Below are positions 1 through 64,000 of a stretch of DNA of 64,000 nucleotides, piece after piece (position 1 is the first letter of the stretch; every line of letters starts with the position of its first letter). Location: NCBI RefSeq assembly GCF_030389965.1, contig NZ_CP128400.1, forward strand, positions 1,736,001-1,800,000, in the 5' to 3' direction. The notes under the pieces are model-generated. The model did not search any database and had not been told where the DNA came from. It was given only the letters and a program-made list of their open reading frames with translations. The translations under genes and the position numbers were made by a program. This DNA comes from Candidatus Chlorohelix allophototropha (lineage in GTDB: Bacteria > Chloroflexota > Chloroflexia > Chloroheliales > Chloroheliaceae).

Positions 1-1
1 C

Positions 2-1999
2 GGGGCTAATACCGGGTTAGGGGGGGTAATTCGCGATATTATGGCAGTATCGGCTAAACCTATCGCTAACACCGATGTTTTTTGCTTTGGTATGCCCGAT
101 ACCGATCCTGCCACCTTACCCACCGATGTCCTTCCCCCACAGCGGGTATTTGATGGAGTGGTAGGCGGCGTGCGCGATTACGGCAACAAGATGGGTATCC
201 CCACCGTCAACGGCGCAATCCTGTTTGATCTCGGCTATGTAGCTAATCCACTGGTATTTTGCGGCACGGTAGGCATCGCCCCACATGGCAGCCATCCTAG
301 CAACCTCCAACCGGGCGATCTGGTAGTGGTTGTGGGGGGACGCACCGGGCGCGATGGTATTCATGGAGCAACTTTCAGTTCCATTGAACTGGGTGGCGAG
401 CAAGTCGCTGCCGAAGCGGGTAGCGTGGTGCAAATCGGCAACCCCATCGTGGAAAAGAAAACTCTCGACCTGATTCTCAAAGCGCGTGACCTTAAGCTCT
501 ATAGCGCCATCACCGACTGCGGTGGCGGCGGTTTGAGCAGCGCGGTGGGCGAGATGGGCAAAGAGACTGGTGTGCGGGTAGAGCTTGAGAAAATACCGCT
601 AAAGTACGCCGGGCTGGAGCCATGGGAAATTTGGTTGAGCGAAGCGCAAGAACGCATGTTGCTGGCAATACACCCCGCTAACCTTGATAAATTCATGGAG
701 TTATGTAAACTTGAGGATGTGGAAGCCACTGTAGTAGGCGAATTTACGAACGACAAGACGTTAACCTTGAACTATGCCGGGAACACTGTCGGTAGCCTAA
801 AAATGGACTTCCTGCATGATGGCTTGCCTCGGCGCGAGCTTTCGGCACGTTGGCAAAGACGCGCCATCCGCCCACGCAATCTGCGCGCCCACTACGAACA
901 CCATCGCCCTTATCAAGGCTATGAAAATGTTTTGCTCAAAATCCTAGCCGACCCCAATATCGCCAGCAAAGAGCAGGTTATACGCCTGTACGATCACGAG
1001 GTACAGGGTGGCACAGTAGTTAAGCCCTTGGTGGGGCAAGCAAATGACGGACCAAGCGATGCCGCGGTGATTCGTCCTTTACCGGACTCAAAGCGGGGCG
1101 TTGTTATCTCAAACGGTATTAATCCGCGCTACAGTTTGATTGACCCTTACCACATGGCAGCTTGCGCCATTGATGAAGCAGTACGCAATGCTGTGGCGGT
1201 TGGCGCAGATATAAAGCATATGGCGTTGCTGGATAATTTCTGCTGGGGCAACCCAAACGTACCTGAGCGATTGGGCGAACTGACCCGCGCTGTTATGGCA
1301 TGCCGCGATTACGCGCTTGCTTTTAGTCTGCCTTTTATCAGCGGTAAGGACAGCCTTAACAACGAGTACAAAGACCCGGCGACAGGCAAGCGCATTGCTA
1401 TCCCCGGTACTTTGCTGGTTTCTGCCATCGCTATAATTGAGGATGTGGAGCGAGCAGTTACGATGGACTTAAAGCAGCCCGGAAACCTAATCTACATACT
1501 GGGACGAACACGCCCCGAACTCGGCGCAAGTTATTACAGCAAACTGCACGGCTTGATTGATGGCGAAGTGCCGAAAGTTGAAGCCGGGTCAGCCCTGCGC
1601 AACTTCCGCGCCCTGTCCAAAGCCATCCATGAAGGCTTGGTGAGTAGCTGTCACGACCTCTCCGAAGGTGGGTTGGCAGTTGCGGCGGCAGAAATGGCGA
1701 TTGCGGGCGGTTACGGCATGCGCCTCGACCTGCTACATTTGCCCTATTCCGGGCTAAGGCGCGACCGCACCAATGCCGCAATCTTATTCAGCGAAACGCC
1801 AAGCCGTTTCCTGATAGAAGTTGAGCCTGACAAGAAAGAAGCTTTTGAAGCAGCGATGCACGGGACGATTTTCGCCCGTATTGGGGTTGTACTAGAGGAC
1901 GATGAGTTCTCCATTACAGGGCTTTCCAGCGCTACTATGCTACGCTTGCATATTGGCGCATTAAAAGCAGCCTGGAAAGAACCACTCTTTGCCCGATAA
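2..1999 (+). CDS. purL: Phosphoribosylformylglycinamidine synthase, synthetase subunit (5' truncated by window edge)
   Basis: The frame is open from base 2, reading GANTGLGGVIRDI before the first Met at 41, so the gene starts outside the window and the Met at 41 is internal. PurL makes FGAM from FGAR, ATP and glutamine-derived ammonia in purine synthesis. The visible part holds the rest of a first AIRS module, including GRTGRDGIHGA about 115 residues in, and a second module with NDGPSDAAVIRP, a Pro-rich YSLIDPY turn and the late CHDLSEGGLAVA motif. About 666 residues are visible. The end overlaps the following acetyltransferase gene by 11 bp, which suggests coupled translation. Family assignment is firm; the N-terminal part cannot be judged. 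Confidence 0.95.
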   Translation, partial: GANTGLGGVIRDIMAVSAKPIANTDVFCFGMPDTDPATLPTDVLPPQRVFDGVVGGVRDYGNKMGIPTVNGAILFDLGYVANPLVFCGTVGIAPHGSHPSNLQPGDLVVVVGGRTGRDGIHGATFSSIELGGEQVAAEAGSVVQIGNPIVEKKTLDLILKARDLKLYSAITDCGGGGLSSAVGEMGKETGVRVELEKIPLKYAGLEPWEIWLSEAQERMLLAIHPANLDKFMELCKLEDVEATVVGEFTNDKTLTLNYAGNTVGSLKMDFLHDGLPRRELSARWQRRAIRPRNLRAHYEHHRPYQGYENVLLKILADPNIASKEQVIRLYDHEVQGGTVVKPLVGQANDGPSDAAVIRPLPDSKRGVVISNGINPRYSLIDPYHMAACAIDEAVRNAVAVGADIKHMALLDNFCWGNPNVPERLGELTRAVMACRDYALAFSLPFISGKDSLNNEYKDPATGKRIAIPGTLLVSAIAIIEDVERAVTMDLKQPGNLIYILGRTRPELGASYYSKLHGLIDGEVPKVEAGSALRNFRALSKAIHEGLVSSCHDLSEGGLAVAAAEMAIAGGYGMRLDLLHLPYSGLRRDRTNAAILFSETPSRFLIEVEPDKKEAFEAAMHGTIFARIGVVLEDDEFSITGLSSATMLRLHIGALKAAWKEPLFAR

Positions 2000-2492
2000 G
2001 AATCTTCAAATTACGCTTGCCACTCTACCCGATGCCGCCGCAATCCGCGATACGCTGGAACAGGCACGCGCTTGGATGGCAAGCCTCGGAGAAAATCACT
2101 GGCCCGTGCCATTTCAGCCAGAGTGGATTGAGTCGAAGGTAAGCGCGGGTGAATTTTGGGTGGTGCGGCTGGATGGGCAAATTGCGGGTGAGTTTAGGCT
2201 CATCCATTATGACCCTGACTTCTGGGGCGAAGATGACGGCGATTGCCTGTACTTCCACACTTTCTCGATCAGGCGCGAATTTGCCGGACTAAAATTAGGT
2301 AGCCAAGTGCTGGATTGGCTTAAGGGCTACGCCGTTTCGCTAGGCAAGCGTTATATTCGGCTAGACACTCCCGCCGAAAACCCTATATTAAACGTCTACT
2401 ATAAAAAGGCGGGTTTTAGCGGTGTGACGCAAATGTCTTTGCGCGGAATAGAATGGACGCTATACCAGTTTGAGCTTGGCGCCAAAGCCTAA
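1989..2492 (+). CDS. GNAT-family N-acetyltransferase
   Basis: This 167-residue protein has the GNAT layout: an N-terminal helix pair, a central strand (GEFWVVRLDGQIAGEFRL), the acetyl-CoA loop region FAGLKLGSQVLDWL around residues 95-108, and a C-terminal NVYYKKAGF motif typical of the fold. The start is TTG, because no ATG lies near and the frame opens inside purL; GGAAAGA about 10 bases upstream can serve as ribosome site. It overlaps purL by 11 bp and is probably translated with it. The substrate cannot be told from sequence. It ends 5 bp before the stop of the convergent transaldolase gene. Confidence 0.85.
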   Translation: MPDKNLQITLATLPDAAAIRDTLEQARAWMASLGENHWPVPFQPEWIESKVSAGEFWVVRLDGQIAGEFRLIHYDPDFWGEDDGDCLYFHTFSIRREFAGLKLGSQVLDWLKGYAVSLGKRYIRLDTPAENPILNVYYKKAGFSGVTQMSLRGIEWTLYQFELGAKA

Positions 2493-2497
2493 CCCGA

Positions 2498-3355
2498 TTA
2501 TTTACCCAACTTCTTCTTCAGTGCCTCAAGCCGCGCCGTAATTTCTTCTTCTTCAATCAGTTTTTCCAACTCGCGTTGCGCCATATAAGCCTTTAAATCC
2601 TGCTGGCTATTTGCGGCAAACAGTTCTTCTATCTGAATTTTGCCGATAATATAATCTAGCATTTCAAACGGCACCCGCACATTTTCGCTCAACGATGGGG
2701 AAGTGGGGGGTACGCTTTTCATACCGCTGGCAGACTTGCTAAAATCGTCCACCGCTTGCACACTCCACTCGTGTTCCGCCAACTCCTTTATCAGACTCAA
2801 GGGGATAGTCAGATGATGTGCGCCTGCCAATAGCGTATCCAAAGCTTGCGCCGGGGTTTTAACGCTGGCAGCCAGAATCTCGGTGGGTAATGATTTTTCT
2901 AGATAAAGCAGCGACAGATTTTCGACTAATTCTAGCGGGTTGCCGCCGAGCCTTTCGGTACGGCTAACATAAGGTATCACATAACGCGCCCCTGCCAAAG
3001 CCGCCAACCAACCCTGTTGCGCACTGAAAAGCGTAGTAACCGCGCATGTAACCTGCGAACTCATTTGGGATACTACCTTCAACCCGTTGAGGTTGCAGGG
3101 GATTTTCAGGATGATTTTGCCCGGCGCAACCGCATGCGCTTGCCATGCTTCCTTAATCATCTCTTCGGGAGTAGAAGCAATAAGCTGATAAAATACCGGT
3201 CCGGGAAAAACAACCGTCATCTTTTTGAGATGCTCAAAGGGAGTAGAGGTCTCTTTTGCCAACAAAGTAGGGTTAGTGGTGATTCCCGCTATGAACCCAT
3301 AGCTTGCCGCTTCTTGGGCATCACTCAAGCTGGCTGAGTCAAGATAAAGAGCCAC
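2498..3355 (-). CDS. Transaldolase / fructose-6-phosphate aldolase-like protein
   Basis: This is a TalC/FSA-type class I aldolase by sequence. GITTNPTLLAKE (residues 24-35) is the family signature, and IILKIPCN carries the likely Schiff-base lysine K84. It would transfer or cleave C3 ketol units in sugar-phosphate metabolism in the cytoplasm. FSA-type enzymes are usually near 215-220 residues; this one has 285, with a charged, Glu/Lys-rich C-terminal tail (about residues 215-285) likely helical and of unknown role. The start is GTG, supported by AGGAGG 6 bases upstream; that site lies at the very end of coaE, so the two genes are probably translated together. Transaldolase versus aldolase activity is not decided. 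Confidence 0.85.
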   Translation of the reverse strand: MALYLDSASLSDAQEAASYGFIAGITTNPTLLAKETSTPFEHLKKMTVVFPGPVFYQLIASTPEEMIKEAWQAHAVAPGKIILKIPCNLNGLKVVSQMSSQVTCAVTTLFSAQQGWLAALAGARYVIPYVSRTERLGGNPLELVENLSLLYLEKSLPTEILAASVKTPAQALDTLLAGAHHLTIPLSLIKELAEHEWSVQAVDDFSKSASGMKSVPPTSPSLSENVRVPFEMLDYIIGKIQIEELFAANSQQDLKAYMAQRELEKLIEEEEITARLEALKKKLGK

Positions 3356-3357
3356 AG

Positions 3358-4005
3358 TTAGCCTCCTCGAAAAGTAAGGGGTATTTTGCGCCAGGCTTCC
3401 GCAACCTGCCGTTCGGTTTCTTCCAGAGTACCGCTATTATCAATTACTATCGCCGCGCGGGCAATCTTTTCCGATTGGGGCGGTTGGGCGTTTATCCGCA
3501 AGCGCGCTTCTTCTTCAGAAAAGTTATTGCGGCGCATCAAGCGTTCAAGCTGAATTTCAGGGGCGCAAGTTACCGCCCAAAGGGTATCGCAACCGTCTGC
3601 CAAACCGCTTTCCAGCAATTTTATAGCGTCTATTACAATAATATGGGAAGTAGCTTCGGCAATCTGTCGCAGAATTTCTATCCTAACCAATGGATGGGTA
3701 ATCTGTTCCAACTCGCGCAACGCTTGAGGATTTGCAAAAACAATTGCGCCGAGCTTACGGCGGTCTATAGGGGCGGGATTGGGCGAGTCTTCCTGAAGTA
3801 TCGCTTTGCCAAAATGTGCCACGATAGGCGCATAGGCGCTACCACCCGGAACCATAATGCGATGAACGGCGGTATCGGCATCTACATTATGAGTGCCGCA
3901 CCGCCGTAACATTTCCAGCACCGCACTTTTACCACATGCGATGTTTCCGGTAATCCCGATTAAATAAAGGTCAGTTCTGCCCTGCTTGAGGTCAGAAACC
4001 ATCAT
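3358..4005 (-). CDS. coaE: Dephospho-CoA kinase
   Basis: CoaE phosphorylates dephospho-CoA at the 3' hydroxyl, the last step of coenzyme A synthesis. The P-loop is GNIACGKS at residues 20-27, followed by NVDADTAVHRIM (the DAD substrate motif), ITHPLVR and the lid region RLMRRNNFSEEEARLRI. At 215 residues the length is normal with a short N-terminal extension; a start at the second Met is equally possible. It overlaps the upstream LysR gene by 4 bp (ATGA type) and its 3' end contains the ribosome site of the transaldolase gene, so LysR-coaE-transaldolase form one operon. Confidence 0.93.
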   Translation of the reverse strand: MMVSDLKQGRTDLYLIGITGNIACGKSAVLEMLRRCGTHNVDADTAVHRIMVPGGSAYAPIVAHFGKAILQEDSPNPAPIDRRKLGAIVFANPQALRELEQITHPLVRIEILRQIAEATSHIIVIDAIKLLESGLADGCDTLWAVTCAPEIQLERLMRRNNFSEEEARLRINAQPPQSEKIARAAIVIDNSGTLEETERQVAEAWRKIPLTFRGG

Positions 4006-4958
4006 GCTTCAGCCTCAGCCGGAATAGAGTAACCCGCGTAAGCCTTGATGACTTCAAGGAAAGCGCGGGCGGGTCGAGTCAATTCCTTGTCCTTATGATG
4101 GGCATAAACAAAAGTACGTCCTACCTTTGCGCCATCAATATCCATCACATGCAGCCTGCTCGACTCAAGTTCGCGCCTGACCGAAAGGGCGGGAACAATT
4201 GCCACGCCCAAACCGATTTCCACACTGCGCTTAATCGCTTCGAGGTTTGCCATTACTAAATAATTTTCCGCTTGGGTATGGGCAACTTCCAGCATTTGAG
4301 AGGCAAAGGCTTGCAATGCCGAACCACGTTCACGCACTAACATGGTGCGATTCCCAATTTCGCTGAGGTTAACGCTAGAGCGCCCTTCCGCCGCCCACAC
4401 ATCAGAAGGGCTGCAAATCATAATTAACTTATCTTCTAGGAAAGGATGGATTTCCAGCAAAGGATGAGGCTCCATCGGAGTTCCCACCAAAGCTAGATCA
4501 ACTTCATTTTTCAGCAATTTCTGGGCTAGGGCTTCGGTATTGCCAAGCGCAATTTCAAACTTAACTGCCCCGTTGCTAGGCGAGTTATAACTCATTTTGA
4601 AACGGCGCAATAATTCTGGCAGTACATAAGTTGCCAGCGTTACGCCAACGCCTAAATCGAGGCTACCAGCCGAAATTCCGGCGGCTTCCCTTACCGCTTG
4701 CTCGGTTTCCTGCGCCTGCGATAATAGGTTGACCGCTTTGGAATAAAGCACCTTCCCCGCCTCAGTCAAATAAACCTCTTTGGCGAGACGCTCAAAGAGG
4801 CGCACCCCAATCTGGCGTTCGAGAGCTTGCACCTGCTGGCTAACGGTTGGCTGCGTTAGATATAATGCTTCTGCCGCTCTGGTAAAGCTGCGCTGTCGGG
4901 CTACTTCACAAAAGATTTGTAGCTTTTGAAGGTCTAGACTTAGCATACTATTATCCAT
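4002..4958 (-). CDS. LysR-type transcriptional regulator (CbbR/CysB-like)
   Basis: The N-terminus LQIFCEVARQRSFTRAAEALYLTQPTVSQQVQALE (about residues 12-46) is a classical LysR winged helix-turn-helix, followed by a long linker helix and a periplasmic-binding-protein-like effector domain (LDLGVGVTLATYVLPELL onward). At 318 residues it has normal length. The effector is unknown; the domain looks closest to the CbbR/CysB type, which is an impression only. It is first in a leftward operon with coaE and the transaldolase gene. An inverted repeat overlaps its start codon, consistent with autoregulation. Confidence 0.92.
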   Translation of the reverse strand: MDNSMLSLDLQKLQIFCEVARQRSFTRAAEALYLTQPTVSQQVQALERQIGVRLFERLAKEVYLTEAGKVLYSKAVNLLSQAQETEQAVREAAGISAGSLDLGVGVTLATYVLPELLRRFKMSYNSPSNGAVKFEIALGNTEALAQKLLKNEVDLALVGTPMEPHPLLEIHPFLEDKLIMICSPSDVWAAEGRSSVNLSEIGNRTMLVRERGSALQAFASQMLEVAHTQAENYLVMANLEAIKRSVEIGLGVAIVPALSVRRELESSRLHVMDIDGAKVGRTFVYAHHKDKELTRPARAFLEVIKAYAGYSIPAEAEA

Positions 4959-5002
4959 TTCTATGGATATAACAATTTCTATCTATTCCAGCGATTATAA
5001 CA
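4952..5002 (-). promoter_or_regulatory. Promoter and inverted repeat at the LysR gene start
   Basis: On the minus strand TGTTATAAT at 5002-4994 is an extended -10 element 36 bases before the LysR start codon. Between it and the gene lies a 7-4-7 inverted repeat (TATCCAT, spacer, ATGGATA, 4952-4969) that overlaps the start codon. A regulator bound here would block its own expression; the role as an operator is inferred. Confidence 0.5.
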
Positions 5003-5103
5003 CGATGCTAGAAGTTAATCCATCTCTTTTCTAGCATACCGGAAAAGCGGCAAAGATAAATTAATCGGAGATGTGCCATATTAAATTTGCTAGTTTAACT
5101 GAC

Positions 5104-5132
5104 TCGACAAAATTAATTGGCTATGCTATAAT
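5104..5132 (+). promoter_or_regulatory. Promoter of the rpmG-secE-nusG operon
   Basis: TCGACA (5104-5109), a 17-base spacer and TATAAT (5127-5132), with TG one base before the -10, form a strong sigma-70-type promoter 75 bases upstream of rpmG. No other promoter is needed for the ribosomal genes that follow as far as rplA. Confidence 0.75.
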
Positions 5133-5206
5133 CATTCGGCTAAGGTTAGGGGAGCAAATTAGCCCCCGAATTTTTTTGACTAAATTTGTGATAACAGGAA
5201 ATCAAG

Positions 5207-5371
5207 ATGGCAAAAAAAGCGGATCGGATTATAATTCATCTCGCATGCACCAGTTGCAAAGAGCGCAATTATACCACCACCAAAAATAAGCGTAACGACC
5301 CTAACCGGCTCGAGCTTAGCAAGTTTTGCAAGCGCGAGCGCAAAGTGGTACTTCATCGCGAAACTAAATAA
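5207..5371 (+). CDS. rpmG: 50S ribosomal protein L33
   Basis: A 54-residue protein starting [17 protein letters not shown] and ending KVVLHRETK. It has the L33 zinc-ribbon pattern with CTSC near residue 14 and a later single Cys (KFCKRERK); the second pair is incomplete, so the site may be partly degenerate. L33 is part of the large ribosomal subunit near the E site. ACAGGAAATCAAG before the ATG contains a GGA-type ribosome site. The place directly before secE and nusG is the usual bacterial order and confirms the call. Confidence 0.95.
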
Positions 5372-5392
5372 AGGCGAGGAGAACAACGCTTT

Positions 5393-5623
5393 ATGGCAGA
5401 CAAAAGCTTGCTAGATGACCCATCAATAGAACCACCTTTAGTTCGTTTTGCTAAAGATTCTAAAGAGGAGATGGATAAGGTAGAGTGGCCCAGCCGCAAG
5501 GAAACACGCAACATGACCATAGTGGTTATCGCGCTATCCGGCGTAATGGCAGTTGTACTCGGAGCGCTCGACCTGATTCTTACGGGATTGTACGGTTTGC
5601 TTAGAGGCTTGTTCAACGTCTAA
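5393..5623 (+). CDS. secE: Preprotein translocase subunit SecE
   Basis: A 76-residue protein with the SecE motif KVEWPSRKET (residues 29-38) followed by a single membrane span (about 42-72). This is the short one-span form of SecE, which clamps the SecYEG channel in the cytoplasmic membrane. AGGCGAGGAG precedes the ATG. It lies 21 bases after rpmG and 24 before nusG, the standard order. Confidence 0.94.
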   Translation: MADKSLLDDPSIEPPLVRFAKDSKEEMDKVEWPSRKETRNMTIVVIALSGVMAVVLGALDLILTGLYGLLRGLFNV

Positions 5624-5647
5624 CTTCTTAAATTGAGGTTCACTGAA

Positions 5648-6331
5648 ATGGAAGAGACTCCGCAGGAAGAGCCGGAGATGCAAGAAGAAATACTAGAATC
5701 AGCTGAGGAAGCCACGGTAGAAGAAACGGCAGCGCAAAAAGCGCTTGCACCTGTTACAGCCGAACGCCCTTCGCTATCACCTAGCACCGGACACCAAGAA
5801 AACATGGGGCGGCGTTGGTATGTGATACATACTTATTCAGGCTATGAAAACAAGGTGAAGCGCGCGCTAGAACGCCGTATTGATTCAATGGATATGCGCG
5901 ACAAAATCTTCAGGGTTATCGTGCCTACCATTGAGGAAGCCGAAATTAAAAACGGTTCTAGGCATACCGTTCAGCGCAAGGTTTATCCCGGCTATGTGTT
6001 GGTCGAAATGGTTATGACCGATGAGTCGTGGTATGTAGTGCGTAACACTCAGGGTGTAACTAGCTTCGTGGGTAGCGGCAACAAGCCAACGCCCCTCGGC
6101 GAAGATGAGATGCAGTTGATTACGAAGCAGATGGAAGCACAGGCTCCTAAAATCAAGACCAGCTTCCAAGTTGGCGAAGCAGTCAAGATTATTGACGGAC
6201 CTTTCACCGACTTCACCGGTATGATTGACTCGATTGATAATTCCAAAAGCAAGGTAACCGTGATGGTTAGCATCTTCGGGCGAGAAACCCCGTTGACCCT
6301 CGATTTCTTGCAAATTGAGAAAATTGTGTAG
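5648..6331 (+). CDS. nusG: Transcription termination/antitermination factor NusG
   Basis: NusG binds RNA polymerase and couples it to Rho or the ribosome. The NGN domain starts at RRWYVIHTYSGYENKVKRAL and the C-terminal KOW motif is GEAVKIIDGPFTDFTGMIDSID. A strongly acidic extension of about 50 residues precedes the NGN domain. I chose the ATG at 5648, because GAGG lies about 10 bases upstream; a TTG at 5633 in frame would place the ribosome site inside the gene. The length is 227 residues. Confidence 0.93.
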   Translation: MEETPQEEPEMQEEILESAEEATVEETAAQKALAPVTAERPSLSPSTGHQENMGRRWYVIHTYSGYENKVKRALERRIDSMDMRDKIFRVIVPTIEEAEIKNGSRHTVQRKVYPGYVLVEMVMTDESWYVVRNTQGVTSFVGSGNKPTPLGEDEMQLITKQMEAQAPKIKTSFQVGEAVKIIDGPFTDFTGMIDSIDNSKSKVTVMVSIFGRETPLTLDFLQIEKIV

Positions 6332-6350
6332 TTCTGGGGAGATATAAAAA

Positions 6351-6776
6351 GTGGCTAAAAAGGTTAAAGCAATTGTAAAGTTGCAACTGCCTGCCGGTAA
6401 GGCAACTCCTGCGCCTCCGGTTGGTCCTGCGCTCGGTCAGCACGGTATCAACCTGATGGGCTTCGTTAAAGAATACAACGAACGCACCGCACAGCAGGTT
6501 GGGCAGATCATTCCGGTCGAAATTACTGTTTTTGAAGACCGCTCATTTACTTTCATCACCAAAACTCCGCCTGTCGCCGACTTGCTTCGGAAGGCTGCCG
6601 GGGTGGATAAAGGTAGCGGCAAGCCTAACACCGAAAAAGTGGGTAAAATTACTCGCTCTAAGGTTGCGGAAATAGCCAATATCAAGATGAAAGATACCAA
6701 CGGCACTACTATTGAAGCTGTTGTAAAACAAGTTGAAGGCACTGCCCGCAGCATGGGCATTACCGTAGTAGACTAA
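6351..6776 (+). CDS. rplK: 50S ribosomal protein L11
   Basis: A 141-residue L11 with the proline-rich N-terminal part [21 protein letters not shown] and the C-terminal rRNA-binding domain ending [11 protein letters not shown]11 forms the GTPase-associated centre with 23S rRNA and L10. The start is GTG at 6351 with GGGGAG about 10 bases upstream. It sits between nusG and rplA as usual. Confidence 0.97.
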
Positions 6777-6831
6777 TCTTTAAAGGTGGGAGGGCACATC
6801 TGCCCGTTTGTACCACAGGAGGTATATCAAA

Positions 6832-7551
6832 ATGGATCATGGCAAGAAATACACCGAAGTTGCCAAACAGGTCGATAGCAAAAAAACTTACAAGCTGGAT
6901 GAGGCAATTGCAATCCTTAAGAAAACCAGTTATGTAAAGTTTGACCCGACCATAGAACTGCATTTCCGGTTAGGCATCGACCCACGCCACGCCGATCAGC
7001 AGGTGCGTAGCACCGCCGTTCTGCCACATGGCACCGGCAAGCAAGTCCGCATCTTGGTGTTTACTCAAGGCGAAGGCGAAATCCTTGCCCGGCAAGCAGG
7101 CGCAGACTTCGTGGGTAGTGATGATTTAGTCAAGCAAATCGAAGGTGGTTGGACTGAGTTCGATGTAGCGGTTGCTACCCCGGAACAGATGGGTAAAGTC
7201 GGTAAACTCGGTAAAATACTGGGTCGCCGTGGCTTAATGCCCAACCCAAAGAGTGGTACCATTTGCCAGCCGAGCGATCTGCCGCGTGTTATTCAGGAAA
7301 CCCGACGTGGTAAAGTAGAGTTCCGCAACGAGCCAAAAGCCGGTTTGGTACACGTAGGAGTCGGCAAGCTCAGCTTCAGTGAGCAGCAAATCCGCGAAAA
7401 CGTGATGAACCTAATCGAAGGCATCGTGCGCAACAAACCTACCGGCGCTAAAGGTGTTTACATTAGAAGCATTACCATCACCAGCACTATGGGACCTGGC
7501 ATTCACTTAGAAGTGAACCCAATCCTAACAGAGGTTGGCAGCACTAACTAA
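6832..7551 (+). CDS. rplA: 50S ribosomal protein L1
   Basis: L1 forms the L1 stalk of the ribosome and in many bacteria represses its own operon. Characteristic parts are [16 protein letters not shown] and [14 protein letters not shown]. The open frame extends to 6808, but the ATG at 6832 has AGGAGGT 8 bases upstream and gives the usual length of 239 residues, so that start is chosen. It ends 345 bases before rplJ, with a structured leader in between. Confidence 0.97.
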
Positions 7552-7629
7552 TCGAGATTACCTTTAAGTATTCTCTGATTGTAGAATTTTCTGAGCGTAT
7601 GTACGCTCAACCCAAATATATAGTCCTGC

Positions 7630-7830
7630 CAGAGACAGCCGGCGCACCAGCTTAAAAGCGGCTTTTGCCGCAGCCAGCCGAGGTAAGACGTAAAAGGGAA
7701 AAGAACTAATCGCATATTTTAACCGTCCATACGCCCCTTTGTTGGCGTGCGGTTTACTATGTATGATTGAACCCTTTTGCGAACTGCCCCGGTTTCGCCG
7801 GTAAGGTAGAACGCAAAAGGGTTTTTTATT
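7630..7830 (+). promoter_or_regulatory. rplJ leader RNA with predicted attenuator (L10 leader type)
   Basis: The 345 bases between rplA and rplJ contain a structured region. At 7634-7680 stem sequences around AGCCGGC and GGCTTTTGCCG resemble the L10-binding leader known upstream of rplJ in other bacteria. CGTAAAAGGG at 7689-7698 can pair with CCCTTTTGCG at 7772-7781, which is the 5' arm of a terminator-like hairpin ending at 7823. The two pairings exclude each other, as expected for an antiterminator and a terminator. Binding of L10 (or L10-L12) as the switch is inferred from known L10 leaders. Confidence 0.65.
7770..7829 (+). terminator. Intrinsic terminator/attenuator in the rplJ leader
   Basis: A 12-bp perfect stem (AACCCTTTTGCG at 7770-7781, complement at 7812-7823) with an inner CCGG-tttcg-CCGG hairpin is followed by a run of T (7822-7827). 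It stands between rplA and rplJ, so it can either end the upstream transcript or attenuate rplJL. Confidence 0.75.
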
Positions 7831-7896
7831 GTCGATTATTGGGCTAAAGCCCACACAATATAGTCCGAAATCTGTAAGGAAGGAGGTGAATAGCGA

Positions 7897-8454
7897 GTGC
7901 CTACACCGAAAAAAGCCGCATTGACAAATGATCTCTCTACGTTATTCGAGAAAAGTACCATTGCGATTTTGACCGAATATCGTGGTATGCGCGTGTCAGA
8001 AATTACTAACCTGCGCCGCAAACTGTTGCCCACCGGCACAGAATATCATGTTTCGAAAAACACTCTAGCGCGTCGTGCCGTCAAAGGATTGGGCTGGGAT
8101 GGCTTGGATAGCGTCCTGACCGGACCGAGCGCGATTGCTTTTGTTGGAACTGATCTGGTAAAAGGCGTTAAGGAGTTACTCAATTTCCAGAAAGACTCCA
8201 AAGTCTTTAAGATAAAACTCGGAATTCTGGGTGGCAAGGTAATAGATGCTGCAAAGCTGGAAGACCTTACCAAACTACCTACCAAGGAAGTATTAATCGC
8301 CCAATTGATGGGCAGCCTGAATGCACCCGCCAGCAATTTGGTAAGCGTGCTGTCGCAGCCGCCCCAACAACTGGTTAACGCTATGTCAGGTGTCCCGCGC
8401 AACCTGGTTAACGTGCTGAATCAGCGCAAGTTGCAACTTGAAGAACAAAACTAA
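7897..8454 (+). CDS. rplJ: 50S ribosomal protein L10
   Basis: A 185-residue L10 that anchors L7/L12 dimers on the ribosome stalk. The N-terminal globular part includes AILTEYRGMRVSEITNLRRKL and YHVSKNTLARRA, and the C-terminal helix for L12 binding is at about residues 140-185. The start is GTG at 7897 with a very strong AAGGAGGTG site 9 bases upstream. It is probably controlled by the leader upstream and is co-transcribed with rplL. Confidence 0.97.
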   Translation: MPTPKKAALTNDLSTLFEKSTIAILTEYRGMRVSEITNLRRKLLPTGTEYHVSKNTLARRAVKGLGWDGLDSVLTGPSAIAFVGTDLVKGVKELLNFQKDSKVFKIKLGILGGKVIDAAKLEDLTKLPTKEVLIAQLMGSLNAPASNLVSVLSQPPQQLVNAMSGVPRNLVNVLNQRKLQLEEQN

Positions 8455-8514
8455 TTTGATAGGATAGCCGGGAATGTCCGGCAAAGTAAATTACAAAAGG
8501 AGTATGTTAGCACA

Positions 8515-8907
8515 ATGGCTACCGTAAATGAAATTGTAGAGCTTATTGCTCAATTGAACATTCTTGAAGTAAGCGAACTCGTTAAGCAGTTGGAAGACAA
8601 ATTCGGCGTAACCGCTGCTGCTCCTGTGCAGTTTGCTGCTGCTCCGGCTGCTGCTGCTGCCGCCCCGGTGGAAGCTGCCCCGGTCGAAGTCAAGACCGAG
8701 TTTGACCTCGTCCTCACCGACATTGGCGCTGAGAAGATCAAGGTTATTAAGGTAGTGCGCGACCTTCGCTCAGACCTCGGCTTGAAAGAAGCCAAAGAAC
8801 TGGTTGAAGCCGCTCCTAAGGCAGTTCTCGAAGCCGTAACCAAGGAAGCCGCCGAAGCCGGTAAAGCTAAGTTGGTTGAAGTTGGCGCTAAGGCAGACGT
8901 GAAGTAA
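8515..8907 (+). CDS. rplL: 50S ribosomal protein L7/L12
   Basis: A 130-residue protein with the L12 dimerisation domain ([24 protein letters not shown]), an Ala/Pro-rich hinge (residues about 38-60) and the C-terminal factor-binding domain with [32 protein letters not shown] precedes the ATG. A strong terminator follows directly, and rpoB, its common neighbour, is absent here. Confidence 0.97.
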
Positions 8908-8926
8908 TTTCACCTCTTCTGGAATC

Positions 8927-8969
8927 AAACCCCCTTCCTGAAAAACAGGTAAGGGGGTTTTGCTTTTTC
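8927..8969 (+). terminator. Intrinsic terminator after rplL
   Basis: AAACCCCCTTCCTG (8927-8940) pairs with CAGGTAAGGGGGTTT (8946-8960), with one bulged base, and is followed by TTTTGCTTTTT. It ends the rplJ-rplL transcript and may also shield against the convergent gene. Confidence 0.85.
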
Positions 8970-9490
8970 TATAAAGCTATTAAAACCAGCATTGAAAAAA
9001 GTAAAATAGTCTCACTCCACTGAAACAGTTCCAAGCGGTTGCTTACCCGTTTGAGGCTAGTTTCCACCTCTTCTTTAGTGTACAACGTGCTAGTGTGTTC
9101 CATTGCTGCCATCAGTGAAGGAATTGAACCATTCGCCATCATCCACTGGGGCATTAGTTTTGCCAACTTATCCCAAGCGGGCTTTGCCAGAAACAAGCCA
9201 TTTATGAACAGCAATAAGTAAACTAGAAGCCCACCAACTCCTTGCAAAAAAGCATCCGAACTCAAGGCAGAACTGACAAGCACTAGCGTTTCACTCACAA
9301 GTAACAGTACAGAACCAGAATGTAATAAAACCTCATAACGCTTAATAAGGCGACTTACGCCTAACGCTTGAGAGGGAGAAGAGCAGAGAAGTGACCAGAC
9401 GGTGTTAACGGCTATAATTGAGCCAATTGCACCACCCGCGAGAGCCAAAAATCCCATATAGTGTAGAAAAATACTAAAGCTGTGTATCAT
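8969..9490 (-). CDS. Small integral membrane protein of unknown function
   Basis: The 173-residue product has four predicted membrane spans (about residues 6-30, 55-75, 82-102 and 155-173). Between the third and last lies a polar stretch with a charged helix (YTKEEVETSLKRVSNRLELFQW). It has loose resemblance to small DUF2269-like membrane proteins, but I do not recognise the family with certainty. It is convergent with rplL and stands alone, with no same-strand partner before the IS element to its right. Confidence 0.6.
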   Translation of the reverse strand: MIHSFSIFLHYMGFLALAGGAIGSIIAVNTVWSLLCSSPSQALGVSRLIKRYEVLLHSGSVLLLVSETLVLVSSALSSDAFLQGVGGLLVYLLLFINGLFLAKPAWDKLAKLMPQWMMANGSIPSLMAAMEHTSTLYTKEEVETSLKRVSNRLELFQWSETILLFSMLVLIAL

Positions 9491-9671
9491 GTTGGCTTAA
9501 AAATTCCTACTCCCGAAGAGAAATAAAATGAAAACAATCCCGCTTCCTATTATATTAGGGAAATAAAGTTAAAGAAATATATATAGGACTAATGGGGGGG
9601 GAAACCTTTGGAATAAAAACAAGGGGTTTAACCCATAAGCGTATAGTTAAGAGAATCACAAATAGAAAGAG

Positions 9672-9734
9672 GTGAGTTCCTCTGGTAAGATGTAAGACTC
9701 TTCAACTCTTACTACAAAACCAAAGGAAACTCAC
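9672..9734 (+). promoter_or_regulatory. Stem sequestering the transposase ribosome site
   Basis: GTGAGTTCCT at 9672-9681 is complementary, with one bulge, to AGGAAACTCAC at 9724-9734, which contains the ribosome site and touches the ATG. An inner GTAAGA/TCTTAC pairing can form. A transcript entering from outside would fold and hide the start. Such protection is known in other IS elements; here it is inferred from pairing alone. Copy 2 has the same sequence. Confidence 0.5.
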
Positions 9735-11255
9735 ATGCCTAGTATAGACGAAATAGTTGGAGCTTTGCAAAAAATATTTGGGGAACGAGCCAAAGCACTA
9801 GCGAACGAGCAAGGAGTGAACAAACGCAGCTCGAAAATCACAGGGACAATTTTGGCACTGGTGTTGGTAACAGGCTTTATGAGCCAGCCCGGCGCCAGCC
9901 TTAACCAATTGAGCCAAATAGCCCAACAATTCGGTGTAAATGTCACCCGCTCGGGGTTGAGCCAACGCTTAACCTCAGTGACAGTGGAGTTTTTACGCTT
10001 GCTATTCGAAGAAGCGCTACAAGTGTGGCAGCAGCGAGAAGGTTTGTGGTTGGAACTGTTTGAACCTTTTAGAGGAGTGTACCTGATAGATAGCACTCAT
10101 ATAGGGCTAGCTAACAAACTGGCGGATAGTCAGCCTGCCAGTGGTGGACAGGCTGGCAAAGCCGGTATGAAGTTACAAATAACCTATGATTATTTGCAGC
10201 AGCAAGTGGAGGTTGTGACGGCACAAGCGGCGCTGGAACCAGATCAGAGCTTTGAAGATAAGTTGGAAAAATTACCGGAAGGCAGTTTGGTACTGTTTGA
10301 TTTGGGTTATTGCACCCTGGAACGGCTAAAACGGCTGATGGCAGCTCATTATTTTGTGAGCCGCTTGCCCCCCAAGGTGCATTTGTATGAGCAGGGGAGT
10401 AACCAGCCCCTGGCTTTAGGGTCGGAATTAAGGCGCAGAGGAGGTACCTGCGCAGGAACAGTAATAGAGTTAAGAGTGGAAGTAGGGCAAAAAGAACGGT
10501 TGAAGTTACGGGTAGTGGCACAAGTGCTACCGCAAGAAGCTTATCTCCAGCGGTTGGCGCAAGCGAAAAAGGTTAGCCAACTCAAAGGGCGGGAGTTGAG
10601 TGCCGCGACAGCTGAGCGGTTACGCTGGAACTTGTATCTAACGAATGTGCACGAGAGCTTGTTAAGTGGTTATCAGGTGGGTATAGTCTATCACTTGCGC
10701 TGGCAAATCGAGTTGCTTTTTAAGCTCTGGAAAAGTGGTTTGGGACTAGCACAGAGCGGCAACAAGAAATTGAGCCGGGTATGGTGCGAAATCTATGCCC
10801 GGTTAATTGGCTACACCCTGCTGATCTATTTGAGTTGGGGAGTAGCAGGGAGTGAAGAAATGGGGGAAGCGGAAGAAACCAACTTGGTAGAAGCACTGGT
10901 GGGATCATCAGGAGGAGAAAGCAACCGTCAATGGCAAGAAACGGACAAAGCGAAGTTAGGCAGGGCGAAGCCCCTTATATTGCAGGCGCTCATAAAGACA
11001 ACGCGGGAGTTGAGCCTAACGAAAGCGCTTCAGACCTTAGGTACAGAAATCGTAAGGCTGGGCAAAGCCTTGCTGAGAGGTAAAGACAAGAAAGTAAAGA
11101 AATTGATTAAAAAGCTCAGGAAAAGATGGGGCCGCTATAGTTTGAAAGAGAAAAGAGCAGATCGCCTCACTAGTTACCAACAGATTAGCCAAATTCAGTT
11201 AAGCACCCGCGAGCTACATGCTCCCGACCTTACACTAATATGCAAAGTTGCCTGA
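9735..11255 (+). CDS. IS4-family transposase (IS A copy 1)
   Basis: A 506-residue DDE transposase. The first Asp is in YLIDSTHIG (about residue 120), the second in VLFDLGYC (about 190), and the glutamate lies in YHLRWQIELLFKLWK, an exact Y-x2-R-x3-E-x6-K signature of the IS4 family. The C-terminus is basic (KKVKKLIKKLRKRW). The gene is intact and starts at ATG 9735 after AAAGGAA. It differs from copy 2 by one visible residue (Glu here, Lys there, in ATAxRLRW). Confidence 0.95.
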   Translation: MPSIDEIVGALQKIFGERAKALANEQGVNKRSSKITGTILALVLVTGFMSQPGASLNQLSQIAQQFGVNVTRSGLSQRLTSVTVEFLRLLFEEALQVWQQREGLWLELFEPFRGVYLIDSTHIGLANKLADSQPASGGQAGKAGMKLQITYDYLQQQVEVVTAQAALEPDQSFEDKLEKLPEGSLVLFDLGYCTLERLKRLMAAHYFVSRLPPKVHLYEQGSNQPLALGSELRRRGGTCAGTVIELRVEVGQKERLKLRVVAQVLPQEAYLQRLAQAKKVSQLKGRELSAATAERLRWNLYLTNVHESLLSGYQVGIVYHLRWQIELLFKLWKSGLGLAQSGNKKLSRVWCEIYARLIGYTLLIYLSWGVAGSEEMGEAEETNLVEALVGSSGGESNRQWQETDKAKLGRAKPLILQALIKTTRELSLTKALQTLGTEIVRLGKALLRGKDKKVKKLIKKLRKRWGRYSLKEKRADRLTSYQQISQIQLSTRELHAPDLTLICKVA

Positions 11256-11341
11256 TTTTAACTTGTGAAAGGCTTAACTATACGCCTATGGGTGCAACCC
11301 CCTTGCTCGAAACAAAAGTCCTGCTTGCGTAAGGATTAAAC

Positions 11342-11644
11342 TCAATGATTCTCATTCTTAATATCGCGGTGCGCCAGATGTTTGCTGTAATTTTCAACAT
11401 AAGGTAACAGCCGCGTTTCAATCGCCTTCAATTCTTTTGAGCCTAGCACTTGAATTGCCGTTTCAAGATCATCACTTTCAGCCAGATACATCATTTGAGG
11501 ACCTTCACCGGCTATCTTCAACCAGCCATCAGTTACACTCATATCGAGTTTTCCCAGCAAGGGGAGAAATTCGTTTGAGATAAAGTCTTTATATTCCCGC
11601 TCTTTTTCCGAACGGATATCCCACAAGAAAAACAACGTGCTCAT
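11342..11644 (-). CDS. Small protein of unknown function, possible dimeric alpha-beta barrel fold
   Basis: A 100-residue soluble protein, MSTLFFLWDIRSEKEREYKDFISNEFLPLL at the start. The order strand-helix-strand with a later helix (ESDDLETAIQVLGSKEL) and a charged C-terminus looks like a ferredoxin-like dimeric barrel (ABM type), which is an impression from secondary structure only. ATG at 11644 is preceded by GGGGAG. It stands alone next to the IS element, and its stop is 52 bases from the element's right end. Confidence 0.55.
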   Translation of the reverse strand: MSTLFFLWDIRSEKEREYKDFISNEFLPLLGKLDMSVTDGWLKIAGEGPQMMYLAESDDLETAIQVLGSKELKAIETRLLPYVENYSKHLAHRDIKNENH

Positions 11645-11753
11645 CGCACAAACTCCCCTTTCTGCTACTACCTAATAATAAAGTTCTTATCAGGATTTAA
11701 TAATAATTATAATGACAAGTAGAAAGAAAGCAAGTGGATTTCTATTTGATATT

Positions 11754-11782
11754 TTGCGTCCGTTAGAGGGGCATGCTATAAT
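11754..11782 (+). promoter_or_regulatory. Promoter of the nucleoside-type ABC importer operon
   Basis: TTGCGT (11754-11759), a 17-base spacer and TATAAT (11777-11782), with TGC directly before the -10, make a good sigma-70-type promoter. The transcript would have a leader of about 225 bases. Confidence 0.7.
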
Positions 11783-12014
11783 TTACCTAATCGATAAGGG
11801 GGGTAGGCGGTTGTGGTAAGTAAATTCCGCTCCTCTATTGCTACCAACAAATATCAACCGCAATTTGTGGATGATTTCTATACAAAATCTCCTCGCTTCA
11901 GTGTAGAAGTTTTGATCTATACCTCGCTGACTACCTGATACGCGCTTGCCGCGTCCGATGCCCGGCGGTTCTGGGCAACTGTTTTGTATGTAATCCAGGA
12001 GGAGCATTTAATTA
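11783..12014 (+). other. Long 5' leader of the BMP-lipoprotein gene, function unknown
   Basis: The leader contains short hairpins, ACGCG-cttgc-CGCGT near 11940 and TGCCC-ggcggttct-GGGCA near 11957, and ends in CCAGGAGGAG before the ATG at 12015. I see no conserved core of a purine or other known riboswitch and no T run for attenuation. It may carry an unrecognised regulatory structure. Confidence 0.35.
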
Positions 12015-13253
12015 ATGCGAAATTTCAGAAAGTTAGGTTTGCTTGTAGCCTTTATTACGCTACTAAGCGTATTATTGGTTGCCTGTGGCGATAATACCGC
12101 TACCCCAGTACCGGCAACAACCGCCGCTGCGACTAAAGCTGCAACTACTGCCGCTGGAGCGACTACTGCCGCCGCCACTACTGCCGCTGCTGGCGCGACT
12201 ACTGCTGCCGCCACCACCGCTGCTGGTGCGACTACTGCTGCTGCGACTACCGCTGCCGGCGCGACTACCGCTGCCGGTGCTACTACCGCTGCTGCTGGCA
12301 AAAAGCTCAAAGTAGGGTTGGTAACAGATGTCGGTCGTGTAAATGACAAGAGCTTCAATGAATCTGCATGGAACGGCGTATTGCAGGCTCAGAAAGAGCT
12401 TGGCTACGATGTTAAATACGTCGAAACCACCGATACCAAAGATTATGCTAAGAACATCAAAACTTTCGTAGATGACAAGTATGATGTTATCATAACCGTA
12501 GGCTTCTTAATCGGCGATGCTACCATCGAAGCTGCCAAAGCCAACCCCACCATCAAATTCATTGGAGTTGACCAAGGGCAGGATGCGAAAAACCCAATTG
12601 CGAACCTTGCCGGACTTATCTTTGATGAAGACAAAGCGGGCTTCTTAATCGGCGCGTTGGCTGCTGGCGTAAGCAAGAGCGGCAAACTCGGCGCGGTACT
12701 AGGTACCAAGTCGGTTCCTCCCGTCTTCAAGTACGGCGAAGGCTACAAGAATGGCGCGGCTTACCTGTGGGCAAATAGCCCCAAACTGGTAAAAGCTGGC
12801 AAAGCCTCGGAAGTAACCTTGACCTACCACCCGGACGGCGACAATGCTTTCAGTGACCCGGTATGGGGCGCACAGCAAGCTGCCGCTCTCATCTCCGCCG
12901 GTAATGATGTTATCTTCGGTGGTGGTGGCAACACCGGCAACGGTGCGGTCGAAGGCGCAGCCGAAAAAGGCGTTTACGTCATCGGCGTTGACCTTGACCA
13001 ATATTACACTCTGCCGAAAGCTGCCCCACGCTTGATTTCAAGCGCCACCAAGCTCATCACCCCCGGCGTATTTGGCTTGTTGAAAGCCGCTGGTGATGGT
13101 AGCTTCAAGGGTGGAAACAACGTGGGACCTGTCGGTCTTGCTCCTTTCCACGACCTTGACAAGGATGTTCCTCAAGAGCTTAAAGATGCGATTACCGCTA
13201 TCGACAAAGGTCTTAAGGATGGTTCCATCAAAACGAATGTGGTAGTCAGCTAG
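12015..13253 (+). CDS. BMP-family (PnrA-like) substrate-binding lipoprotein of a nucleoside-type ABC importer
   Basis: The signal peptide ends in the lipobox LLVAC (Cys about residue 24), so the mature protein is lipid-anchored. Residues about 33-95 are almost only Ala, Thr and Gly. The binding domain starts at KLKVGLVTDVGRVNDKSFNESAWNGV, the typical start of basic-membrane-protein family members, and contains VGFLIGDA and a DEDKAGFLIGALAAG segment. Related proteins bind purine nucleosides. Two permease genes follow, so the three form an importer; the ATPase gene is not here. AGGAGGAG precedes the start. Confidence 0.9.
   Translation: MRNFRKLGLLVAFITLLSVLLVACGDNTATPVPATTAAATKAATTAAGATTAAATTAAAGATTAAATTAAGATTAAATTAAGATTAAGATTAAAGKKLKVGLVTDVGRVNDKSFNESAWNGVLQAQKELGYDVKYVETTDTKDYAKNIKTFVDDKYDVIITVGFLIGDATIEAAKANPTIKFIGVDQGQDAKNPIANLAGLIFDEDKAGFLIGALAAGVSKSGKLGAVLGTKSVPPVFKYGEGYKNGAAYLWANSPKLVKAGKASEVTLTYHPDGDNAFSDPVWGAQQAAALISAGNDVIFGGGGNTGNGAVEGAAEKGVYVIGVDLDQYYTLPKAAPRLISSATKLITPGVFGLLKAAGDGSFKGGNNVGPVGLAPFHDLDKDVPQELKDAITAIDKGLKDGSIKTNVVVS
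12112..12299 (+). repeat. Low-complexity GCx/ACx triplet tract coding for the lipoprotein linker
   Basis: About 190 bases consist of imperfect runs of GCG/GCT/ACT/ACC triplets with repeated units such as GCGACTACTGC. They encode an Ala/Thr/Gly tether between the lipid anchor and the binding domain. Slippage here would change linker length without a frameshift. Confidence 0.85.
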
Positions 13254-13340
13254 GCTGATTTCCCCTTCATTTTTGAATTGGGAGGGCGGCTTCAACAACC
13301 GTCCTCTCAGAAATACCTCTCACATTTTGCTGGAGAAAAA

Positions 13341-14489
13341 ATGGCTTCACCTGCCGTAACGCTTGAAACCGAAAAAAGAAATATTCTGGCAAAAATATTC
13401 CGCCAATTATTTATCCCACTGCTGGGCATAATAACCGCTCTGATTGTAGGGGCGATTATTATTTTTATATCGGGTTTCAGCCCGTTACAGGCTTATGGTG
13501 GTTTGTGGAAAGGCTCATTTGGCGACCTAGAAGCCATAAACGGTACGCTCGCCACTGCTACCCCTTATATGTTCACGGCATTGGCAGTAGTCTTTGCCTT
13601 TCGCGCCGGGCTGTTTAACATTGGGGCGGAAGGACAAATAAAAATCGGGGCGATTTCCGCCGCTTGGGTTGGAATAAACGTCGGGGGCTTACCCAGTTTT
13701 CTTGCCATCCCGCTCACGCTGGCAGGCGGTTGTCTCGGCGGAGCGTTATGGGGCGCAATACCGGGCGCACTCAAAGCATGGTCAGGCGCACATGAAGTAA
13801 TTACCACCATTATGCTCAATTATATCGCCACCTTCATTACCTCTTGGTTGGTAGGCGCAGACGGGCCTATGAAAGCCCCCGCTCGCATGAGCCAGAGCGA
13901 CCAAATCGGCGAGAATGCCCGTATCGGCACGATCGTGCAAGGGCAACCGCTACACTGGGGTCTGGTAATCGGTGTCACAATGGCGCTAACGGTCTGGTTT
14001 ATCCTCTACAAAACACCGCTCGGCTTAGAAATACGCACCGTAGGCGCAAACCCAAGCGCGGCACGCTATGCCGGTATCAACCTGAAATTTATACTACTGG
14101 CGACAATGGCAATCGCCGGGATGCTAGCAGGTATGGCAGGTTCGCTTGAAGTAATGGGTAGCCCCGGTTTCCGCTACCGCTACAACGCCGCTTTGGGTTC
14201 TGGCTACGGCTTTGACAGCATCGCTATTGCCTTACTTGCCAAAAATAACCCACTGGCAGTAATTGCCGCTGTAATTCTTTTTGGCGCGCTCAAGCAGGGC
14301 GCCAGCCAGATGCAATTTGACACAGTTGCGGCAGATGGGCGACAGTTACCCGGCGACCTAATTTTAATGATACAGGCGCTGGTGATTCTCTTCGTAGCGG
14401 CAGATCAGGTATTGCGTTGGTTGTACCGGATTAAGGCACAGGGTGGTGAAGGCGTGGTGTTAACACGCGGTTGGGGTAAGGCGGAGTAG
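13341..14489 (+). CDS. ABC transporter permease, nucleoside type (first)
   Basis: An integral membrane protein of 382 residues with about ten spans and the BPD_transp_2 family pattern: FRAGLFNIGAEGQIKIGAISAAW, then EVITTIMLNYIA, and EIRTVGANPSAARYAGIN, the loop that contacts the ATPase. It moves substrate delivered by the upstream lipoprotein. The frame is open from 13278, but the ATG at 13341 has CTGGAG 7-12 bases upstream and starts at a typical N-terminus. It lies 87 bases after the lipoprotein gene and 3 before the second permease gene. Confidence 0.9.
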   Translation: MASPAVTLETEKRNILAKIFRQLFIPLLGIITALIVGAIIIFISGFSPLQAYGGLWKGSFGDLEAINGTLATATPYMFTALAVVFAFRAGLFNIGAEGQIKIGAISAAWVGINVGGLPSFLAIPLTLAGGCLGGALWGAIPGALKAWSGAHEVITTIMLNYIATFITSWLVGADGPMKAPARMSQSDQIGENARIGTIVQGQPLHWGLVIGVTMALTVWFILYKTPLGLEIRTVGANPSAARYAGINLKFILLATMAIAGMLAGMAGSLEVMGSPGFRYRYNAALGSGYGFDSIAIALLAKNNPLAVIAAVILFGALKQGASQMQFDTVAADGRQLPGDLILMIQALVILFVAADQVLRWLYRIKAQGGEGVVLTRGWGKAE

Positions 14490-14492
14490 AAG

Positions 14493-15524
14493 ATGGCACA
14501 AACAGCCCTGAAAATTGGCAATAATTTAAAAGTGTCGCGCTGGTTACGCAAATACACCATCTGGATGGTGCTGGCGGCGGTTGTTCCGGCTGTGTTTATC
14601 TGGCGTTCGGCGGTCGGACAACAGCCCGTAATTGACACATTTTCGGTAATAATCTTCACATTGGCATTTTCCACCCCCATAACGCTTGGCGCATTGAGCG
14701 GTACTTTCTCCGAACGTAGCGGCGTGGTAAACATTGCGATTGAAGGCATGATGCTTTCCGGCGCTTATTTCGGCGCACTTTTCACCAAAATAACCGGAGA
14801 AATTTGGATTGGCTTTCTTGCAGCAATCGTAGTTGGTGGGCTTTTGGCATTATTTCACGGCGCACTTTCAATCTATTTCAGAGTAGATCAAATCATCAGC
14901 GGTACGGTAATCAATATTTTCGCCTTTGGCTTGACCAGCTTTTTGCACAGCCTCACTAAGAAAACGGCAGATGCTACCCCTTCAAAGCTCCCCTCTATCA
15001 GCTTTAAGGTTGAAAATACTTCTTTTACGCTAGGGTTTGTCACAATCCTTGGCATAGTTGCCATCTTTGTCGGGCATTATGTGTTGTTCAAAACGCGCTG
15101 GGGTTTGCGTACCAGAGCAGTAGGCGAAAATCCCAAAGCCGCCGATACTGCTGGAATAAACGTTTTTAAAGTGCGCTACATAAACGTGGTAATCAGCGGT
15201 ATGTTGGCAGGTACGGCAGGGACATATTTCTCGCTACAGGTGTTGGGGGGCTTCACCGAAGGTATGACGGTAGGCACAGGCTTTATCGCGCTGGCAGCCA
15301 TGATTTTCGGAAACTGGAATCCGCTTAATGCGTGGGGTGCGGCTTTGATTTTCGGCTTGTGTATCACCGCCGATAGCTTGTTGCAAAGTTGGTATGGCAA
15401 CATTACTTGGCTACATACCATCACCCAAGCTATTCCCTATGTAGTTACAATTGTGGTAGTAGCGGGAGTTATCGGCAGAAGTCGCCCACCTGCGGCGGTT
15501 GGCACGCCTTACACTAAGCAATAG
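14493..15524 (+). CDS. ABC transporter permease, nucleoside type (second)
   Basis: The partner permease, 343 residues with about nine spans. It has the family motifs SGTFSERSGVVNIAIEGMMLSGAYFGA and RTRAVGENPKAADTAGIN. The two permeases form the heterodimeric channel. GGAG lies before the ATG, and the gene starts 3 bases after the first permease stop. Its 3' end overlaps the convergent FmdB-like gene by 11 bp. No ATP-binding gene follows. Confidence 0.9.
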   Translation: MAQTALKIGNNLKVSRWLRKYTIWMVLAAVVPAVFIWRSAVGQQPVIDTFSVIIFTLAFSTPITLGALSGTFSERSGVVNIAIEGMMLSGAYFGALFTKITGEIWIGFLAAIVVGGLLALFHGALSIYFRVDQIISGTVINIFAFGLTSFLHSLTKKTADATPSKLPSISFKVENTSFTLGFVTILGIVAIFVGHYVLFKTRWGLRTRAVGENPKAADTAGINVFKVRYINVVISGMLAGTAGTYFSLQVLGGFTEGMTVGTGFIALAAMIFGNWNPLNAWGAALIFGLCITADSLLQSWYGNITWLHTITQAIPYVVTIVVVAGVIGRSRPPAAVGTPYTKQ

Positions 15525-15912
15525 AGCTGTCTTCACCCGCAGACTTGTCGTAGCCTTCGATGACAGAATCCGGGTCTTCACCCGATTCTATGCGCGACAT
15601 AGCTTCATCAAATTCAGGACCGATATCCTCGCCCGTTTGTTGCGCAATCTTTCGAGCCACTCGCGCTAGGCTTTGAGGGTCGCTCTCATCTACATTTGCC
15701 AACATGCGGTCAATTTCATAAAATCCGTCCCCTTCGTCGCTACTTCCGCGCCTAACCGCAAAACGTGAAAATATGCGTGATAAGGCTTTATTGCCGCATT
15801 TCGGACAAGCCAAATCAGTATTCTCGCTATTTTCAGGGGCGGCAGCAATGGAGCGAAAAAACAAATTCGATTTGGAATTGCAAACCCTACAACGGTATTC
15901 GTAAATAGGCAT
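15514..15912 (-). CDS. FmdB-family zinc-ribbon protein
   Basis: The N-terminus MPIYEYRCRVCNSKSNLFF begins an FmdB/CxxC_CxxC zinc ribbon: CRVC at residues 8-11 and CPKC at about 36-39. The remaining 90 residues are acidic and mainly helical (SLARVARKIAQQTGEDIGPEFDEAMSRIESGEDP), a tail also seen in family members of similar genomes. The function of the family is poorly known; a regulatory role has been proposed. The ATG has AAGGAG upstream. It ends inside the convergent permease gene. Confidence 0.85.
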   Translation of the reverse strand: MPIYEYRCRVCNSKSNLFFRSIAAAPENSENTDLACPKCGNKALSRIFSRFAVRRGSSDEGDGFYEIDRMLANVDESDPQSLARVARKIAQQTGEDIGPEFDEAMSRIESGEDPDSVIEGYDKSAGEDSSIA

Positions 15913-16020
15913 ATATTAATATACTCCTTAGTTTCAAACCTTGACATTCTTCTTATTAAACTATAACATAAGCCTAGATTAGGTTAGTAAGCTCTTATAC
16001 TCAGACAATTTCAAATTTAA

Positions 16021-16398
16021 ATGAATAAAATTCTAATAGTAGAAGATGACACAATTGTCCAAGACCTTGTAAGCGCTACACTTGGTGGTGATCAACGTTA
16101 TACCCTTCTACAAGCATATAATGGTCATACTGGCTTGGAACTTGCCAAAAGAGAAAAACCGATTCTGATTCTTCTTGATATTGATTTGCCTCGCCTGAAT
16201 GGGTTAAATGTGTGCCGCACCTTAAAGTCCGATCCGGATTACGCACATATTTATATCCTGATACTATCTGCCATGACCCAAGAGGATGACATAAAAGCCG
16301 GATTGGATGCTGGCGCAAACGACTATTTTATTAAACCCTTCAGCCCCCTTGCCCTTCTCCGCCGAGTGGATGATATTCTCGACGCTAACTCAAATTGA
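16021..16398 (+). CDS. Stand-alone response-regulator receiver domain (CheY-like)
   Basis: A 125-residue receiver domain with all key residues: the acidic pair in ILIVEDDTIV (residues 8-9), the phospho-acceptor Asp in LLDIDLP (about residue 52), the Ser/Thr in LSAM and the Lys in YFIKPFSP. No output domain follows, so it acts through protein contacts, as CheY or Spo0F do. No clear ribosome site precedes the ATG. No kinase gene lies next to it; the nearest kinases are at 33.6 and 63 kb. Confidence 0.92.
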   Translation: MNKILIVEDDTIVQDLVSATLGGDQRYTLLQAYNGHTGLELAKREKPILILLDIDLPRLNGLNVCRTLKSDPDYAHIYILILSAMTQEDDIKAGLDAGANDYFIKPFSPLALLRRVDDILDANSN

Positions 16399-16475
16399 CA
16401 TTGCTGTTTTCAGTAAGCTAAAATTCTCCTAGCTAAAATAATACCACATAGGGGTTTGGAGGATTATTCCCGATC

Positions 16476-17546
16476 ATGGAAAGTAAAAATGTGAAACAGC
16501 CTTCTACTGTTAACCTGTTCACCCGGCTTGAGCAGGTTCCGGGGCAGGTTTGGATGACACTGGCAATGCTCAGTTTCGCTGCCGGTAATGTGTACGATCA
16601 AGCCGCTACCCAGAATATCAACCGTCCCGGCGCATTGGCTGCCGCTACCATTCAAGCCATACCTATAGTAATCTATGCCTTATCAATTTACCTGATAGTA
16701 GTCAGAAGGCGGCGCAGTAGCGCAGCGCATGTCGAAACCACCGAGATTAAGCGCTACCGAGGGCAAGGACGTAGGCTTTTTATGCTGGCGGGCGTTTTTA
16801 CCCAAATCGGCACCGCCGCCTTCTTTCAAGCGTTGATTGTCAGCGGCTTTCAGGGCTTGAACATCACCCTTCCCTTCGTGCAAACTTGGGAATTACTAGC
16901 CATCATTATGGGAGTGCTGTTTTTAAAAGAAAAAGCCACCCGCTATATCTACGCCGGGATGATTATAATGGTTATCGGGTTGGCAGGAGTAGCCATCGCC
17001 ACCCACTCTCAGGAAAATCCGTTTCTTTCGCCTGATTGGTGGTGGGCAATCCCATTCGGCTTGAGCGCAGCATTTTGTTGGGCAAGCGCCGCAATCTTGG
17101 CTAGGGCAGGCATGAACCGGGGCGTATCGGCTTTTGGTGGTCTGTCGCTACAATATTTTGCGGGCGCGATTGGCGCGTTCCTACTGATGTGCGTGCTAGG
17201 CGACGGCAAGTTCCAGCTACTCACTTTCAATGAGATCGGGCAGCAGTTTAACCTGAGCGAACAAGTGTGGCTTTACCTACTTGGGGGCGCAATAATCAAC
17301 GGGATTCTGGCTACCGGCTTCCTTACCTTTGCCTTGCGGGTTGCGCCTGCATATAAGGTACTACCTATCAATGCGGTGTATCCCGCGCTGGCGGTATTGC
17401 TTGGCTGGTTGGTGCTAGGCGATCGCAATCGTCCCGATTTGTGGGCGTTTCTCTCATTGCTGGTCGTGGCAGCAGGGCTTATTTTCACTCAGGTAGGTCC
17501 GATAATCCTACCAGCAAGGTCGCGACCGGGCATAGCCAGAAAATAG
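16476..17546 (+). CDS. EamA/DMT-family membrane transporter
   Basis: A 356-residue protein with about ten spans in two EamA repeats. The first runs from about residue 25 to 180 (ending YAGMIIMVIGLAGVAIATH), the second from about 190 to 345 (ending FLSLLVVAAGLIFTQVG). PFVQTWELLAIIMGVLFLKEKATRYIY and INAVYPALAVLLGWLVLGDR are the matching late segments of the two repeats. Family members export or import metabolites; the substrate is unknown. GGAGG precedes the ATG at a good distance. Confidence 0.88.
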   Translation: MESKNVKQPSTVNLFTRLEQVPGQVWMTLAMLSFAAGNVYDQAATQNINRPGALAAATIQAIPIVIYALSIYLIVVRRRRSSAAHVETTEIKRYRGQGRRLFMLAGVFTQIGTAAFFQALIVSGFQGLNITLPFVQTWELLAIIMGVLFLKEKATRYIYAGMIIMVIGLAGVAIATHSQENPFLSPDWWWAIPFGLSAAFCWASAAILARAGMNRGVSAFGGLSLQYFAGAIGAFLLMCVLGDGKFQLLTFNEIGQQFNLSEQVWLYLLGGAIINGILATGFLTFALRVAPAYKVLPINAVYPALAVLLGWLVLGDRNRPDLWAFLSLLVVAAGLIFTQVGPIILPARSRPGIARK

Positions 17547-17634
17547 CCTCGCCGATTGCGTATAGGCTTATAATATACATATAAACAATCTCTATTATTT
17601 AAAAACCATTATTAACACACTTGGAGTATAGAAA

Positions 17635-18054
17635 ATGAGTACAACCGATTTGACGATTGACGAAATCGTCCAAGAAGCGGTGGATAACAAAGTATGGGCG
17701 TTGGTGGGCGCAAGCACCAACCCCGATAAGTACGGCAATGTTATCCTACATAACATGGCGAACGCGGGTTATACCATCTACCCCATCAACCCGCGCGCTA
17801 CCGAAATTGACGGCATTAAATGTTACCCGAATCTTTCGGCGTTGCCCGAAAAACCGACAGTGGTAGATTTTGTCTTACCCGCCAAACTTTCGCTACCTTT
17901 TCTGGAGGAAGCGGCAAGGTTGGGTATCAAGACGGTCTGGTTTCAGCCCGGCGCAGAATCAAGGGAGAACATTGCCCGTGCAAAGGAATTGGGTTTGCAG
18001 ATAATCTATAACGCTTGCTGTATGGTAGCCAAAGGGCGGCGACACTGGCGTTAA
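17635..18054 (+). CDS. CoA-binding domain protein (YccU-like)
   Basis: A 139-residue Rossmann-fold protein. VWALVGASTNPDKYGNVILHNMANAGYTIYPINP is the nucleotide-binding first half, and the C-terminal NACCMVAKGR is typical for this CoA-binding family. No catalytic domain is attached, and the physiological role of such stand-alone proteins is uncertain. TTGGAG precedes the ATG. A terminator shared with the convergent SDR gene follows. Confidence 0.9.
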   Translation: MSTTDLTIDEIVQEAVDNKVWALVGASTNPDKYGNVILHNMANAGYTIYPINPRATEIDGIKCYPNLSALPEKPTVVDFVLPAKLSLPFLEEAARLGIKTVWFQPGAESRENIARAKELGLQIIYNACCMVAKGRRHWR

Positions 18055-18070
18055 CCAACTCGTTAGGAAA

Positions 18071-18106
18071 TAAAAAAGGGGCGGCTAACCACCGCCCTTG
18101 CTTTTA
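18071..18106. terminator. Bidirectional terminator between CoA-binding and SDR genes
   Basis: AAGGGGCGG and CCGCCCTT form a hairpin with one bulge and a short loop. The plus side continues GCTTTTATTT and the minus side reads CCTTTTTTATTT, so both convergent genes can end here. Confidence 0.75.
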
Positions 18107-18107
18107 T

Positions 18108-19046
18108 TTAGACTGTTTGCGCCACAAAAGAGAATTTTACCCCGGTCAGTTCTTCTGAAACCTTCCAAAGTTTTGCGGCAATCTCTTTGTCGTAAGCCTT
18201 ATCAGCCGCTTTTTCGAGCTTGGGATAGCCTCGATAGCCCATAAAGTGCGGACCAAAAAACTCCCCGCCTTTTACTTCCGGCGCAGTAGCAGCGTATAGC
18301 TGAGGTAACGCGCCCTTTGCTTGGCTTTGTGCGACTAGCGTATTAGCTAGTTTATACATAAATACGTTTAGTTTTGACCCGGTAGAACTGGCGCTAGTTC
18401 CCTGCAAATTCGTAGCAGCATAGCCGGGATGAGCCGAAACGCTGATAGTTTTTGAACCCAACGCCTCTAGCTTGCGTTGCAGTTCAAAAGTGAAGTAGAG
18501 ATTCGCAATTTTGCTCTGCGAATAAGCGGCGTAAGGGGTATATTTCTTTTCAAGATAAAGGTCATCAAAATGAATATAACCGGAGCGGTGCAAGCCACTG
18601 GATACATTCACAATCCGACTACTAGGCGTCTCTAAAATAGTATCGAGCAGCAGCCCGGTCAGCGCAAAGTGACCTAGATGGTTAGTACCTAATTGAGTCT
18701 CGAAACCGTCCACCGTTTTGCGGAAAGGAATCGCCATAACCCCGGCATTGTTAATCAGCAAATCGAGCCGGGAATACTTCGCCCGAAACTCCAGCGCAAA
18801 GCTGCGAATCGAGGCTAGGCTACCCAAATCAAGCGTCATCAATTCCAGCGAAGCGGCAGGAAGTTGTTGCTTGATTCGGTTCAAAGCCGCTTTGCCTCTT
18901 TCGGGGTCGCGACTGGTCATTATCACTTGTGCGCCCTTAGCCGCCAACGCCAGCGAAGTTTCGTAACCAAGCCCACTGTTTGCGCCCGTAATAACGGCAA
19001 TGCGTCCATGTTGGTCGGGTATATCGTTAGTAGTCCAATGAGTCAT
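18108..19046 (-). CDS. Short-chain dehydrogenase/reductase
   Basis: A classical SDR of 312 residues. The cofactor motif is TGANSGLGYE, LINNAGVMAIP is the NNAG motif, and YAAYSQSKIA carries the catalytic Tyr and Lys, with an upstream Ser in VNVSSGLH. The TSRDPERG motif after the second strand has Arg, which favours NADP(H). It resembles retinol dehydrogenase/WW-type oxidoreductases; the substrate is unknown. The frame is open 14 codons further, but the Met at 19046 has AAGGAG 7-12 bases upstream and is chosen. Confidence 0.9.
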   Translation of the reverse strand: MTHWTTNDIPDQHGRIAVITGANSGLGYETSLALAAKGAQVIMTSRDPERGKAALNRIKQQLPAASLELMTLDLGSLASIRSFALEFRAKYSRLDLLINNAGVMAIPFRKTVDGFETQLGTNHLGHFALTGLLLDTILETPSSRIVNVSSGLHRSGYIHFDDLYLEKKYTPYAAYSQSKIANLYFTFELQRKLEALGSKTISVSAHPGYAATNLQGTSASSTGSKLNVFMYKLANTLVAQSQAKGALPQLYAATAPEVKGGEFFGPHFMGYRGYPKLEKAADKAYDKEIAAKLWKVSEELTGVKFSFVAQTV

Positions 19047-19098
19047 AATATATCTCCTTATGAGTGAATATTCGTTCTTAACTGTCAAAATTAAAAAA

Positions 19099-19617
19099 TC
19101 AGTACAGAGTTTTTAGGATGGTTTTAATAGTGCTGACATCTGGTTGCCGCACAAGGGAGGGGTTTAGCTGCAAGAGTTGGTGCAGGAAATCATCAAGGCT
19201 GCGGCGTATCTCTGCATAAAAAGCTTTGTCCTTTAACGTTACGTGCGCAACCTTCTGCCCTTCCGCTTCAATTTCTATGTGGATTACGCCAATAACACTG
19301 CTACGGCTGAACACCAATTTCACCGGCTCATCTACAAAATGAGCTGCGGATTGGTGCGCCCCTTCTCGCATTTTCTGAGCGGCGCGACCAAGACTGAGCG
19401 CGAACCCGCCCAAATAATCAGGTAGCCATTCATCCCTGCTGTGCGCCGGAACATTGGCAGCCAAGCCATTCATTTCCACGCGCACCGACCCGCTGGTAGC
19501 CACAATAAAATCAGGGGTGAACTCCGATGAGGGCCAGTTTTCCAATTCCTGCAAACCGGTTACGTGCGGTTCTAACCTAAGCTCTATTTTGAAAAGCGCG
19601 GGCGTTGCGGACATCAA
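19099..19617 (-). CDS. Protein of unknown function
   Basis: A 172-residue protein, mostly strands in the first half (FKIELRLEPHVTGLQ; VRVEMNGLAANV) and a long C-terminal helix (AEIRRSLDDFLHQLLQL). No signal peptide, no membrane span and no motif I recognise. It follows the lipoprotein gene by 3 bases and is therefore in the same transcript as the Cdc48-like ATPase. A role connected to that ATPase is only suggested by position. Confidence 0.6.
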   Translation of the reverse strand: MMSATPALFKIELRLEPHVTGLQELENWPSSEFTPDFIVATSGSVRVEMNGLAANVPAHSRDEWLPDYLGGFALSLGRAAQKMREGAHQSAAHFVDEPVKLVFSRSSVIGVIHIEIEAEGQKVAHVTLKDKAFYAEIRRSLDDFLHQLLQLNPSLVRQPDVSTIKTILKTLY

Positions 19618-19620
19618 TAG

Positions 19621-22499
<2,879 letters not shown>

Positions 22500-22533
22500 T
22501 CAATTACCAACGCTAGTTAATAGTAATTTCCAG

Positions 22534-22759
22534 CAGGGCAGTTGCAAGGTCGGTATTTCCATTGTCAACTTTCGCCCCAAACGTTAAGAAAATCGTTTTT
22601 GTAGGGGCGGTTCGTGAACCGCCCTGCCTGAATCCCTCAAATTGAACCTATCCAACGAGGGCGCATCCCGATGCGCCCCTACGAAATCACCTCACGCCCT
22701 TACCCAAACCCCTTTGAGAACCGTTTTATAGGGGCAATTTCTTTCTTGCAACAGCCCTG
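22534..22759. mobile_element. MITE-like element, copy A (226 bp)
   Basis: Terminal inverted repeats are CAGGGCAGTTGCAAG (22534-22548) and CTTGCAACAGCCCTG (22745-22759). The flanks TAATTTCCAG at 22524-22533 and 22760-22769 are a perfect 10-bp duplication. The interior has no ORF and contains two REP-like palindromes. It lies between two genes of the AAA cluster and may split their transcription. Confidence 0.85.
22601..22682. repeat. Pair of REP-like palindromes with GTAGGGG heads pointing outward
   Basis: GTAGGGGCGGTTC-gt-GAACCGCCC at 22601-22624 and, inverted, a GGGCGCATC-cc-GATGCGCCCCTAC unit at 22659-22682. Each can form a 9-bp stem. Related pairs occur at 38378-38451 and 43217-43314. Confidence 0.85.
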
Positions 22760-22782
22760 TAATTTCCAGTAGTATGTTTCCA

Positions 22783-24135
22783 CTATTTAGGCTTATGTCC
22801 CCACACCAGCGGGAAAGTTTGTCCGTTTGGGCGAGTATCTTCGGGCGCGGGCGTAACATTTACGCTTACCATTTGCTCGCACAAAATCGAAACCTGCGAA
22901 ACCATCACGCCCTGCATTGCACCCGGTTGGGGATGCGCTATCCAGTGCATCATCGAGGATAGGAACAATTCTTTAAGATAAGCGAATGAAAAGCCATCGG
23001 TCATCGCCGCAATTTCGTTAACGGCTTCATCCGAAAGTTTCAATTCATCTTGCAATTGCTTATTCCAAAGCTCGATATAGGCGTGTCGCTCACTTTCACC
23101 CGGCAGGTCAAAATGGTACTTGCGGTCGAAGCGGCTGGGACGATCCAGAATAGAAGAGTCCAACTTCTCCGGGTGGTTGGTGGTTGCCAAAGTCACGATT
23201 CCGGCATTAGCAGCGAAACCATCCATTTCGTTGAGGAAGAAAGAACGGTTCTGCGCCGTAACCAACGAATCGAGGTCTTCCAGCACCAACACACAGGGCG
23301 CGGTTTTACGGGCGCGATCAAACACCTGACTGATATTCTCCTCATCATCAGAGCGTTGGGTCTTGATGCTCTTCACATAAAGGCAGGGCTTACTGAGCGA
23401 GTTAATCAAAGCTTTAACCGCATGGGTTTTGCCGTTACCCGGCGGACCAACCAGCAAAATGCCGCGCTTCCACGGGATATTGTAGTGTTCAAAGGTAGAG
23501 CGAGAGGCGAAGAAATGCTCCAAATCCTCTTTGATATCTTGTTTGAGCGTACCTTTCAGCACCAAATTATCAAAGGTTGAGCCTTTAATATCGCGGAATA
23601 GGTCTTCATCCTTATGCCAATAGCCCGCATCAAAAACCAGCAATTCGCCTCGGATTTCGATATTCCATTCGCATACCGCTACATAGAAGTTTTCGGCAAT
23701 TTCCTTGAAATCTGCCAATATCCAGTAGTGATAGCCCCGCGAAAAGCCTTCGCCCCACGACATCAGTATCACTTCAAGAGTATAGCCTTCCCAGCTTATT
23801 TCGAACCAGCCGTTTTTAATGCGGGAGGTCAGCGCCTCACGGGGTGGTTCGCTAGAGGCAAAGGTAGCGCTAAAGTTAAACCAGTCGCTGCGATCCTTAT
23901 CTGCCAGTCGCTTGCTAGGTCCCTTCCAGTAGGTGATAACCTGACTTAACACGTTTGGTTTGGGGGTCATGCTGCACAGTCCGGCTTGTTCGTATTTCTC
24001 CAAGCTGAACAAGGGGTTATCACTTTGAATCATCGCTTTGTCGGGGAAAGCTGCCACCAGATACTGGCTTACATAGTATTCAATCGCGTTGGACGGCAGC
24101 GAGAGTGACTCGTTAAACAAGGGATCGGTACTCAT
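22783..24135 (-). CDS. BCS1-like single AAA+ ATPase with a unique N-terminal domain
   Basis: A 450-residue protein. Residues 1-185 form a domain I do not recognise. The AAA+ domain starts near 190 (DNLVLKGTLKQDIKEDLEHFF), with the P-loop GPPGNGKT at 230-237, Walker B VLVLEDLD at 282-289, sensor ATTNHPEKLD and the arginine region DRPSRFDRKYHF. The spacing and RPSRFD motif resemble BCS1/RecF-like AAA proteins. No membrane span is present. AAGGAG stands before the ATG, and the gene follows the Hsp20-like gene by 10 bases. Together with Cdc48 downstream it suggests a protein-remodelling set. Confidence 0.85.
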   Translation of the reverse strand: MSTDPLFNESLSLPSNAIEYYVSQYLVAAFPDKAMIQSDNPLFSLEKYEQAGLCSMTPKPNVLSQVITYWKGPSKRLADKDRSDWFNFSATFASSEPPREALTSRIKNGWFEISWEGYTLEVILMSWGEGFSRGYHYWILADFKEIAENFYVAVCEWNIEIRGELLVFDAGYWHKDEDLFRDIKGSTFDNLVLKGTLKQDIKEDLEHFFASRSTFEHYNIPWKRGILLVGPPGNGKTHAVKALINSLSKPCLYVKSIKTQRSDDEENISQVFDRARKTAPCVLVLEDLDSLVTAQNRSFFLNEMDGFAANAGIVTLATTNHPEKLDSSILDRPSRFDRKYHFDLPGESERHAYIELWNKQLQDELKLSDEAVNEIAAMTDGFSFAYLKELFLSSMMHWIAHPQPGAMQGVMVSQVSILCEQMVSVNVTPAPEDTRPNGQTFPLVWGHKPK

Positions 24136-24145
24136 TAACTACTCC

Positions 24146-24796
24146 TTAAGCGCGTTTTAGGCGCATTTCCAGAACGCCATTACGGTAGCGCCGATTCTCA
24201 GGTTCACTTTGTACTGGCGCGGGCAACAAGCATTCTTTTTCATAACGGTAATTTTGTCCCGCTGCGCTCAAACTTACAATGTCACCAACAATTTCCACTT
24301 TGATGGTTTGCTCGTTTGCGCCGGGCATTTCTGCCACCAAGACTATTATGCCGCCATCTTCCTCAAAAATATCTACCATTGGTTCGCGCGTGGTCGAAAC
24401 CGGCGCGGGGTCAGGCGCAGCAGGACGAGCAGGGGCATTACGTTGGTTAGCCACATTGCGATTGTAAACGTTGGGCTTGAAGTTACTCGAACGGGCACGC
24501 CCACTTGCTTCAAAGTGAGATATTCTGTCATTACTGCGGCGCGGTGGTGAGCTTTCATCTCCGGCATCTGGGTCGGTGAAGCGTGCGCCCATGCGCTCGG
24601 CTTGGTCTGCCAACTCGTCTAGGTACTCTACCAAATTATTAAGCCCTTTGAAAAACCCACCGTTCCACAACGAGTTTAAGCGCTCGCCGATTTCTCCCGG
24701 CTTAATGGGAGGTTGTGGGCGACGAGGTGGTTCTCGCCGTTCTGCCGCAGGTTTTTTCTCGTCTACCTTTTGTTTCTCATCGGTTTTTTCATCCAT
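24146..24796 (-). CDS. Hsp20-like (GvpH-like) small heat-shock protein with disordered N-terminus
   Basis: A 216-residue protein. Residues 1-30 are Lys/Glu/Pro-rich, 36-75 form an amphipathic helix (GGFFKGLNNLVEYLDELADQ), 75-135 are disordered and rich in Pro/Arg/Ser, and 136-216 form an alpha-crystallin-like domain: EPMVDIFEEDGGIIVLVAEM, then KVEIVGDIVSLSA, and the final RNGVLEMRLKR. The domain and the helix recall GvpH and archaeal Hsp20 proteins. No IxI tail. No gas vesicle gene is near. A minus-strand TATAAT at 24843-24838 may be its promoter. It is the first gene of the AAA cluster. Confidence 0.8.
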   Translation of the reverse strand: MDEKTDEKQKVDEKKPAAERREPPRRPQPPIKPGEIGERLNSLWNGGFFKGLNNLVEYLDELADQAERMGARFTDPDAGDESSPPRRSNDRISHFEASGRARSSNFKPNVYNRNVANQRNAPARPAAPDPAPVSTTREPMVDIFEEDGGIIVLVAEMPGANEQTIKVEIVGDIVSLSAAGQNYRYEKECLLPAPVQSEPENRRYRNGVLEMRLKRA

Positions 24797-24902
24797 GTTC
24801 GCCTTCTCCCTAAGTTATATGCGTCAATTTTCCCTGTATTATAGGCTAAACTTGTTTCTATTGCCATTATTTTATTTGTAGCAATAGAAGCCATTTGCAG
24901 AA

Positions 24903-25037
24903 CAGGGCTGCTGCAAGAAACGTTTTTAGGGTAATAACCTGCTGCTCTCGCCGGAGAGGAGGAGAGTGAGTGAGTTCAAGGGGACACCCCTTGCGACCCC
25001 GGCAGGCGTTCCACCTGCACCCCTTGCAACCGCACTG
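24903..25037. mobile_element. MITE-like element, copy B (135 bp)
   Basis: Ends CAGGGCTGCTGCAAG (24903-24917) and CTTGCAACCGCACTG (25023-25037). Flanks ATTTGCAGAA and ATTTGTAGAG match at 8 of 10 positions, a diverged duplication. The interior contains the R2 core in reverse (GGGGACACCCCTTGCGACCCC). It fills most of the 302-base gap between the Hsp20-like gene and the next gene; the rest has no feature except the Hsp20 promoter region. Confidence 0.8.
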
Positions 25038-25098
25038 ATTTGTAGAGGTTTGACCCGTTTATCACATGTGAAGTTTCAAATTTGGCGAACGGTAGGAT

Positions 25099-27243
25099 TC
25101 AGGAGGTCAGAGGATTCAGATTAATCGAACCAAAAACGAATTGTTGCCCGGTTGCAACTGCACCCCGAAAAACCAAAATATTCAAGCCCGGTTTGAGGGT
25201 AAGGCTGAAATGAACTGTACCGAATTCCTGAACGGTAGTAGTTTCCCCCACCGGGTTATTATTCTGTAATAGCCGAAGCTTAGCGGCTTTACCTACCGCT
25301 TTTACCGGGGCGGTCAACTCTACGCTTACTTCTACTTTTGAAGGGTTAAAGACTACCAGTTGGGTATCGCCACCGGAGGTGGTACGCTGTACCTCGCCCG
25401 TAGCAGTTACTATCCGGTCAAGCCAGCCATCGCCCAGATTGAGCAGTAGTTGGGAAGCGGGCGCTTTACCCGGCACTTCCGGCGGCAAGCAATAGACCGC
25501 AATATCCTGCGCCGGAATATCAAGACAAGGTTGGTCACTGCCAATGGTAGTACGCAAAATCCGGTTGATTGGCTCTGTTTTCAGGTAGGAAGGGTGCAAA
25601 ACCAGATAGCCGATATTGTAATAACGCAGGGCAGCGGGTGTATTGGAAAGGGTGGTTAGGTCGATAATATCGCGTTGGAAAGCGGGTAAGCGCAACAGGC
25701 GCAATTCGCGTATTCCCGGCACATTCTCCATCTCATACGAAACTGCTCTGGCAAGATAGCCGCCAACAATCGGCAGTTGGTGAGCAGTCTCAAAATACAT
25801 TGAATGGCTAATCGCTTTGGTAGGCAATTCCATAATGGCGGTATTGCCGTTTTTCGGAAGTTGGCGGTAAAAGTCGGGAATATCGGCAGAAGCGAGTGTG
25901 CGCGGTGCGGGCATAAATTCCAGAAAGATTAGCCCTACCGCCAGCCCTGTCACTGCTACCGTAAGCCATTGCCTACCACCGGAAAGCGTAACCCGCGCCA
26001 GCAACCACTTTACTCCCACGCCCGCCAACACGCCCAACGCCAGCATCACCAGCAGGATAAACCGTACCGGAACTCGGCTGATATTTACCACCGGCAAACT
26101 GTAGAGCAGACGCGCCGGCATAGGCAGCAAGTTATCAAAATCGGCTTGAGTTAGGTCAGGATTAGCGGTAATTAGCAAAGCAGGTCCAATGGACAGCAGC
26201 AGAAAAATTGCGGCAATTGCTAACCAGAACCAGTATTTCTTGAAAGCAGTAAACAACCCAACCGCCGCCAACGCCAATGCCACATAGCCCAGATAATTAG
26301 CGTGGTAATCGCCGCTAGACCCGGCAATATTCCAGAGGGGAGAAGGTCCCGGCGCAACAAAACCCAGCAAAGAAGCAGAGTTATAAGCCACAATCAGCAG
26401 CGGTTGTTCCACCGCATTCCCGCCCTCTTTGGTGGAAACCAGAGTCGGCAGCAGTATTGGCGCAATCAATACCCCGTAAATGGCAAATAAAAGGACAAAT
26501 CGCTTTATATCAGCCAAACGCGCTTTCCAACCGGAAGCGTTTAACAGGCTGTAGAGCAAGTATAGCCCACAAAAGAGCCATGCAAACAGCGCGTGATACC
26601 ACGTTACCATTGAAACCAGCAGCAGCAACAGGATTGCCAAAGTCAGGTTAAGGCGTGGACGGCGTTCTTGCCGCATATACTTGAGGAAAAAGAGCAGAAA
26701 GAGCGGGAACCAACCGATAGAGATTTGCTCAAGTTGTCCCAAATCCAGCAAGCTCGATTCAAGCGGTGAGAAAGCGTAAATCGTGCCTGTTACCAGTCCT
26801 GCGGCGAGACTACCGCTAAGGTACTTGCCGAGCAAAAAGGCGGTATAGCCCGCCAACGTCACATTAAAAATAAAGAGCAGGTTGAAAGCGGGAATCAGCC
26901 CAAGCAAATACTGGAATGGAGTAGAGAGGATTCCATTTGGTAGGGTAAGCGGCTGGAAATATAGCCCCACTCCTACCGGATGGTAGATTAATCGGGTATA
27001 GAAAGGATTGATGAATTGCTCGAAGATGGAATAACGCGCCCACCAGATATGCCAAATGTGTACCCACACATCCTCGCCGTTGGCGTAAATCACCCGGTTG
27101 GAGAGATTAAGAGCAAGCGGTTGTGTAAATACCAGCGCACCCACCAGATATAAAATGATTATAGATAGGTGCTTTAGAAAGACCCGTTCTTTGGGAATAC
27201 GTTGCGCAGCGTTTTGCGGTATTTGCGAGGTAATCTCTGCCAA
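25099..27243 (-). CDS. Large polytopic membrane protein, glycosyltransferase-like, paralogue 1
   Basis: A 714-residue protein with about eleven membrane spans in residues 30-475 and a C-terminal outside domain of about 230 residues. The first loop has NGEDVWVHIWHIWWARYS and an IYHPVGVGLYFQP motif, in the place where GT39/GT83-type enzymes have their acidic catalytic loop. LGDGWLDRI in the tail begins a beta-rich module. The protein at 28531-30819 has the same layout and is clearly related. I think of lipid-linked sugar transfer, but function is not shown by the sequence. Confidence 0.65.
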   Translation of the reverse strand: MAEITSQIPQNAAQRIPKERVFLKHLSIIILYLVGALVFTQPLALNLSNRVIYANGEDVWVHIWHIWWARYSIFEQFINPFYTRLIYHPVGVGLYFQPLTLPNGILSTPFQYLLGLIPAFNLLFIFNVTLAGYTAFLLGKYLSGSLAAGLVTGTIYAFSPLESSLLDLGQLEQISIGWFPLFLLFFLKYMRQERRPRLNLTLAILLLLLVSMVTWYHALFAWLFCGLYLLYSLLNASGWKARLADIKRFVLLFAIYGVLIAPILLPTLVSTKEGGNAVEQPLLIVAYNSASLLGFVAPGPSPLWNIAGSSGDYHANYLGYVALALAAVGLFTAFKKYWFWLAIAAIFLLLSIGPALLITANPDLTQADFDNLLPMPARLLYSLPVVNISRVPVRFILLVMLALGVLAGVGVKWLLARVTLSGGRQWLTVAVTGLAVGLIFLEFMPAPRTLASADIPDFYRQLPKNGNTAIMELPTKAISHSMYFETAHQLPIVGGYLARAVSYEMENVPGIRELRLLRLPAFQRDIIDLTTLSNTPAALRYYNIGYLVLHPSYLKTEPINRILRTTIGSDQPCLDIPAQDIAVYCLPPEVPGKAPASQLLLNLGDGWLDRIVTATGEVQRTTSGGDTQLVVFNPSKVEVSVELTAPVKAVGKAAKLRLLQNNNPVGETTTVQEFGTVHFSLTLKPGLNILVFRGAVATGQQFVFGSINLNPLTS

Positions 27244-27269
27244 CTAATGTTCCAAACCCTATTTCAACG

Positions 27270-28049
27270 TTAAACGTTTTGCTTGGAAGGATTAGGCTTG
27301 CATACCACCAGCGCCGATAACCCCATCGGCAAGCCTTTCGTCAATACCAAGCGGTTTTCAATGTTATATAGGCTTATCAAAAAATCATTGAGCGGCTTCG
27401 GCAAGGAGGTAAAATCGGTATCTTCGGAAAGCAAACGGGCATTTATTTTGCGATTTGCCCGCCCCGCTAACCCTTTCAAGGAACGCACCACCGCTGCCGG
27501 AATCAGTATCGAAGTGTTGGTATAAGACTTCTTGACAATAGTATAGCCCGCCGCCTCAACCGCTTGTGTAAGGGTTTTCAGGGTATAGCGCTTCTTGTGA
27601 CCAAGCGCCACATCCCAATAACTGAACATGAATTGGTACGCTGGAACGCTGACTATTAAAATGCCGTCCGGATTTAGCGCCTGCTTAAGATTTTTAAGAC
27701 CCTGTATGTCATCTTCTAGATGCTCGATAACGTCTAACGCGCTTATAACATCAAAATCAAAATCGAAATCAAAAGGCTGGTTCAGGTCGTGACGGCGTAA
27801 ATTATGGAAGCCGCGCTGGCGACAAAAATCTAACGCCTCGTCTGCCATATCAATGCCCCATGGTGTCCCGAAACCGCCAAGCATATCCAACATACGCCCT
27901 GTGCCGCAACCAACATCCAGCAAGTTAGCTTTTTCTTGCAAATGCGGCATGTATTTGCGAATCAGTTGCTCCATAAGCATACGCTTGCCCACATGCCACC
28001 AATGGGTATCTTCTTTTAAGAATAAATCCAGATATAAATCACTTCTCAT
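27270..28049 (-). CDS. Class I SAM-dependent methyltransferase
   Basis: A 259-residue protein. NLLDVGCGTGRMLDML (around residues 42-57) is the SAM-binding motif I, followed by GIDMADEALDFC (motif II) and DVISALDVIEHLEDD (motif III region, also typical of Ubi/Coq5-like enzymes acting near sugars or lipids). An unusual repeated Phe-Asp run (FDFDFDFDVI) lies before motif III. It precedes paralogue 1 of the membrane proteins by 26 bases and is probably in one transcript, which suggests a role in cell-surface polysaccharide or lipid modification. Confidence 0.88.
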   Translation of the reverse strand: MRSDLYLDLFLKEDTHWWHVGKRMLMEQLIRKYMPHLQEKANLLDVGCGTGRMLDMLGGFGTPWGIDMADEALDFCRQRGFHNLRRHDLNQPFDFDFDFDVISALDVIEHLEDDIQGLKNLKQALNPDGILIVSVPAYQFMFSYWDVALGHKKRYTLKTLTQAVEAAGYTIVKKSYTNTSILIPAAVVRSLKGLAGRANRKINARLLSEDTDFTSLPKPLNDFLISLYNIENRLVLTKGLPMGLSALVVCKPNPSKQNV

Positions 28050-28530
28050 ATATAACTGCCAACATACTGCCGAAAATAAATCCGGCTCTTCCTAGCGATT
28101 GCCCGGCAAGGAGTTACGGGTGGGTTATTTTAAGATTAAGTGTAAATCAAGGGAAAGCATTTTTAGTGAGGTAAAGGCTACTTGATTTAACTGTAAAGGC
28201 ACAAACCGACAATAGAACACAAGCTTAGTCCAAACAATCAGGCTGAAACCAGCGCAAACAAGCTTAATTCACCCGGATTGTTCTGTCAAGTTCAGGCTGA
28301 GACCTTGCAGAATCAAACTTCTTGACATATATATCTGTTTTGCATATGATTGGCGCGCCTGCTTAATGCCTATAGTAGAACTAAAAATAAATCAGGCTGA
28401 ATTGTGGAAAAGTCAGTTGAGTAATAAACTGAACATAGGACTGTAACCTGCACTTCCCAAATATATGGCAACCTTATATTCTTTTACCCTTCGCCAATTG
28501 TCCAAAATATAATGATGAAATTCACAAAAA
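28050..28530. other. 480-base intergenic region between divergent genes
   Basis: AT-rich with no ORF of note. It has the octamer CAGGCTGA three times (near 28242, 28294 and 28393), which could be binding sites or chance, and a promoter at 28322-28350 reading right. The first 100 bases should hold the promoter of the methyltransferase gene; none is clear. Confidence 0.4.
28322..28350 (+). promoter_or_regulatory. Promoter upstream of membrane protein paralogue 2
   Basis: TTGACA (28322-28327), a 17-base spacer and TATGAT (28345-28350): consensus -35 and near-consensus -10. The leader to the ATG at 28531 would be about 175 bases. Confidence 0.7.
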
Positions 28531-30819
28531 ATGCAAAATAAGTTTCTTGCGAAGCCAAGCGCCGCAACTGGTTTAGATCAAGCTTCCAACACCTCAACCC
28601 AAAAAATCAAACATTCAACCCTATTTGTTTTTATCGGCTCTATTCTGGTAGCAGCTATTTATGGGCGAGTTGCCCTATTCAATTTATGGGGAGGAGTAGT
28701 TGGAGGTAATGTAGATGGCTATGAGAACTTATGGAATGATTTTTGGACTCGCACTGCCCTCTTAAGCGGTCATAATCCTTTTTTTACCAACTACATCTAC
28801 TACCCTATCGGAGTTAGCCTCCGCTTCCATACTTTACATCCCATAACCGGTATTTTTGCCATTCCCTTATGGCCGATTTTTGGTCCTGTTGCCAGTACTA
28901 ATCTCTTTTTCCTCATCTCTATGACTCTCACCTGTTTTTTTAGTTACTTTCTAATAAATGATTTAGTAAAAAACCCGCTGGCTGCCTTCGCCGGAGCAAC
29001 CCTATTTACCTGCGCTTATGTCAATGGTCATGCTGCTAGTTATCCTTATGGACTCGGTTTTAGCTTTTTAGGAGCAGGGCAAACGAACTTAATAGCAGTG
29101 CAATGGCTACCGCTATATTTCTTCTATTTACACCGTCTCATCTATTTTCCAAAACAACGGGTTCGCTATACAGCCCTGTCCATAATGTGCCTACTGCTAA
29201 TGTCCCTTACCGACTGGCAGTTTGTTTTGTATGCAGTAATAGTGACTGTCTTTTTGTTTGTCTTTATTTTATTTACTAAACGTAGCTGGCTAGAAAAAGG
29301 GTTTGTTTTCCTACGACTATCCATTGTTGGTATCGGTTGGGTAGCGCTGGCTTTTGTACCCTTGCTCCTTCCTATGATACAGGAATCGTCTAAAAGCCCG
29401 TGGCTGAACGTTAGCGATCAGAGTCTCTATCACAGCTTGGATTTGGTAGATTATCTGTGGCCTGGCATGGTTAATCCGAGCTATCTCGCCATAGCAATTA
29501 TGCTTTTTGGCTTTATTTACGCCTGGAAACAAAAAATTAATCGGGAATCAATCACTTTTTGGGCAATAAGTGGAGGGTTTGCGGCTATTCTTACACTAGG
29601 TCCCAAGCTCATTATTTCCCGAAATATCACCGATTTCCAAATGCCTTATTCGCTTCTATACAAATTGCCCTTGCTAAACGTTGGTCGCGACCCGGGTCGT
29701 TTCCAGACGATTTACCTCATAGCTTTTTCAATCTTGTTTGCCTTTGGCTTGCGTTTTTTAATTGAACGTAATTTCTTTTTGGCAGCCTTAAGCCGTTTGT
29801 CAGTATATCGTTCCCGCCTAGCCATAGGGGGAGTTATTGTCAGTATCCTAAGTATCACAATATTTGGTTTTGTGGCAGAAAGCGGCAAAGTAAAGGTACT
29901 GCCCTATGATGTCCCAGCCTTTTATGAGCAATTGAGCAAGGATACCGACCAATATGCCATATTGGAATTGCCTCTTTTCAATTATGCCGGACGTGGTGAT
30001 ATGGCAAGTGTGGAAGAAAATTATCAAGCTTATCAAGCTGTGTACAATAAATGGCGCGTTTCGGGACGCTACAGCCGTGACCACCATTTGTCGAATCCAG
30101 ATATTTTTGCCAAACGCGAGACTTATATCCGAGATTTCTACTATCTAGGCTCCGACCAAGAAAAGTTATATCGTCCGGGCAAAGATATTATACCGGATAT
30201 AAATTTCAACCGAGTCGCTATGCCGCTACTCAACTACTGGAAAATCAGGTACATTGTTGTCTGGAAAGACTCAATAAGTGATCCTAGTTTACTAGAGAAT
30301 TACCGCAAGATGATAACTGAAGCGCTTGGCTCCAACCCCACTCCGGTTTACCAAGATGAGCGTATGGAAGCTTATAGAGTGCCAGAATCTCAACCTTTAG
30401 CTGAAAAACTGGTTTTGGATATTGGTAGTGGCTGGTATGATAGAGAAATTGACAAAAATGGGTCGTTTCGGTGGTCTGATCCCACTTCAGAAGTGCCGTC
30501 AGAATTATATGTAAACAATCTGACACCGGATTCGGTAAGAGTCAAGTTAAACGCTAAGTTGTTTAATTCTGTACCGGCTGGGAAAAAGCAAGCGCGCACC
30601 ATAAATGTGTCTATAAATGGTTATTTGGCGGCTACTTATCAGTTTGGCGAATACGGTGAAGCGAAAGATATTGAGGTGGATTTGACACTTCCAACTGGCT
30701 TTAATGTCATCACGCTGTCCAGCCCAGAACCATCGCTCAAACAAAATGATACAACATTAGATAATAGGAATTTTACATTCGGCGCGAGTAACGTGAAAAT
30801 CAATATAGTCAATAATTGA
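28531..30819 (+). CDS. Large polytopic membrane protein, glycosyltransferase-like, paralogue 2
   Basis: A 762-residue relative of the protein at 25099-27243. Shared parts include the first loop (NVDGYENLWNDFWTRTALL, IYYPIGVSLRFHT), the run of about eleven spans, a PYSLLYKLPLLNVGRDPGRFQ segment, and the outside domain with LDIGSGWYDREI and a late jelly-roll-like part. The DPGRF segment corresponds to SRVPVRF in paralogue 1. It is AT-richer than paralogue 1, hinting at a different history. It overlaps the convergent PfkB gene by 11 bp. Function is unknown; a surface glycosyltransferase is a guess. Confidence 0.65.
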   Translation: MQNKFLAKPSAATGLDQASNTSTQKIKHSTLFVFIGSILVAAIYGRVALFNLWGGVVGGNVDGYENLWNDFWTRTALLSGHNPFFTNYIYYPIGVSLRFHTLHPITGIFAIPLWPIFGPVASTNLFFLISMTLTCFFSYFLINDLVKNPLAAFAGATLFTCAYVNGHAASYPYGLGFSFLGAGQTNLIAVQWLPLYFFYLHRLIYFPKQRVRYTALSIMCLLLMSLTDWQFVLYAVIVTVFLFVFILFTKRSWLEKGFVFLRLSIVGIGWVALAFVPLLLPMIQESSKSPWLNVSDQSLYHSLDLVDYLWPGMVNPSYLAIAIMLFGFIYAWKQKINRESITFWAISGGFAAILTLGPKLIISRNITDFQMPYSLLYKLPLLNVGRDPGRFQTIYLIAFSILFAFGLRFLIERNFFLAALSRLSVYRSRLAIGGVIVSILSITIFGFVAESGKVKVLPYDVPAFYEQLSKDTDQYAILELPLFNYAGRGDMASVEENYQAYQAVYNKWRVSGRYSRDHHLSNPDIFAKRETYIRDFYYLGSDQEKLYRPGKDIIPDINFNRVAMPLLNYWKIRYIVVWKDSISDPSLLENYRKMITEALGSNPTPVYQDERMEAYRVPESQPLAEKLVLDIGSGWYDREIDKNGSFRWSDPTSEVPSELYVNNLTPDSVRVKLNAKLFNSVPAGKKQARTINVSINGYLAATYQFGEYGEAKDIEVDLTLPTGFNVITLSSPEPSLKQNDTTLDNRNFTFGASNVKINIVNN

Positions 30820-31735
30820 TACTTTTTATCTGAGAGAAATAATAGTCCAGCTTTTCCCGATTTATAAGGTCGGCAGAACTGGCTTTGATGGTACAGGTGT
30901 ATCTGGCAGCAATTTGCCCCCGCAAGATGCTATCTTCGAGGCTATAGCCTTCCAAACAATAACTACTTAGGAAGCCCACCGCCAGAGCATCCCCTGCCCC
31001 GTTGGTATCCACCACCGCTTCTGCTATCTCCACCGGAGGAAAGAAACGAATCCCTTCGCGGCTACCCAACCCACAGCCCCTTTTACCCATCCCAACTACA
31101 ATAGTTTGGCTCGGATTCCGGCGCAGCAATTCCTGTATCAAGGGAGTAGGCTCGCTAAAATTAACCCCGGAGAAAAAGAGGAAATCGGCGGCTTCAATAA
31201 AGTCACGCCGATAGGGGTCATCGAGTGTAACCATATCCTGAATATCGCAAGATATTTTCAGCCCGGCTTCTCGCGCAAGCGGCAATAGGTAACGCGCCCA
31301 GTTTTCGATATTGAAATGCGCCAGACGACCACGCCCGAACAACGCTTGAACCGACGTATTGTCAGCTCTGAGATTCATTGCCCCTTTAGCGTCATAAAAG
31401 TTCTTGCGAGTGCCATCACGATTCATGAAATTAATGCTACGGCGTGTACCTTGTGGGTCTATAAAAAGTAGCGATTCGATGCCATCCGCAGCCAATTCTG
31501 ACGCGACAAATTTCCCGTTAAAATCATCACCGATGTAGCCGACAAAAGCGGTTGGATAGCCCAAACGGGCAAACCCACGGCTAGAATAGCCGCCCGCTTG
31601 CCCCACATAATCAAGGTTCTGAGAAAAATTCGCCTCAACGCTAAAATCAATATCCTGACCGTACAGGTAGATATTGGTATCCACCCCTATTGCGCTGATA
31701 ATTACCACATCTAAAGGATTTGAACTCATTGGCAT
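30809..31735 (-). CDS. PfkB-family carbohydrate kinase
   Basis: A 308-residue ribokinase-fold enzyme. YVGQAGGYSSRGFARLGYPTAFVGYIGDDFNG is the PfkB N-terminal pattern, and VVDTNGAGDALAVGFLSSY is signature 2 with the anion hole and catalytic Asp; the usual DTTGAGD or DTVGAGD has Asn in the third place here. It phosphorylates a sugar or nucleoside; substrate not decided. It is last in a leftward operon with a histidine kinase, an ABC-2 permease and an MqnA-like protein, 12 bases after the latter. Confidence 0.9.
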   Translation of the reverse strand: MPMSSNPLDVVIISAIGVDTNIYLYGQDIDFSVEANFSQNLDYVGQAGGYSSRGFARLGYPTAFVGYIGDDFNGKFVASELAADGIESLLFIDPQGTRRSINFMNRDGTRKNFYDAKGAMNLRADNTSVQALFGRGRLAHFNIENWARYLLPLAREAGLKISCDIQDMVTLDDPYRRDFIEAADFLFFSGVNFSEPTPLIQELLRRNPSQTIVVGMGKRGCGLGSREGIRFFPPVEIAEAVVDTNGAGDALAVGFLSSYCLEGYSLEDSILRGQIAARYTCTIKASSADLINREKLDYYFSQIKSINY

Positions 31736-31747
31736 ATACCTGTGAAA

Positions 31748-32785
31748 TCAATCCGTTTTGCTATCCGGTTTTTCAGGCTTCTTTCCACCTTCGATTATGG
31801 TTATACCTCTTTCTTCGGCGCGGGAACGGGCGCTACGATCGTTTTTTTTTGAATCGTTGCCCTTAACCTTATCCTCGCTTACCGTGCGTCGCGGCGGGCT
31901 TTCCGGTGCGGGCGCTACTTGGGCGATGGTCGGGAAGAAATTAAAGTTTTCCACCGGGCTTATAAGCCTGAGACGCAAGGCGCGTTTATAAAACTCTTGT
32001 AACCCATTCAGAAACGCGGCATTATATTCGTATTTTTGCGAGCTGTAATGCTTCGTTAAGCCTTCGGCGGGCAATCCGGTGCGTTTTTCCTCAATCTCAA
32101 CCACTGTAGAAAGAAACTCACGGGACTTTTGCAGGGAGGAACGCAGAAATTGGGTTAATTGCCTGACCTGCTTATCAGCGTCCGGTTCTTTTTCCACAAA
32201 GGCGCGGCGCACCACAAACAGGGCAGACGGAAGCGGTTGCCCTATCAACAACCACCATGCCTTGCTCATGTCCTCTACAAAGTACCCCCGCTCATTAGCC
32301 GGTCCCGCAGCGCGCATTCCTACTTCGCGACCTACCACGCACATATCAACTTCGGGCGAGGAAAAAAGGTTTAGAGCATCAAGGTCACTTGCCACCGGCT
32401 TAAACTCAGGCTCAAAGCCGTAGTAAGGACGGGCAAGCACCTTCAGCAAGATTTCTCCGGTATGGTTACGAACTGAAACTGCAACGCGCGGTTTCTCAAA
32501 GCTATCTAACCGCTTCTTGCTGAGTAGGAACAGATTATTGCTGTTCATATCTGAGCCGTAGAGCAAGGCGGATAAAATTCTAAGCTCGTTTTGATATAGC
32601 GCGTAAAGGGCAGGGTCAACGGGCGCAACATCCACATCCCCGTTGAGCAAGCGCATCATACAATCTTCGGCGGTACCAGGCACCATTTCTACCAAATCGG
32701 CGGGTGGAATTGCCCAGCCTGCTTCGATTGGGAAAAAGAATGGCGCGAAATCCAAATCATTGGTTGTTGCTAATTTAATAGTCAT
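31748..32785 (-). CDS. MqnA-like (chorismate dehydratase family) protein with C-terminal extension
   Basis: Periplasmic-binding-protein-like fold of the MqnA/MqnD type without signal peptide. LLNGDVDVAPVDPALYAL and ILSALLYGSDMNSNNLFLLSKK match the LxxGEVDVAxVPS and I-S-xGPVxSV region of MqnA, and WWLLIGQPLPSALFVVRRAF matches the late TGLPFVFA motif. MqnA makes 3-enolpyruvoyl benzoate for menaquinone by the futalosine route. Residues 285-345 are an added charged, Pro/Lys-rich tail. The operon partners are not menaquinone genes, so another ligand-binding role is possible. Confidence 0.7.
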   Translation of the reverse strand: MTIKLATTNDLDFAPFFFPIEAGWAIPPADLVEMVPGTAEDCMMRLLNGDVDVAPVDPALYALYQNELRILSALLYGSDMNSNNLFLLSKKRLDSFEKPRVAVSVRNHTGEILLKVLARPYYGFEPEFKPVASDLDALNLFSSPEVDMCVVGREVGMRAAGPANERGYFVEDMSKAWWLLIGQPLPSALFVVRRAFVEKEPDADKQVRQLTQFLRSSLQKSREFLSTVVEIEEKRTGLPAEGLTKHYSSQKYEYNAAFLNGLQEFYKRALRLRLISPVENFNFFPTIAQVAPAPESPPRRTVSEDKVKGNDSKKNDRSARSRAEERGITIIEGGKKPEKPDSKTD

Positions 32786-32791
32786 TTAAGC

Positions 32792-33580
32792 TTATTTCCA
32801 GCGCGTAAGTATCGTTTCACGGTCAAATAATTTCCCTGCAATCCAGAAAGTCAGAGCAGCGGCTGCCACCCATACCAGCAAGCCTACTACAAATATAAGC
32901 CAATTTACCGTAATAAAACCTAAAGTTACTCCAAAAACGAATATAACCAGCGGGATAACCAACAAACTCCCGGCTTGCGAAGCCGCCCGCGCATCTCTTG
33001 CGCGCGAGGATATTGCTACCCCCACAAGGGTTGCCCATGTTGCCAATGCCGGACTCCAAAAGCCGATAATAGCGAACCATAACAATAAATCCAGTTTGGC
33101 AAAAACATTGGGCTTTAAAACCAGACTCAAAACCAGCACCAGTAGTATAAAACTACCCCAAGTGACTACTACACCCGGCACAATCGCCGAAAGGCTTTTT
33201 CCCCACAGTAATTCAGTGGTAGTTACAGGGGTAGCCAGCAACGGTTCAAGGCTGCGTTTCTCTTTCTCGTTCACCACGCTATTTGCGGCAATGGTCATCG
33301 GCAAAACAGCGGGTAATGGCAAGAAAAAGGTGAAACAGATAGTTACCAGACCCGCCAACAGCCTTACATTATCATCGCCGCTCAACAGACCAAGGCTGCT
33401 TACAGTTTCAGGCGCACGATTTTTTTCGGCAAAATCCAGTACAAAGGCATTAAAGAATACTACCAAGCCCATTGGTAGTAAAACCAGAATAAGCGGTAAA
33501 ATAGCCAGGGTTTGCAACAGAGTGCGATTTTTGCGCATCTCTTTCCATTCGCGGCGAAAAATCACCAGTGTTCGGTGCAT
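32792..33580 (-). CDS. ABC-2 type transporter permease (NatB-like)
   Basis: A 262-residue membrane protein with six spans. VVNEKEKRSLEPLLATPVTTTELLWGK is the conserved cytoplasmic loop of ABC-2 permeases of the NatB type, and a cytoplasmic IFRREWKEMRKN start precedes span 1. The missing ATPase is not in this operon. It begins 2 bases after the double histidine kinase gene and ends 6 bases before the MqnA-like gene, so regulation of or by this transporter through the kinase is plausible. Confidence 0.88.
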   Translation of the reverse strand: MHRTLVIFRREWKEMRKNRTLLQTLAILPLILVLLPMGLVVFFNAFVLDFAEKNRAPETVSSLGLLSGDDNVRLLAGLVTICFTFFLPLPAVLPMTIAANSVVNEKEKRSLEPLLATPVTTTELLWGKSLSAIVPGVVVTWGSFILLVLVLSLVLKPNVFAKLDLLLWFAIIGFWSPALATWATLVGVAISSRARDARAASQAGSLLVIPLVIFVFGVTLGFITVNWLIFVVGLLVWVAAAALTFWIAGKLFDRETILTRWK

Positions 33581-33582
33581 AA

Positions 33583-35283
33583 TTACTCATTTACCGGCAC
33601 ATTTGCCACGATTGTTGTTCCCGCTCCCGGTTTGCTGGTAATAGTCATAGTGCCACCTAGCAAGCGAACCCGCTCTTCCATACCAACCAAGCCGAGGTGT
33701 TCCATATTAACAACCCCATTATCGCTACTGTCTGAGACAGCGTCAAGGTTGTGGCGATTTTGCCATTTTTGTACTTCAAAGCCTTTGCCCCAATCTTGCA
33801 CGGTCAACGTAACAATACCGGGGTCACGCACAAGGCGAACCAGCACTTGTTTTGCCCCGGAATGTTTGTACACATTCGTTAGAGCTTCCTGTGCAATACG
33901 AAAGAAATTTTCTGCTATCTGAGGGCTAATGGTACTATTGCCGGGTTCTCCAAATTTGCCGATTACATCGAAATTGCCATCCCAGTCATTTTTGTTGCAC
34001 ATTGTATTAAAAGATTCGCGCAAGGCGGGAATTAAGCCAAAACGATCTAACGTATCGGGACGCAATCCGGCAATGATACTGCGTACTTCAGTTCGAGCCG
34101 ATTTTAAGGTTTCTTTGGCGCGTTTGTAGGCAGAAGATGAGGAGGCATCTTGCACCTCTACCTCAATTAGTTCTACCATCTGATGACCAAAGGTGAGAGT
34201 TTGCGCCAGCCCATCATGCAAATCTCTGGCAACTTTCTTGCGTTCCTCTTCTTGTGCCGTCAGTAATTTTGAAAGGAACAGGTTCAAGCGATTCTGCTTT
34301 TCTTCCAATTCTTCTTTAAGCTTTGCCAATATCTCGTTCTTTTTGCGCTCATCATCGTACATGCGGCGCAGGTCACGCGCATAGAAAAGGTTGAGGGATT
34401 GCACATGATCAAGGCGTTGTTTTAGTAAGATCGGGTCTTGCCACGAGCTATAGGGCAGCGTAACCTTAAAGAAATTCCCTTCTGTCGCGGAACTGGTAAC
34501 GTCTATTTCTCCCTTAAAGCTGGAAACGGTATGCTGTACCAACGCCAAACCAAGCCCTAACCCACTATAGTTGCGAGAATCGACAGACTGGATTTGCTGG
34601 AAAGGATAATAGATTTGCGCTATTTTTTCGGGAGGGATGAAAACACCACTATTACCGATTTCAAGCACAAGCTTCTCGATTTCCTCACCCTCTGTAAGAT
34701 AAAGATTAATCTTTATCCAACCGCCCACTTGATTAAATTTAATGGCATTGCTCAATAAATGTCCGATAATCACACGGAAGCGGGCTGGTTCTATATTAGC
34801 AGGGAATATTTGCTCAGGCACATTAAGCTGAACCACTAAACCTTTTTCATCAATAGAGCTTTGCTGCTTTTCAAGCTCTTTCTTAACCACCAGCGAAAGG
34901 TTACTGGTCAACTCCGGGTCGGACAATTGTAAGAGCGGTTCGCTGCGGGTGAGATAGGTAAAATTGGTAATATCTTCTACCAACAAGCTGAGTTGCTGCG
35001 CCTGTTGGTGGGCAAGATTGAAATACTCGGCTTCCTGTGGCTGTAATTTATCAGCCAGCATTTCCGACAATATCTGTAAGTAGCCGTTGATAATGGTAAC
35101 GGGAGTATTCAGTTCGTGGCTCACTATCTCCACGAAAGTGCTTTTCATCTCATCTAGCTGTCGAAGTCGGTCGTTTGCTCGCTCAAGTTCATTTCGTTTG
35201 AGGCGTTCCTCCTCATAAACGACCTTAAAGTCACGCGCATATATAATCATTTGTTGTTCAAGTTGATTATATTTAGGGTTCAT
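33583..35283 (-). CDS. Cytoplasmic histidine kinase with two complete kinase modules
   Basis: Two modules in 566 residues. The first is of HisKA type: EIVSHELNTP with H56, N-box HLLSNAIKFN (175-184) and G-box GLGLGLALVQ (241-250). The second is of NarL/DegS type: ARDLHDGLAQT with H356, N-box EALTNVYKHSGA and a final G-rich GLVGMEERVRLLGG. Each module is preceded by a similar coil, YARDxxxxYxxERxK at about 16-30 and 302-315. No sensor or membrane domain is visible. No response regulator is adjacent. It heads an operon with an ABC-2 permease, an MqnA-like protein and a PfkB kinase. Confidence 0.92.
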   Translation of the reverse strand: MNPKYNQLEQQMIIYARDFKVVYEEERLKRNELERANDRLRQLDEMKSTFVEIVSHELNTPVTIINGYLQILSEMLADKLQPQEAEYFNLAHQQAQQLSLLVEDITNFTYLTRSEPLLQLSDPELTSNLSLVVKKELEKQQSSIDEKGLVVQLNVPEQIFPANIEPARFRVIIGHLLSNAIKFNQVGGWIKINLYLTEGEEIEKLVLEIGNSGVFIPPEKIAQIYYPFQQIQSVDSRNYSGLGLGLALVQHTVSSFKGEIDVTSSATEGNFFKVTLPYSSWQDPILLKQRLDHVQSLNLFYARDLRRMYDDERKKNEILAKLKEELEEKQNRLNLFLSKLLTAQEEERKKVARDLHDGLAQTLTFGHQMVELIEVEVQDASSSSAYKRAKETLKSARTEVRSIIAGLRPDTLDRFGLIPALRESFNTMCNKNDWDGNFDVIGKFGEPGNSTISPQIAENFFRIAQEALTNVYKHSGAKQVLVRLVRDPGIVTLTVQDWGKGFEVQKWQNRHNLDAVSDSSDNGVVNMEHLGLVGMEERVRLLGGTMTITSKPGAGTTIVANVPVNE

Positions 35284-35422
35284 CCACTATTGCCTTATAT
35301 TATCCAACGCGATAAGAATCAGCTTAACCACTATAATTGTTTCCCGCCTACTGATATAAACGGTAATCCACCGGAATCTTTGCCATTGCTATCTAGGTAG
35401 TTCTGCTCAGGCTTACGTATGC

Positions 35423-35902
35423 CTATTGCCAAGCCTTGTAGGGATGTTGTGCCAGCGCAATATTTTTATACGCGGCAATTTCGGACACATCTTGCCCGAT
35501 CCAGTTTGGAAGCGGGAAGGTATAATTTTCGTGGGGTATTTCCACCTCTACTACCACCAGCCCGGCATTTTCCCCTTCAAAAACATCCAATTCCCATTTT
35601 AAGTTCGGTTCACCCGCTACCGGGAAAATATAACGCCGTTTGACTATCGCTGCCCCTTGGCACAATTTCAGGAGTTGCTCTGCTTCCTCAAAGAGTATCG
35701 CGTACTCAAATTCTTCACGGCTAACCAACCCTTTGCCTTTAATAGTCAGGAATGCCTTTTTTAGACCGCTCCCGTCTGTATCGAGCCTGACTCTTACACT
35801 TGGCGACCCGAATGATAGATAACCTTGCACTAAATAGTGTCCAAGCGGCAAGGGCGGCAATAGTTCTTCTTTTACAAGGAATTTCCGTTCGATTTCCAAC
35901 AT
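35423..35902 (-). CDS. CYTH-domain triphosphate tunnel protein
   Basis: A 159-residue single CYTH domain. The N-terminal EIERKFLV is the ExExK signature of the family, followed by basic and acidic strands pointing into a tunnel (VRVRLDTDG, AFLTIKGKG, EFEYAI, KRRYIFP, WELDVFEGENAGLVVVEVE). Close relatives in bacteria are inorganic triphosphatases. It stands alone with its own promoter and no operon partner. Confidence 0.9.
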   Translation of the reverse strand: MLEIERKFLVKEELLPPLPLGHYLVQGYLSFGSPSVRVRLDTDGSGLKKAFLTIKGKGLVSREEFEYAILFEEAEQLLKLCQGAAIVKRRYIFPVAGEPNLKWELDVFEGENAGLVVVEVEIPHENYTFPLPNWIGQDVSEIAAYKNIALAQHPYKAWQ

Positions 35903-35947
35903 AGCCTAATAACTTTACTTAACTTATGTTAAAGCTAACATAAATAT

Positions 35948-35956
35948 ATTATAGCA
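35948..35956 (-). promoter_or_regulatory. Extended -10 promoter of the CYTH gene
   Basis: TGCTATAAT on the minus strand, 46 bases before the ATG at 35902. No good -35 is visible, as expected with an extended -10. Confidence 0.6.
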
Positions 35957-35996
35957 CAGCCATTATCCTAAATATGGCACAATTTCAATACTACAG

Positions 35997-36130
35997 TAGG
36001 GCGGCTGCAAGTTCGGAAAGGGAGAGTAAGTGGAACGCCTGACGAGGTCACATGGAATGTCCTCTTGAACTCATCCTCTCTCCTCCTCTCCAGAGGGAGT
36101 AGCAGATTATTGCCCCTTGCAACCGCCCTG
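35997..36130. mobile_element. MITE-like element, copy C (134 bp)
   Basis: Ends TAGGGCGGCTGCAAG (35997-36011) and CTTGCAACCGCCCTG (36116-36130); flanks AATACTACAG on both sides (35987-35996, 36131-36140), a perfect 10-bp duplication. The interior is a diverged R2 core. The 428-base gap from 35903 to 36330 otherwise holds the CYTH promoter, a second minus-strand TGCTATAAT at 36246-36238 with no gene directly after it, and the start region of the SRPBCC gene. Confidence 0.88.
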
Positions 36131-36330
36131 AATACTACAGGAACAACGATTGGTTTGTTGAAGAAACAATATTCATTTTATAATTGAATCATAAATCAGA
36201 TTTTGCAAGTTACTCCTGAAAAGAAACTTGTAAAGTGATTATAGCATTATTAAAGTGGTAGCCGAAGGCGGTAAACGCCGATTTTACTACAGATTCTGAA
36301 GATTATACATACTATATAAAGGAGCGGGTT

Positions 36331-36948
36331 ATGTCTAGTAATGAGTACCATTTTATTTCTCATTGGCGAGTGGAAAGCACTCTGGAAGAAGTCAGCGCAG
36401 TTATTGGCAACGGGCTTGATCTGGTACGTTGGTGGCCCGCAGTTTACCTTGAGGTGAAAGAATTGGAAAAGGGCGATGAGAAGGGCATCGGCAAGGTTAT
36501 AGACCTTTATACCAAAGGCTGGTTGCCCTATACCCTGCGCTGGCGCTTCAAAGTAACTGAGTCGCACGCGCCTCACGGCTTCTCGATTGAAGCCAAAGGC
36601 GATTTTGTAGGGCGCGGTATCTGGACATTTGCTCAAGACGGCAAGTATGTCAATATCATTTACGATTGGAAAATTCAAGCTGAAAAGCCCTTGCTGAAAT
36701 ATTTCTCATTTGTCATGAAACCTATTTTTGCCGCCAACCACCGCTGGGCTATGCAAAAGGGCGAGGAGAGTTTAAAGCTCGAATTGCAGCGGCGACACGC
36801 CAAAAGTCGCGAAGAGCTGGCGCGTATCCCTGCCCCGCCCAAGCCCACCACTACCTCGACCATCCCGATAACGTTAGGAATGCTGGGCGCAAGTGGGGCG
36901 ATTGTAGCTCTAATAGTGCTAATATCAAAAACCTTGAAGCACAAGTAA
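36331..36948 (+). CDS. SRPBCC-family protein with C-terminal membrane anchor
   Basis: Residues 1-150 form a START-like SRPBCC domain (HFISHWRVESTLEEVSAVIG; VRWWPAVYLEVKELE; the late GIGKVIDLYTKGWLPYTLRW), as in polyketide cyclase/dehydrase-like lipid-binding proteins. A linker with Pro/Thr follows and residues about 178-200 (ITLGMLGASGAIVALIVLIS) form a single span that would anchor it in the membrane. Ligand unknown. AAAGGAGCGGG precedes the ATG. It stands alone. Confidence 0.8.
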   Translation: MSSNEYHFISHWRVESTLEEVSAVIGNGLDLVRWWPAVYLEVKELEKGDEKGIGKVIDLYTKGWLPYTLRWRFKVTESHAPHGFSIEAKGDFVGRGIWTFAQDGKYVNIIYDWKIQAEKPLLKYFSFVMKPIFAANHRWAMQKGEESLKLELQRRHAKSREELARIPAPPKPTTTSTIPITLGMLGASGAIVALIVLISKTLKHK

Positions 36949-37074
36949 GGCTACTTTTTAAAAGCAGTAGCAATAAATTCTCGATTCTGCTACACTAATA
37001 ATTGGCGGCTGACAAAGCCGTCATTATTTGTAATTTCAAGTAACTATTCAGCCCGGATATAAGACTAACAAAAA

Positions 37075-37152
37075 GGGGTGCAGGGGAATTTCCCTGCCGG
37101 GGTCGCAAGGGGTGTCCCCTTGAACTCACCCTCTTTCCTCCTCTCCGGCAGG
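37075..37152 (+). repeat. R2 interspersed repeat unit
   Basis: G-rich repeat with GGGGTCGCAAGGGGTGTCCCC and CTTGAACTCACCCTC. The same core is in MITE copies B, C and D and in the units at 43320, 54043 and 55561. No TIR of the MITE type flanks this one. Confidence 0.75.
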
Positions 37153-37194
37153 AACAGATAGAATTAAACAGGTAACTGGAAAGATAGATTAGTA

Positions 37195-38286
37195 GTGGCA
37201 ACTGTAGTAGTAGCAATGAGCGGGGGCGTGGATAGTTCGCTCACCGCCGCCTTGCTGGTAGAGCAAGGGCACGAAGTTATCGGCATTAATATGAGGCTGC
37301 ACGGCAGCAACAGCGATGAGGAAGAGCAGAACTATTCTCTAAACAAGAGTTGTTGTTCAATCGTGGAATTGGAAGACGCGCGCCGGGTTTGCCAGCAAAT
37401 TGGCATACCATTCTACGCTATGAATTTCGAGAAAGAGTTCCGCCAGTCGGTTATAGAATATTTTATAGAGGAATACGAACGTGGGCGCACCCCAAACCCC
37501 TGTGTCGCCTGCAATGCCTTCCTGAAGTTCCGCTTCTTACTGGATAAGGCGCTAGCGTTGGGCGCGGATTATCTCGCTACCGGGCATTACGCCCGCAACG
37601 TTTTTGACCCTACCACCCAACAATACAAATTGTTGCGAGCGGTAGATGCCAGCAAAGATCAGAGCTACGTATTATATATGCTCAACCAGAAGCAGTTAAG
37701 CCGTATCTTGTTCCCTTTAGGCGAATATACCAAAACTCAAGCGCGTCAGATGGCAGCACAGCGAGGGCTTGCTACTGCCGCAAAACCGGAGAGTCAGGAT
37801 ATTTGCTTCGTGGCAGGTGGTGATTATCGCGACTACATCAAAAACAGGCTGAGCGAGGGCGCAGCTACCCCCGGACCGATTATTAATCTGAGCGGCGAAG
37901 TAGTCGGTCAGCATAACGGACTACCCAATTACACCATTGGGCAACGCAAGGGAATCGGCATTTACGCCCCAACACCCACTTACGTACTGAAGGTTGTGAA
38001 CGAGTCCAACACGCTGGTAGTGGGAGACGATCGCGACTTATTTCAGCGCGAGTTTGAGGTGGAAAACATTAACTGGATTAACGGCGAGTGGAGCAAAGAA
38101 CCCGTGCCTGCCACCGTCAAGATTCGCTACAAGGCGCGAGAAGCGTCCGGTACAGTTCAATTGCTGGATTCAGAAACAAGAAAAGCTCGCCTTGTGCTAG
38201 ATAACCCCCAACGCGCTATTACTCCCGGTCAAGCGGCGGTGTTTTATCAAGGCGATGAGGTTTTGGGCGGGGGCGTTATCTGCTAA
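37195..38286 (+). CDS. mnmA: tRNA-specific 2-thiouridylase MnmA
   Basis: MnmA transfers sulfur to U34 of tRNA-Lys, -Glu and -Gln. The PP-loop is VVVAMSGGVDSSLTAALL near the start. PNPCVACN contains the first catalytic Cys (about residue 102), and SQDICFV holds the second (about residue 203). It has the usual length of 363 residues with the C-terminal GVIC. The start is GTG at 37195; no ATG lies before the PP-loop. The ribosome site is weak (GGAAAGA). It is not in an operon with iscS. Confidence 0.95.
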   Translation: MATVVVAMSGGVDSSLTAALLVEQGHEVIGINMRLHGSNSDEEEQNYSLNKSCCSIVELEDARRVCQQIGIPFYAMNFEKEFRQSVIEYFIEEYERGRTPNPCVACNAFLKFRFLLDKALALGADYLATGHYARNVFDPTTQQYKLLRAVDASKDQSYVLYMLNQKQLSRILFPLGEYTKTQARQMAAQRGLATAAKPESQDICFVAGGDYRDYIKNRLSEGAATPGPIINLSGEVVGQHNGLPNYTIGQRKGIGIYAPTPTYVLKVVNESNTLVVGDDRDLFQREFEVENINWINGEWSKEPVPATVKIRYKAREASGTVQLLDSETRKARLVLDNPQRAITPGQAAVFYQGDEVLGGGVIC

Positions 38287-38377
38287 ATTAGGGGATTTTG
38301 GAAGGCTCTTTCAGATTAAATTTCAGGCAAGGGGCAATCCGTAATTAGTAAATCTGCCTTATTTCACCATCAAACGC

Positions 38378-38451
38378 GGGCGCATCACGATGCGCCCCTA
38401 CAAATCGGTTCTCATGAGATTTGGTTCGTAGGGGCGGTTCGTGAACCGCCC
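38378..38451. repeat. Pair of REP-like palindromes with GTAGGGG heads facing inward
   Basis: A GGGCGCATC-ac-GATGCGCCCCTAC unit (38378-38401) and GTAGGGGCGGTTC-gt-GAACCGCCC (38428-38451). The order is the reverse of the pair at 22601-22682. Adjacent is a sequence AAGCCCCTTGTTTTTATTCCAAACG at about 38499-38521 whose complement also lies left of IS A copy 1 (9607-9628). Confidence 0.82.
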
Positions 38452-38533
38452 TTCGGAAATCTCACATGTTTACGAATGTATTTCTTAAAGTTCATAAGCC
38501 CCTTGTTTTTATTCCAAACGTAATTTGTGATTT

Positions 38534-39964
38534 TTACATCCCCAATAACAAAGTGCGGGCGCGGGCTACCTCGGCGAGACGTGATTCAGCCTCAGCTCGT
38601 AATGGAGGGCTATAGGCTGTACGCACGCGGTCTTCCCAGTAGCGGCGCACCACCTCACTCTGCGCCTCTATTTGCTGAGGCGTGGTAGTAAAAGCCGGAT
38701 TCAAGCCTAGAACATTCAACGCCCAAAAACGTTCTTGCGGGGAAATGGCAGGTCTCCGTTGAGGGGGTGGCGGCATAGGCGCAGATGTCACCACCGGACG
38801 GGCAGCCTGTTGCGGGTTTATATAGGTAATATCCACATCGCCTAGCTTTACCAAATCACCGTTATATAAGTCAACCTGTTCGCTGGTGGCAAGTCGCCTG
38901 CCGTTTAGTAATGTGCCATTCGCGCTACCCATATCCACCAACTTACTAAGACCGCTTTGGGTTATGATGCGGGCATGGTGGCGCGACACTTTCCCATTCA
39001 AAATGATAATAGTGTTATCTTCTTGCCTGCCGATGGAAATTATCTGCTCTTTGATTTCATAATCGGCTATCGGCACACCCTCGCCTTTCAAAAGTAGGCG
39101 CGAGTTGAAGATTCTTTTCAACACCTGTGTAGGCAAATCTTCTTCATTGACCGGGTTGTGACCCCCTCCGGGCGCAGACCCCAAAGTAGGAATTGCTCCG
39201 GCAAGGTTGCCGCGTTTGGTGGGCGCTTCTTCAAGCATATTAACCTGAGGTTTGGGATCAAGCGGACGTTTCTTGAGGCGGTCGGTGATATCATCATAGT
39301 ACAACTTAGCCAGCAAATGTTGCGGGTCAAGCCGCGTCACCTCTCCGAAATCCTTGCGCGCTTGTTCTAGCTCATCCAACAGCATGTGCAAAACCCCCTT
39401 GTGAAAATATACTTCCACACATTGAGGGTTTATCCGCAAAGCCGCTTCCCATTCTTGTATCGCATCATCCGCCTGACCACGCCGCGCTAAGTGATACCCC
39501 CGATTTACGAAATCATAAAGCTTGGCATGTGGACTACCAAAAGGCGGGACGGGCAAATCGAGGAAAAAAACCGGGATAGAACCAACGGGCAATTTCCCAC
39601 CTTGCGCTAGGCTCAGGGTTATCAAAAGCTGCCTTAGCGTCAACTGCCCCAAACCGACATCGGTTACACCTGCGGTAGAGGCTTCCGCCTTTACCACGCA
39701 CTTGTTTTCACCGGATGGCTCAAGGTTGAACTTGAAGCGAAACTGGCTTGGGGTACTAACCGGAACAGTAGTGGTTTGAGTAGCAGTGGTGGGCATGGTT
39801 TTGACCCTAATTTCGCCCTTATCGGCGCTATGTTCTTCCAATGCCAAACCAACCGAAAGCAAAGGCTCAACCCGCACATGTAAAATGGGTAAGAGACCTA
39901 GCAGGGTGTTAAAACACTCTGCGCGGGAATAATTATATATTTTCTGGTCTCTGGATATAGCCAT
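38534..39964 (-). CDS. TPR and FHA domain protein
   Basis: About 476 residues. The first 150 form a beta-rich domain. TPR repeats lie at about 155-225 (AKLYDFVNRGYHLARRGQADDAIQEWEAALRINPQ and the following VEVYFHKGVLHMLLDELEQARKDFGEV). The FHA domain at about 300-375 has SIGRQEDNTI, KVSRHHARI and DMGSANGTLLNG, the phosphothreonine-binding set. The last 70 residues resemble a degenerate J-domain without HPD. I chose the ATG at 39964: the in-frame GTG at 39994 lies inside a palindromic promoter. It probably reads Ser/Thr-kinase signals; no such kinase is near. Confidence 0.85.
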   Translation of the reverse strand: MAISRDQKIYNYSRAECFNTLLGLLPILHVRVEPLLSVGLALEEHSADKGEIRVKTMPTTATQTTTVPVSTPSQFRFKFNLEPSGENKCVVKAEASTAGVTDVGLGQLTLRQLLITLSLAQGGKLPVGSIPVFFLDLPVPPFGSPHAKLYDFVNRGYHLARRGQADDAIQEWEAALRINPQCVEVYFHKGVLHMLLDELEQARKDFGEVTRLDPQHLLAKLYYDDITDRLKKRPLDPKPQVNMLEEAPTKRGNLAGAIPTLGSAPGGGHNPVNEEDLPTQVLKRIFNSRLLLKGEGVPIADYEIKEQIISIGRQEDNTIIILNGKVSRHHARIITQSGLSKLVDMGSANGTLLNGRRLATSEQVDLYNGDLVKLGDVDITYINPQQAARPVVTSAPMPPPPQRRPAISPQERFWALNVLGLNPAFTTTPQQIEAQSEVVRRYWEDRVRTAYSPPLRAEAESRLAEVARARTLLLGM

Positions 39965-39991
39965 TTCTACATTTCTTTCAAGTCTACTATA

Positions 39992-40013
39992 CACTAAGAT
40001 TATAATCTTAGTG
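39992..40013. promoter_or_regulatory. Perfect 22-bp palindrome with TATAAT at its centre
   Basis: CACTAAGATTA followed directly by its complement. The centre GATTATAATC contains TATAAT on both strands. It is 28 bases upstream of the FHA gene start, so it may be its -10 embedded in an operator. Function as repressor site is inferred. Confidence 0.55.
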
Positions 40014-40120
40014 ATCTACAAGTACAAACCCTTTTGCGCTGTTATTTTAAAATAGCTGGAAGCTCAAGGCAAATTATAAGATGATTAGCAAGAAAGGGAT
40101 AAATACATTCGGCTAAATAT

Positions 40121-40147
40121 AAAAAGCGCAACCTACAAAAGTTGCGC
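40121..40147 (-). terminator. Terminator after the E2/RWD-like gene
   Basis: GCGCAAC (40126-40132) and GTTGCGC (40141-40147) form a perfect stem; on the minus strand it is followed by TTTTTATATTT. It is 32 bases after the stop codon. Confidence 0.7.
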
Positions 40148-40178
40148 CACACAAGCCCGCAAGCCGAGCCTTTCAACG

Positions 40179-40610
40179 CTATAGAAAGAACAATAAGCGC
40201 GAACGCTTAGCACGAGTGGTTTTGCGCTTACTATTCGCATATTTCTGGAAGTGAAATTCTTCTACTAGAGTGGCAATGGTGCAATCGCTTGCCCATTCTT
40301 GTAACACGTTCGATAGGTAATCTTCGATAGGCTTACCGCTGGCTTTTTCTATAACCAGTAATTGCGGCGCGGTTTTCGGATAGTCGGAAGTGCATAGCAC
40401 CTTTAACAAATAGTCTGGACAATCACGCGGTTCTATTTCAAAATTTACCGCTTTTTGACCGACTTCAAGCTTGATTATTTTATGTCCGCCATTCAGCAGT
40501 GAAGTTCTCTCAAAAAAAATAAGCTGCTCATCATCCCTAAAATCTTCGGATGCATTTCTATAGCGATTATAGTCATTAAACGAATTATTGCTATCAATAT
40601 ACCCAATCAT
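40179..40610 (-). CDS. Unknown protein with a possible E2/RWD (UBC-like) fold
   Basis: A 143-residue protein. The middle part reads AVNFEIEPRDCPDYLLKVLCTSDYPKTAPQLLV, with a YPxxxP motif after two strands, followed by a long helix (DYLSNVLQEWASDCTIATLVEEFHF). This order recalls ubiquitin-conjugating (E2) or RWD domains. HPN and a catalytic Cys in the right place are absent, so an inactive or binding form is more likely. The last 25 residues are basic. I chose the ATG at 40610 over an in-frame TTG at 40649 because GGGGTAAG stands before it. The next gene in the same direction encodes the FHA protein. Confidence 0.55.
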   Translation of the reverse strand: MIGYIDSNNSFNDYNRYRNASEDFRDDEQLIFFERTSLLNGGHKIIKLEVGQKAVNFEIEPRDCPDYLLKVLCTSDYPKTAPQLLVIEKASGKPIEDYLSNVLQEWASDCTIATLVEEFHFQKYANSKRKTTRAKRSRLLFFL

Positions 40611-40815
40611 AATCTTACCCCAGTTTTCCCAACTTAATTGCGGCAACAAAATTTATCGACCATTTATAGGGTCGCTGCCGGAAATATTTATTTAGGTTTT
40701 AAGAAATTGTCTTGCCATTATTATAGCCAGAATGTAATTGATTGTTTATTACAGTTTTGTAGGATAGAAAATATCATACATTCTCTAAATATTCACGAGA
40801 CTCAATCTTGCAGAG

Positions 40816-40824
40816 TGGTATAAT
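40816..40824 (+). promoter_or_regulatory. Extended -10 promoter of the MMPL gene
   Basis: TGGTATAAT, 52 bases before the ATG at 40877. The region 40611-40815 upstream is AT-rich and otherwise without features. Confidence 0.55.
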
Positions 40825-40876
40825 ATTTGTCTAAGTATTTTAGTGAAATATTGCACAATTTATGGAATGAAATTCA

Positions 40877-43198
40877 ATGTATTATAGATTTGGTAAATTT
40901 ATTTACAGGAAACGCTGGTGGTTTGTGGGGTTCTGGCTGGTGGTGGTTGCCACCTCATTGCCTTTTACCGCCAGAGTTATCGAACCACTCAAGATTGGCG
41001 GGTTTTCAGACCCTACCACTGAAAGTGCCCGCAGCGCACAATTGCTGGCTGACAAATTAAACTACAGCGCCAGTAGTATCATCCTGATGTTTGAAAGTGA
41101 CACACTCAACGCCAGAGACCCGCGCTTTATCCAAGAAGCGCAATACGCCGTTTCTGAGTTAAAACAGAAATTTAGCCTGCCGATTGACCTAATAGATTTC
41201 GTATCCAATCCGCGCCAAGTTTCTAATGATGGCAAAACCGCTTATATTCTGGTGCGGGTAAGTTCGGATGGAGAAGCCGCCGCCAAAGCTCTACCCGAAT
41301 TCAAAAACGCGCTCAAGCAACCCCCAACTCTGAAAATGCAAGTGGGAGGCGGACCTGCCTATTACGCCGATGTTGAAAAAGTGAGCCAGAGCGACCTCTA
41401 CCGCGCGGAAGTCGTGGCTATCCCCATAGCAATAGTAGCGTTGCTGTTCGTTTTCGGGTCGGTAATAGCTGCCGCGCTTCCGGTGCTGGTGGGTGGTATG
41501 GGCGTAGTGGTGATTCTGGCATCGCTTTTCGGAATAGCACACCTGACCGAACTATCAATCTTTACCCTGAATCTAGCAACTCTCTTAGGATTGGGGTTAG
41601 GGTTGGATTATGCGCTATTCCTAACCAGCCGTTTCCGAGAAGAAATTTTTCGGGGCAGAAGCGCCGAAGAAGCGGTTGCTATTACCCTTGCTACCGCCGG
41701 GCAAGCGGTTACCTATAGCGGTTTAACGGTTCTAATCGGCTTGTGCGCTTTGTTCGTGTTTCGCATCAATCTGCTGGTTTCGGTGGCTATCGGCGGGATA
41801 GTGGTGGTATTCGTCTCGGTTATGGCGGCAATCACGCTGCTCCCCGCAATTCTCGCCATCATCGGCACGCGCATAAATGCCCTTCCGGTATCAGGGCTGG
41901 CGAAACGGCGGCGAAAGCTTGCGCAACAGCCCGCTGAACAGCTTACTGAACAGCTTGCTGAGCAATCGGGTTTTTGGGCTAAGTTATCGCGTCTGGTAAT
42001 GCGCCGCCCTATCCTGATTTTTGTTGCAACCCTTAGCGGTTTGCTGATACTGGGCATACCCTTCCTGAGCGTAATTTTTAACAGCCCTGACCCTTCTATC
42101 TTGCCCGATAGCGTACAAAGCCGCCAAGTTTTTGATACGCTGCGAAAAGATTTCAACGAGAACGAGGCAAACCCAATCCTGATTACGGTACAAACTCCGA
42201 AGGGCAATATCCTTGAACCGGGTAATATTTACTACCTATATGAGTTTGCCAACCTGATAAAGCAAGACCCGCGCGTTGACCGAGTAGATAGCATTGTTAC
42301 AGTTGAGCCGCGCCTAAATCGTGAGCAATACCAGATTATCTACGCCAATGTGGACGCAATCCGCGACACTTTCTTGCGAGATTACGCCGCCCAATTTGCA
42401 AAGGGCGATACCACGCTGATTTCGGTTTATAGCAAGTTCCCTTCTAATTCGCCGGAAAGCCGCGCCTTGGTAGAAAAAATCCGCAATAGCCAAATCGGCA
42501 ACGGGATGAGCATAATGGTGTCAGGCTCTACCGCAGGCGTAATTGACGTAGTAAACAGCTTGTACGGGGCTTTCCCCTTTGCCGCCCTATTCATCGTCAT
42601 TGCCACCTATACGGTGCTGGTGCTGCTTTTCCGCTCGGTGGTGCTGCCGCTCAAAGCGATTGTGATGAATGCGCTGAGCATTGTCGCCAGCTACGGGATG
42701 CTGGTGTTTGTCTTTCAAGAGGGTAACTTTAGCAATATCCTGAACTTCAAGCCCCTCAACTTTATCGAACCGACTATTCCCATCATCATGTTCTGCGTTC
42801 TGTTCGGGCTTTCGATGGATTACGAAGTATTCTTGCTGAGTCGTATCAAGGAAAGTTGGGAAAACACCGGAGATAATGCCGCCAGTGTTGCGCTTGGTAT
42901 GCAACGCAGCGGACGGATTATAACCAGCGCAGCGTTGATTGTGGTGCTGGTATCGCTCTCTTTCGTTACCGCCGACATGGTTTTGGTGAAAATGCTAGGG
43001 TTGGGCGTTGCAATAGCGGTTGGCGTAGATGCTACAATAGTAAGAGCGTTACTTGTTCCGGCTACCATGCAATTGCTAGGAAAATGGAATTGGTACGCCC
43101 CTAAAAGGCTGCTAAAAATCCTGCCCCATACCAAACTCGAAGCAGGAGATTTCGAGCCTATTCTTGGCAATCAAGATAAATTGCCGCTGGTTAAGTAA
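40877..43198 (+). CDS. MMPL-family RND transporter
   Basis: A 773-residue exporter with twelve spans in two halves. Each half has one span, a large outside loop and a block of five more spans. LATLLGLGLGLDYALFLTSRFREE (first half) and FGLSMDYEVFLLSRIKESW (second half) are the paired SxDY motifs of MMPL proteins with the proton-relay Asp-Tyr. A cytoplasmic Gln/Glu-rich linker (AQQPAEQLTEQLAEQ) joins the halves. Family members export lipids or siderophores. The ribosome site is weak. No partner gene is visible, so the cargo is unknown. Confidence 0.93.
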   Translation: MYYRFGKFIYRKRWWFVGFWLVVVATSLPFTARVIEPLKIGGFSDPTTESARSAQLLADKLNYSASSIILMFESDTLNARDPRFIQEAQYAVSELKQKFSLPIDLIDFVSNPRQVSNDGKTAYILVRVSSDGEAAAKALPEFKNALKQPPTLKMQVGGGPAYYADVEKVSQSDLYRAEVVAIPIAIVALLFVFGSVIAAALPVLVGGMGVVVILASLFGIAHLTELSIFTLNLATLLGLGLGLDYALFLTSRFREEIFRGRSAEEAVAITLATAGQAVTYSGLTVLIGLCALFVFRINLLVSVAIGGIVVVFVSVMAAITLLPAILAIIGTRINALPVSGLAKRRRKLAQQPAEQLTEQLAEQSGFWAKLSRLVMRRPILIFVATLSGLLILGIPFLSVIFNSPDPSILPDSVQSRQVFDTLRKDFNENEANPILITVQTPKGNILEPGNIYYLYEFANLIKQDPRVDRVDSIVTVEPRLNREQYQIIYANVDAIRDTFLRDYAAQFAKGDTTLISVYSKFPSNSPESRALVEKIRNSQIGNGMSIMVSGSTAGVIDVVNSLYGAFPFAALFIVIATYTVLVLLFRSVVLPLKAIVMNALSIVASYGMLVFVFQEGNFSNILNFKPLNFIEPTIPIIMFCVLFGLSMDYEVFLLSRIKESWENTGDNAASVALGMQRSGRIITSAALIVVLVSLSFVTADMVLVKMLGLGVAIAVGVDATIVRALLVPATMQLLGKWNWYAPKRLLKILPHTKLEAGDFEPILGNQDKLPLVK

Positions 43199-43216
43199 TA
43201 AAACGAAGCTAAAACC

Positions 43217-43314
43217 GGGCGCATCGGAATGCGCCCCTACCCCGAACGGGGGGATACCCGCACTACATCCGAACGAGGCGGTTTTAATTCGTAGGGGCGT
43301 ATTTGAATACGCCC
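43217..43314. repeat. Pair of REP-like palindromes, third subtype
   Basis: A GGGCGCATC-gga-ATGCGCCCCTAC unit (43217-43240) and GTAGGGGCGTATTTGAATACGCCC (43291-43314), heads facing inward. The second has the same GTAGGGGCG head and CGCCC tail but a different palindrome core (TATT/AATA). Confidence 0.82.
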
Positions 43315-43319
43315 TTCAA

Positions 43320-43432
43320 GGAATCCGAGCGGGGTTCTCAGGGGTGCAACCCCTGTGCGGGGTCGCAAGGGGTGTCCCCTTGAACTCCTCTCTCCTATTT
43401 CCCCCTTGAGGGGGGTAGGGGGTGAATAGTTA
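43320..43432 (+). repeat. Complete R2 interspersed repeat unit
   Basis: Starts GGAATCCGAGCGGGG and ends GGGGGTGAATAGTTA. It matches the two tandem units that hold the IS elements at 54-57 kb. The 337-base gap 43199-43535 is filled by the REP pair, this unit and, just before the next gene, a hairpin CGGGGAT-7-ATCCCCG at 43493-43513. Confidence 0.85.
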
Positions 43433-43535
43433 CTAAATTGTTAATCTTTAATAAGCCCGTACCTGAATCCAAAGCGTTAAAATCATAATAACCGGGGATT
43501 TTATCTATCCCCGATATATAAACGGAATTATAGAA

Positions 43536-44714
43536 ATGAAAACCCTAAAATATAAAATAACCTTGCTCTTAGTTTTAGTTATGTCAAGCTTATTGCTGGC
43601 AGCGTGTGGCGATAGCGCCCCTACTAAAGAAGCCTTCCCAAGCCCTTCCACCAATGCCAAAGCCTCCGAGATTCCGGTCGGCACGCCCGGACCCGTTCCC
43701 GGTACGGTGGTAAAGTTTCCCGAAGATGAAGCGCCGCACAATGTGATGACCGAATGGTGGTACTACACCGGGCGGCTCAAAACCGCCGATGGGCAGCAAT
43801 ACGGGGTGGAGTTCGTAATCTTTCAGGGGTTGCGCGCCAATTTCCCGGCGGCTTACGCTTCTCACTTCTCCATAACCGATGTGCAATCCGGCGCATTCAA
43901 ATATGATCAGCGCATCAGCATTTCAGACTCCTTTAAAGCGGGTGGCACCGAAGGCTTCAACCTTAAAGTTACTGCCCCACAAAAAGCGGATTGGACGATG
44001 CAAGGAGTGAGCGGAAAAGACAACCTGAAAGCCGCGATGGATGATGGCAGCTACGCCATAGACCTAACCGTAAATGATACGACCGGAATAGCGTTACACG
44101 GTGGGGGGCAATTTTCCTACGGACCGGCAGGCGCATCCTATTACTACTCACGCCCTCGCATGTCGGTGAGCGGCACAATCAGCGTGGGCGGCACAGCCAA
44201 GCAAATTGCAAGCGGGCAAATCTGGTTCGATAAGCAGTGGGGTAACTTCCTACCGCTGGCAGGGGGCTGGGATTGGTTTAGCACTCAGCTTAACGATGGC
44301 AGCGAGATGATGTTCTATAACCTCCGCGACAAAAACAATAGTCTGATTCAAGTATTTGGAACCTATGTCCCGCCCTGCAACGGCGCATGCACTCCCAACC
44401 AGCCGCGCAAAATCTACGACCTTGAAACCAGCGACCTGACCATTAAAGCTAACGGCGAATGGGTAAGCAGCGTGACCGGAGTAAAATGGCCCAGCGGTTG
44501 GACAATCAGCGTGAAAGAGAAGCCCGGTATCCCCGCTATGACCCTTAATTACAAGCCGGTAATCCAGAATCAGGAACTTGACACCCGTAAAACTACTGCG
44601 GTAGTCTATTGGGAAGGCGACACTGATATAAGCGGTACGAAGGACGGTAAGCCCATTGCCGGTTCTGGCTATGTTGAACTTACCGGCTATGATATAGGCA
44701 CTACAAATAAGTAA
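43536..44714 (+). CDS. CrtC/AttH-like lipocalin-domain lipoprotein
   Basis: The signal peptide ends in LLAAC (Cys at about residue 25). After a Pro/Ser linker comes FPEDEAPHNVMTEWWYYTGRL, the conserved start of the CrtC (hydroxyneurosporene synthase/AttH) lipocalin-like family, with GVEFVIFQG and later GQIWFDKQWGNF and GWDWFSTQLNDGSEMMFYNLR as further conserved blocks. Some members hydrate carotenoids, others are secreted hydrolase-like proteins of unknown role. The lipid anchor argues for action outside the membrane. GGAATTATAGAA precedes the ATG. Confidence 0.88.
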   Translation: MKTLKYKITLLLVLVMSSLLLAACGDSAPTKEAFPSPSTNAKASEIPVGTPGPVPGTVVKFPEDEAPHNVMTEWWYYTGRLKTADGQQYGVEFVIFQGLRANFPAAYASHFSITDVQSGAFKYDQRISISDSFKAGGTEGFNLKVTAPQKADWTMQGVSGKDNLKAAMDDGSYAIDLTVNDTTGIALHGGGQFSYGPAGASYYYSRPRMSVSGTISVGGTAKQIASGQIWFDKQWGNFLPLAGGWDWFSTQLNDGSEMMFYNLRDKNNSLIQVFGTYVPPCNGACTPNQPRKIYDLETSDLTIKANGEWVSSVTGVKWPSGWTISVKEKPGIPAMTLNYKPVIQNQELDTRKTTAVVYWEGDTDISGTKDGKPIAGSGYVELTGYDIGTTNK

Positions 44715-44729
44715 TAACGAGGAAATATT

Positions 44730-45272
44730 TTGTTGAAGTATATTTATTACCACAGACACGGACAAACCAGCATTTCAGCAGTAAACGGCTCATACGGCAA
44801 TAATCAATATCGGGTTATGCTGACCGAACGCGGAATACAAGAGTCGGTGATGTTGGGGCATGGGTTGGCGCAACATGCCCCGTTCGGGCTTTACCTTACT
44901 TCCCCTCTGCCGCGGGCGGTGCAAACTGCCACGTTGGTAAGTCGCCAGATCGGGCAAGTCGAAATGAAAGGCGAACCCGCGCTGAGCGAACCAATCAATG
45001 AGCAACCGCGTGAAGTTTGGAAGCGCGTAACCAATCTGGCAGAAGAGTTGTTAAAAAGCCCTCACCAAAAAGTGCTGCTTTCCACTCATGGCTATATCTT
45101 CTATTGCCTTACCACCTACTTCAAGGGCATGGAGTTGGGCGACCTGAAACACTTCGTCAATCCTCCTACAGGAGCTTTTGCATGGGTTGCGTTGGAAAAG
45201 GGCAAAGTGGTAGAGGCTAACTGGGAGTGCAAAGATCATCTGGAAACGCGCGAACATTTACCGGTGCTTTAA
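44730..45272 (+). CDS. Histidine phosphatase superfamily protein
   Basis: A 180-residue phosphoglycerate-mutase-like domain. YYHRHGQTS has the catalytic RHG, TSPLPRAVQTA carries the second Arg, EPINEQP the acidic residue region and LLSTHGYIF the second His. These complete the active site. The start is TTG at 44730 (a second TTG lies 3 bases on), with GAGGAAA upstream, 15 bases after the CrtC-like gene, so both are probably co-transcribed. The phosphate ester substrate is unknown. Confidence 0.88.
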   Translation: MLKYIYYHRHGQTSISAVNGSYGNNQYRVMLTERGIQESVMLGHGLAQHAPFGLYLTSPLPRAVQTATLVSRQIGQVEMKGEPALSEPINEQPREVWKRVTNLAEELLKSPHQKVLLSTHGYIFYCLTTYFKGMELGDLKHFVNPPTGAFAWVALEKGKVVEANWECKDHLETREHLPVL

Positions 45273-45351
45273 TACGGGATTCTCAGCATAGGCTTATAGT
45301 TAAATCTTTCACAGGTTAAATTCAGGCAGCCGATATAAAATAGCAATTCCC

Positions 45352-45360
45352 TGCTATAAT
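45352..45360 (+). promoter_or_regulatory. Extended -10 promoter of the cyclotransferase-like gene
   Basis: TGCTATAAT, 41 bases before the ATG at 45402; no clear -35. Confidence 0.6.
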
Positions 45361-45401
45361 AACCATTCGATAAATACATTTTACACTTAGATGGAGACTC
45401 T

Positions 45402-45839
45402 ATGGTAGAAGAATACCTGCCGTTTTTTGTATATGGTACATTAAGACCGCGCGACTACAACTACATGATTTTTTTGCAAAAGCGCACGGAAAAAGAAGAA
45501 ACCGGATTTACGCTTGAAGGCATTGAATTATACGACCTCGGCGCATACCCAATGGTACGAGAAGTCCAAGACAAAAACAAAGTTGTTACAGGCGATCTAA
45601 TAACTGTTCCGGTAGACATTTACCCGGATGTATTGGCAAATATAGATATGTTAGAAGATTACATGCCCGGTCGTGAAGATAATCATTATTGTCGTGAAAT
45701 TAGAGAAGTAAAAGGAGCGGATGGCTCAAGCCGGAGAGCTTGGATTTACATGGGGGATGAGGTATATTTCAAAAACCTTACACCAAGCCCTGTTCTGATA
45801 GAGCATGGTGATTGGCTGCTTTGGAAGCAGAGCAAGTAA
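45402..45839 (+). CDS. Gamma-glutamylcyclotransferase-like (AIG2/GGCT) protein
   Basis: A 145-residue BtrG/GGCT-fold protein. FFVYGTLRP (residues 8-16) is the conserved glycine loop motif, followed by LYDLGAYPMV and TGDLITVP; the catalytic Glu would be in LDMLEDYMPG or nearby (NIDMLEDY). Family members cyclise gamma-glutamyl amides to 5-oxoproline. The substrate is unknown. GGAGAC lies upstream. It ends at a bidirectional terminator. Confidence 0.88.
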   Translation: MVEEYLPFFVYGTLRPRDYNYMIFLQKRTEKEETGFTLEGIELYDLGAYPMVREVQDKNKVVTGDLITVPVDIYPDVLANIDMLEDYMPGREDNHYCREIREVKGADGSSRRAWIYMGDEVYFKNLTPSPVLIEHGDWLLWKQSK

Positions 45840-45844
45840 AGAAA

Positions 45845-45883
45845 TAAAAAAAGGCGGGTAGCTAACCCGCCCGTCTTTTTTAA
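45845..45883. terminator. Bidirectional terminator
   Basis: GGCGGGT (45853-45859) and ACCCGCC (45865-45871), a perfect stem with a short loop. TCTTTTTT follows on the plus strand and TTTTTTTATTTC on the minus strand. It lies between the cyclotransferase-like gene and the convergent GlsB-like gene. Confidence 0.85.
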
Positions 45884-46230
45884 TAGCGAGGGTAAGTCGG
45901 TCTATTTGAACTGAGAAGCCGAGAAAGCCCAATTACCGCCATCGCCCCGATAGTTGAGAAAACTATACTACCAATCAGATTATTATCCAGTCCACCCAAC
46001 CTGAACACCGAAAGTGCAAAGCCGCTGAGTACCGAACCGAGTAAACCATAAACCAGATTCGCAATTAAATCTCCGGTTCTACCTTTCATCAGGTAGTTAG
46101 CCAAGAATCCGGCGATCAAACCGATAAGCAGCCAGCCAGCCAGCGAAAATGCCAGTGACATCACCACGGATAATACCGCAAAACCGATTATAATAAGGAT
46201 AACCGCTAGGATTAAACCGCCCATTTTCAT
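45880..46230 (-). CDS. GlsB/YeaQ/YmgE-family small membrane protein
   Basis: A 116-residue protein with about four spans. WLLIGLIAGFLANYLMKGRTGDLIANLVYGLLGSVLSGF is the family pattern (GxxAG...G-GxxxNxxxGxxGaxxGg). An extra N-terminal span precedes it (residues 5-30). Family members are stress-linked membrane proteins without known activity. GGGGAGG stands before the ATG. Confidence 0.85.
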   Translation of the reverse strand: MKMGGLILAVILIIIGFAVLSVVMSLAFSLAGWLLIGLIAGFLANYLMKGRTGDLIANLVYGLLGSVLSGFALSVFRLGGLDNNLIGSIVFSTIGAMAVIGLSRLLSSNRPTYPRY

Positions 46231-46388
46231 AACCTCCCCGACAACCCCTAGGCTGTCGTCTTAAATAATCAAATAACTCTTATATACATACGCACTTTTT
46301 TTTATTTTGTTGCGTACTGCCTTCAAGTTTTCAGACACAGCAATTGATTTATATGTTTCATAGCTCGATTTAAAAGTTTGTATGAAAA

Positions 46389-46420
46389 ATAAAAATCGAC
46401 CCTGCTACAGGTCGATTAAA
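46389..46420 (-). terminator. Terminator after the Fur-family gene
   Basis: AATCGACC and its complement around a short loop (46394-46416); on the minus strand ATTTTTATTTTT follows. It is about 50 bases after the Fur-type stop codon. Confidence 0.7.
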
Positions 46421-46464
46421 CTTAATAACCCGGAAAGCTCAGAGCAATTAAGCGAGTGGGAATC

Positions 46465-46917
46465 TTAGCTGTTCTGACAAGCAGGGCAATATCCTAGAAA
46501 CATGACTTCATTGCCGATTAACTTATACCCGTGCAATTCTTCGGGTGAAACATGCAGAGTGGGATATGTGGTAGAGATATCTTCGAGCCGACCACAAGGC
46601 AGATATTCACCATTTGTGCCAACTTTAAAGCCGATGCATTTAAGATGGCTGTGAGGATCGGTGCGCGGGTCAAAACGGCTACTATCCCCATCTACCTGTA
46701 TCTCAAGCAAGAAACGAGACTCGACCAATTCTCGAAGGGTTTTATAGACAGTTGCTAGGGAAATATCTGGAATAACTGCTCTCACATCATTATAGATATC
46801 CTCAGCAGTAGGGTGAGTAGTCTTACCCTCCAACGCTTTATAAATCAGGCGGCGTTGTGGGGTAACTTTCTTTCCATTTTCGCGTAATTTTTGACAGATA
46901 TCTTCAGCAATGAACAT
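46465..46917 (-). CDS. Fur-family metalloregulator with an unusual first cysteine pair
   Basis: A 150-residue Fur/PerR/Zur-type repressor. The winged helix has KVTPQRRLIYKAL and ISLATVYKTLREL; DPRTDPHSHLKC is the metal-site region. The second zinc pair GYCPAC at the C-terminus is intact. The first pair is normally CxxC followed by G-x-I/V; here two Cys are separated by 14 residues (C-IGFKVGTNGEYLP-C), as if ten or more residues were inserted into the loop. It may sense metal or peroxide. GGGGAAG precedes the ATG. A 7-1-7 operator lies upstream. Confidence 0.92.
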   Translation of the reverse strand: MFIAEDICQKLRENGKKVTPQRRLIYKALEGKTTHPTAEDIYNDVRAVIPDISLATVYKTLRELVESRFLLEIQVDGDSSRFDPRTDPHSHLKCIGFKVGTNGEYLPCGRLEDISTTYPTLHVSPEELHGYKLIGNEVMFLGYCPACQNS

Positions 46918-46992
46918 CTAACTACTTCCCCTCGAATCAAATATACAAACATTTAAACAGGCTAGATTATACATTTACCTATCGTTACTAAT

Positions 46993-47007
46993 TAAGAATC
47001 ATTCTTA
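46993..47007. promoter_or_regulatory. 7-1-7 Fur/PerR-type operator
   Basis: TAAGAATCATTCTTA is a perfect 7-1-7 inverted repeat, the arrangement of Fur, PerR and Zur boxes. It is 76 bases upstream of the Fur-family start codon, so autoregulation is likely. Confidence 0.7.
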
Positions 47008-47066
47008 GTATTGGGGAATTATATCCCCTGACTGTTTCTAAGTCAATAGTGACCAAAACAATATTA

Positions 47067-47197
47067 CAAGGCAGTTGCAAGAGCGGAAAGGGAGTGCAGC
47101 GGGAACGCCTGCCGGGGTCGCAAGGGATGTCCCCTTGAACTCACTCTCTCCTCCACCTCCGGTTCTTGCCTTAAAATGGGTTCTTGCAACAACCCTG
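47067..47197. mobile_element. MITE-like element, copy D (131 bp)
   Basis: Ends CAAGGCAGTTGCAAG (47067-47081) and CTTGCAACAACCCTG (47183-47197); flanks AACAATATTA at 47057-47066 and 47198-47207, a perfect 10-bp duplication. The interior contains the R2 core. The 392-base gap 46918-47309 thus holds the Fur operator and this element; the last 110 bases before the next gene are AT-rich with nothing clear. Confidence 0.88.
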
Positions 47198-47309
47198 AAC
47201 AATATTATTTCGCAGTTATATAATTAAAAGAGAAATGAATTTGAAAAGAACTATTTTTATTTTGTTGCATTTTTAGTAGAATTAGATCAATCAATTGATT
47301 TAACTTCTA

Positions 47310-48611
47310 ATGAAATACTTGAACACTTGGAACTATTTACTCCTAATGAATGAATCACAAGATATCAGCAATAGCCCTGACAATTTAACAAGGCACAAGC
47401 AAGCAGAACTCGAAAAGAGCAGATTGCGCTTTCGGATTGCAATTTCAAACGAACTCCGCATATCGGCTGCTCGGATTGCACATTTGTGTGAGACATTACT
47501 TACTTTCGAGGATGACCCTAGCCTGCTATTTGCAATTTCAGATTTGCATAATATTCGCGATGCCAGTAAACATTTGCAGCAACAAATCAGAAGTGGGCTA
47601 AATCCACAAACAATGATGACTAATCCTCCCGATTTAGGGTTATTAAGGCACGAACTACGAAATCCCCTCAATCAGATAATCGGCTACAGTGAAATGCTGG
47701 AAGAAGAAGCCGAAGACCGGGGTGCTTTGCAGTGGATTGAGGAGTTCCAGCGGTTACAGATAGCCGCTAATCAAACGCTTTTGCTGATAAATGACAATCT
47801 TACCCAAGCTCGTTTCGATTGTGTTGATCCTGACACTGACTTACGCGCTTTCGGTACAAACAGGTTAGATAGAACCACCGGAAAGCTAGAAATTAAGCAA
47901 CCCGGTAATATACTGTTGGTGGACGACAGCGCAATGAACCGTGATATGCTATCCAGAAGGCTAAGGCGGCAAGGTTATAACGTGCAACTGGCTTCTGATG
48001 GCTTGGAAGCCCTTGAAAAAGCTAAGAAAGGTATCTTTGACCTTATATTGCTCGATATTGTAATGCCGGAAATGGATGGTTATCAAACACTCGAAAAACT
48101 AAAGTCTAATCCTGCCCTTAGCGATATTCCGGTGCTAATGATTTCCGCCCTTGATGACACTGAAAGCATTGTAAAATGCATTGAAATGGGCGCAGTTGAT
48201 TATCTTCCAAAGCCTTTTGACCCGGTGATTTTAAAAGCGCGCATTGGCTCTAGTCTCGAAAAGAAACGCTTGCGAGATCAGGAAGTGGAATACTTGAGAC
48301 AAGTAGCAAAAATCACTACGGCTGCGGCTGCCGTTGAAAATAACAATTACAGGCACGAGTATCTGAACGAAATAGCCAGCCGAGAAGATGAACTAGGGCA
48401 ACTTGCCAGAGTTTTCCAGAAAATGGCGCATGAAATTTATGCGCGTGAAGAACGGCTACGCCAATTGGTGGAAGAACTAAAAATCGAAGTGGATGAGGCA
48501 AAAAAAGCGCGACAAGTGGCAGCAATTACAGAAAATGATTACTTTCAAAAATTGAAAGAGCGGGCGCAAGAATTAAGGGAAAGAAACAGTAGGGCAATCG
48601 AGGAAAACTAG
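47310..48611 (+). CDS. H-box (HisKA-like) and receiver domain protein without kinase ATPase domain
   Basis: A 433-residue protein. LLRHELRNPLNQIIGYSEMLEEE around H114 is a typical HisKA phospho-acceptor helix, but no HATPase domain follows. A full receiver domain comes next: VDDSAMN (Asp 205-206), LLLDIVMPEMDG (Asp 249) and YLPKPFDP. The last 120 residues are a HAMP-like and coiled-coil segment (REDELGQLARVFQKMAHEIYAREERLRQLVEEL). It would receive phosphate from another kinase. The gene is 2 bases before the MinD-like gene, so both products probably act together. A start at the Met at 47346 is possible. Confidence 0.85.
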   Translation: MKYLNTWNYLLLMNESQDISNSPDNLTRHKQAELEKSRLRFRIAISNELRISAARIAHLCETLLTFEDDPSLLFAISDLHNIRDASKHLQQQIRSGLNPQTMMTNPPDLGLLRHELRNPLNQIIGYSEMLEEEAEDRGALQWIEEFQRLQIAANQTLLLINDNLTQARFDCVDPDTDLRAFGTNRLDRTTGKLEIKQPGNILLVDDSAMNRDMLSRRLRRQGYNVQLASDGLEALEKAKKGIFDLILLDIVMPEMDGYQTLEKLKSNPALSDIPVLMISALDDTESIVKCIEMGAVDYLPKPFDPVILKARIGSSLEKKRLRDQEVEYLRQVAKITTAAAAVENNNYRHEYLNEIASREDELGQLARVFQKMAHEIYAREERLRQLVEELKIEVDEAKKARQVAAITENDYFQKLKERAQELRERNSRAIEEN

Positions 48612-48613
48612 TA

Positions 48614-49381
48614 ATGCCAAGAACGGTGTCCGTTCATTCATTTCGAGGCGGTACGGGAAAATCTAATCTGACGGCTAATTTGGCGGCGATTCTTGCAGCA
48701 TCTGGAAAGCGGGTTGCAATAGTTGATACCGATATTCAATCGCCCGGAGTTCATGTCATTTTCGACTTGGATAAAAATTCTACTAACCTTACTTTAAATG
48801 ATTACCTGTGGGGTCGTTGCAGGATAGATGAATGTGTTTACGATGTGAGCGCGATCCTTCAAGATACCGCTTGTCCCATTTCACAGCAAGGGGCAATTTA
48901 CCTTGTGCCATCCAGCATTAAAACCGGACAAATAACCCGTATTCTTAGCGAAGGATATGAGATTGGTTTGTTGAATAATGGGCTTCAGGACATCAAACAC
49001 CGCTTTAAGCTTGATTATTTATTCATAGATACCCACCCCGGCTTGAATGAAGAAACATTGCTGTCGATTGCAATCTCAGATTTGCTGGTTATTGTCCTTC
49101 GTCCCGACAAGCAAGATTATCAGGGAACAGCGGTAACCGTAGAAGTAGCGCGAAAACTGAGCGTACCCAATATGATTTTAGTTGTGAACAAAGCGCTACC
49201 AGCCCTTGATTTTAATAGCCTTTCACAACTTGTCAGTGATACTTTTCAGGTTCCGGTAGCAGCGGTATTGCCTTTATGCGAGGATATGGTTCAATTAGGC
49301 AGCAGCGCGGTGTTCAGCCTGCGCTTTCCCGATCACCCTTTTAGCCACAAGCTCAAGGATATTGCCGAACTACTGGTCTAA
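48614..49381 (+). CDS. MinD/ParA-like ATPase
   Basis: A 255-residue P-loop ATPase of the MinD/ParA class. The deviant Walker A is SFRGGTGKSNL (KGG replaced by RGG with the signature Lys apparently lost), with VAIVDTDIQSPGVH (A') and DYLFIDTHPGLN (Walker B). No C-terminal amphipathic membrane helix as in MinD is evident. It follows the H-box/receiver gene by 2 bases; such pairs are known in other bacteria as signalling modules. There is no minC, minE or parB near. A role in placing the signalling protein in the cell is a guess. Confidence 0.88.
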   Translation: MPRTVSVHSFRGGTGKSNLTANLAAILAASGKRVAIVDTDIQSPGVHVIFDLDKNSTNLTLNDYLWGRCRIDECVYDVSAILQDTACPISQQGAIYLVPSSIKTGQITRILSEGYEIGLLNNGLQDIKHRFKLDYLFIDTHPGLNEETLLSIAISDLLVIVLRPDKQDYQGTAVTVEVARKLSVPNMILVVNKALPALDFNSLSQLVSDTFQVPVAAVLPLCEDMVQLGSSAVFSLRFPDHPFSHKLKDIAELLV

Positions 49382-49393
49382 ATAAGCTTGCCC

Positions 49394-50860
49394 CTATAAC
49401 TCCAGCGTCATGCCATCTCTGGCAGCCACAATCTTAAGGTCATTAAAGCCTATCGCTTGTCTGCGCTGATTAGCCAACTCTAGTAACAAGTCAATAGTGT
49501 CATCATCATTAGAGGGGTCATGGTGGTACAAAACCAGTTTTTTGACCCCCGCTCTGGCTGCGGTATCGACTGCTACTTCGGGCGAGCTATGACCCCACCC
49601 AATTTTATTGGCTAACTGGGCAGAGGTGAATTGGGCATCATGGATTAATATATCGGCGTTGTGGGCGAGTTCTAACAAATTAACGTCAATAATATCGTCC
49701 CCCATTAGTTCGTTTGGCTTCGGTTGAGGCAAACTTAGCGGCTCATGGTCAGTGGCGAAAACAATACTTCGGTTATTAAGTTCAACTCGATAAGCAGCGC
49801 TAGGTATAGGATGTTTGAGCAACTTTCCGGTAATTTGCGCGCCATCCAGAAAATAAGTCCCATTTTTCATGGAAAAGAAGTTAAGCTCGGAGGGTAGAGA
49901 GTGCAGGCTGACCGGAAAATAGATTTGCTCCATCTGACGTGCCATTATGCTCATTAGCGTTTGCGAACAACTGCTCCAGCCAAGCGTATTGAAGCGATTT
50001 CCCGGTTTAAAGACCGGACTAAAAAAAGGAAAGCCTTGAATGTGATCCCAATGAGTATGGCTAAGAAAAATATAGCCATCAACCTGCTCTTTCCCCGAAA
50101 CTTCCAGCCACGCATCCGAAATTAAATAATTACCGAGTTCTCTCGCGCCAGAACCGCAATCAAAAATAAATAAATGCCCGGTATCGCTGGTTAAGCTGAC
50201 ACAACTGGTATTACCGCCATAACGTTGGTAATCTATTCCTGAAACGGGAATAGAACCGCGCGTACCCCAGAACCGCACCTGCAATTTGGTAGGGCTAGCA
50301 AGGGGCGTATCCCGCTCAATTTGCATAGCTTTACGCCGTTCGCTGCGCCATTTCTCAATACCATCGGTATAACCACTCCAGCCTCTTACCAAATTTAAAG
50401 CGTATTCGAATTCAGTCATAGAACGGGGTTTGTTAATCTCTGCCTCAATGCCGACCCATTGCACATAACCTTCCACATCAATTAATACTGTTGCCCTTTT
50501 GCATTGGTTATCGGCATTTAACAAACCGTAGGATGCTGCTAAGCTATTGTCAGGGTCACTGATTAAAACGATTTGTTCCAACCCAACCTGATGGGCAAAA
50601 GCATTATGCGAGGCTACGCTATCTTTACTTATACCAAAAGTTTTAAGTTTTATATTCCCGCTGAGCTTAATCATTTCTTCCAATAAGGGCAACTCATCGC
50701 TGCAAACGTCACTCCAATCTGCCCGATAGAAAATGAGCAAAATTGCGGTATTGCTTAGATAATCACCTAGATTGATTTCACCGGACGTACTCTGCGCTAT
50801 CCAGATGGGTGATTTTTCACCTGCCTTTATTTGGGTTTTATTTATATTTTGTGATTCCAT
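49394..50860 (-). CDS. Redoxin and metallo-beta-lactamase fusion protein
   Basis: A 488-residue two-domain protein. Residues 10-160 are AhpC/TSA-like: LLIFYRADWSDVCSDELPLLEEM has C53 in the peroxidatic place, followed by FGISKDSVASHNAFAHQVGL and a DVEGYV strand. Residues 193-488 are a metallo-beta-lactamase fold starting VRFWGTRGSIPVSG, with HTHWDH at 268-273, a later VFATDHEP and LIHDAQFTS with further metal ligands, and GWGHSSP. The second part is of the RNase Z/PhnP-like class. The fusion is rarely seen. It converges on the MinD-like gene with 12 bases between stops. Confidence 0.88.
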   Translation of the reverse strand: MESQNINKTQIKAGEKSPIWIAQSTSGEINLGDYLSNTAILLIFYRADWSDVCSDELPLLEEMIKLSGNIKLKTFGISKDSVASHNAFAHQVGLEQIVLISDPDNSLAASYGLLNADNQCKRATVLIDVEGYVQWVGIEAEINKPRSMTEFEYALNLVRGWSGYTDGIEKWRSERRKAMQIERDTPLASPTKLQVRFWGTRGSIPVSGIDYQRYGGNTSCVSLTSDTGHLFIFDCGSGARELGNYLISDAWLEVSGKEQVDGYIFLSHTHWDHIQGFPFFSPVFKPGNRFNTLGWSSCSQTLMSIMARQMEQIYFPVSLHSLPSELNFFSMKNGTYFLDGAQITGKLLKHPIPSAAYRVELNNRSIVFATDHEPLSLPQPKPNELMGDDIIDVNLLELAHNADILIHDAQFTSAQLANKIGWGHSSPEVAVDTAARAGVKKLVLYHHDPSNDDDTIDLLLELANQRRQAIGFNDLKIVAARDGMTLEL

Positions 50861-50974
50861 AATTAGGTTTTCTACTACACGTACAAATAAAAATGTAATT
50901 AATTGATTGCCCTAAATCATTATACGGCAATATGTCCAATAATAGGCAACGCCAACGTTATAATATTAGTGTGA

Positions 50975-51010
50975 GATTAAAAAAGCCGGTTTGGTAACAC
51001 CGGCTGTAAT
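50975..51010 (-). terminator. Terminator after the glycosyltransferase gene
   Basis: AGCCGGT and ACCGGCT form a stem with a loop of about nine bases; on the minus strand TTTTTTAATC follows. It is directly after the stop of the GT2 gene. Confidence 0.75.
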
Positions 51011-51023
51011 TATTAGTGTCATT

Positions 51024-51827
51024 TTATTTCCCGGATAATGCACGCTCTTTTATACGCTGTTGTTGATATTTTTTATGCTCACGCTTAATTTCCAGATGCC
51101 ACCACAGCGTTATAAGATTAACGGCGGTTCGCCACAGTCGAGGGAAATTAAAAAATTGGCTTTTACCGTAGGCGCGGTGGAAATGGTGAACCGGCACTTC
51201 GACAAAGGTAAAACCCGCATCTTGTAGCTTTTTAACCAATTCGAGCGCAATTGTACCGCTATTACTGGTCAGTTCAATATCTTCAAAACAACTGCGCCGT
51301 ATCAGGCGGAAATCACAATCGGTATCGCTAATCTTCAGTCCGAAAAGAAACTTAACCGTCAAGTGATAAACCCGTCCAATGATAACCCGATGCAAGGGGT
51401 CACTGCGAGAAATCTTGAAGCCGTTGACAACATCAACTTCTGGAGTCATCTTTTCGAGCAACAGTTCCAGTTCGTGAGGGTCGTATTGAGCGTCGCCATC
51501 GGTATAAAAAACAAGGTCTTTGGTGGCAGAAGCGAAACCGCTCTTTAGCGCGCCACCATAACCTCGGTTCTTTTTATGATGAATGATACGCACATGTTCG
51601 GGATAGGTTCTACTCAATTCATCGAGAATCTCAGGGGTATAATCCTTACTACCGTCATTAATCACAATGACTTCATAATCATCGGTCAGTTTGCGGCAGG
51701 TAAGCATTGCGGATATAGCCATGCTGGCAATAGTGCCACCGTCATTATATGCAGGGAAAAACACCGATATACTGGGGCGTTCAGCCGAAGAATCGGTTGG
51801 CTTAATCTTTTCTATTGTTGCTGTCAC
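51024..51827 (-). CDS. Family 2 glycosyltransferase (dolichyl-phosphate mannose synthase-like)
   Basis: A 267-residue GT-A enzyme. SVFFPAYNDGGTIASM begins the fold, VIVINDGSKDYTPEIL is the nucleotide-binding part, VFYTDGDAQYDPHEL carries the DxD-like motif, and CDFRLIRRSCF is typical of DPM1/Ppm1-like enzymes. No membrane spans follow, only a basic tail. It would transfer a sugar from a nucleotide to a polyprenyl phosphate at the cytoplasmic membrane. It follows murI in the same direction with 115 bases between. Confidence 0.9.
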   Translation of the reverse strand: MTATIEKIKPTDSSAERPSISVFFPAYNDGGTIASMAISAMLTCRKLTDDYEVIVINDGSKDYTPEILDELSRTYPEHVRIIHHKKNRGYGGALKSGFASATKDLVFYTDGDAQYDPHELELLLEKMTPEVDVVNGFKISRSDPLHRVIIGRVYHLTVKFLFGLKISDTDCDFRLIRRSCFEDIELTSNSGTIALELVKKLQDAGFTFVEVPVHHFHRAYGKSQFFNFPRLWRTAVNLITLWWHLEIKREHKKYQQQRIKERALSGK

Positions 51828-51942
51828 AGTTGCTCCAAAGTTTTGTTACTGGTCAATAATCCAAATACAGTTTCTAACTGTTGCACAAATCCTAGTCTTT
51901 TTATTATAAAAATTTTAGTGGCAAATGGTCAAGTTTTACAGC

Positions 51943-52752
51943 TTAAATTTTGATAGCAAATTTGACAGTCGGTACAGAATCCATTTTCAATAACTTTTGG
52001 GTGATTAAACCTACCTGTTGGGTATCTCCACTGGTAAAAATAGAAAGACTACCGGGCGTAGATTTCAAATTGAGCAAATGATTGGCATCCAATACCCGAT
52101 AAGTTTGATTGGCGACTGCTTCTCCACTGTCAATAATCAGAAGTTTATCGCCATAGAGAGACTCAATCAGCGGGCGCAAAAATGGAAAATGGGTACAGCC
52201 CAGTACCACAGCATCCGCGCCTTGTGCTACAAGCGGATCAAGATGGTTTTTTAGAAGGGTGCTTGTCTCGGTTGACTCGGTTTTACCAGACTCTACTAGC
52301 TCAACCAAACCGGGGGGCGCGCTTATCAAGACCTGTATATCACTTGCAAAGCGTTCAATTACATCTTGTAAAGCCGGAGCACGACTGGTAGCATCGGTGG
52401 CAAGCACCCCGACAACACCACTACGGGTGGAATTGGCGGCAGGTTTCACCGCCGGAACCATCCCCACAATCGGTATGTGGGGCAAAAGCTGCCGCAAGAA
52501 CGCTACAGAATGGGTGCTGGCAGTGTTACAAGCTATTACCAGCGCCTTTGCGCCCCTTTGTAGCAGAATAGTTGCTACCCTTTGTGTAAGGTCGCGAATC
52601 TCTTCTGGAGAGCGGATTCCATAGGGGCAATTGGCGCTATCGGCATAATAGAGCAAATCCTCATAAGGTAAAAGCTTTCGGATTTCTCGTAATACGGAAA
52701 GACCGCCTACCCCCGAATCCATTATTCCTATTGGGTCGCCAGCATTCGCCAT
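51943..52752 (-). CDS. murI: Glutamate racemase
   Basis: MurI makes D-glutamate for peptidoglycan. IGIMDSGVGGLSVLREI contains the first Asp/Ser motif, VIACNTASTHS the first catalytic Cys and VLGCTHFPFL the second Cys; DSGEAVANQ is the late conserved part. With 269 residues it has normal length and is complete. It starts 2 bases after the amidotransferase-like gene stop, so both are in one transcript. Confidence 0.94.
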   Translation of the reverse strand: MANAGDPIGIMDSGVGGLSVLREIRKLLPYEDLLYYADSANCPYGIRSPEEIRDLTQRVATILLQRGAKALVIACNTASTHSVAFLRQLLPHIPIVGMVPAVKPAANSTRSGVVGVLATDATSRAPALQDVIERFASDIQVLISAPPGLVELVESGKTESTETSTLLKNHLDPLVAQGADAVVLGCTHFPFLRPLIESLYGDKLLIIDSGEAVANQTYRVLDANHLLNLKSTPGSLSIFTSGDTQQVGLITQKLLKMDSVPTVKFAIKI

Positions 52753-52754
52753 AG

Positions 52755-53528
52755 TTAGAAGCCTGCTAAACTCCCTGCACGTTGCCTTGCGACCACTACA
52801 AATTCACTTAGCAGTACCGAAGCCCACGAGTGTTTGCGCCAGAGTTCTTCCGGGTGGGATTGAACTGAAAATATCCAGCGCGAGGCATCTTCGGTTTCCA
52901 ACGCTTCCGCCACCCCATCCGGCGCAATACCGACCACGCGCAGTCCTTTACCGGGCGTTTTAACCGCTTGGTGGTGGAGAGTATTTACTTCCAAATGGGT
53001 AGTACCCAACATTTGGGCGAGGCGGCAATCCTGTTCTAATGTAACCGGATGGGCAATATAATCGCGCTGTTGTTTATGAAAGCTCAGGCGATGGTCAAGC
53101 GGTTCACCCGGAATTTGAGAGGATATATCCTGATAAAGCGTGCCACCTAAAGCAACATTCAAAACCTGCTGCCCCCGGCAAATACCGAGTATCGGCAAGC
53201 CATCCTCAACTGCCTGTTGGGTAAGCCAGAGTTCCGTCTCGTCACGCAAATCGTCCATTGCTTCCGAGCCATTCAGTTCTTCGCCATAACGAACCGGATT
53301 TATATCATCGCCTCCTGAAAGTAGCAAACCATCTAGTCTGCGATAAATCGCATAGAGTGCAGTGGTATTAGAGCTAGCAGGGATTAGAACAGGCGCACCC
53401 CCGGCGGCGATCACTGCCTCAATATAGGTGTTGCTGATAGCATGCCGATATGTGCCATTCGGTTGCAACATACGACCGCAGGGAATACCGATTAGCGGTG
53501 AAATTTCGGCATAATAGTTGAGCGTCAT
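52755..53528 (-). CDS. Class I glutamine amidotransferase-like (PuuD/gamma-Glu-GABA hydrolase family)
   Basis: A 257-residue peptidase C26 family protein. LSGGDDINPVRYGEEL is the family start motif, LGICRGQQVLNVALGG has the nucleophile Cys, and VQSHPEE the catalytic His and Glu. Relatives cleave gamma-glutamyl amides such as gamma-glutamyl-GABA. The pair with murI suggests glutamate-related metabolism, possibly wall recycling. GAGAGG stands before the ATG. Confidence 0.9.
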   Translation of the reverse strand: MTLNYYAEISPLIGIPCGRMLQPNGTYRHAISNTYIEAVIAAGGAPVLIPASSNTTALYAIYRRLDGLLLSGGDDINPVRYGEELNGSEAMDDLRDETELWLTQQAVEDGLPILGICRGQQVLNVALGGTLYQDISSQIPGEPLDHRLSFHKQQRDYIAHPVTLEQDCRLAQMLGTTHLEVNTLHHQAVKTPGKGLRVVGIAPDGVAEALETEDASRWIFSVQSHPEELWRKHSWASVLLSEFVVVARQRAGSLAGF

Positions 53529-54102
53529 TAAATTTCATACCTCTCTTTTCAAAATAGAGTCTGTTTTTGAATAATTGGGCATTTGATTAAGGGATATAGA
53601 TTGCCCTGATTTAATATTATGTTAAGTTAGTTATTAACTCAGCCTATAAATACAATTACCTCTAGCATTAATTTTAACATGTTTCACAACCCTTTACCTT
53701 GAGCCTAATACACCTGCAACCAATTCAAAAGGTCAAGAGCGGCTACAAGTTCGGTATTTCCATTTTCAACGTCCGCCCCAAACCTTAAGAAAATCGTTAC
53801 TGAACCTGAATTAAAACAAGGGGCTTAAAATGTGTATCTCTAAACAGACCTGTGGCTTTTTCCTTACCTTTTTCTCCTCTTCTGAATTACTTGGAACAGA
53901 TGATTCCGATGCGCCCGCGTTTGATGGTGAAATCTGGTGGAAGTACCCCAACCCTCGTTTTACGGATTTAATTGTTAATCTACATTAGCTTTAGTGTTTT
54001 GTAACAATTCAGCCAGATAGAAAATAGACTTATGTAACTAACGGAATCCGAGCGGGGTTCTCAGGGGTGCAACCCCTGTGCGGGGTCGCAAGGGGTGTCC
54101 CC
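53529..54102. repeat. Intergenic region of decayed repeats
   Basis: 574 bases without a gene. At 53738-53797 a sequence similar to the left part of MITE A (GGTATTTCCATT, CGCCCCAAACCTTAAGAAAATCG pieces) lies with a degenerate end; at 53900-53930 a REP-head remnant (GATGCGCCCGCGTTTGATGG) follows; at 54043-54102 the first R2 unit begins. The rest is AT-rich with the amidotransferase promoter side at its left. Confidence 0.65.
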
Positions 54103-55517
54103 ATAGGTTACAAGTTAAGGGTTCTAAAGGATTGTCAAGCAAAAAAGAAGCAAAATAGCTTATAATTTGAGGTATGAGTACCCAAAATAATAATAAAAAG
54201 AATACCAAAACGAGCCATTCACGTCAGACCAGAGCAATAATGTTGGAGCGCTCAAAACGACCCGTCCCCGCCCCAACCGAGCAGGAAATAGAGCAACTGC
54301 TCAATCAGTTGATCGAACCAGCAATTCTAAATCTGACGCAGCATTATCAAAGCTTAGGCTTACGTTGCCGTACCCTCACCCTACCAGTAATGGTTTGTTT
54401 CCTGATTAGTCTAATCTGGCGACAATTGGGTTCGGTCAGTGCCGCGGTTAGAGAACTTAATCAGTACGGACAACTGTGGCAACCAGCCCTTAAAGTAAGC
54501 CAGCAAGCCGTGAGTGAACGTTTGCGAGAGTTGCCCGCTAGTCTATTTGAAAGTATTTTAAGGGAGGTCTTGCCAGAAGTACAAAAACGTAGCCAAGCTC
54601 GCCAACGTCCCCTCCCGAAAGAGTTGCAAAAGGGACTGGCTGAGTTCAAACAGATAGTGGCAGTGGACGCTTCCAGTTTGGATGCCTTGATAAAGAAAGT
54701 GGGTTTGTTACGGGAAACTGAGCAGACGGTATTAGGTGGGCGAATGTTAGCAATGTTAGACTTGCGTAGTCAATTACCTACCCAAGTATGGTATGAGGAG
54801 GATAGTTACTGCCACGAACAGAACTGGTGGGAACAAATTTGTGAAAGCCTGCCCAGTGGAGCTTTACTGCTGTTCGATTTAGGCTTCATGAATTATGGGC
54901 GATACGCTCAGTTAAGCTCAGAAGGCAAATACTTTATCAGTCGGGTCAAGAGCAGAATGGTGCATCAAGTTCTCCAGAAGTTAAGCTGGAGAGAGGGGCA
55001 GCGTGAATGGCTAATACAAGTGAAAGATGCGGCTAGGCAACCGTTAATATTAAGGCAAGTGGAAATAGAATATGCGGGTAAATGGTACAGTTATGTCACC
55101 AATGTGCTGGAGCTAGAGCGGTTAAGTGGCACTCAAATCGCCGAACTATATCGGCAACGCTGGCGGATAGAGGATGCCTTCAAAACGGTAAAACGGTTGC
55201 TGGGCTTAGCTTATTTTTATGGCAGTAGCCAAAACGCCATATTATTACAGTTATGGACAACCTGGTTAATGTACAGTGTCTTGATTGATTTGAGTGATGA
55301 GGTGGCGGAGGAATTGGAACTGCCTTTGAGCCGAATTTCGGTAGAAATGGTATATCTGGGGCTGGGTCATATAAGCCGTGTGAGGGCTAGAGGGCTAGAA
55401 GTTAGTGTGGTTCAGTATTTGGCCACTAATGCCAAACTTTTAGGGATTGTCAAACGTCCAAGACCCAGACCTAAACCTGATTTGACTTTCCCTTTAATTT
55501 CTTAACTTGTAACTGAT
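54103..55517 (+). mobile_element. IS4-type insertion sequence B (1415 bp)
   Basis: Ends ATAGGTTACAAGTTAAG at 54103-54119 and the complement of ATCAGTTACAAGTTAAG at 55501-55517. The flanks GGGGTGTCCCC at 54092-54102 and 55518-55528 are a perfect 11-bp duplication within an R2 unit. One intact transposase gene. The ends resemble those of IS A (shared AGTTAAG and ATAGG). Confidence 0.93.
54174..55505 (+). CDS. IS4-family transposase (IS B)
   Basis: A 443-residue DDE transposase. VAVDASSLDALIK has the first Asp, LLFDLGFMN the second, and YRQRWRIEDAFKTVK the Y-x2-R-x3-E-x6-K signature with the catalytic Glu. The N-terminus is basic and Thr/Asn-rich, and the C-terminus ends in a basic PRPRPKPDLT stretch. 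It shares the fold but little direct identity with the IS A transposase. The gene is complete, with TTGAGG before the ATG. Confidence 0.94.
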   Translation: MSTQNNNKKNTKTSHSRQTRAIMLERSKRPVPAPTEQEIEQLLNQLIEPAILNLTQHYQSLGLRCRTLTLPVMVCFLISLIWRQLGSVSAAVRELNQYGQLWQPALKVSQQAVSERLRELPASLFESILREVLPEVQKRSQARQRPLPKELQKGLAEFKQIVAVDASSLDALIKKVGLLRETEQTVLGGRMLAMLDLRSQLPTQVWYEEDSYCHEQNWWEQICESLPSGALLLFDLGFMNYGRYAQLSSEGKYFISRVKSRMVHQVLQKLSWREGQREWLIQVKDAARQPLILRQVEIEYAGKWYSYVTNVLELERLSGTQIAELYRQRWRIEDAFKTVKRLLGLAYFYGSSQNAILLQLWTTWLMYSVLIDLSDEVAEELELPLSRISVEMVYLGLGHISRVRARGLEVSVVQYLATNAKLLGIVKRPRPRPKPDLTFPLIS

Positions 55518-55593
55518 GGGGTGTCCCCTTAAACTCACCCTCTCTCTTTTCCCCCTTGAGGGAATCCAAGCGGGGTGCTCAGGGGTGCAACCC
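55518..55593 (+). repeat. R2 repeat pieces between IS B and IS A copy 2
   Basis: 55518-55560 is the end of R2 unit 1 and 55561-55593 the beginning of unit 2 (GGAATCCAAGCGGGG). Without the two IS elements the region would read as two direct tandem R2 units. Confidence 0.85.
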
Positions 55594-57248
55594 ATAAGCG
55601 TATAGTTAAGAGAATCACAAATAGAAAGAGGTGAGTTCCTCTGGTAAGATGTAAGACTCTTCAACTCTTACTACAAAACCAAAGGAAACTCACATGCCTA
55701 GTATAGACGAAATAGTTGGAGCTTTGCAAAAAATATTTGGGGAACGAGCCAAAGCACTAGCGAACGAGCAAGGAGTGAACAAACGCAGCTCGAAAATCAC
55801 AGGGACAATTTTGGCACTGGTGTTGGTAACAGGCTTTATGAGCCAGCCCGGCGCCAGCCTTAACCAATTGAGCCAAATAGCCCAACAATTCGGTGTAAAT
55901 GTCACCCGCTCGGGGTTGAGCCAACGCTTAACCTCAGTGACAGTGGAGTTTTTACGCTTGCTATTCGAAGAAGCGCTACAAGTGTGGCAGCAGCGAGAAG
56001 GTTTGTGGTTGGAACTGTTTGAACCTTTTAGAGGAGTGTACCTGATAGATAGCACTCATATAGGGCTAGCTAACAAACTGGCGGATAGTCAGCCTGCCAG
56101 TGGTGGACAGGCTGGCAAAGCCGGTATGAAGTTACAAATAACCTATGATTATTTGCAGCAGCAAGTGGAGGTTGTGACGGCACAAGCGGCGCTGGAACCA
56201 GATCAGAGCTTTGAAGATAAGTTGGAAAAATTACCGGAAGGCAGTTTGGTACTGTTTGATTTGGGTTATTGCACCCTGGAACGGCTAAAACGGCTGATGG
56301 CAGCTCATTATTTTGTGAGCCGCTTGCCCCCCAAGGTGCATTTGTATGAGCAGGGGAGTAACCAGCCCCTGGCTTTAGGGTCGGAATTAAGGCGCAGAGG
56401 AGGTACCTGCGCAGGAACAGTAATAGAGTTAAGAGTGGAAGTAGGGCAAAAAGAACGGTTGAAGTTACGGGTAGTGGCACAAGTGCTACCGCAAGAAGCT
56501 TATCTCCAGCGGTTGGCGCAAGCGAAAAAGGTTAGCCAACTCAAAGGGCGGGAGTTGAGTGCCGCGACAGCTAAGCGGTTACGCTGGAACTTGTATCTAA
56601 CGAATGTGCACGAGAGCCTGTTAAGTGGTTATCAGGTGGGTATAGTCTATCACTTGCGCTGGCAAATCGAGTTACTTTTTAAGCTCTGGAAAAGTGGTTT
56701 GGGACTAGCACAGAGCGGCAACAAGAAATTGAGCCGGGTATGGTGCGAAATCTATGCCCGGTTAATTGGCTACACCCTGCTGATCTATTTGAGTTGGGGA
56801 GTAGCAGGGAGTGAAGAAATGGGGGAAGCGGAAGAAACCAACTTGGTGGAAGCACTGGTGGGATCATCAGGAGGAGAAAGCAACCGTCAATGGCAAGAAA
56901 CGGACAAAGCGAAGTTAGGCAGGGCGAAGCCCCTTATATTGCAGGCGCTCATAAAGACAACGCGGGAGTTGAGCCTAACGAAAGCGCTTCAGACCTTAGG
57001 TACAGAAATCGTAAGGCTGGGCAAAGCCTTGCTGAGAGGTAAAGACAAGAAAGTAAAGAAATTGATTAAAAAGCTCAGGAAAAGATGGGGCCGCTATAGT
57101 TTGAAAGAGAAAAGAGCAGATCGCCTCACTAGTTACCAACAGATTAGCCAAATTCAGTTAAGCACCCGCGAGCTACATGCTCCCGACCTTACACTAATAT
57201 GCAAAGTTGCCTGATTTTAACTTGTGAAAGGCTTAACTATACGCCTAT
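55594..57248 (+). mobile_element. IS4-type insertion sequence A, copy 2 (1655 bp)
   Basis: Same ends and length as copy 1. The flanks GGGTGCAACCC at 55583-55593 and 57249-57259 are a perfect 11-bp duplication inside the second R2 unit. By eye it differs from copy 1 at four bases (corresponding to 10614, 10659, 10715 and 10889). Confidence 0.95.
55694..57214 (+). CDS. IS4-family transposase (IS A copy 2)
   Basis: A 506-residue protein, the same as copy 1 except for Lys in place of Glu in ATAKRLRW, shortly before the YREK region. Catalytic residues and the Y-x2-R-x3-E-x6-K motif are intact, so it is probably active. Its ribosome site is also covered by an upstream complementary GTGAGTTCCT. Confidence 0.95.
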   Translation: MPSIDEIVGALQKIFGERAKALANEQGVNKRSSKITGTILALVLVTGFMSQPGASLNQLSQIAQQFGVNVTRSGLSQRLTSVTVEFLRLLFEEALQVWQQREGLWLELFEPFRGVYLIDSTHIGLANKLADSQPASGGQAGKAGMKLQITYDYLQQQVEVVTAQAALEPDQSFEDKLEKLPEGSLVLFDLGYCTLERLKRLMAAHYFVSRLPPKVHLYEQGSNQPLALGSELRRRGGTCAGTVIELRVEVGQKERLKLRVVAQVLPQEAYLQRLAQAKKVSQLKGRELSAATAKRLRWNLYLTNVHESLLSGYQVGIVYHLRWQIELLFKLWKSGLGLAQSGNKKLSRVWCEIYARLIGYTLLIYLSWGVAGSEEMGEAEETNLVEALVGSSGGESNRQWQETDKAKLGRAKPLILQALIKTTRELSLTKALQTLGTEIVRLGKALLRGKDKKVKKLIKKLRKRWGRYSLKEKRADRLTSYQQISQIQLSTRELHAPDLTLICKVA

Positions 57249-57340
57249 GGGTGCAACCCCTGTGCGGGGTCGCAAGGGGTGTCCCCTTGAACTCACCCTC
57301 TCTCTTTTCCCCCTTGAGGGGGGTAGGGGGTGAATAGTTA
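57249..57340 (+). repeat. Second half of R2 unit 2
   Basis: Continues from the right duplication GGGTGCAACCC through GGGGTCGCAAGG to GGGGGTGAATAGTTA, the same end as the unit at 43320-43432. Confidence 0.85.
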
Positions 57341-57409
57341 CAATATTTTTTTCATTAAAAACCATTAAAGATTATTTAAGAGCATGCGTCCGAAATAACG
57401 CGCTAAAAA

Positions 57410-57418
57410 TGCTATAAT
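57410..57418 (+). promoter_or_regulatory. Extended -10 promoter of the flippase-like gene
   Basis: TGCTATAAT about 95 bases before the TTG start at 57511; no clear -35. Confidence 0.6.
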
Positions 57419-57510
57419 ACGCACCGTAAAATATAACTGAAGAATTGATGAGCATATTTCTGTGAGTTTGCTCTTGCGTGGCACTGCTCTACATTTTTAG
57501 AGGTTAGCTC

Positions 57511-58536
57511 TTGGAACAACTTTCGAAGGTTCGTGGCAAACTTTTTATCTCTATGCTATTGGGAATCCTAGTTTGGGTTCTCATTGCCATCATCGGAGAT
57601 TTAAACAAAACGCTGGATGCACTGAAGCAATTCCAGTGGTGGGTACTGATTCCAATCCTCTTATGCACCTTTACCAATTATGTGATTCGCTTTCTGCGGC
57701 AACACTATTATCTTAAAGTAGTGGGCGGCGGTGCAGAAAAAATAACGCCCCTCGAAAGCGCAATTGTCAGTTTTGGCAGCATGTCAATGGCAGTCACCCC
57801 CGGCAAGTTGGGCGAAGTGCTTAAGAGCTTTCTGATTCAAAGGCTAAACGGCACGCCGATAATGGTTACCGCTCCCATTGTAGTAGCCGAACGGTTTAAC
57901 GATGGACTGGCTATGCTGGTACTCTCCTGTACCGGCTTTTTTGTGTTCGATAATGACATTTTCAGGCTGGCAATGTTGCTGGTCTTTCTTGGTTCGCTGG
58001 CGTTATTTCTTCTAGTGCAATGGCGTTGGCTGGCAAACAAGCTTCTGATGGCGCTAGGGCGTATAGGTTTTTTGAGCAAACGTATCCATCACCTTCAAAC
58101 CTTCTATGATAGCAGTTACAGGCTGTTCAAGCCGCAAGTGCTGGTAATAGCATTGCTGATGTCAATTGTGGGCTGGCTTGGGGAGTGTTTTGCCTTCTAT
58201 CTGGTAATGTTGGGGTTGGGGCAAAAGGCGGATTTCGACCTTTTGCTGGCTTGCGTTTTCATCATGGCAGCGGCAAGTTTGGCAGGAACGCTTTCATTTT
58301 TGCCGGGCGGTTTGGGCGTGGCGGATGGCTCAATCGGTGGGTTGCTAGCGTTGCTGGTGAAAGGTGTGACAGGTGGGGTAGCTGCCGCCGCAACCTTCCT
58401 GATACGTCTTTGCACGCTCTGGTTTGGGGTATTGCTGGGAATTGCCATTCTCTTTATTTTTAGAGAGCGTTTCCAGAAGCCTCAGAATAAACAAAATGAG
58501 TCGCCCGAAACGCCGAGCGCGTTAGAAGCGTTATAA
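57511..58536 (+). CDS. Lysylphosphatidylglycerol synthase TM-region/flippase-like membrane protein (UPF0104)
   Basis: A 341-residue protein with eight or so spans. FTNYVIRFLRQHYYLK and SMSMAVTPGKLGEVLKSFLI are the typical UPF0104 motifs (R-x-W-like and TPGKxGE), and AASLAGTLSFLPGGLGVADGSIGGLL is the late conserved glycine-rich loop. Family members are thought to move lipids or lipid-linked sugars. The start is TTG at 57511 with AGAGG 8 bases upstream. It precedes the DprE1/DprE2-like pair by 57 bases, and could flip their lipid-linked product. Confidence 0.88.
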   Translation: MEQLSKVRGKLFISMLLGILVWVLIAIIGDLNKTLDALKQFQWWVLIPILLCTFTNYVIRFLRQHYYLKVVGGGAEKITPLESAIVSFGSMSMAVTPGKLGEVLKSFLIQRLNGTPIMVTAPIVVAERFNDGLAMLVLSCTGFFVFDNDIFRLAMLLVFLGSLALFLLVQWRWLANKLLMALGRIGFLSKRIHHLQTFYDSSYRLFKPQVLVIALLMSIVGWLGECFAFYLVMLGLGQKADFDLLLACVFIMAAASLAGTLSFLPGGLGVADGSIGGLLALLVKGVTGGVAAAATFLIRLCTLWFGVLLGIAILFIFRERFQKPQNKQNESPETPSALEAL

Positions 58537-58593
58537 AACGGGCAGGATTGTTCGCGCCTGTGTAATATAAAGTTGAGGTCTTAAGTCTTAATA

Positions 58594-59925
58594 ATGCAAA
58601 AATATGAATCATGGGGTCGCTACCCTTCAGCAAAGCCGGAGACAGTAAAGCCTGTTTTCTGGCAGGATGAAATAGCCGACCTGAATTTTTCTTCCAAATC
58701 GCTCTTGCCTTACGGTTTTGGGCGTAGCTATGGCGATAGCTGCTTGAATGAAGGAGGGGTTTTGCTGGATACCTCCGGGCTAAACCGCTTCCTCTGCTTT
58801 GATGAAATAAACGGACTTTTGCGCTGTGAGGCAGGCGTTTCGCTGGCAGAAATCCTCGAAGTAATTGTACCAAGAGGCTGGTTTTTACCCGTCACTCCCG
58901 GTACTAAATTCGTATCGGTGGGCGGCGCAATCGCTAACGATATACATGGCAAAAACCACCATCGGGGGGGCACTTTCGGGTGCAACGTCACGCAGTTCGA
59001 GCTTTTGCGCTCTAACGGGGAGCGTTTCATCTGCTCGCCCACTTCTAACCTAGAATATTTCCAAGCTACCATCGGCGGGTTGGGATTAACAGGTGTAATC
59101 TTGTGGGCTGAATTTAAGCTCAAACCCATCCAGAACGCCATGATTGATGTGGAAGAAATCCGCTTTGAAAATATCGAGGAGTTTTTCGAGATTTCGGCGC
59201 AATCCGACCGCGATTTTGAATATACCGTATCGTGGGTAGATTGCATTGCCACCGGAAAGAATCTTGGGCGTGGCGTATTCATGCGCGGCAACCACAACCA
59301 ATCGAAATATCAATCCAAAGAGGCGGTAAACAAGAAACTGCCCGGTACAGTGCCGCTAGATGCCCCTGAGTTTCTGTTAAACGGGCTAACAATGAAGGCT
59401 TTTAACACCACCTTCTACCATATCCATCTGCAAAAGCGGCGCATTAAAACCGTACCCTATGACCCTTTCTTTTACCCGCTCGATAAAGTTGACCGCTGGA
59501 ACAAGCTCTACGGCAAACGCGGTTTCCTGCAATACCAATTTGTAATTCCGAGCAGCGACAATCACCGCGCTATCCGTGAGATTCTAGGACGTATCAGCGA
59601 TTCGGGCGAAGGCTCATTTTTGGCAGTTCTGAAAGAGTTTGGGCATATAAAATCACCGGGAATGCTTTCTTTCCCACGTCCGGGCGTTACCCTCGCGCTG
59701 GATTTCGCCTTTCACGGAGATAAAACTTTGCGACTTCTGGAAGATTTGGATGGCACAGTAAGGCGCAACGCTGGCGTGGTGTATCCTGCCAAAGATGCCC
59801 GGATGAGCGCGGAAAGCTTCCAGCAATATTACCCGAATTGGCGAGAGTTTGAGCAGTACATCGACCCTAAATTCTCATCCAGTTTCTGGCGGAGAGTAAC
59901 CTCCCCCGGACATATCAAAGGATAA
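58594..59925 (+). CDS. FAD-dependent oxidoreductase, DprE1-like
   Basis: A 443-residue VAO-type flavoenzyme. YGFGRSYGDSC (residues 40-50) is the FAD pyrophosphate loop, TPGTKFVSVGGAIANDIHGKNHH (101-123) the second FAD-binding stretch, and GGLGLTGVI the end of the FAD domain. The C-terminus with a late PNW motif fits D-arabinono-lactone oxidase-like enzymes. With the SDR gene 2 bases downstream, this is the DprE1/DprE2 arrangement, which epimerises polyprenyl-phosphoryl ribose to arabinose in mycobacteria. The substrate here is an inference. Confidence 0.85.
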   Translation: MQKYESWGRYPSAKPETVKPVFWQDEIADLNFSSKSLLPYGFGRSYGDSCLNEGGVLLDTSGLNRFLCFDEINGLLRCEAGVSLAEILEVIVPRGWFLPVTPGTKFVSVGGAIANDIHGKNHHRGGTFGCNVTQFELLRSNGERFICSPTSNLEYFQATIGGLGLTGVILWAEFKLKPIQNAMIDVEEIRFENIEEFFEISAQSDRDFEYTVSWVDCIATGKNLGRGVFMRGNHNQSKYQSKEAVNKKLPGTVPLDAPEFLLNGLTMKAFNTTFYHIHLQKRRIKTVPYDPFFYPLDKVDRWNKLYGKRGFLQYQFVIPSSDNHRAIREILGRISDSGEGSFLAVLKEFGHIKSPGMLSFPRPGVTLALDFAFHGDKTLRLLEDLDGTVRRNAGVVYPAKDARMSAESFQQYYPNWREFEQYIDPKFSSSFWRRVTSPGHIKG

Positions 59926-59927
59926 AG

Positions 59928-60665
59928 ATGAACAAAGTTCTGATATTAGGCGCAACTTCGGCAATAGCTCACGAAACCGCCAAGCTTTTCGCACGCGAGG
60001 GGGCGCAGTTATTTCTGGTGGGGCGCAACCCTGAAAAGCTGGAAACAGTTTGCCAAGATTTAAAGGTTAGAGGCGCAAAACAGGTAGAAAGCCTTGTGCT
60101 TGACCTCTCCGACAATTCACGCCACGCTGAATTGGTGAGCAAAGCCATTTCCGCTCTCGATGGTTTGGACGCGGTACTTATCGCGCATGGCACACTTAGC
60201 GACCAAAAAGCTGGCGAAGCAAGTGTTGAAGTAGCCCTCCGCGAATTTAACAATAACTGTGTAAGCGTTATCTCGCTACTTACTATCCTTGCCAACCATT
60301 TTGAGAAGCAAAAACGAGGTTGCATTGCTGTAATCTCCTCGGTGGCTGGCGACCGAGGGCGGCAGAGCAATTATGTATATGGTGCGGCTAAAGGCGGCGT
60401 GAATACCTTCCTGCAAGGGCTACGCAATCGCCTTGCCAAATCCGGTGTAGCGGTGCTGACCATCAAGCCCGGTTTCGTGGATACGCCGATGACCGCACAC
60501 CTGAAAAAGGGCTTGCTCTTTGCCAACGCGGGAAAAGTAGGCGGCGATATTTTCAGCGCGATGCAAAAGGGCAAGGATGTGCTATACACCCCGCGCTTCT
60601 GGCAACTGATTATGCTGATTATCAAGCATGTGCCTGAACCTGTCTTCAAACGCCTCAAGCTTTAA
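59928..60665 (+). CDS. Short-chain reductase, DprE2-like
   Basis: A 245-residue SDR. VLILGATSAIAHETAKLF is the cofactor motif in its DprE2-like form (GATSAIA), LDAVLIAHGTL replaces NNAG, AVISSVAGDRGRQSNYVYGAAKGGV carries the catalytic Ser, Tyr and Lys, and KPGFVDTPMTAHL follows. The C-terminus is basic and hydrophobic, as in DprE2. It starts 2 bases after the DprE1-like gene and is followed by a terminator, so the flippase-like, DprE1-like and DprE2-like genes may be one operon. Confidence 0.88.
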   Translation: MNKVLILGATSAIAHETAKLFAREGAQLFLVGRNPEKLETVCQDLKVRGAKQVESLVLDLSDNSRHAELVSKAISALDGLDAVLIAHGTLSDQKAGEASVEVALREFNNNCVSVISLLTILANHFEKQKRGCIAVISSVAGDRGRQSNYVYGAAKGGVNTFLQGLRNRLAKSGVAVLTIKPGFVDTPMTAHLKKGLLFANAGKVGGDIFSAMQKGKDVLYTPRFWQLIMLIIKHVPEPVFKRLKL

Positions 60666-60702
60666 TCCGATTTTTACTGTTACAAAATATGGAGTAAAAT
60701 GC

Positions 60703-60736
60703 AAGGAGAAGATTCAAATCTTCTCCTTATTTAGTA
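60703..60736 (+). terminator. Terminator after the DprE2-like gene
   Basis: AAGGAGAAGATT and its exact complement AATCTTCTCCTT with a two-base centre (60703-60728), followed by ATTTAGTA. The stem is strong but the T run is weak. Confidence 0.6.
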
Positions 60737-60804
60737 TGAAAGTTTTAGCGTTTGCCGGATTTGCCGAATTTAGGGTAACTTTCCCGCAATGAAAGGAGCA
60801 TTTA

Positions 60805-61935
60805 ATGGCTAAACGCGCTAAAGTGGCTGTACTCAAATCACGACCTGAAACCGTTCTCGAAGATTACGAGCAGTTAATGAAGCTGGCTGATTTCGAGCAG
60901 CATTTACCTCGCGAGAATACCACCATCTTGAAGGATAATATTAGTTGGCACTTCCCCTTCCCCGGCGCAAACACCACGCCGTGGCAAATGGAAGGGGTTA
61001 CTGTAGCTTTGCGCAAAGCAGGTTTTAAAGATATTTCCTGCGTGCAGAACAAAACGGTAGTGACCAACGCCTTCAAAGGTGAAGACCTCAATAACTATGT
61101 GCCGCTTTTCAGAAAATACAATATCCCGGTGCTGTACAATTTCAAGCCGGAGGATATAAACTGGGTGCGCTACCAGCCCAAAGCAAAAATGTTGGTGCTG
61201 GATAAAATCTTCCCGGAAGGAATCCACATCCCCGATTACTTCTTCGGCAAGAACATCATCCACTTGCCAACGGTGAAATGCCACATCTATACCACCACCA
61301 CCGGAGCAATGAAAAACGCTTTCGGGGGCTTGCTGAGTACGCATCGCCACTATACTCATACATGGATTCATGAAACGCTGGTGGATTTGCTGGCAATCCA
61401 AAAAGAGATTCATCCCGGCATCTTCGCCGTAATGGATGGCACTACCGCCGGAAACGGACCGGGACCGCGCACGATGTATCCGGTTATCAAGGATTACATT
61501 CTTGCCTCAGACGATCAGGTGGCGATAGATGCGGTTGCTGCCAAAATGATGGGCTTCGACCCTATGAGCCTTAAATACATTCGCTTGGCGCATGAAAGTG
61601 GGTTGGGCGTGGGCGAGATGAGCGAAATCGAGATAGTAGGCGCGGACATTTCGCGTGAAAATTGGGGCTTCACGGTAGGGGATAACGGCGCGAGTCGGGT
61701 GGGCGACCTAATGTGGTTTGGTCCGATGAAGCGTTTTCAAAAGCTCTTTTTCCACACCCCGTTGGTAAATGTATTTATTCTGGGGAGTGAGATGTACCAT
61801 GATTACTATCGCTGGCCCCGCAAAGATCGCCTGACATTTGAAAAGTGGAAAGAAGAAACCACTTGGGGCAATCTGTTCAATGACTATCTCCAAAAAGGGA
61901 GTCTAGCCGAACCGTTGGCAGGCGCAGGGGTATAA
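60805..61935 (+). CDS. DUF362-family protein
   Basis: A 376-residue protein of the DUF362 type. VAVLKSRPETVLEDYEQLM begins it, IIHLPTVKCHIYTTTTGAMKNAFGG is the central conserved motif (the K-x-H...GAxKN-GG pattern), and FAVMDGTTAGNGPGPRTMYP and ASDDQVAIDAVAAKMMGFDP are the late ones. Most members bind or lie next to iron-sulfur proteins; no Fe-S cysteine cluster is present here. The function is unknown. AAAGGAG precedes the ATG. It stands between the DprE pair and ldh. Confidence 0.88.
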   Translation: MAKRAKVAVLKSRPETVLEDYEQLMKLADFEQHLPRENTTILKDNISWHFPFPGANTTPWQMEGVTVALRKAGFKDISCVQNKTVVTNAFKGEDLNNYVPLFRKYNIPVLYNFKPEDINWVRYQPKAKMLVLDKIFPEGIHIPDYFFGKNIIHLPTVKCHIYTTTTGAMKNAFGGLLSTHRHYTHTWIHETLVDLLAIQKEIHPGIFAVMDGTTAGNGPGPRTMYPVIKDYILASDDQVAIDAVAAKMMGFDPMSLKYIRLAHESGLGVGEMSEIEIVGADISRENWGFTVGDNGASRVGDLMWFGPMKRFQKLFFHTPLVNVFILGSEMYHDYYRWPRKDRLTFEKWKEETTWGNLFNDYLQKGSLAEPLAGAGV

Positions 61936-62056
61936 ACGAGAAGCGGGTTCGAGAAATTGCCTTGAAAAGTAGGTGGGTTGATGTTAAAGTTTGTGCAGTA
62001 AGCGATATATAAGTAGGGTTAAAGTCGGTATTCCGGCTATTGGATAGGAGAAAATA

Positions 62057-62989
62057 ATGGCGAAAGTAACTGTGCTAGGCACAGGCATGGTAGGCGCAAG
62101 CTTTGCCTACCGTTTGCTAAATTCGGGACTAGCGTCTGAAATGCTATTGGTAGATGCCAACCACATGCGTGCCGAAGGCGAAATGATGGATCTAAACCAT
62201 GCCATGCCTTTTGAGCATCCTTGCCAAGTTGAGGTGGGCGATTATGCCGACATCAAGGGCAGTGAAGTGGTGGTAATCAGCGCGGGCGCAGCGCAAAGAC
62301 CGGGCGAAACCCGCCTCGATTTGGTGCAACGCAACGCTGCAATTTTCCGCGACATGATACCGCAAGTGGCGAAAGCTGCACCAGAGGCAATTATGGTAAT
62401 TGCCACCAACCCGGTGGATATAATGACCCAAGCCGCTATCAAATATTCGGAATTTGCGCCCGAACGAGTAGTGGGCAGCGGTACTATCCTCGATACAGCC
62501 CGATTTCGCTATCTGCTAGGTGAATATTACGGGGTTGACCCTCGCAGTGTGCATGCCTACATTATCGGCGAACATGGCGATAGCGAAGTACCTGCCTTTA
62601 GTTGCGCCTCAATTGCGGGAGTGCCACTGGCAGATGTGGCAAAACAACTCGGCAAGGAATATGACCTGAACGATATGGAGGATATTTTCCAGCAGGTGCG
62701 TACTGCCGCCTACGAAATTATCAACCGCAAAGGCTCAACCTATTACGCGATCGCTTCCGGTCTTTTACGAGTAACCGAAGCGATTCTACGTGACCAAAGT
62801 ACCGCTTTTTCGGTTTCTAATGTAATGACCGGACAATATGGAATAAAAGATGTCTGCCTGAGTTTGCCAATGGTGGTCAGTCGCAAAGGTATAACCGCCA
62901 CCCTTACCTTACCTTTGAATGAGAAAGAATTAGAGGGTTTCAGGCATAGCGCACAAGTGCTAGGTGAGCTTGCCGCTAAAACCTTGTAA
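62057..62989 (+). CDS. ldh: L-lactate dehydrogenase
   Basis: A 310-residue NAD-dependent LDH/MDH-type enzyme. VTVLGTGMVGASFAY is the nucleotide-binding loop, with an Asp in LLVDAN for NAD. The specificity loop is SAGAAQRPGETR: Gln (residue 80, Q102 in LDH numbering) points to lactate, where malate enzymes have Arg. TNPVD and YIIGEHGDSE carry the other active-site residues, including the catalytic His. AGGAGAAA precedes the ATG. It seems to stand alone and to supply NAD by pyruvate reduction. Confidence 0.9.
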   Translation: MAKVTVLGTGMVGASFAYRLLNSGLASEMLLVDANHMRAEGEMMDLNHAMPFEHPCQVEVGDYADIKGSEVVVISAGAAQRPGETRLDLVQRNAAIFRDMIPQVAKAAPEAIMVIATNPVDIMTQAAIKYSEFAPERVVGSGTILDTARFRYLLGEYYGVDPRSVHAYIIGEHGDSEVPAFSCASIAGVPLADVAKQLGKEYDLNDMEDIFQQVRTAAYEIINRKGSTYYAIASGLLRVTEAILRDQSTAFSVSNVMTGQYGIKDVCLSLPMVVSRKGITATLTLPLNEKELEGFRHSAQVLGELAAKTL

Positions 62990-63017
62990 TCCTCGAAAAT
63001 AACGCAATGCGAGCGTT

Positions 63018-63045
63018 CAGGTTTTCACCCCATTGTGAAAACCTG
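63018..63045. terminator. Hairpin after ldh
   Basis: CAGGTTTTCAC and GTGAAAACCTG form an 11-bp perfect stem with a six-base loop, 28 bases after the ldh stop. No T run follows, so Rho-independent termination is uncertain. Confidence 0.5.
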
Positions 63046-63189
63046 CCACCTTTCAAGAACATTACAAAACTGTTGCTTGCTAGGTTATTCCATTAAAGAA
63101 ATTATTTGCTATTATTGGAAATAATAAATAACATTCAATTTCCGTAATAGAACGTTTTTGTAGTAGATTTTGCGTGCGGTGAAGAGTTG

Positions 63190-64000
63190 ATGAACAACAA
63201 AAAAAAGCTGGCTGTTGCCAAATGGAGCAGTGTATTAATCCCTCCATTACTGGTGCTGGTTTACGAATTTGTGCGCCACTCTGTAATCCATGATTATATG
63301 GATATGGATACGGGCAACGTAGTTGCCGCGCTTTTAGTGCTATTCATCTCCTTTGTCTTCTCTCAATTAGTATTCGGCTGGATTAGTAATTTTCAAACGC
63401 GGTTGGAACGGCAAAACCAGAAACTCGAAGCTCTCAATAAACGTGTTAAGGAATTAGCCGTTTTGGAAGAACGCGGGCGCTTATCCCGCGAAATTCACGA
63501 TGGGGTGGCGCAATTGCTGGCATGTGCCTTGCTTAAAGCTGATGTAGCAGAAGCGCATTTGCAAGCAGGAAATATACCGGGCGCGGAAAAAGAATTGGAA
63601 CAATTGCGCAATGCCTGCAATGAGGCTTATGGTGATGTGCGTGAGGTTATCAGCGGATTACGCCCGGAGGTATTGGAACAGCGCGATTTTATCACTGTTT
63701 TGAGCGAAATGCTGGAAAAATTCACCGATAACACCGATATAAAAACGCGGTTGGATTTGGAAGGATTTGATGATAACAATATTGAAAAGCTCTTCCCCTC
63801 TAGCACCAGACTCCAACTGGCACGGGTTATTCAGGAATCTTTAAGCAATATACGCAAACATTCAAAAGCTACCAGCGCGGTCTTGCGCTTGCGACTCACC
63901 AATTTCAAGGACGGTGCGGCAGATAGCGGTGGCGCTAGCGACCCTCTCCGCCCGATAACTGTTACAATCAACGATAACGGTTGCGGCTTTGATACCCGTA
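63190..64000 (+). CDS. NarL/DegS-type sensor histidine kinase (3' truncated by window edge)
   Basis: Frame open from the ATG at 63190 to the window end, 270 residues visible. Two membrane spans (about residues 11-28 and 44-65) with a short outside loop start the protein. A coil follows, then RGRLSREIHDGVAQLLACALL with the HisKA_3 phospho-acceptor His, REVISGLRPEVLEQ, and an N-box LARVIQESLSNIRKHSKA; the start of the ATPase glycine motif NDNGCGFDTR ends the window. No large sensor domain is present. A response regulator gene is expected just downstream. Confidence 0.92.
   Translation, partial: MNNKKKLAVAKWSSVLIPPLLVLVYEFVRHSVIHDYMDMDTGNVVAALLVLFISFVFSQLVFGWISNFQTRLERQNQKLEALNKRVKELAVLEERGRLSREIHDGVAQLLACALLKADVAEAHLQAGNIPGAEKELEQLRNACNEAYGDVREVISGLRPEVLEQRDFITVLSEMLEKFTDNTDIKTRLDLEGFDDNNIEKLFPSSTRLQLARVIQESLSNIRKHSKATSAVLRLRLTNFKDGAADSGGASDPLRPITVTINDNGCGFDTR

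Follow-up and report, generated by a model that had tools for sequence, protein, structure and literature searches.

A single gene of the photosynthetic lake bacterium 'Candidatus Chlorohelix allophototropha' encodes a histidine kinase with two transmitter modules of two different classes and no receiver, an arrangement that is rare but genuine. Receiver-free kinases with two transmitters are already known as a kind, and this protein is a rare new form of them in which the modules differ in class. The gene lies in the window, by which we mean the whole 64,000-nucleotide stretch analysed (C2:1736001-1800000 in the numbering of the host genome). We propose that module 2 is the output kinase and that module 1 is a regulatory input joined to it by a coil, a reading that we regard as evenly balanced between right and wrong. 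The domains, motifs, conservation and gene order can be read directly from the sequence, and from there we infer the direction of control, the signal and the partner.

ORF analysis showed that the gene, for which no strand had been given, reads on the minus strand from an ATG at 35283 down to 33583 and has a product of 566 aa, and Pfam gave the domain order as coil, HisKA, HATPase, coil, HisKA_3 and HATPase (Table 1). The first-pass annotation had described two histidine kinase modules of different classes in these 566 residues, with phosphoacceptor residues H56 and H356; both modules were recovered, the histidines lie where they had been placed, within SHELNTP and RDLHDGLAQ, respectively, and the pair is conserved in a second genus. 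It had also called both modules complete, which holds for module 2, where all motifs are present, but needs qualifying for module 1, whose G1 box is non-canonical. The Pfam scan of the 566-aa protein found no sensor domain and no receiver domain, as had been claimed, and no transmembrane-like stretch was seen (the highest 19-residue hydropathy mean was 0.85), in agreement with the cytoplasmic location that had been suggested. With two transmitter modules (DHp plus ATPase) and no receiver, the protein falls among the non-hybrid two-transmitter histidine kinases, and it is soluble and probably dimeric. Its stop-to-stop frame is 567 aa, so no in-frame N-terminal sensor can be added to it.

Table 1. 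Features of the double histidine kinase gene and its downstream neighbours (window coordinates).
Feature	Position	Strand	Evidence
Whole gene, soluble double histidine kinase, 566 aa	33583..35283	-	ORF; Pfam domains; orthologue in G086 with both modules
Coil 1 (residues 1-45), IYARDF..VYEEERLKR	35149..35283	-	Repeat of coil 2; 57% identical in orthologue
Module 1 HisKA (residues 46-109), H56	34957..35148	-	Pfam PF00512; H-box conserved
Module 1 HATPase_c (residues 166-278), N179 and G2 intact, G1 NSGVF not DxGxG	34450..34788	-	Pfam; comparison with other HisKA kinases
Linker and coil 2 (residues 279-346), FYARDL..MYDDERKK	34246..34449	-	Alignment; GAF inside this segment in G086; helix in low-confidence model
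Module 2 HisKA_3 (residues 347-412), H356	34048..34245	-	Pfam PF07730
Module 2 ATPase domain (about residues 430-566): N-box QEALTN, G1 DWGKG, G2 GLVGM	33586..33994	-	Second HATPase_c stretch; motifs conserved in orthologue
ABC-2 type permease, directly downstream, 2-base gap	32792..33580	-	Pfam ABC2_membrane_2; same order in G086
VitK2_biosynth (MqnA/MqnD-like) protein, next downstream	31748..32785	-	Pfam PF02621; same order in G086

The search for the same architecture in other genomes, which had been recommended as a check, was successful. Among 158 genomes of the class, the sole match at E ≤ 1e-40 beyond the window's own genome came from another genus of the same family (G086), where a protein of 759 aa, 48% identical, carries both modules in the same order in an uninterrupted frame. 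By Pfam, this orthologue has a GAF domain at residues 357-494, between the modules and inside the segment that matches the window linker, which in the window protein consists of 68 coil residues and holds no receiver; Response_reg had no match in either protein. GAF stood in front of HisKA_3 in 9 of 10 scanned relatives of module 2. With a GAF present in the orthologue and these relatives usually built as GAF-HisKA_3, the window protein probably lost a sensor secondarily, and the simplest ancestor to suppose would be HisKA-HATPase followed by GAF-HisKA_3-HATPase. The lack of a sensor domain thus applies to the window protein and not to its orthologue. The scan of genome contigs for further double kinases gave single-module matches only, and across the 158 class genomes and 400 genomes of the phylum G086 was the only one, with 2 to 8 candidates scored per genome, so that rarity in the phylum is only roughly gauged.

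Kinases of this composition are nearly absent from a 2010 survey, in which 2 of 15,704 non-hybrid kinases and 51 of 4,650 hybrids have two transmitters and 96.2% of all such proteins have a receiver (PMC3018481); the two non-hybrids likewise combine two transmitters with no receiver, a likeness of domain count only. A table in PMC4603909 lists one myxobacterial protein that has at least two transmitters and lacks a receiver. TodS, from Pseudomonas putida and relatives, also holds two autokinase modules in one soluble protein, but its modules are separated by a receiver, each follows a PAS sensor, and phosphate is relayed inside the protein (PMC4861429), whereas the double kinase has neither receiver nor sensor and its modules, unlike those of TodS, belong to two classes. 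At the position of the TodS receiver, the window protein has only coil and the orthologue has the GAF. The GAF-HisKA_3-HATPase kinases of Chloroflexota, which belong to the NarL-partner class, resemble module 2 and the GAF of the orthologue; compared with them, the double kinase has an entire extra HisKA-HATPase module at its N-terminus.

A similar coil with YARD...Y..ER.K had been noticed before each module, and this repeat exceeds chance as judged from the sequence. The local alignment score between coil 1 and coil 2 is 59, which plain shuffling reached 3 times in 5000 and heptad-preserving shuffling 44 times in 5000, and coil 1, when searched against the whole genome, matched besides itself coil 2 alone, weakly (E 0.7). 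Coil 1 was the best conserved of the segments compared between the orthologues (57% identity), followed by HisKA and HisKA_3 (52% each) and the ATPase domains of module 2 (51%) and module 1 (46%). The full-length structure prediction was of poor quality and was used for secondary structure only; in it, with low confidence, a long helix at residues 284-376 takes coil 2 into the second DHp as a single helix.

Module 1 retains H56, N179 and a GLGLGL G2 box, as expected of a canonical HisKA kinase, and departs from one at the G1 box, where N211 replaces the adenine-binding Asp of DxGxG and F215 the second Gly. The orthologue has NGGVT there, with the same Asn and with Thr at the second Gly position, while its H-box is conserved and H56 is present. 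In a sample of 39 other HisKA kinases of this genome, all 39 had the Asp and 38 the second Gly. An alignment mixing both modules put the module 1 homologues in the wrong place and was left out of folding. The predicted structure of module 1 is an ordinary DHp plus CA core (mean pLDDT 84.6) with the ATP-binding fold fully retained, and the solved structures nearest to it include HK853 and GacS. VanSA and VanSC share both G1 deviations, Asn for Asp and no second Gly, and bind ATP at low millimolar, yet are working kinases, and a hydrogen bond between Asn and adenine has been seen in ThkA (PMC10017428). Because of these precedents, we dropped the idea of a dead pseudokinase, and the justified description of module 1 is a predicted weak or unusual nucleotide site. 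VanS itself is a single-module membrane sensor, unlike the double kinase, and module 1 scored 92.7 bits against the curated VanS model, far below the 400-bit cut-off.

Module 2 matched PF07730 (HisKA_3) above the cut-off and carries H-box, N, G1 and G2 motifs, which places it in the class of kinases that partner NarL. Its motifs were the most alike of all between the orthologues (N-box 86%, G1 73%, G2 82%).

If module 2 is the output kinase, it would autophosphorylate on H356, and a NarL/FixJ-type regulator from another locus would receive the phosphate. Module 1, sitting in the sensor position, would bind ATP weakly or bind a regulator, and its state would pass through the coil 2 helix and set the activity of module 2; the kinase may help control the process served by the ABC-2 permease and MqnA-like protein encoded downstream. 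The intact, strongly conserved motifs of module 2 are consistent with this proposal, and so is a G1 box that has lost its Asp and second Gly in both genera, given that this pair of changes accompanies low-millimolar ATP binding in VanSA and VanSC. Module 1 is nevertheless still under constraint, as indicated by its conserved domains and coil and its ordinary fold, and it stands where sensor domains stand, with coil 2 modelled as one helix into the second DHp. The shared order of kinase, permease and MqnA-like genes in two genera points the same way. Several observations speak against it: H56 is conserved, VanS shows that full function can go with such a G1 box (module 1 could then itself be an active kinase), no partner regulator could be found within 12 kb or from the family distribution of orphan regulators, and the permease operon occurs without the kinase in a sister genus.

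A bolder version, which we put forward tentatively and consider unlikely, is that a whole kinase core acts as the sensor of another in the same chain: module 1 would read the ATP level or the phosphorylation of a regulator and gate module 2 via the coil, one two-component pathway thus feeding another. In DivL and RetS, a kinase core has taken on the regulation of other kinases, and the module 1 model matches both structures. DivL is a precedent for a kinase core reused as input, but it has Tyr for the phosphoacceptor His and acts on a separate protein, CckA (PMC4211667), whereas H56 is kept in both orthologues and the proposed target of module 1 is in the same chain. If module 1 does gate module 2, the protein would be a compact example from nature in which a kinase core serves in cis as an input element, within a single soluble protein, and would bear on the purpose of VanS-like weak ATP sites.

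It had been suggested to look for cognate response regulators, OmpR-like and NarL-like. About 148 receiver matches were counted in the genome. The two closest to the kinase lie some 12.6 kb and 17.2 kb from it, and because no response regulator gene lies within 12 kb of it, neither partner could be named. By position in the genome, four HisKA_3 kinases including the double kinase have no adjacent regulator, and two REC-GerE regulators have no kinase. One of these orphans (C1:2585242) has no clear orthologue outside its own genome among the five family genomes, while the other (C1:1290204) has relatives in all five, three of which are without the kinase. Since the distribution of neither follows that of the kinase, pairing by family distribution was rejected and neither orphan is singled out. 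Elsewhere in this genome (G000:C1:155570-158555), two NarL-type kinases stand in tandem with one shared adjacent REC-GerE regulator, of which the orphan at C1:2585242 is the closest paralogue in the genome (47% identity).

The first-pass annotation had offered two mechanisms, control of one module by the other and phosphorylation of different regulators. In the second case, the kinase would be two independent active kinases in one chain, with an OmpR-like (or CheY-like) regulator as the target of module 1 and a NarL-like regulator as that of module 2, to give two outputs in fixed proportion; we consider this unlikely, with roughly a one-in-four standing. The intact H56, N179 and G2 box of module 1 are compatible with it, VanSA, VanSC and ThkA illustrate that an Asn at this place can sustain kinase activity or contact with adenine (PMC10017428), and TodS has two working autokinase modules (by the title of Busch et al. 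2009, cited in PMC4861429). However, the change from Asp to Asn was seen in 0 of the 39 other HisKA kinases sampled, no regulator gene lies nearby, and the non-canonical G1 box makes two equal, independent kinases less likely. Improbable, in our view, is that module 1 serves in phosphotransfer or as a phosphatase, H56 taking phosphate from a separate receiver or the HELNT motif stripping it off, with ATP hydrolysis secondary. The H-box is kept despite the altered G1 box, the genome has many receiver proteins, and a second transmitter can be a phosphotransfer domain in double-transmitter systems (RedF and TodS, discussed in PMC3018481), but the ATP-binding fold of module 1 is retained in the predicted structure and the protein lacks the receiver that nearly all two-transmitter kinases of that survey had. 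That module 1 is a fusion remnant in decay, with only module 2 of importance, would suit its G1 box and the probable loss of the GAF; we hold it very improbable, because conservation is about equal in the two modules and highest in coil 1, and the G1 change, being common to both genera, is old.

A joining of two genes by assembly or sequencing error, which the first-pass annotation had named as the refuting case, has a negligible chance and was rejected, because the frame has no stop at the module junction, the independent G086 genome has the same fusion and the same downstream genes, and the five contigs of the window's assembly (among them 2,961,161, 2,453,413 and 375,274 bp) agree in size with the published closed genome of strain L227-S17 (PMC10972752), whose two chromosomes measure 2.96 and 2.45 Mb and which also has a chromid of 375 kb and two plasmids.

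The order of kinase, ABC-2 permease and MqnA/MqnD-like gene, all on the same strand, is kept in the window and G086, and the three are probably co-transcribed. The sister genus (G083-G085) also has the permease and MqnA-like genes, but other genes lie upstream of them, and the kinase had no match above threshold in those genomes; the kinase therefore either entered this operon within the family or was lost from it, as read from the sequences, and its functional link to the operon is uncertain for the same reason. A promoter and terminator scan gave no clear excess over shuffles. In other families, an ABC ATPase gene usually precedes the permease (a GPNGAGKTT motif is visible in the ORFs). The permease and MqnA-like pair was found without an adjacent ABC ATPase in 5 of 5 family genomes (window 31748-33580 (-); G083:C30, G084:C4, G085:C80, G086:C531).

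Other genes of the window were also recorded. A 433-aa protein at 47310-48611 (+) combines a HisKA phosphoacceptor domain with a receiver and a HAMP-like segment, has no ATPase domain, and is followed after 2 bases by a ParA/MinD-like ATPase (48614-49381, +). At 49394-50860 (-), a 488-aa fusion joins an AhpC/TSA-type redoxin to a metallo-beta-lactamase-fold domain. Two near-identical 506-aa DDE transposases lie 46 kb apart at 9735-11255 (+) and 55694-57214 (+), and a different DDE transposase is found at 54174-55505.
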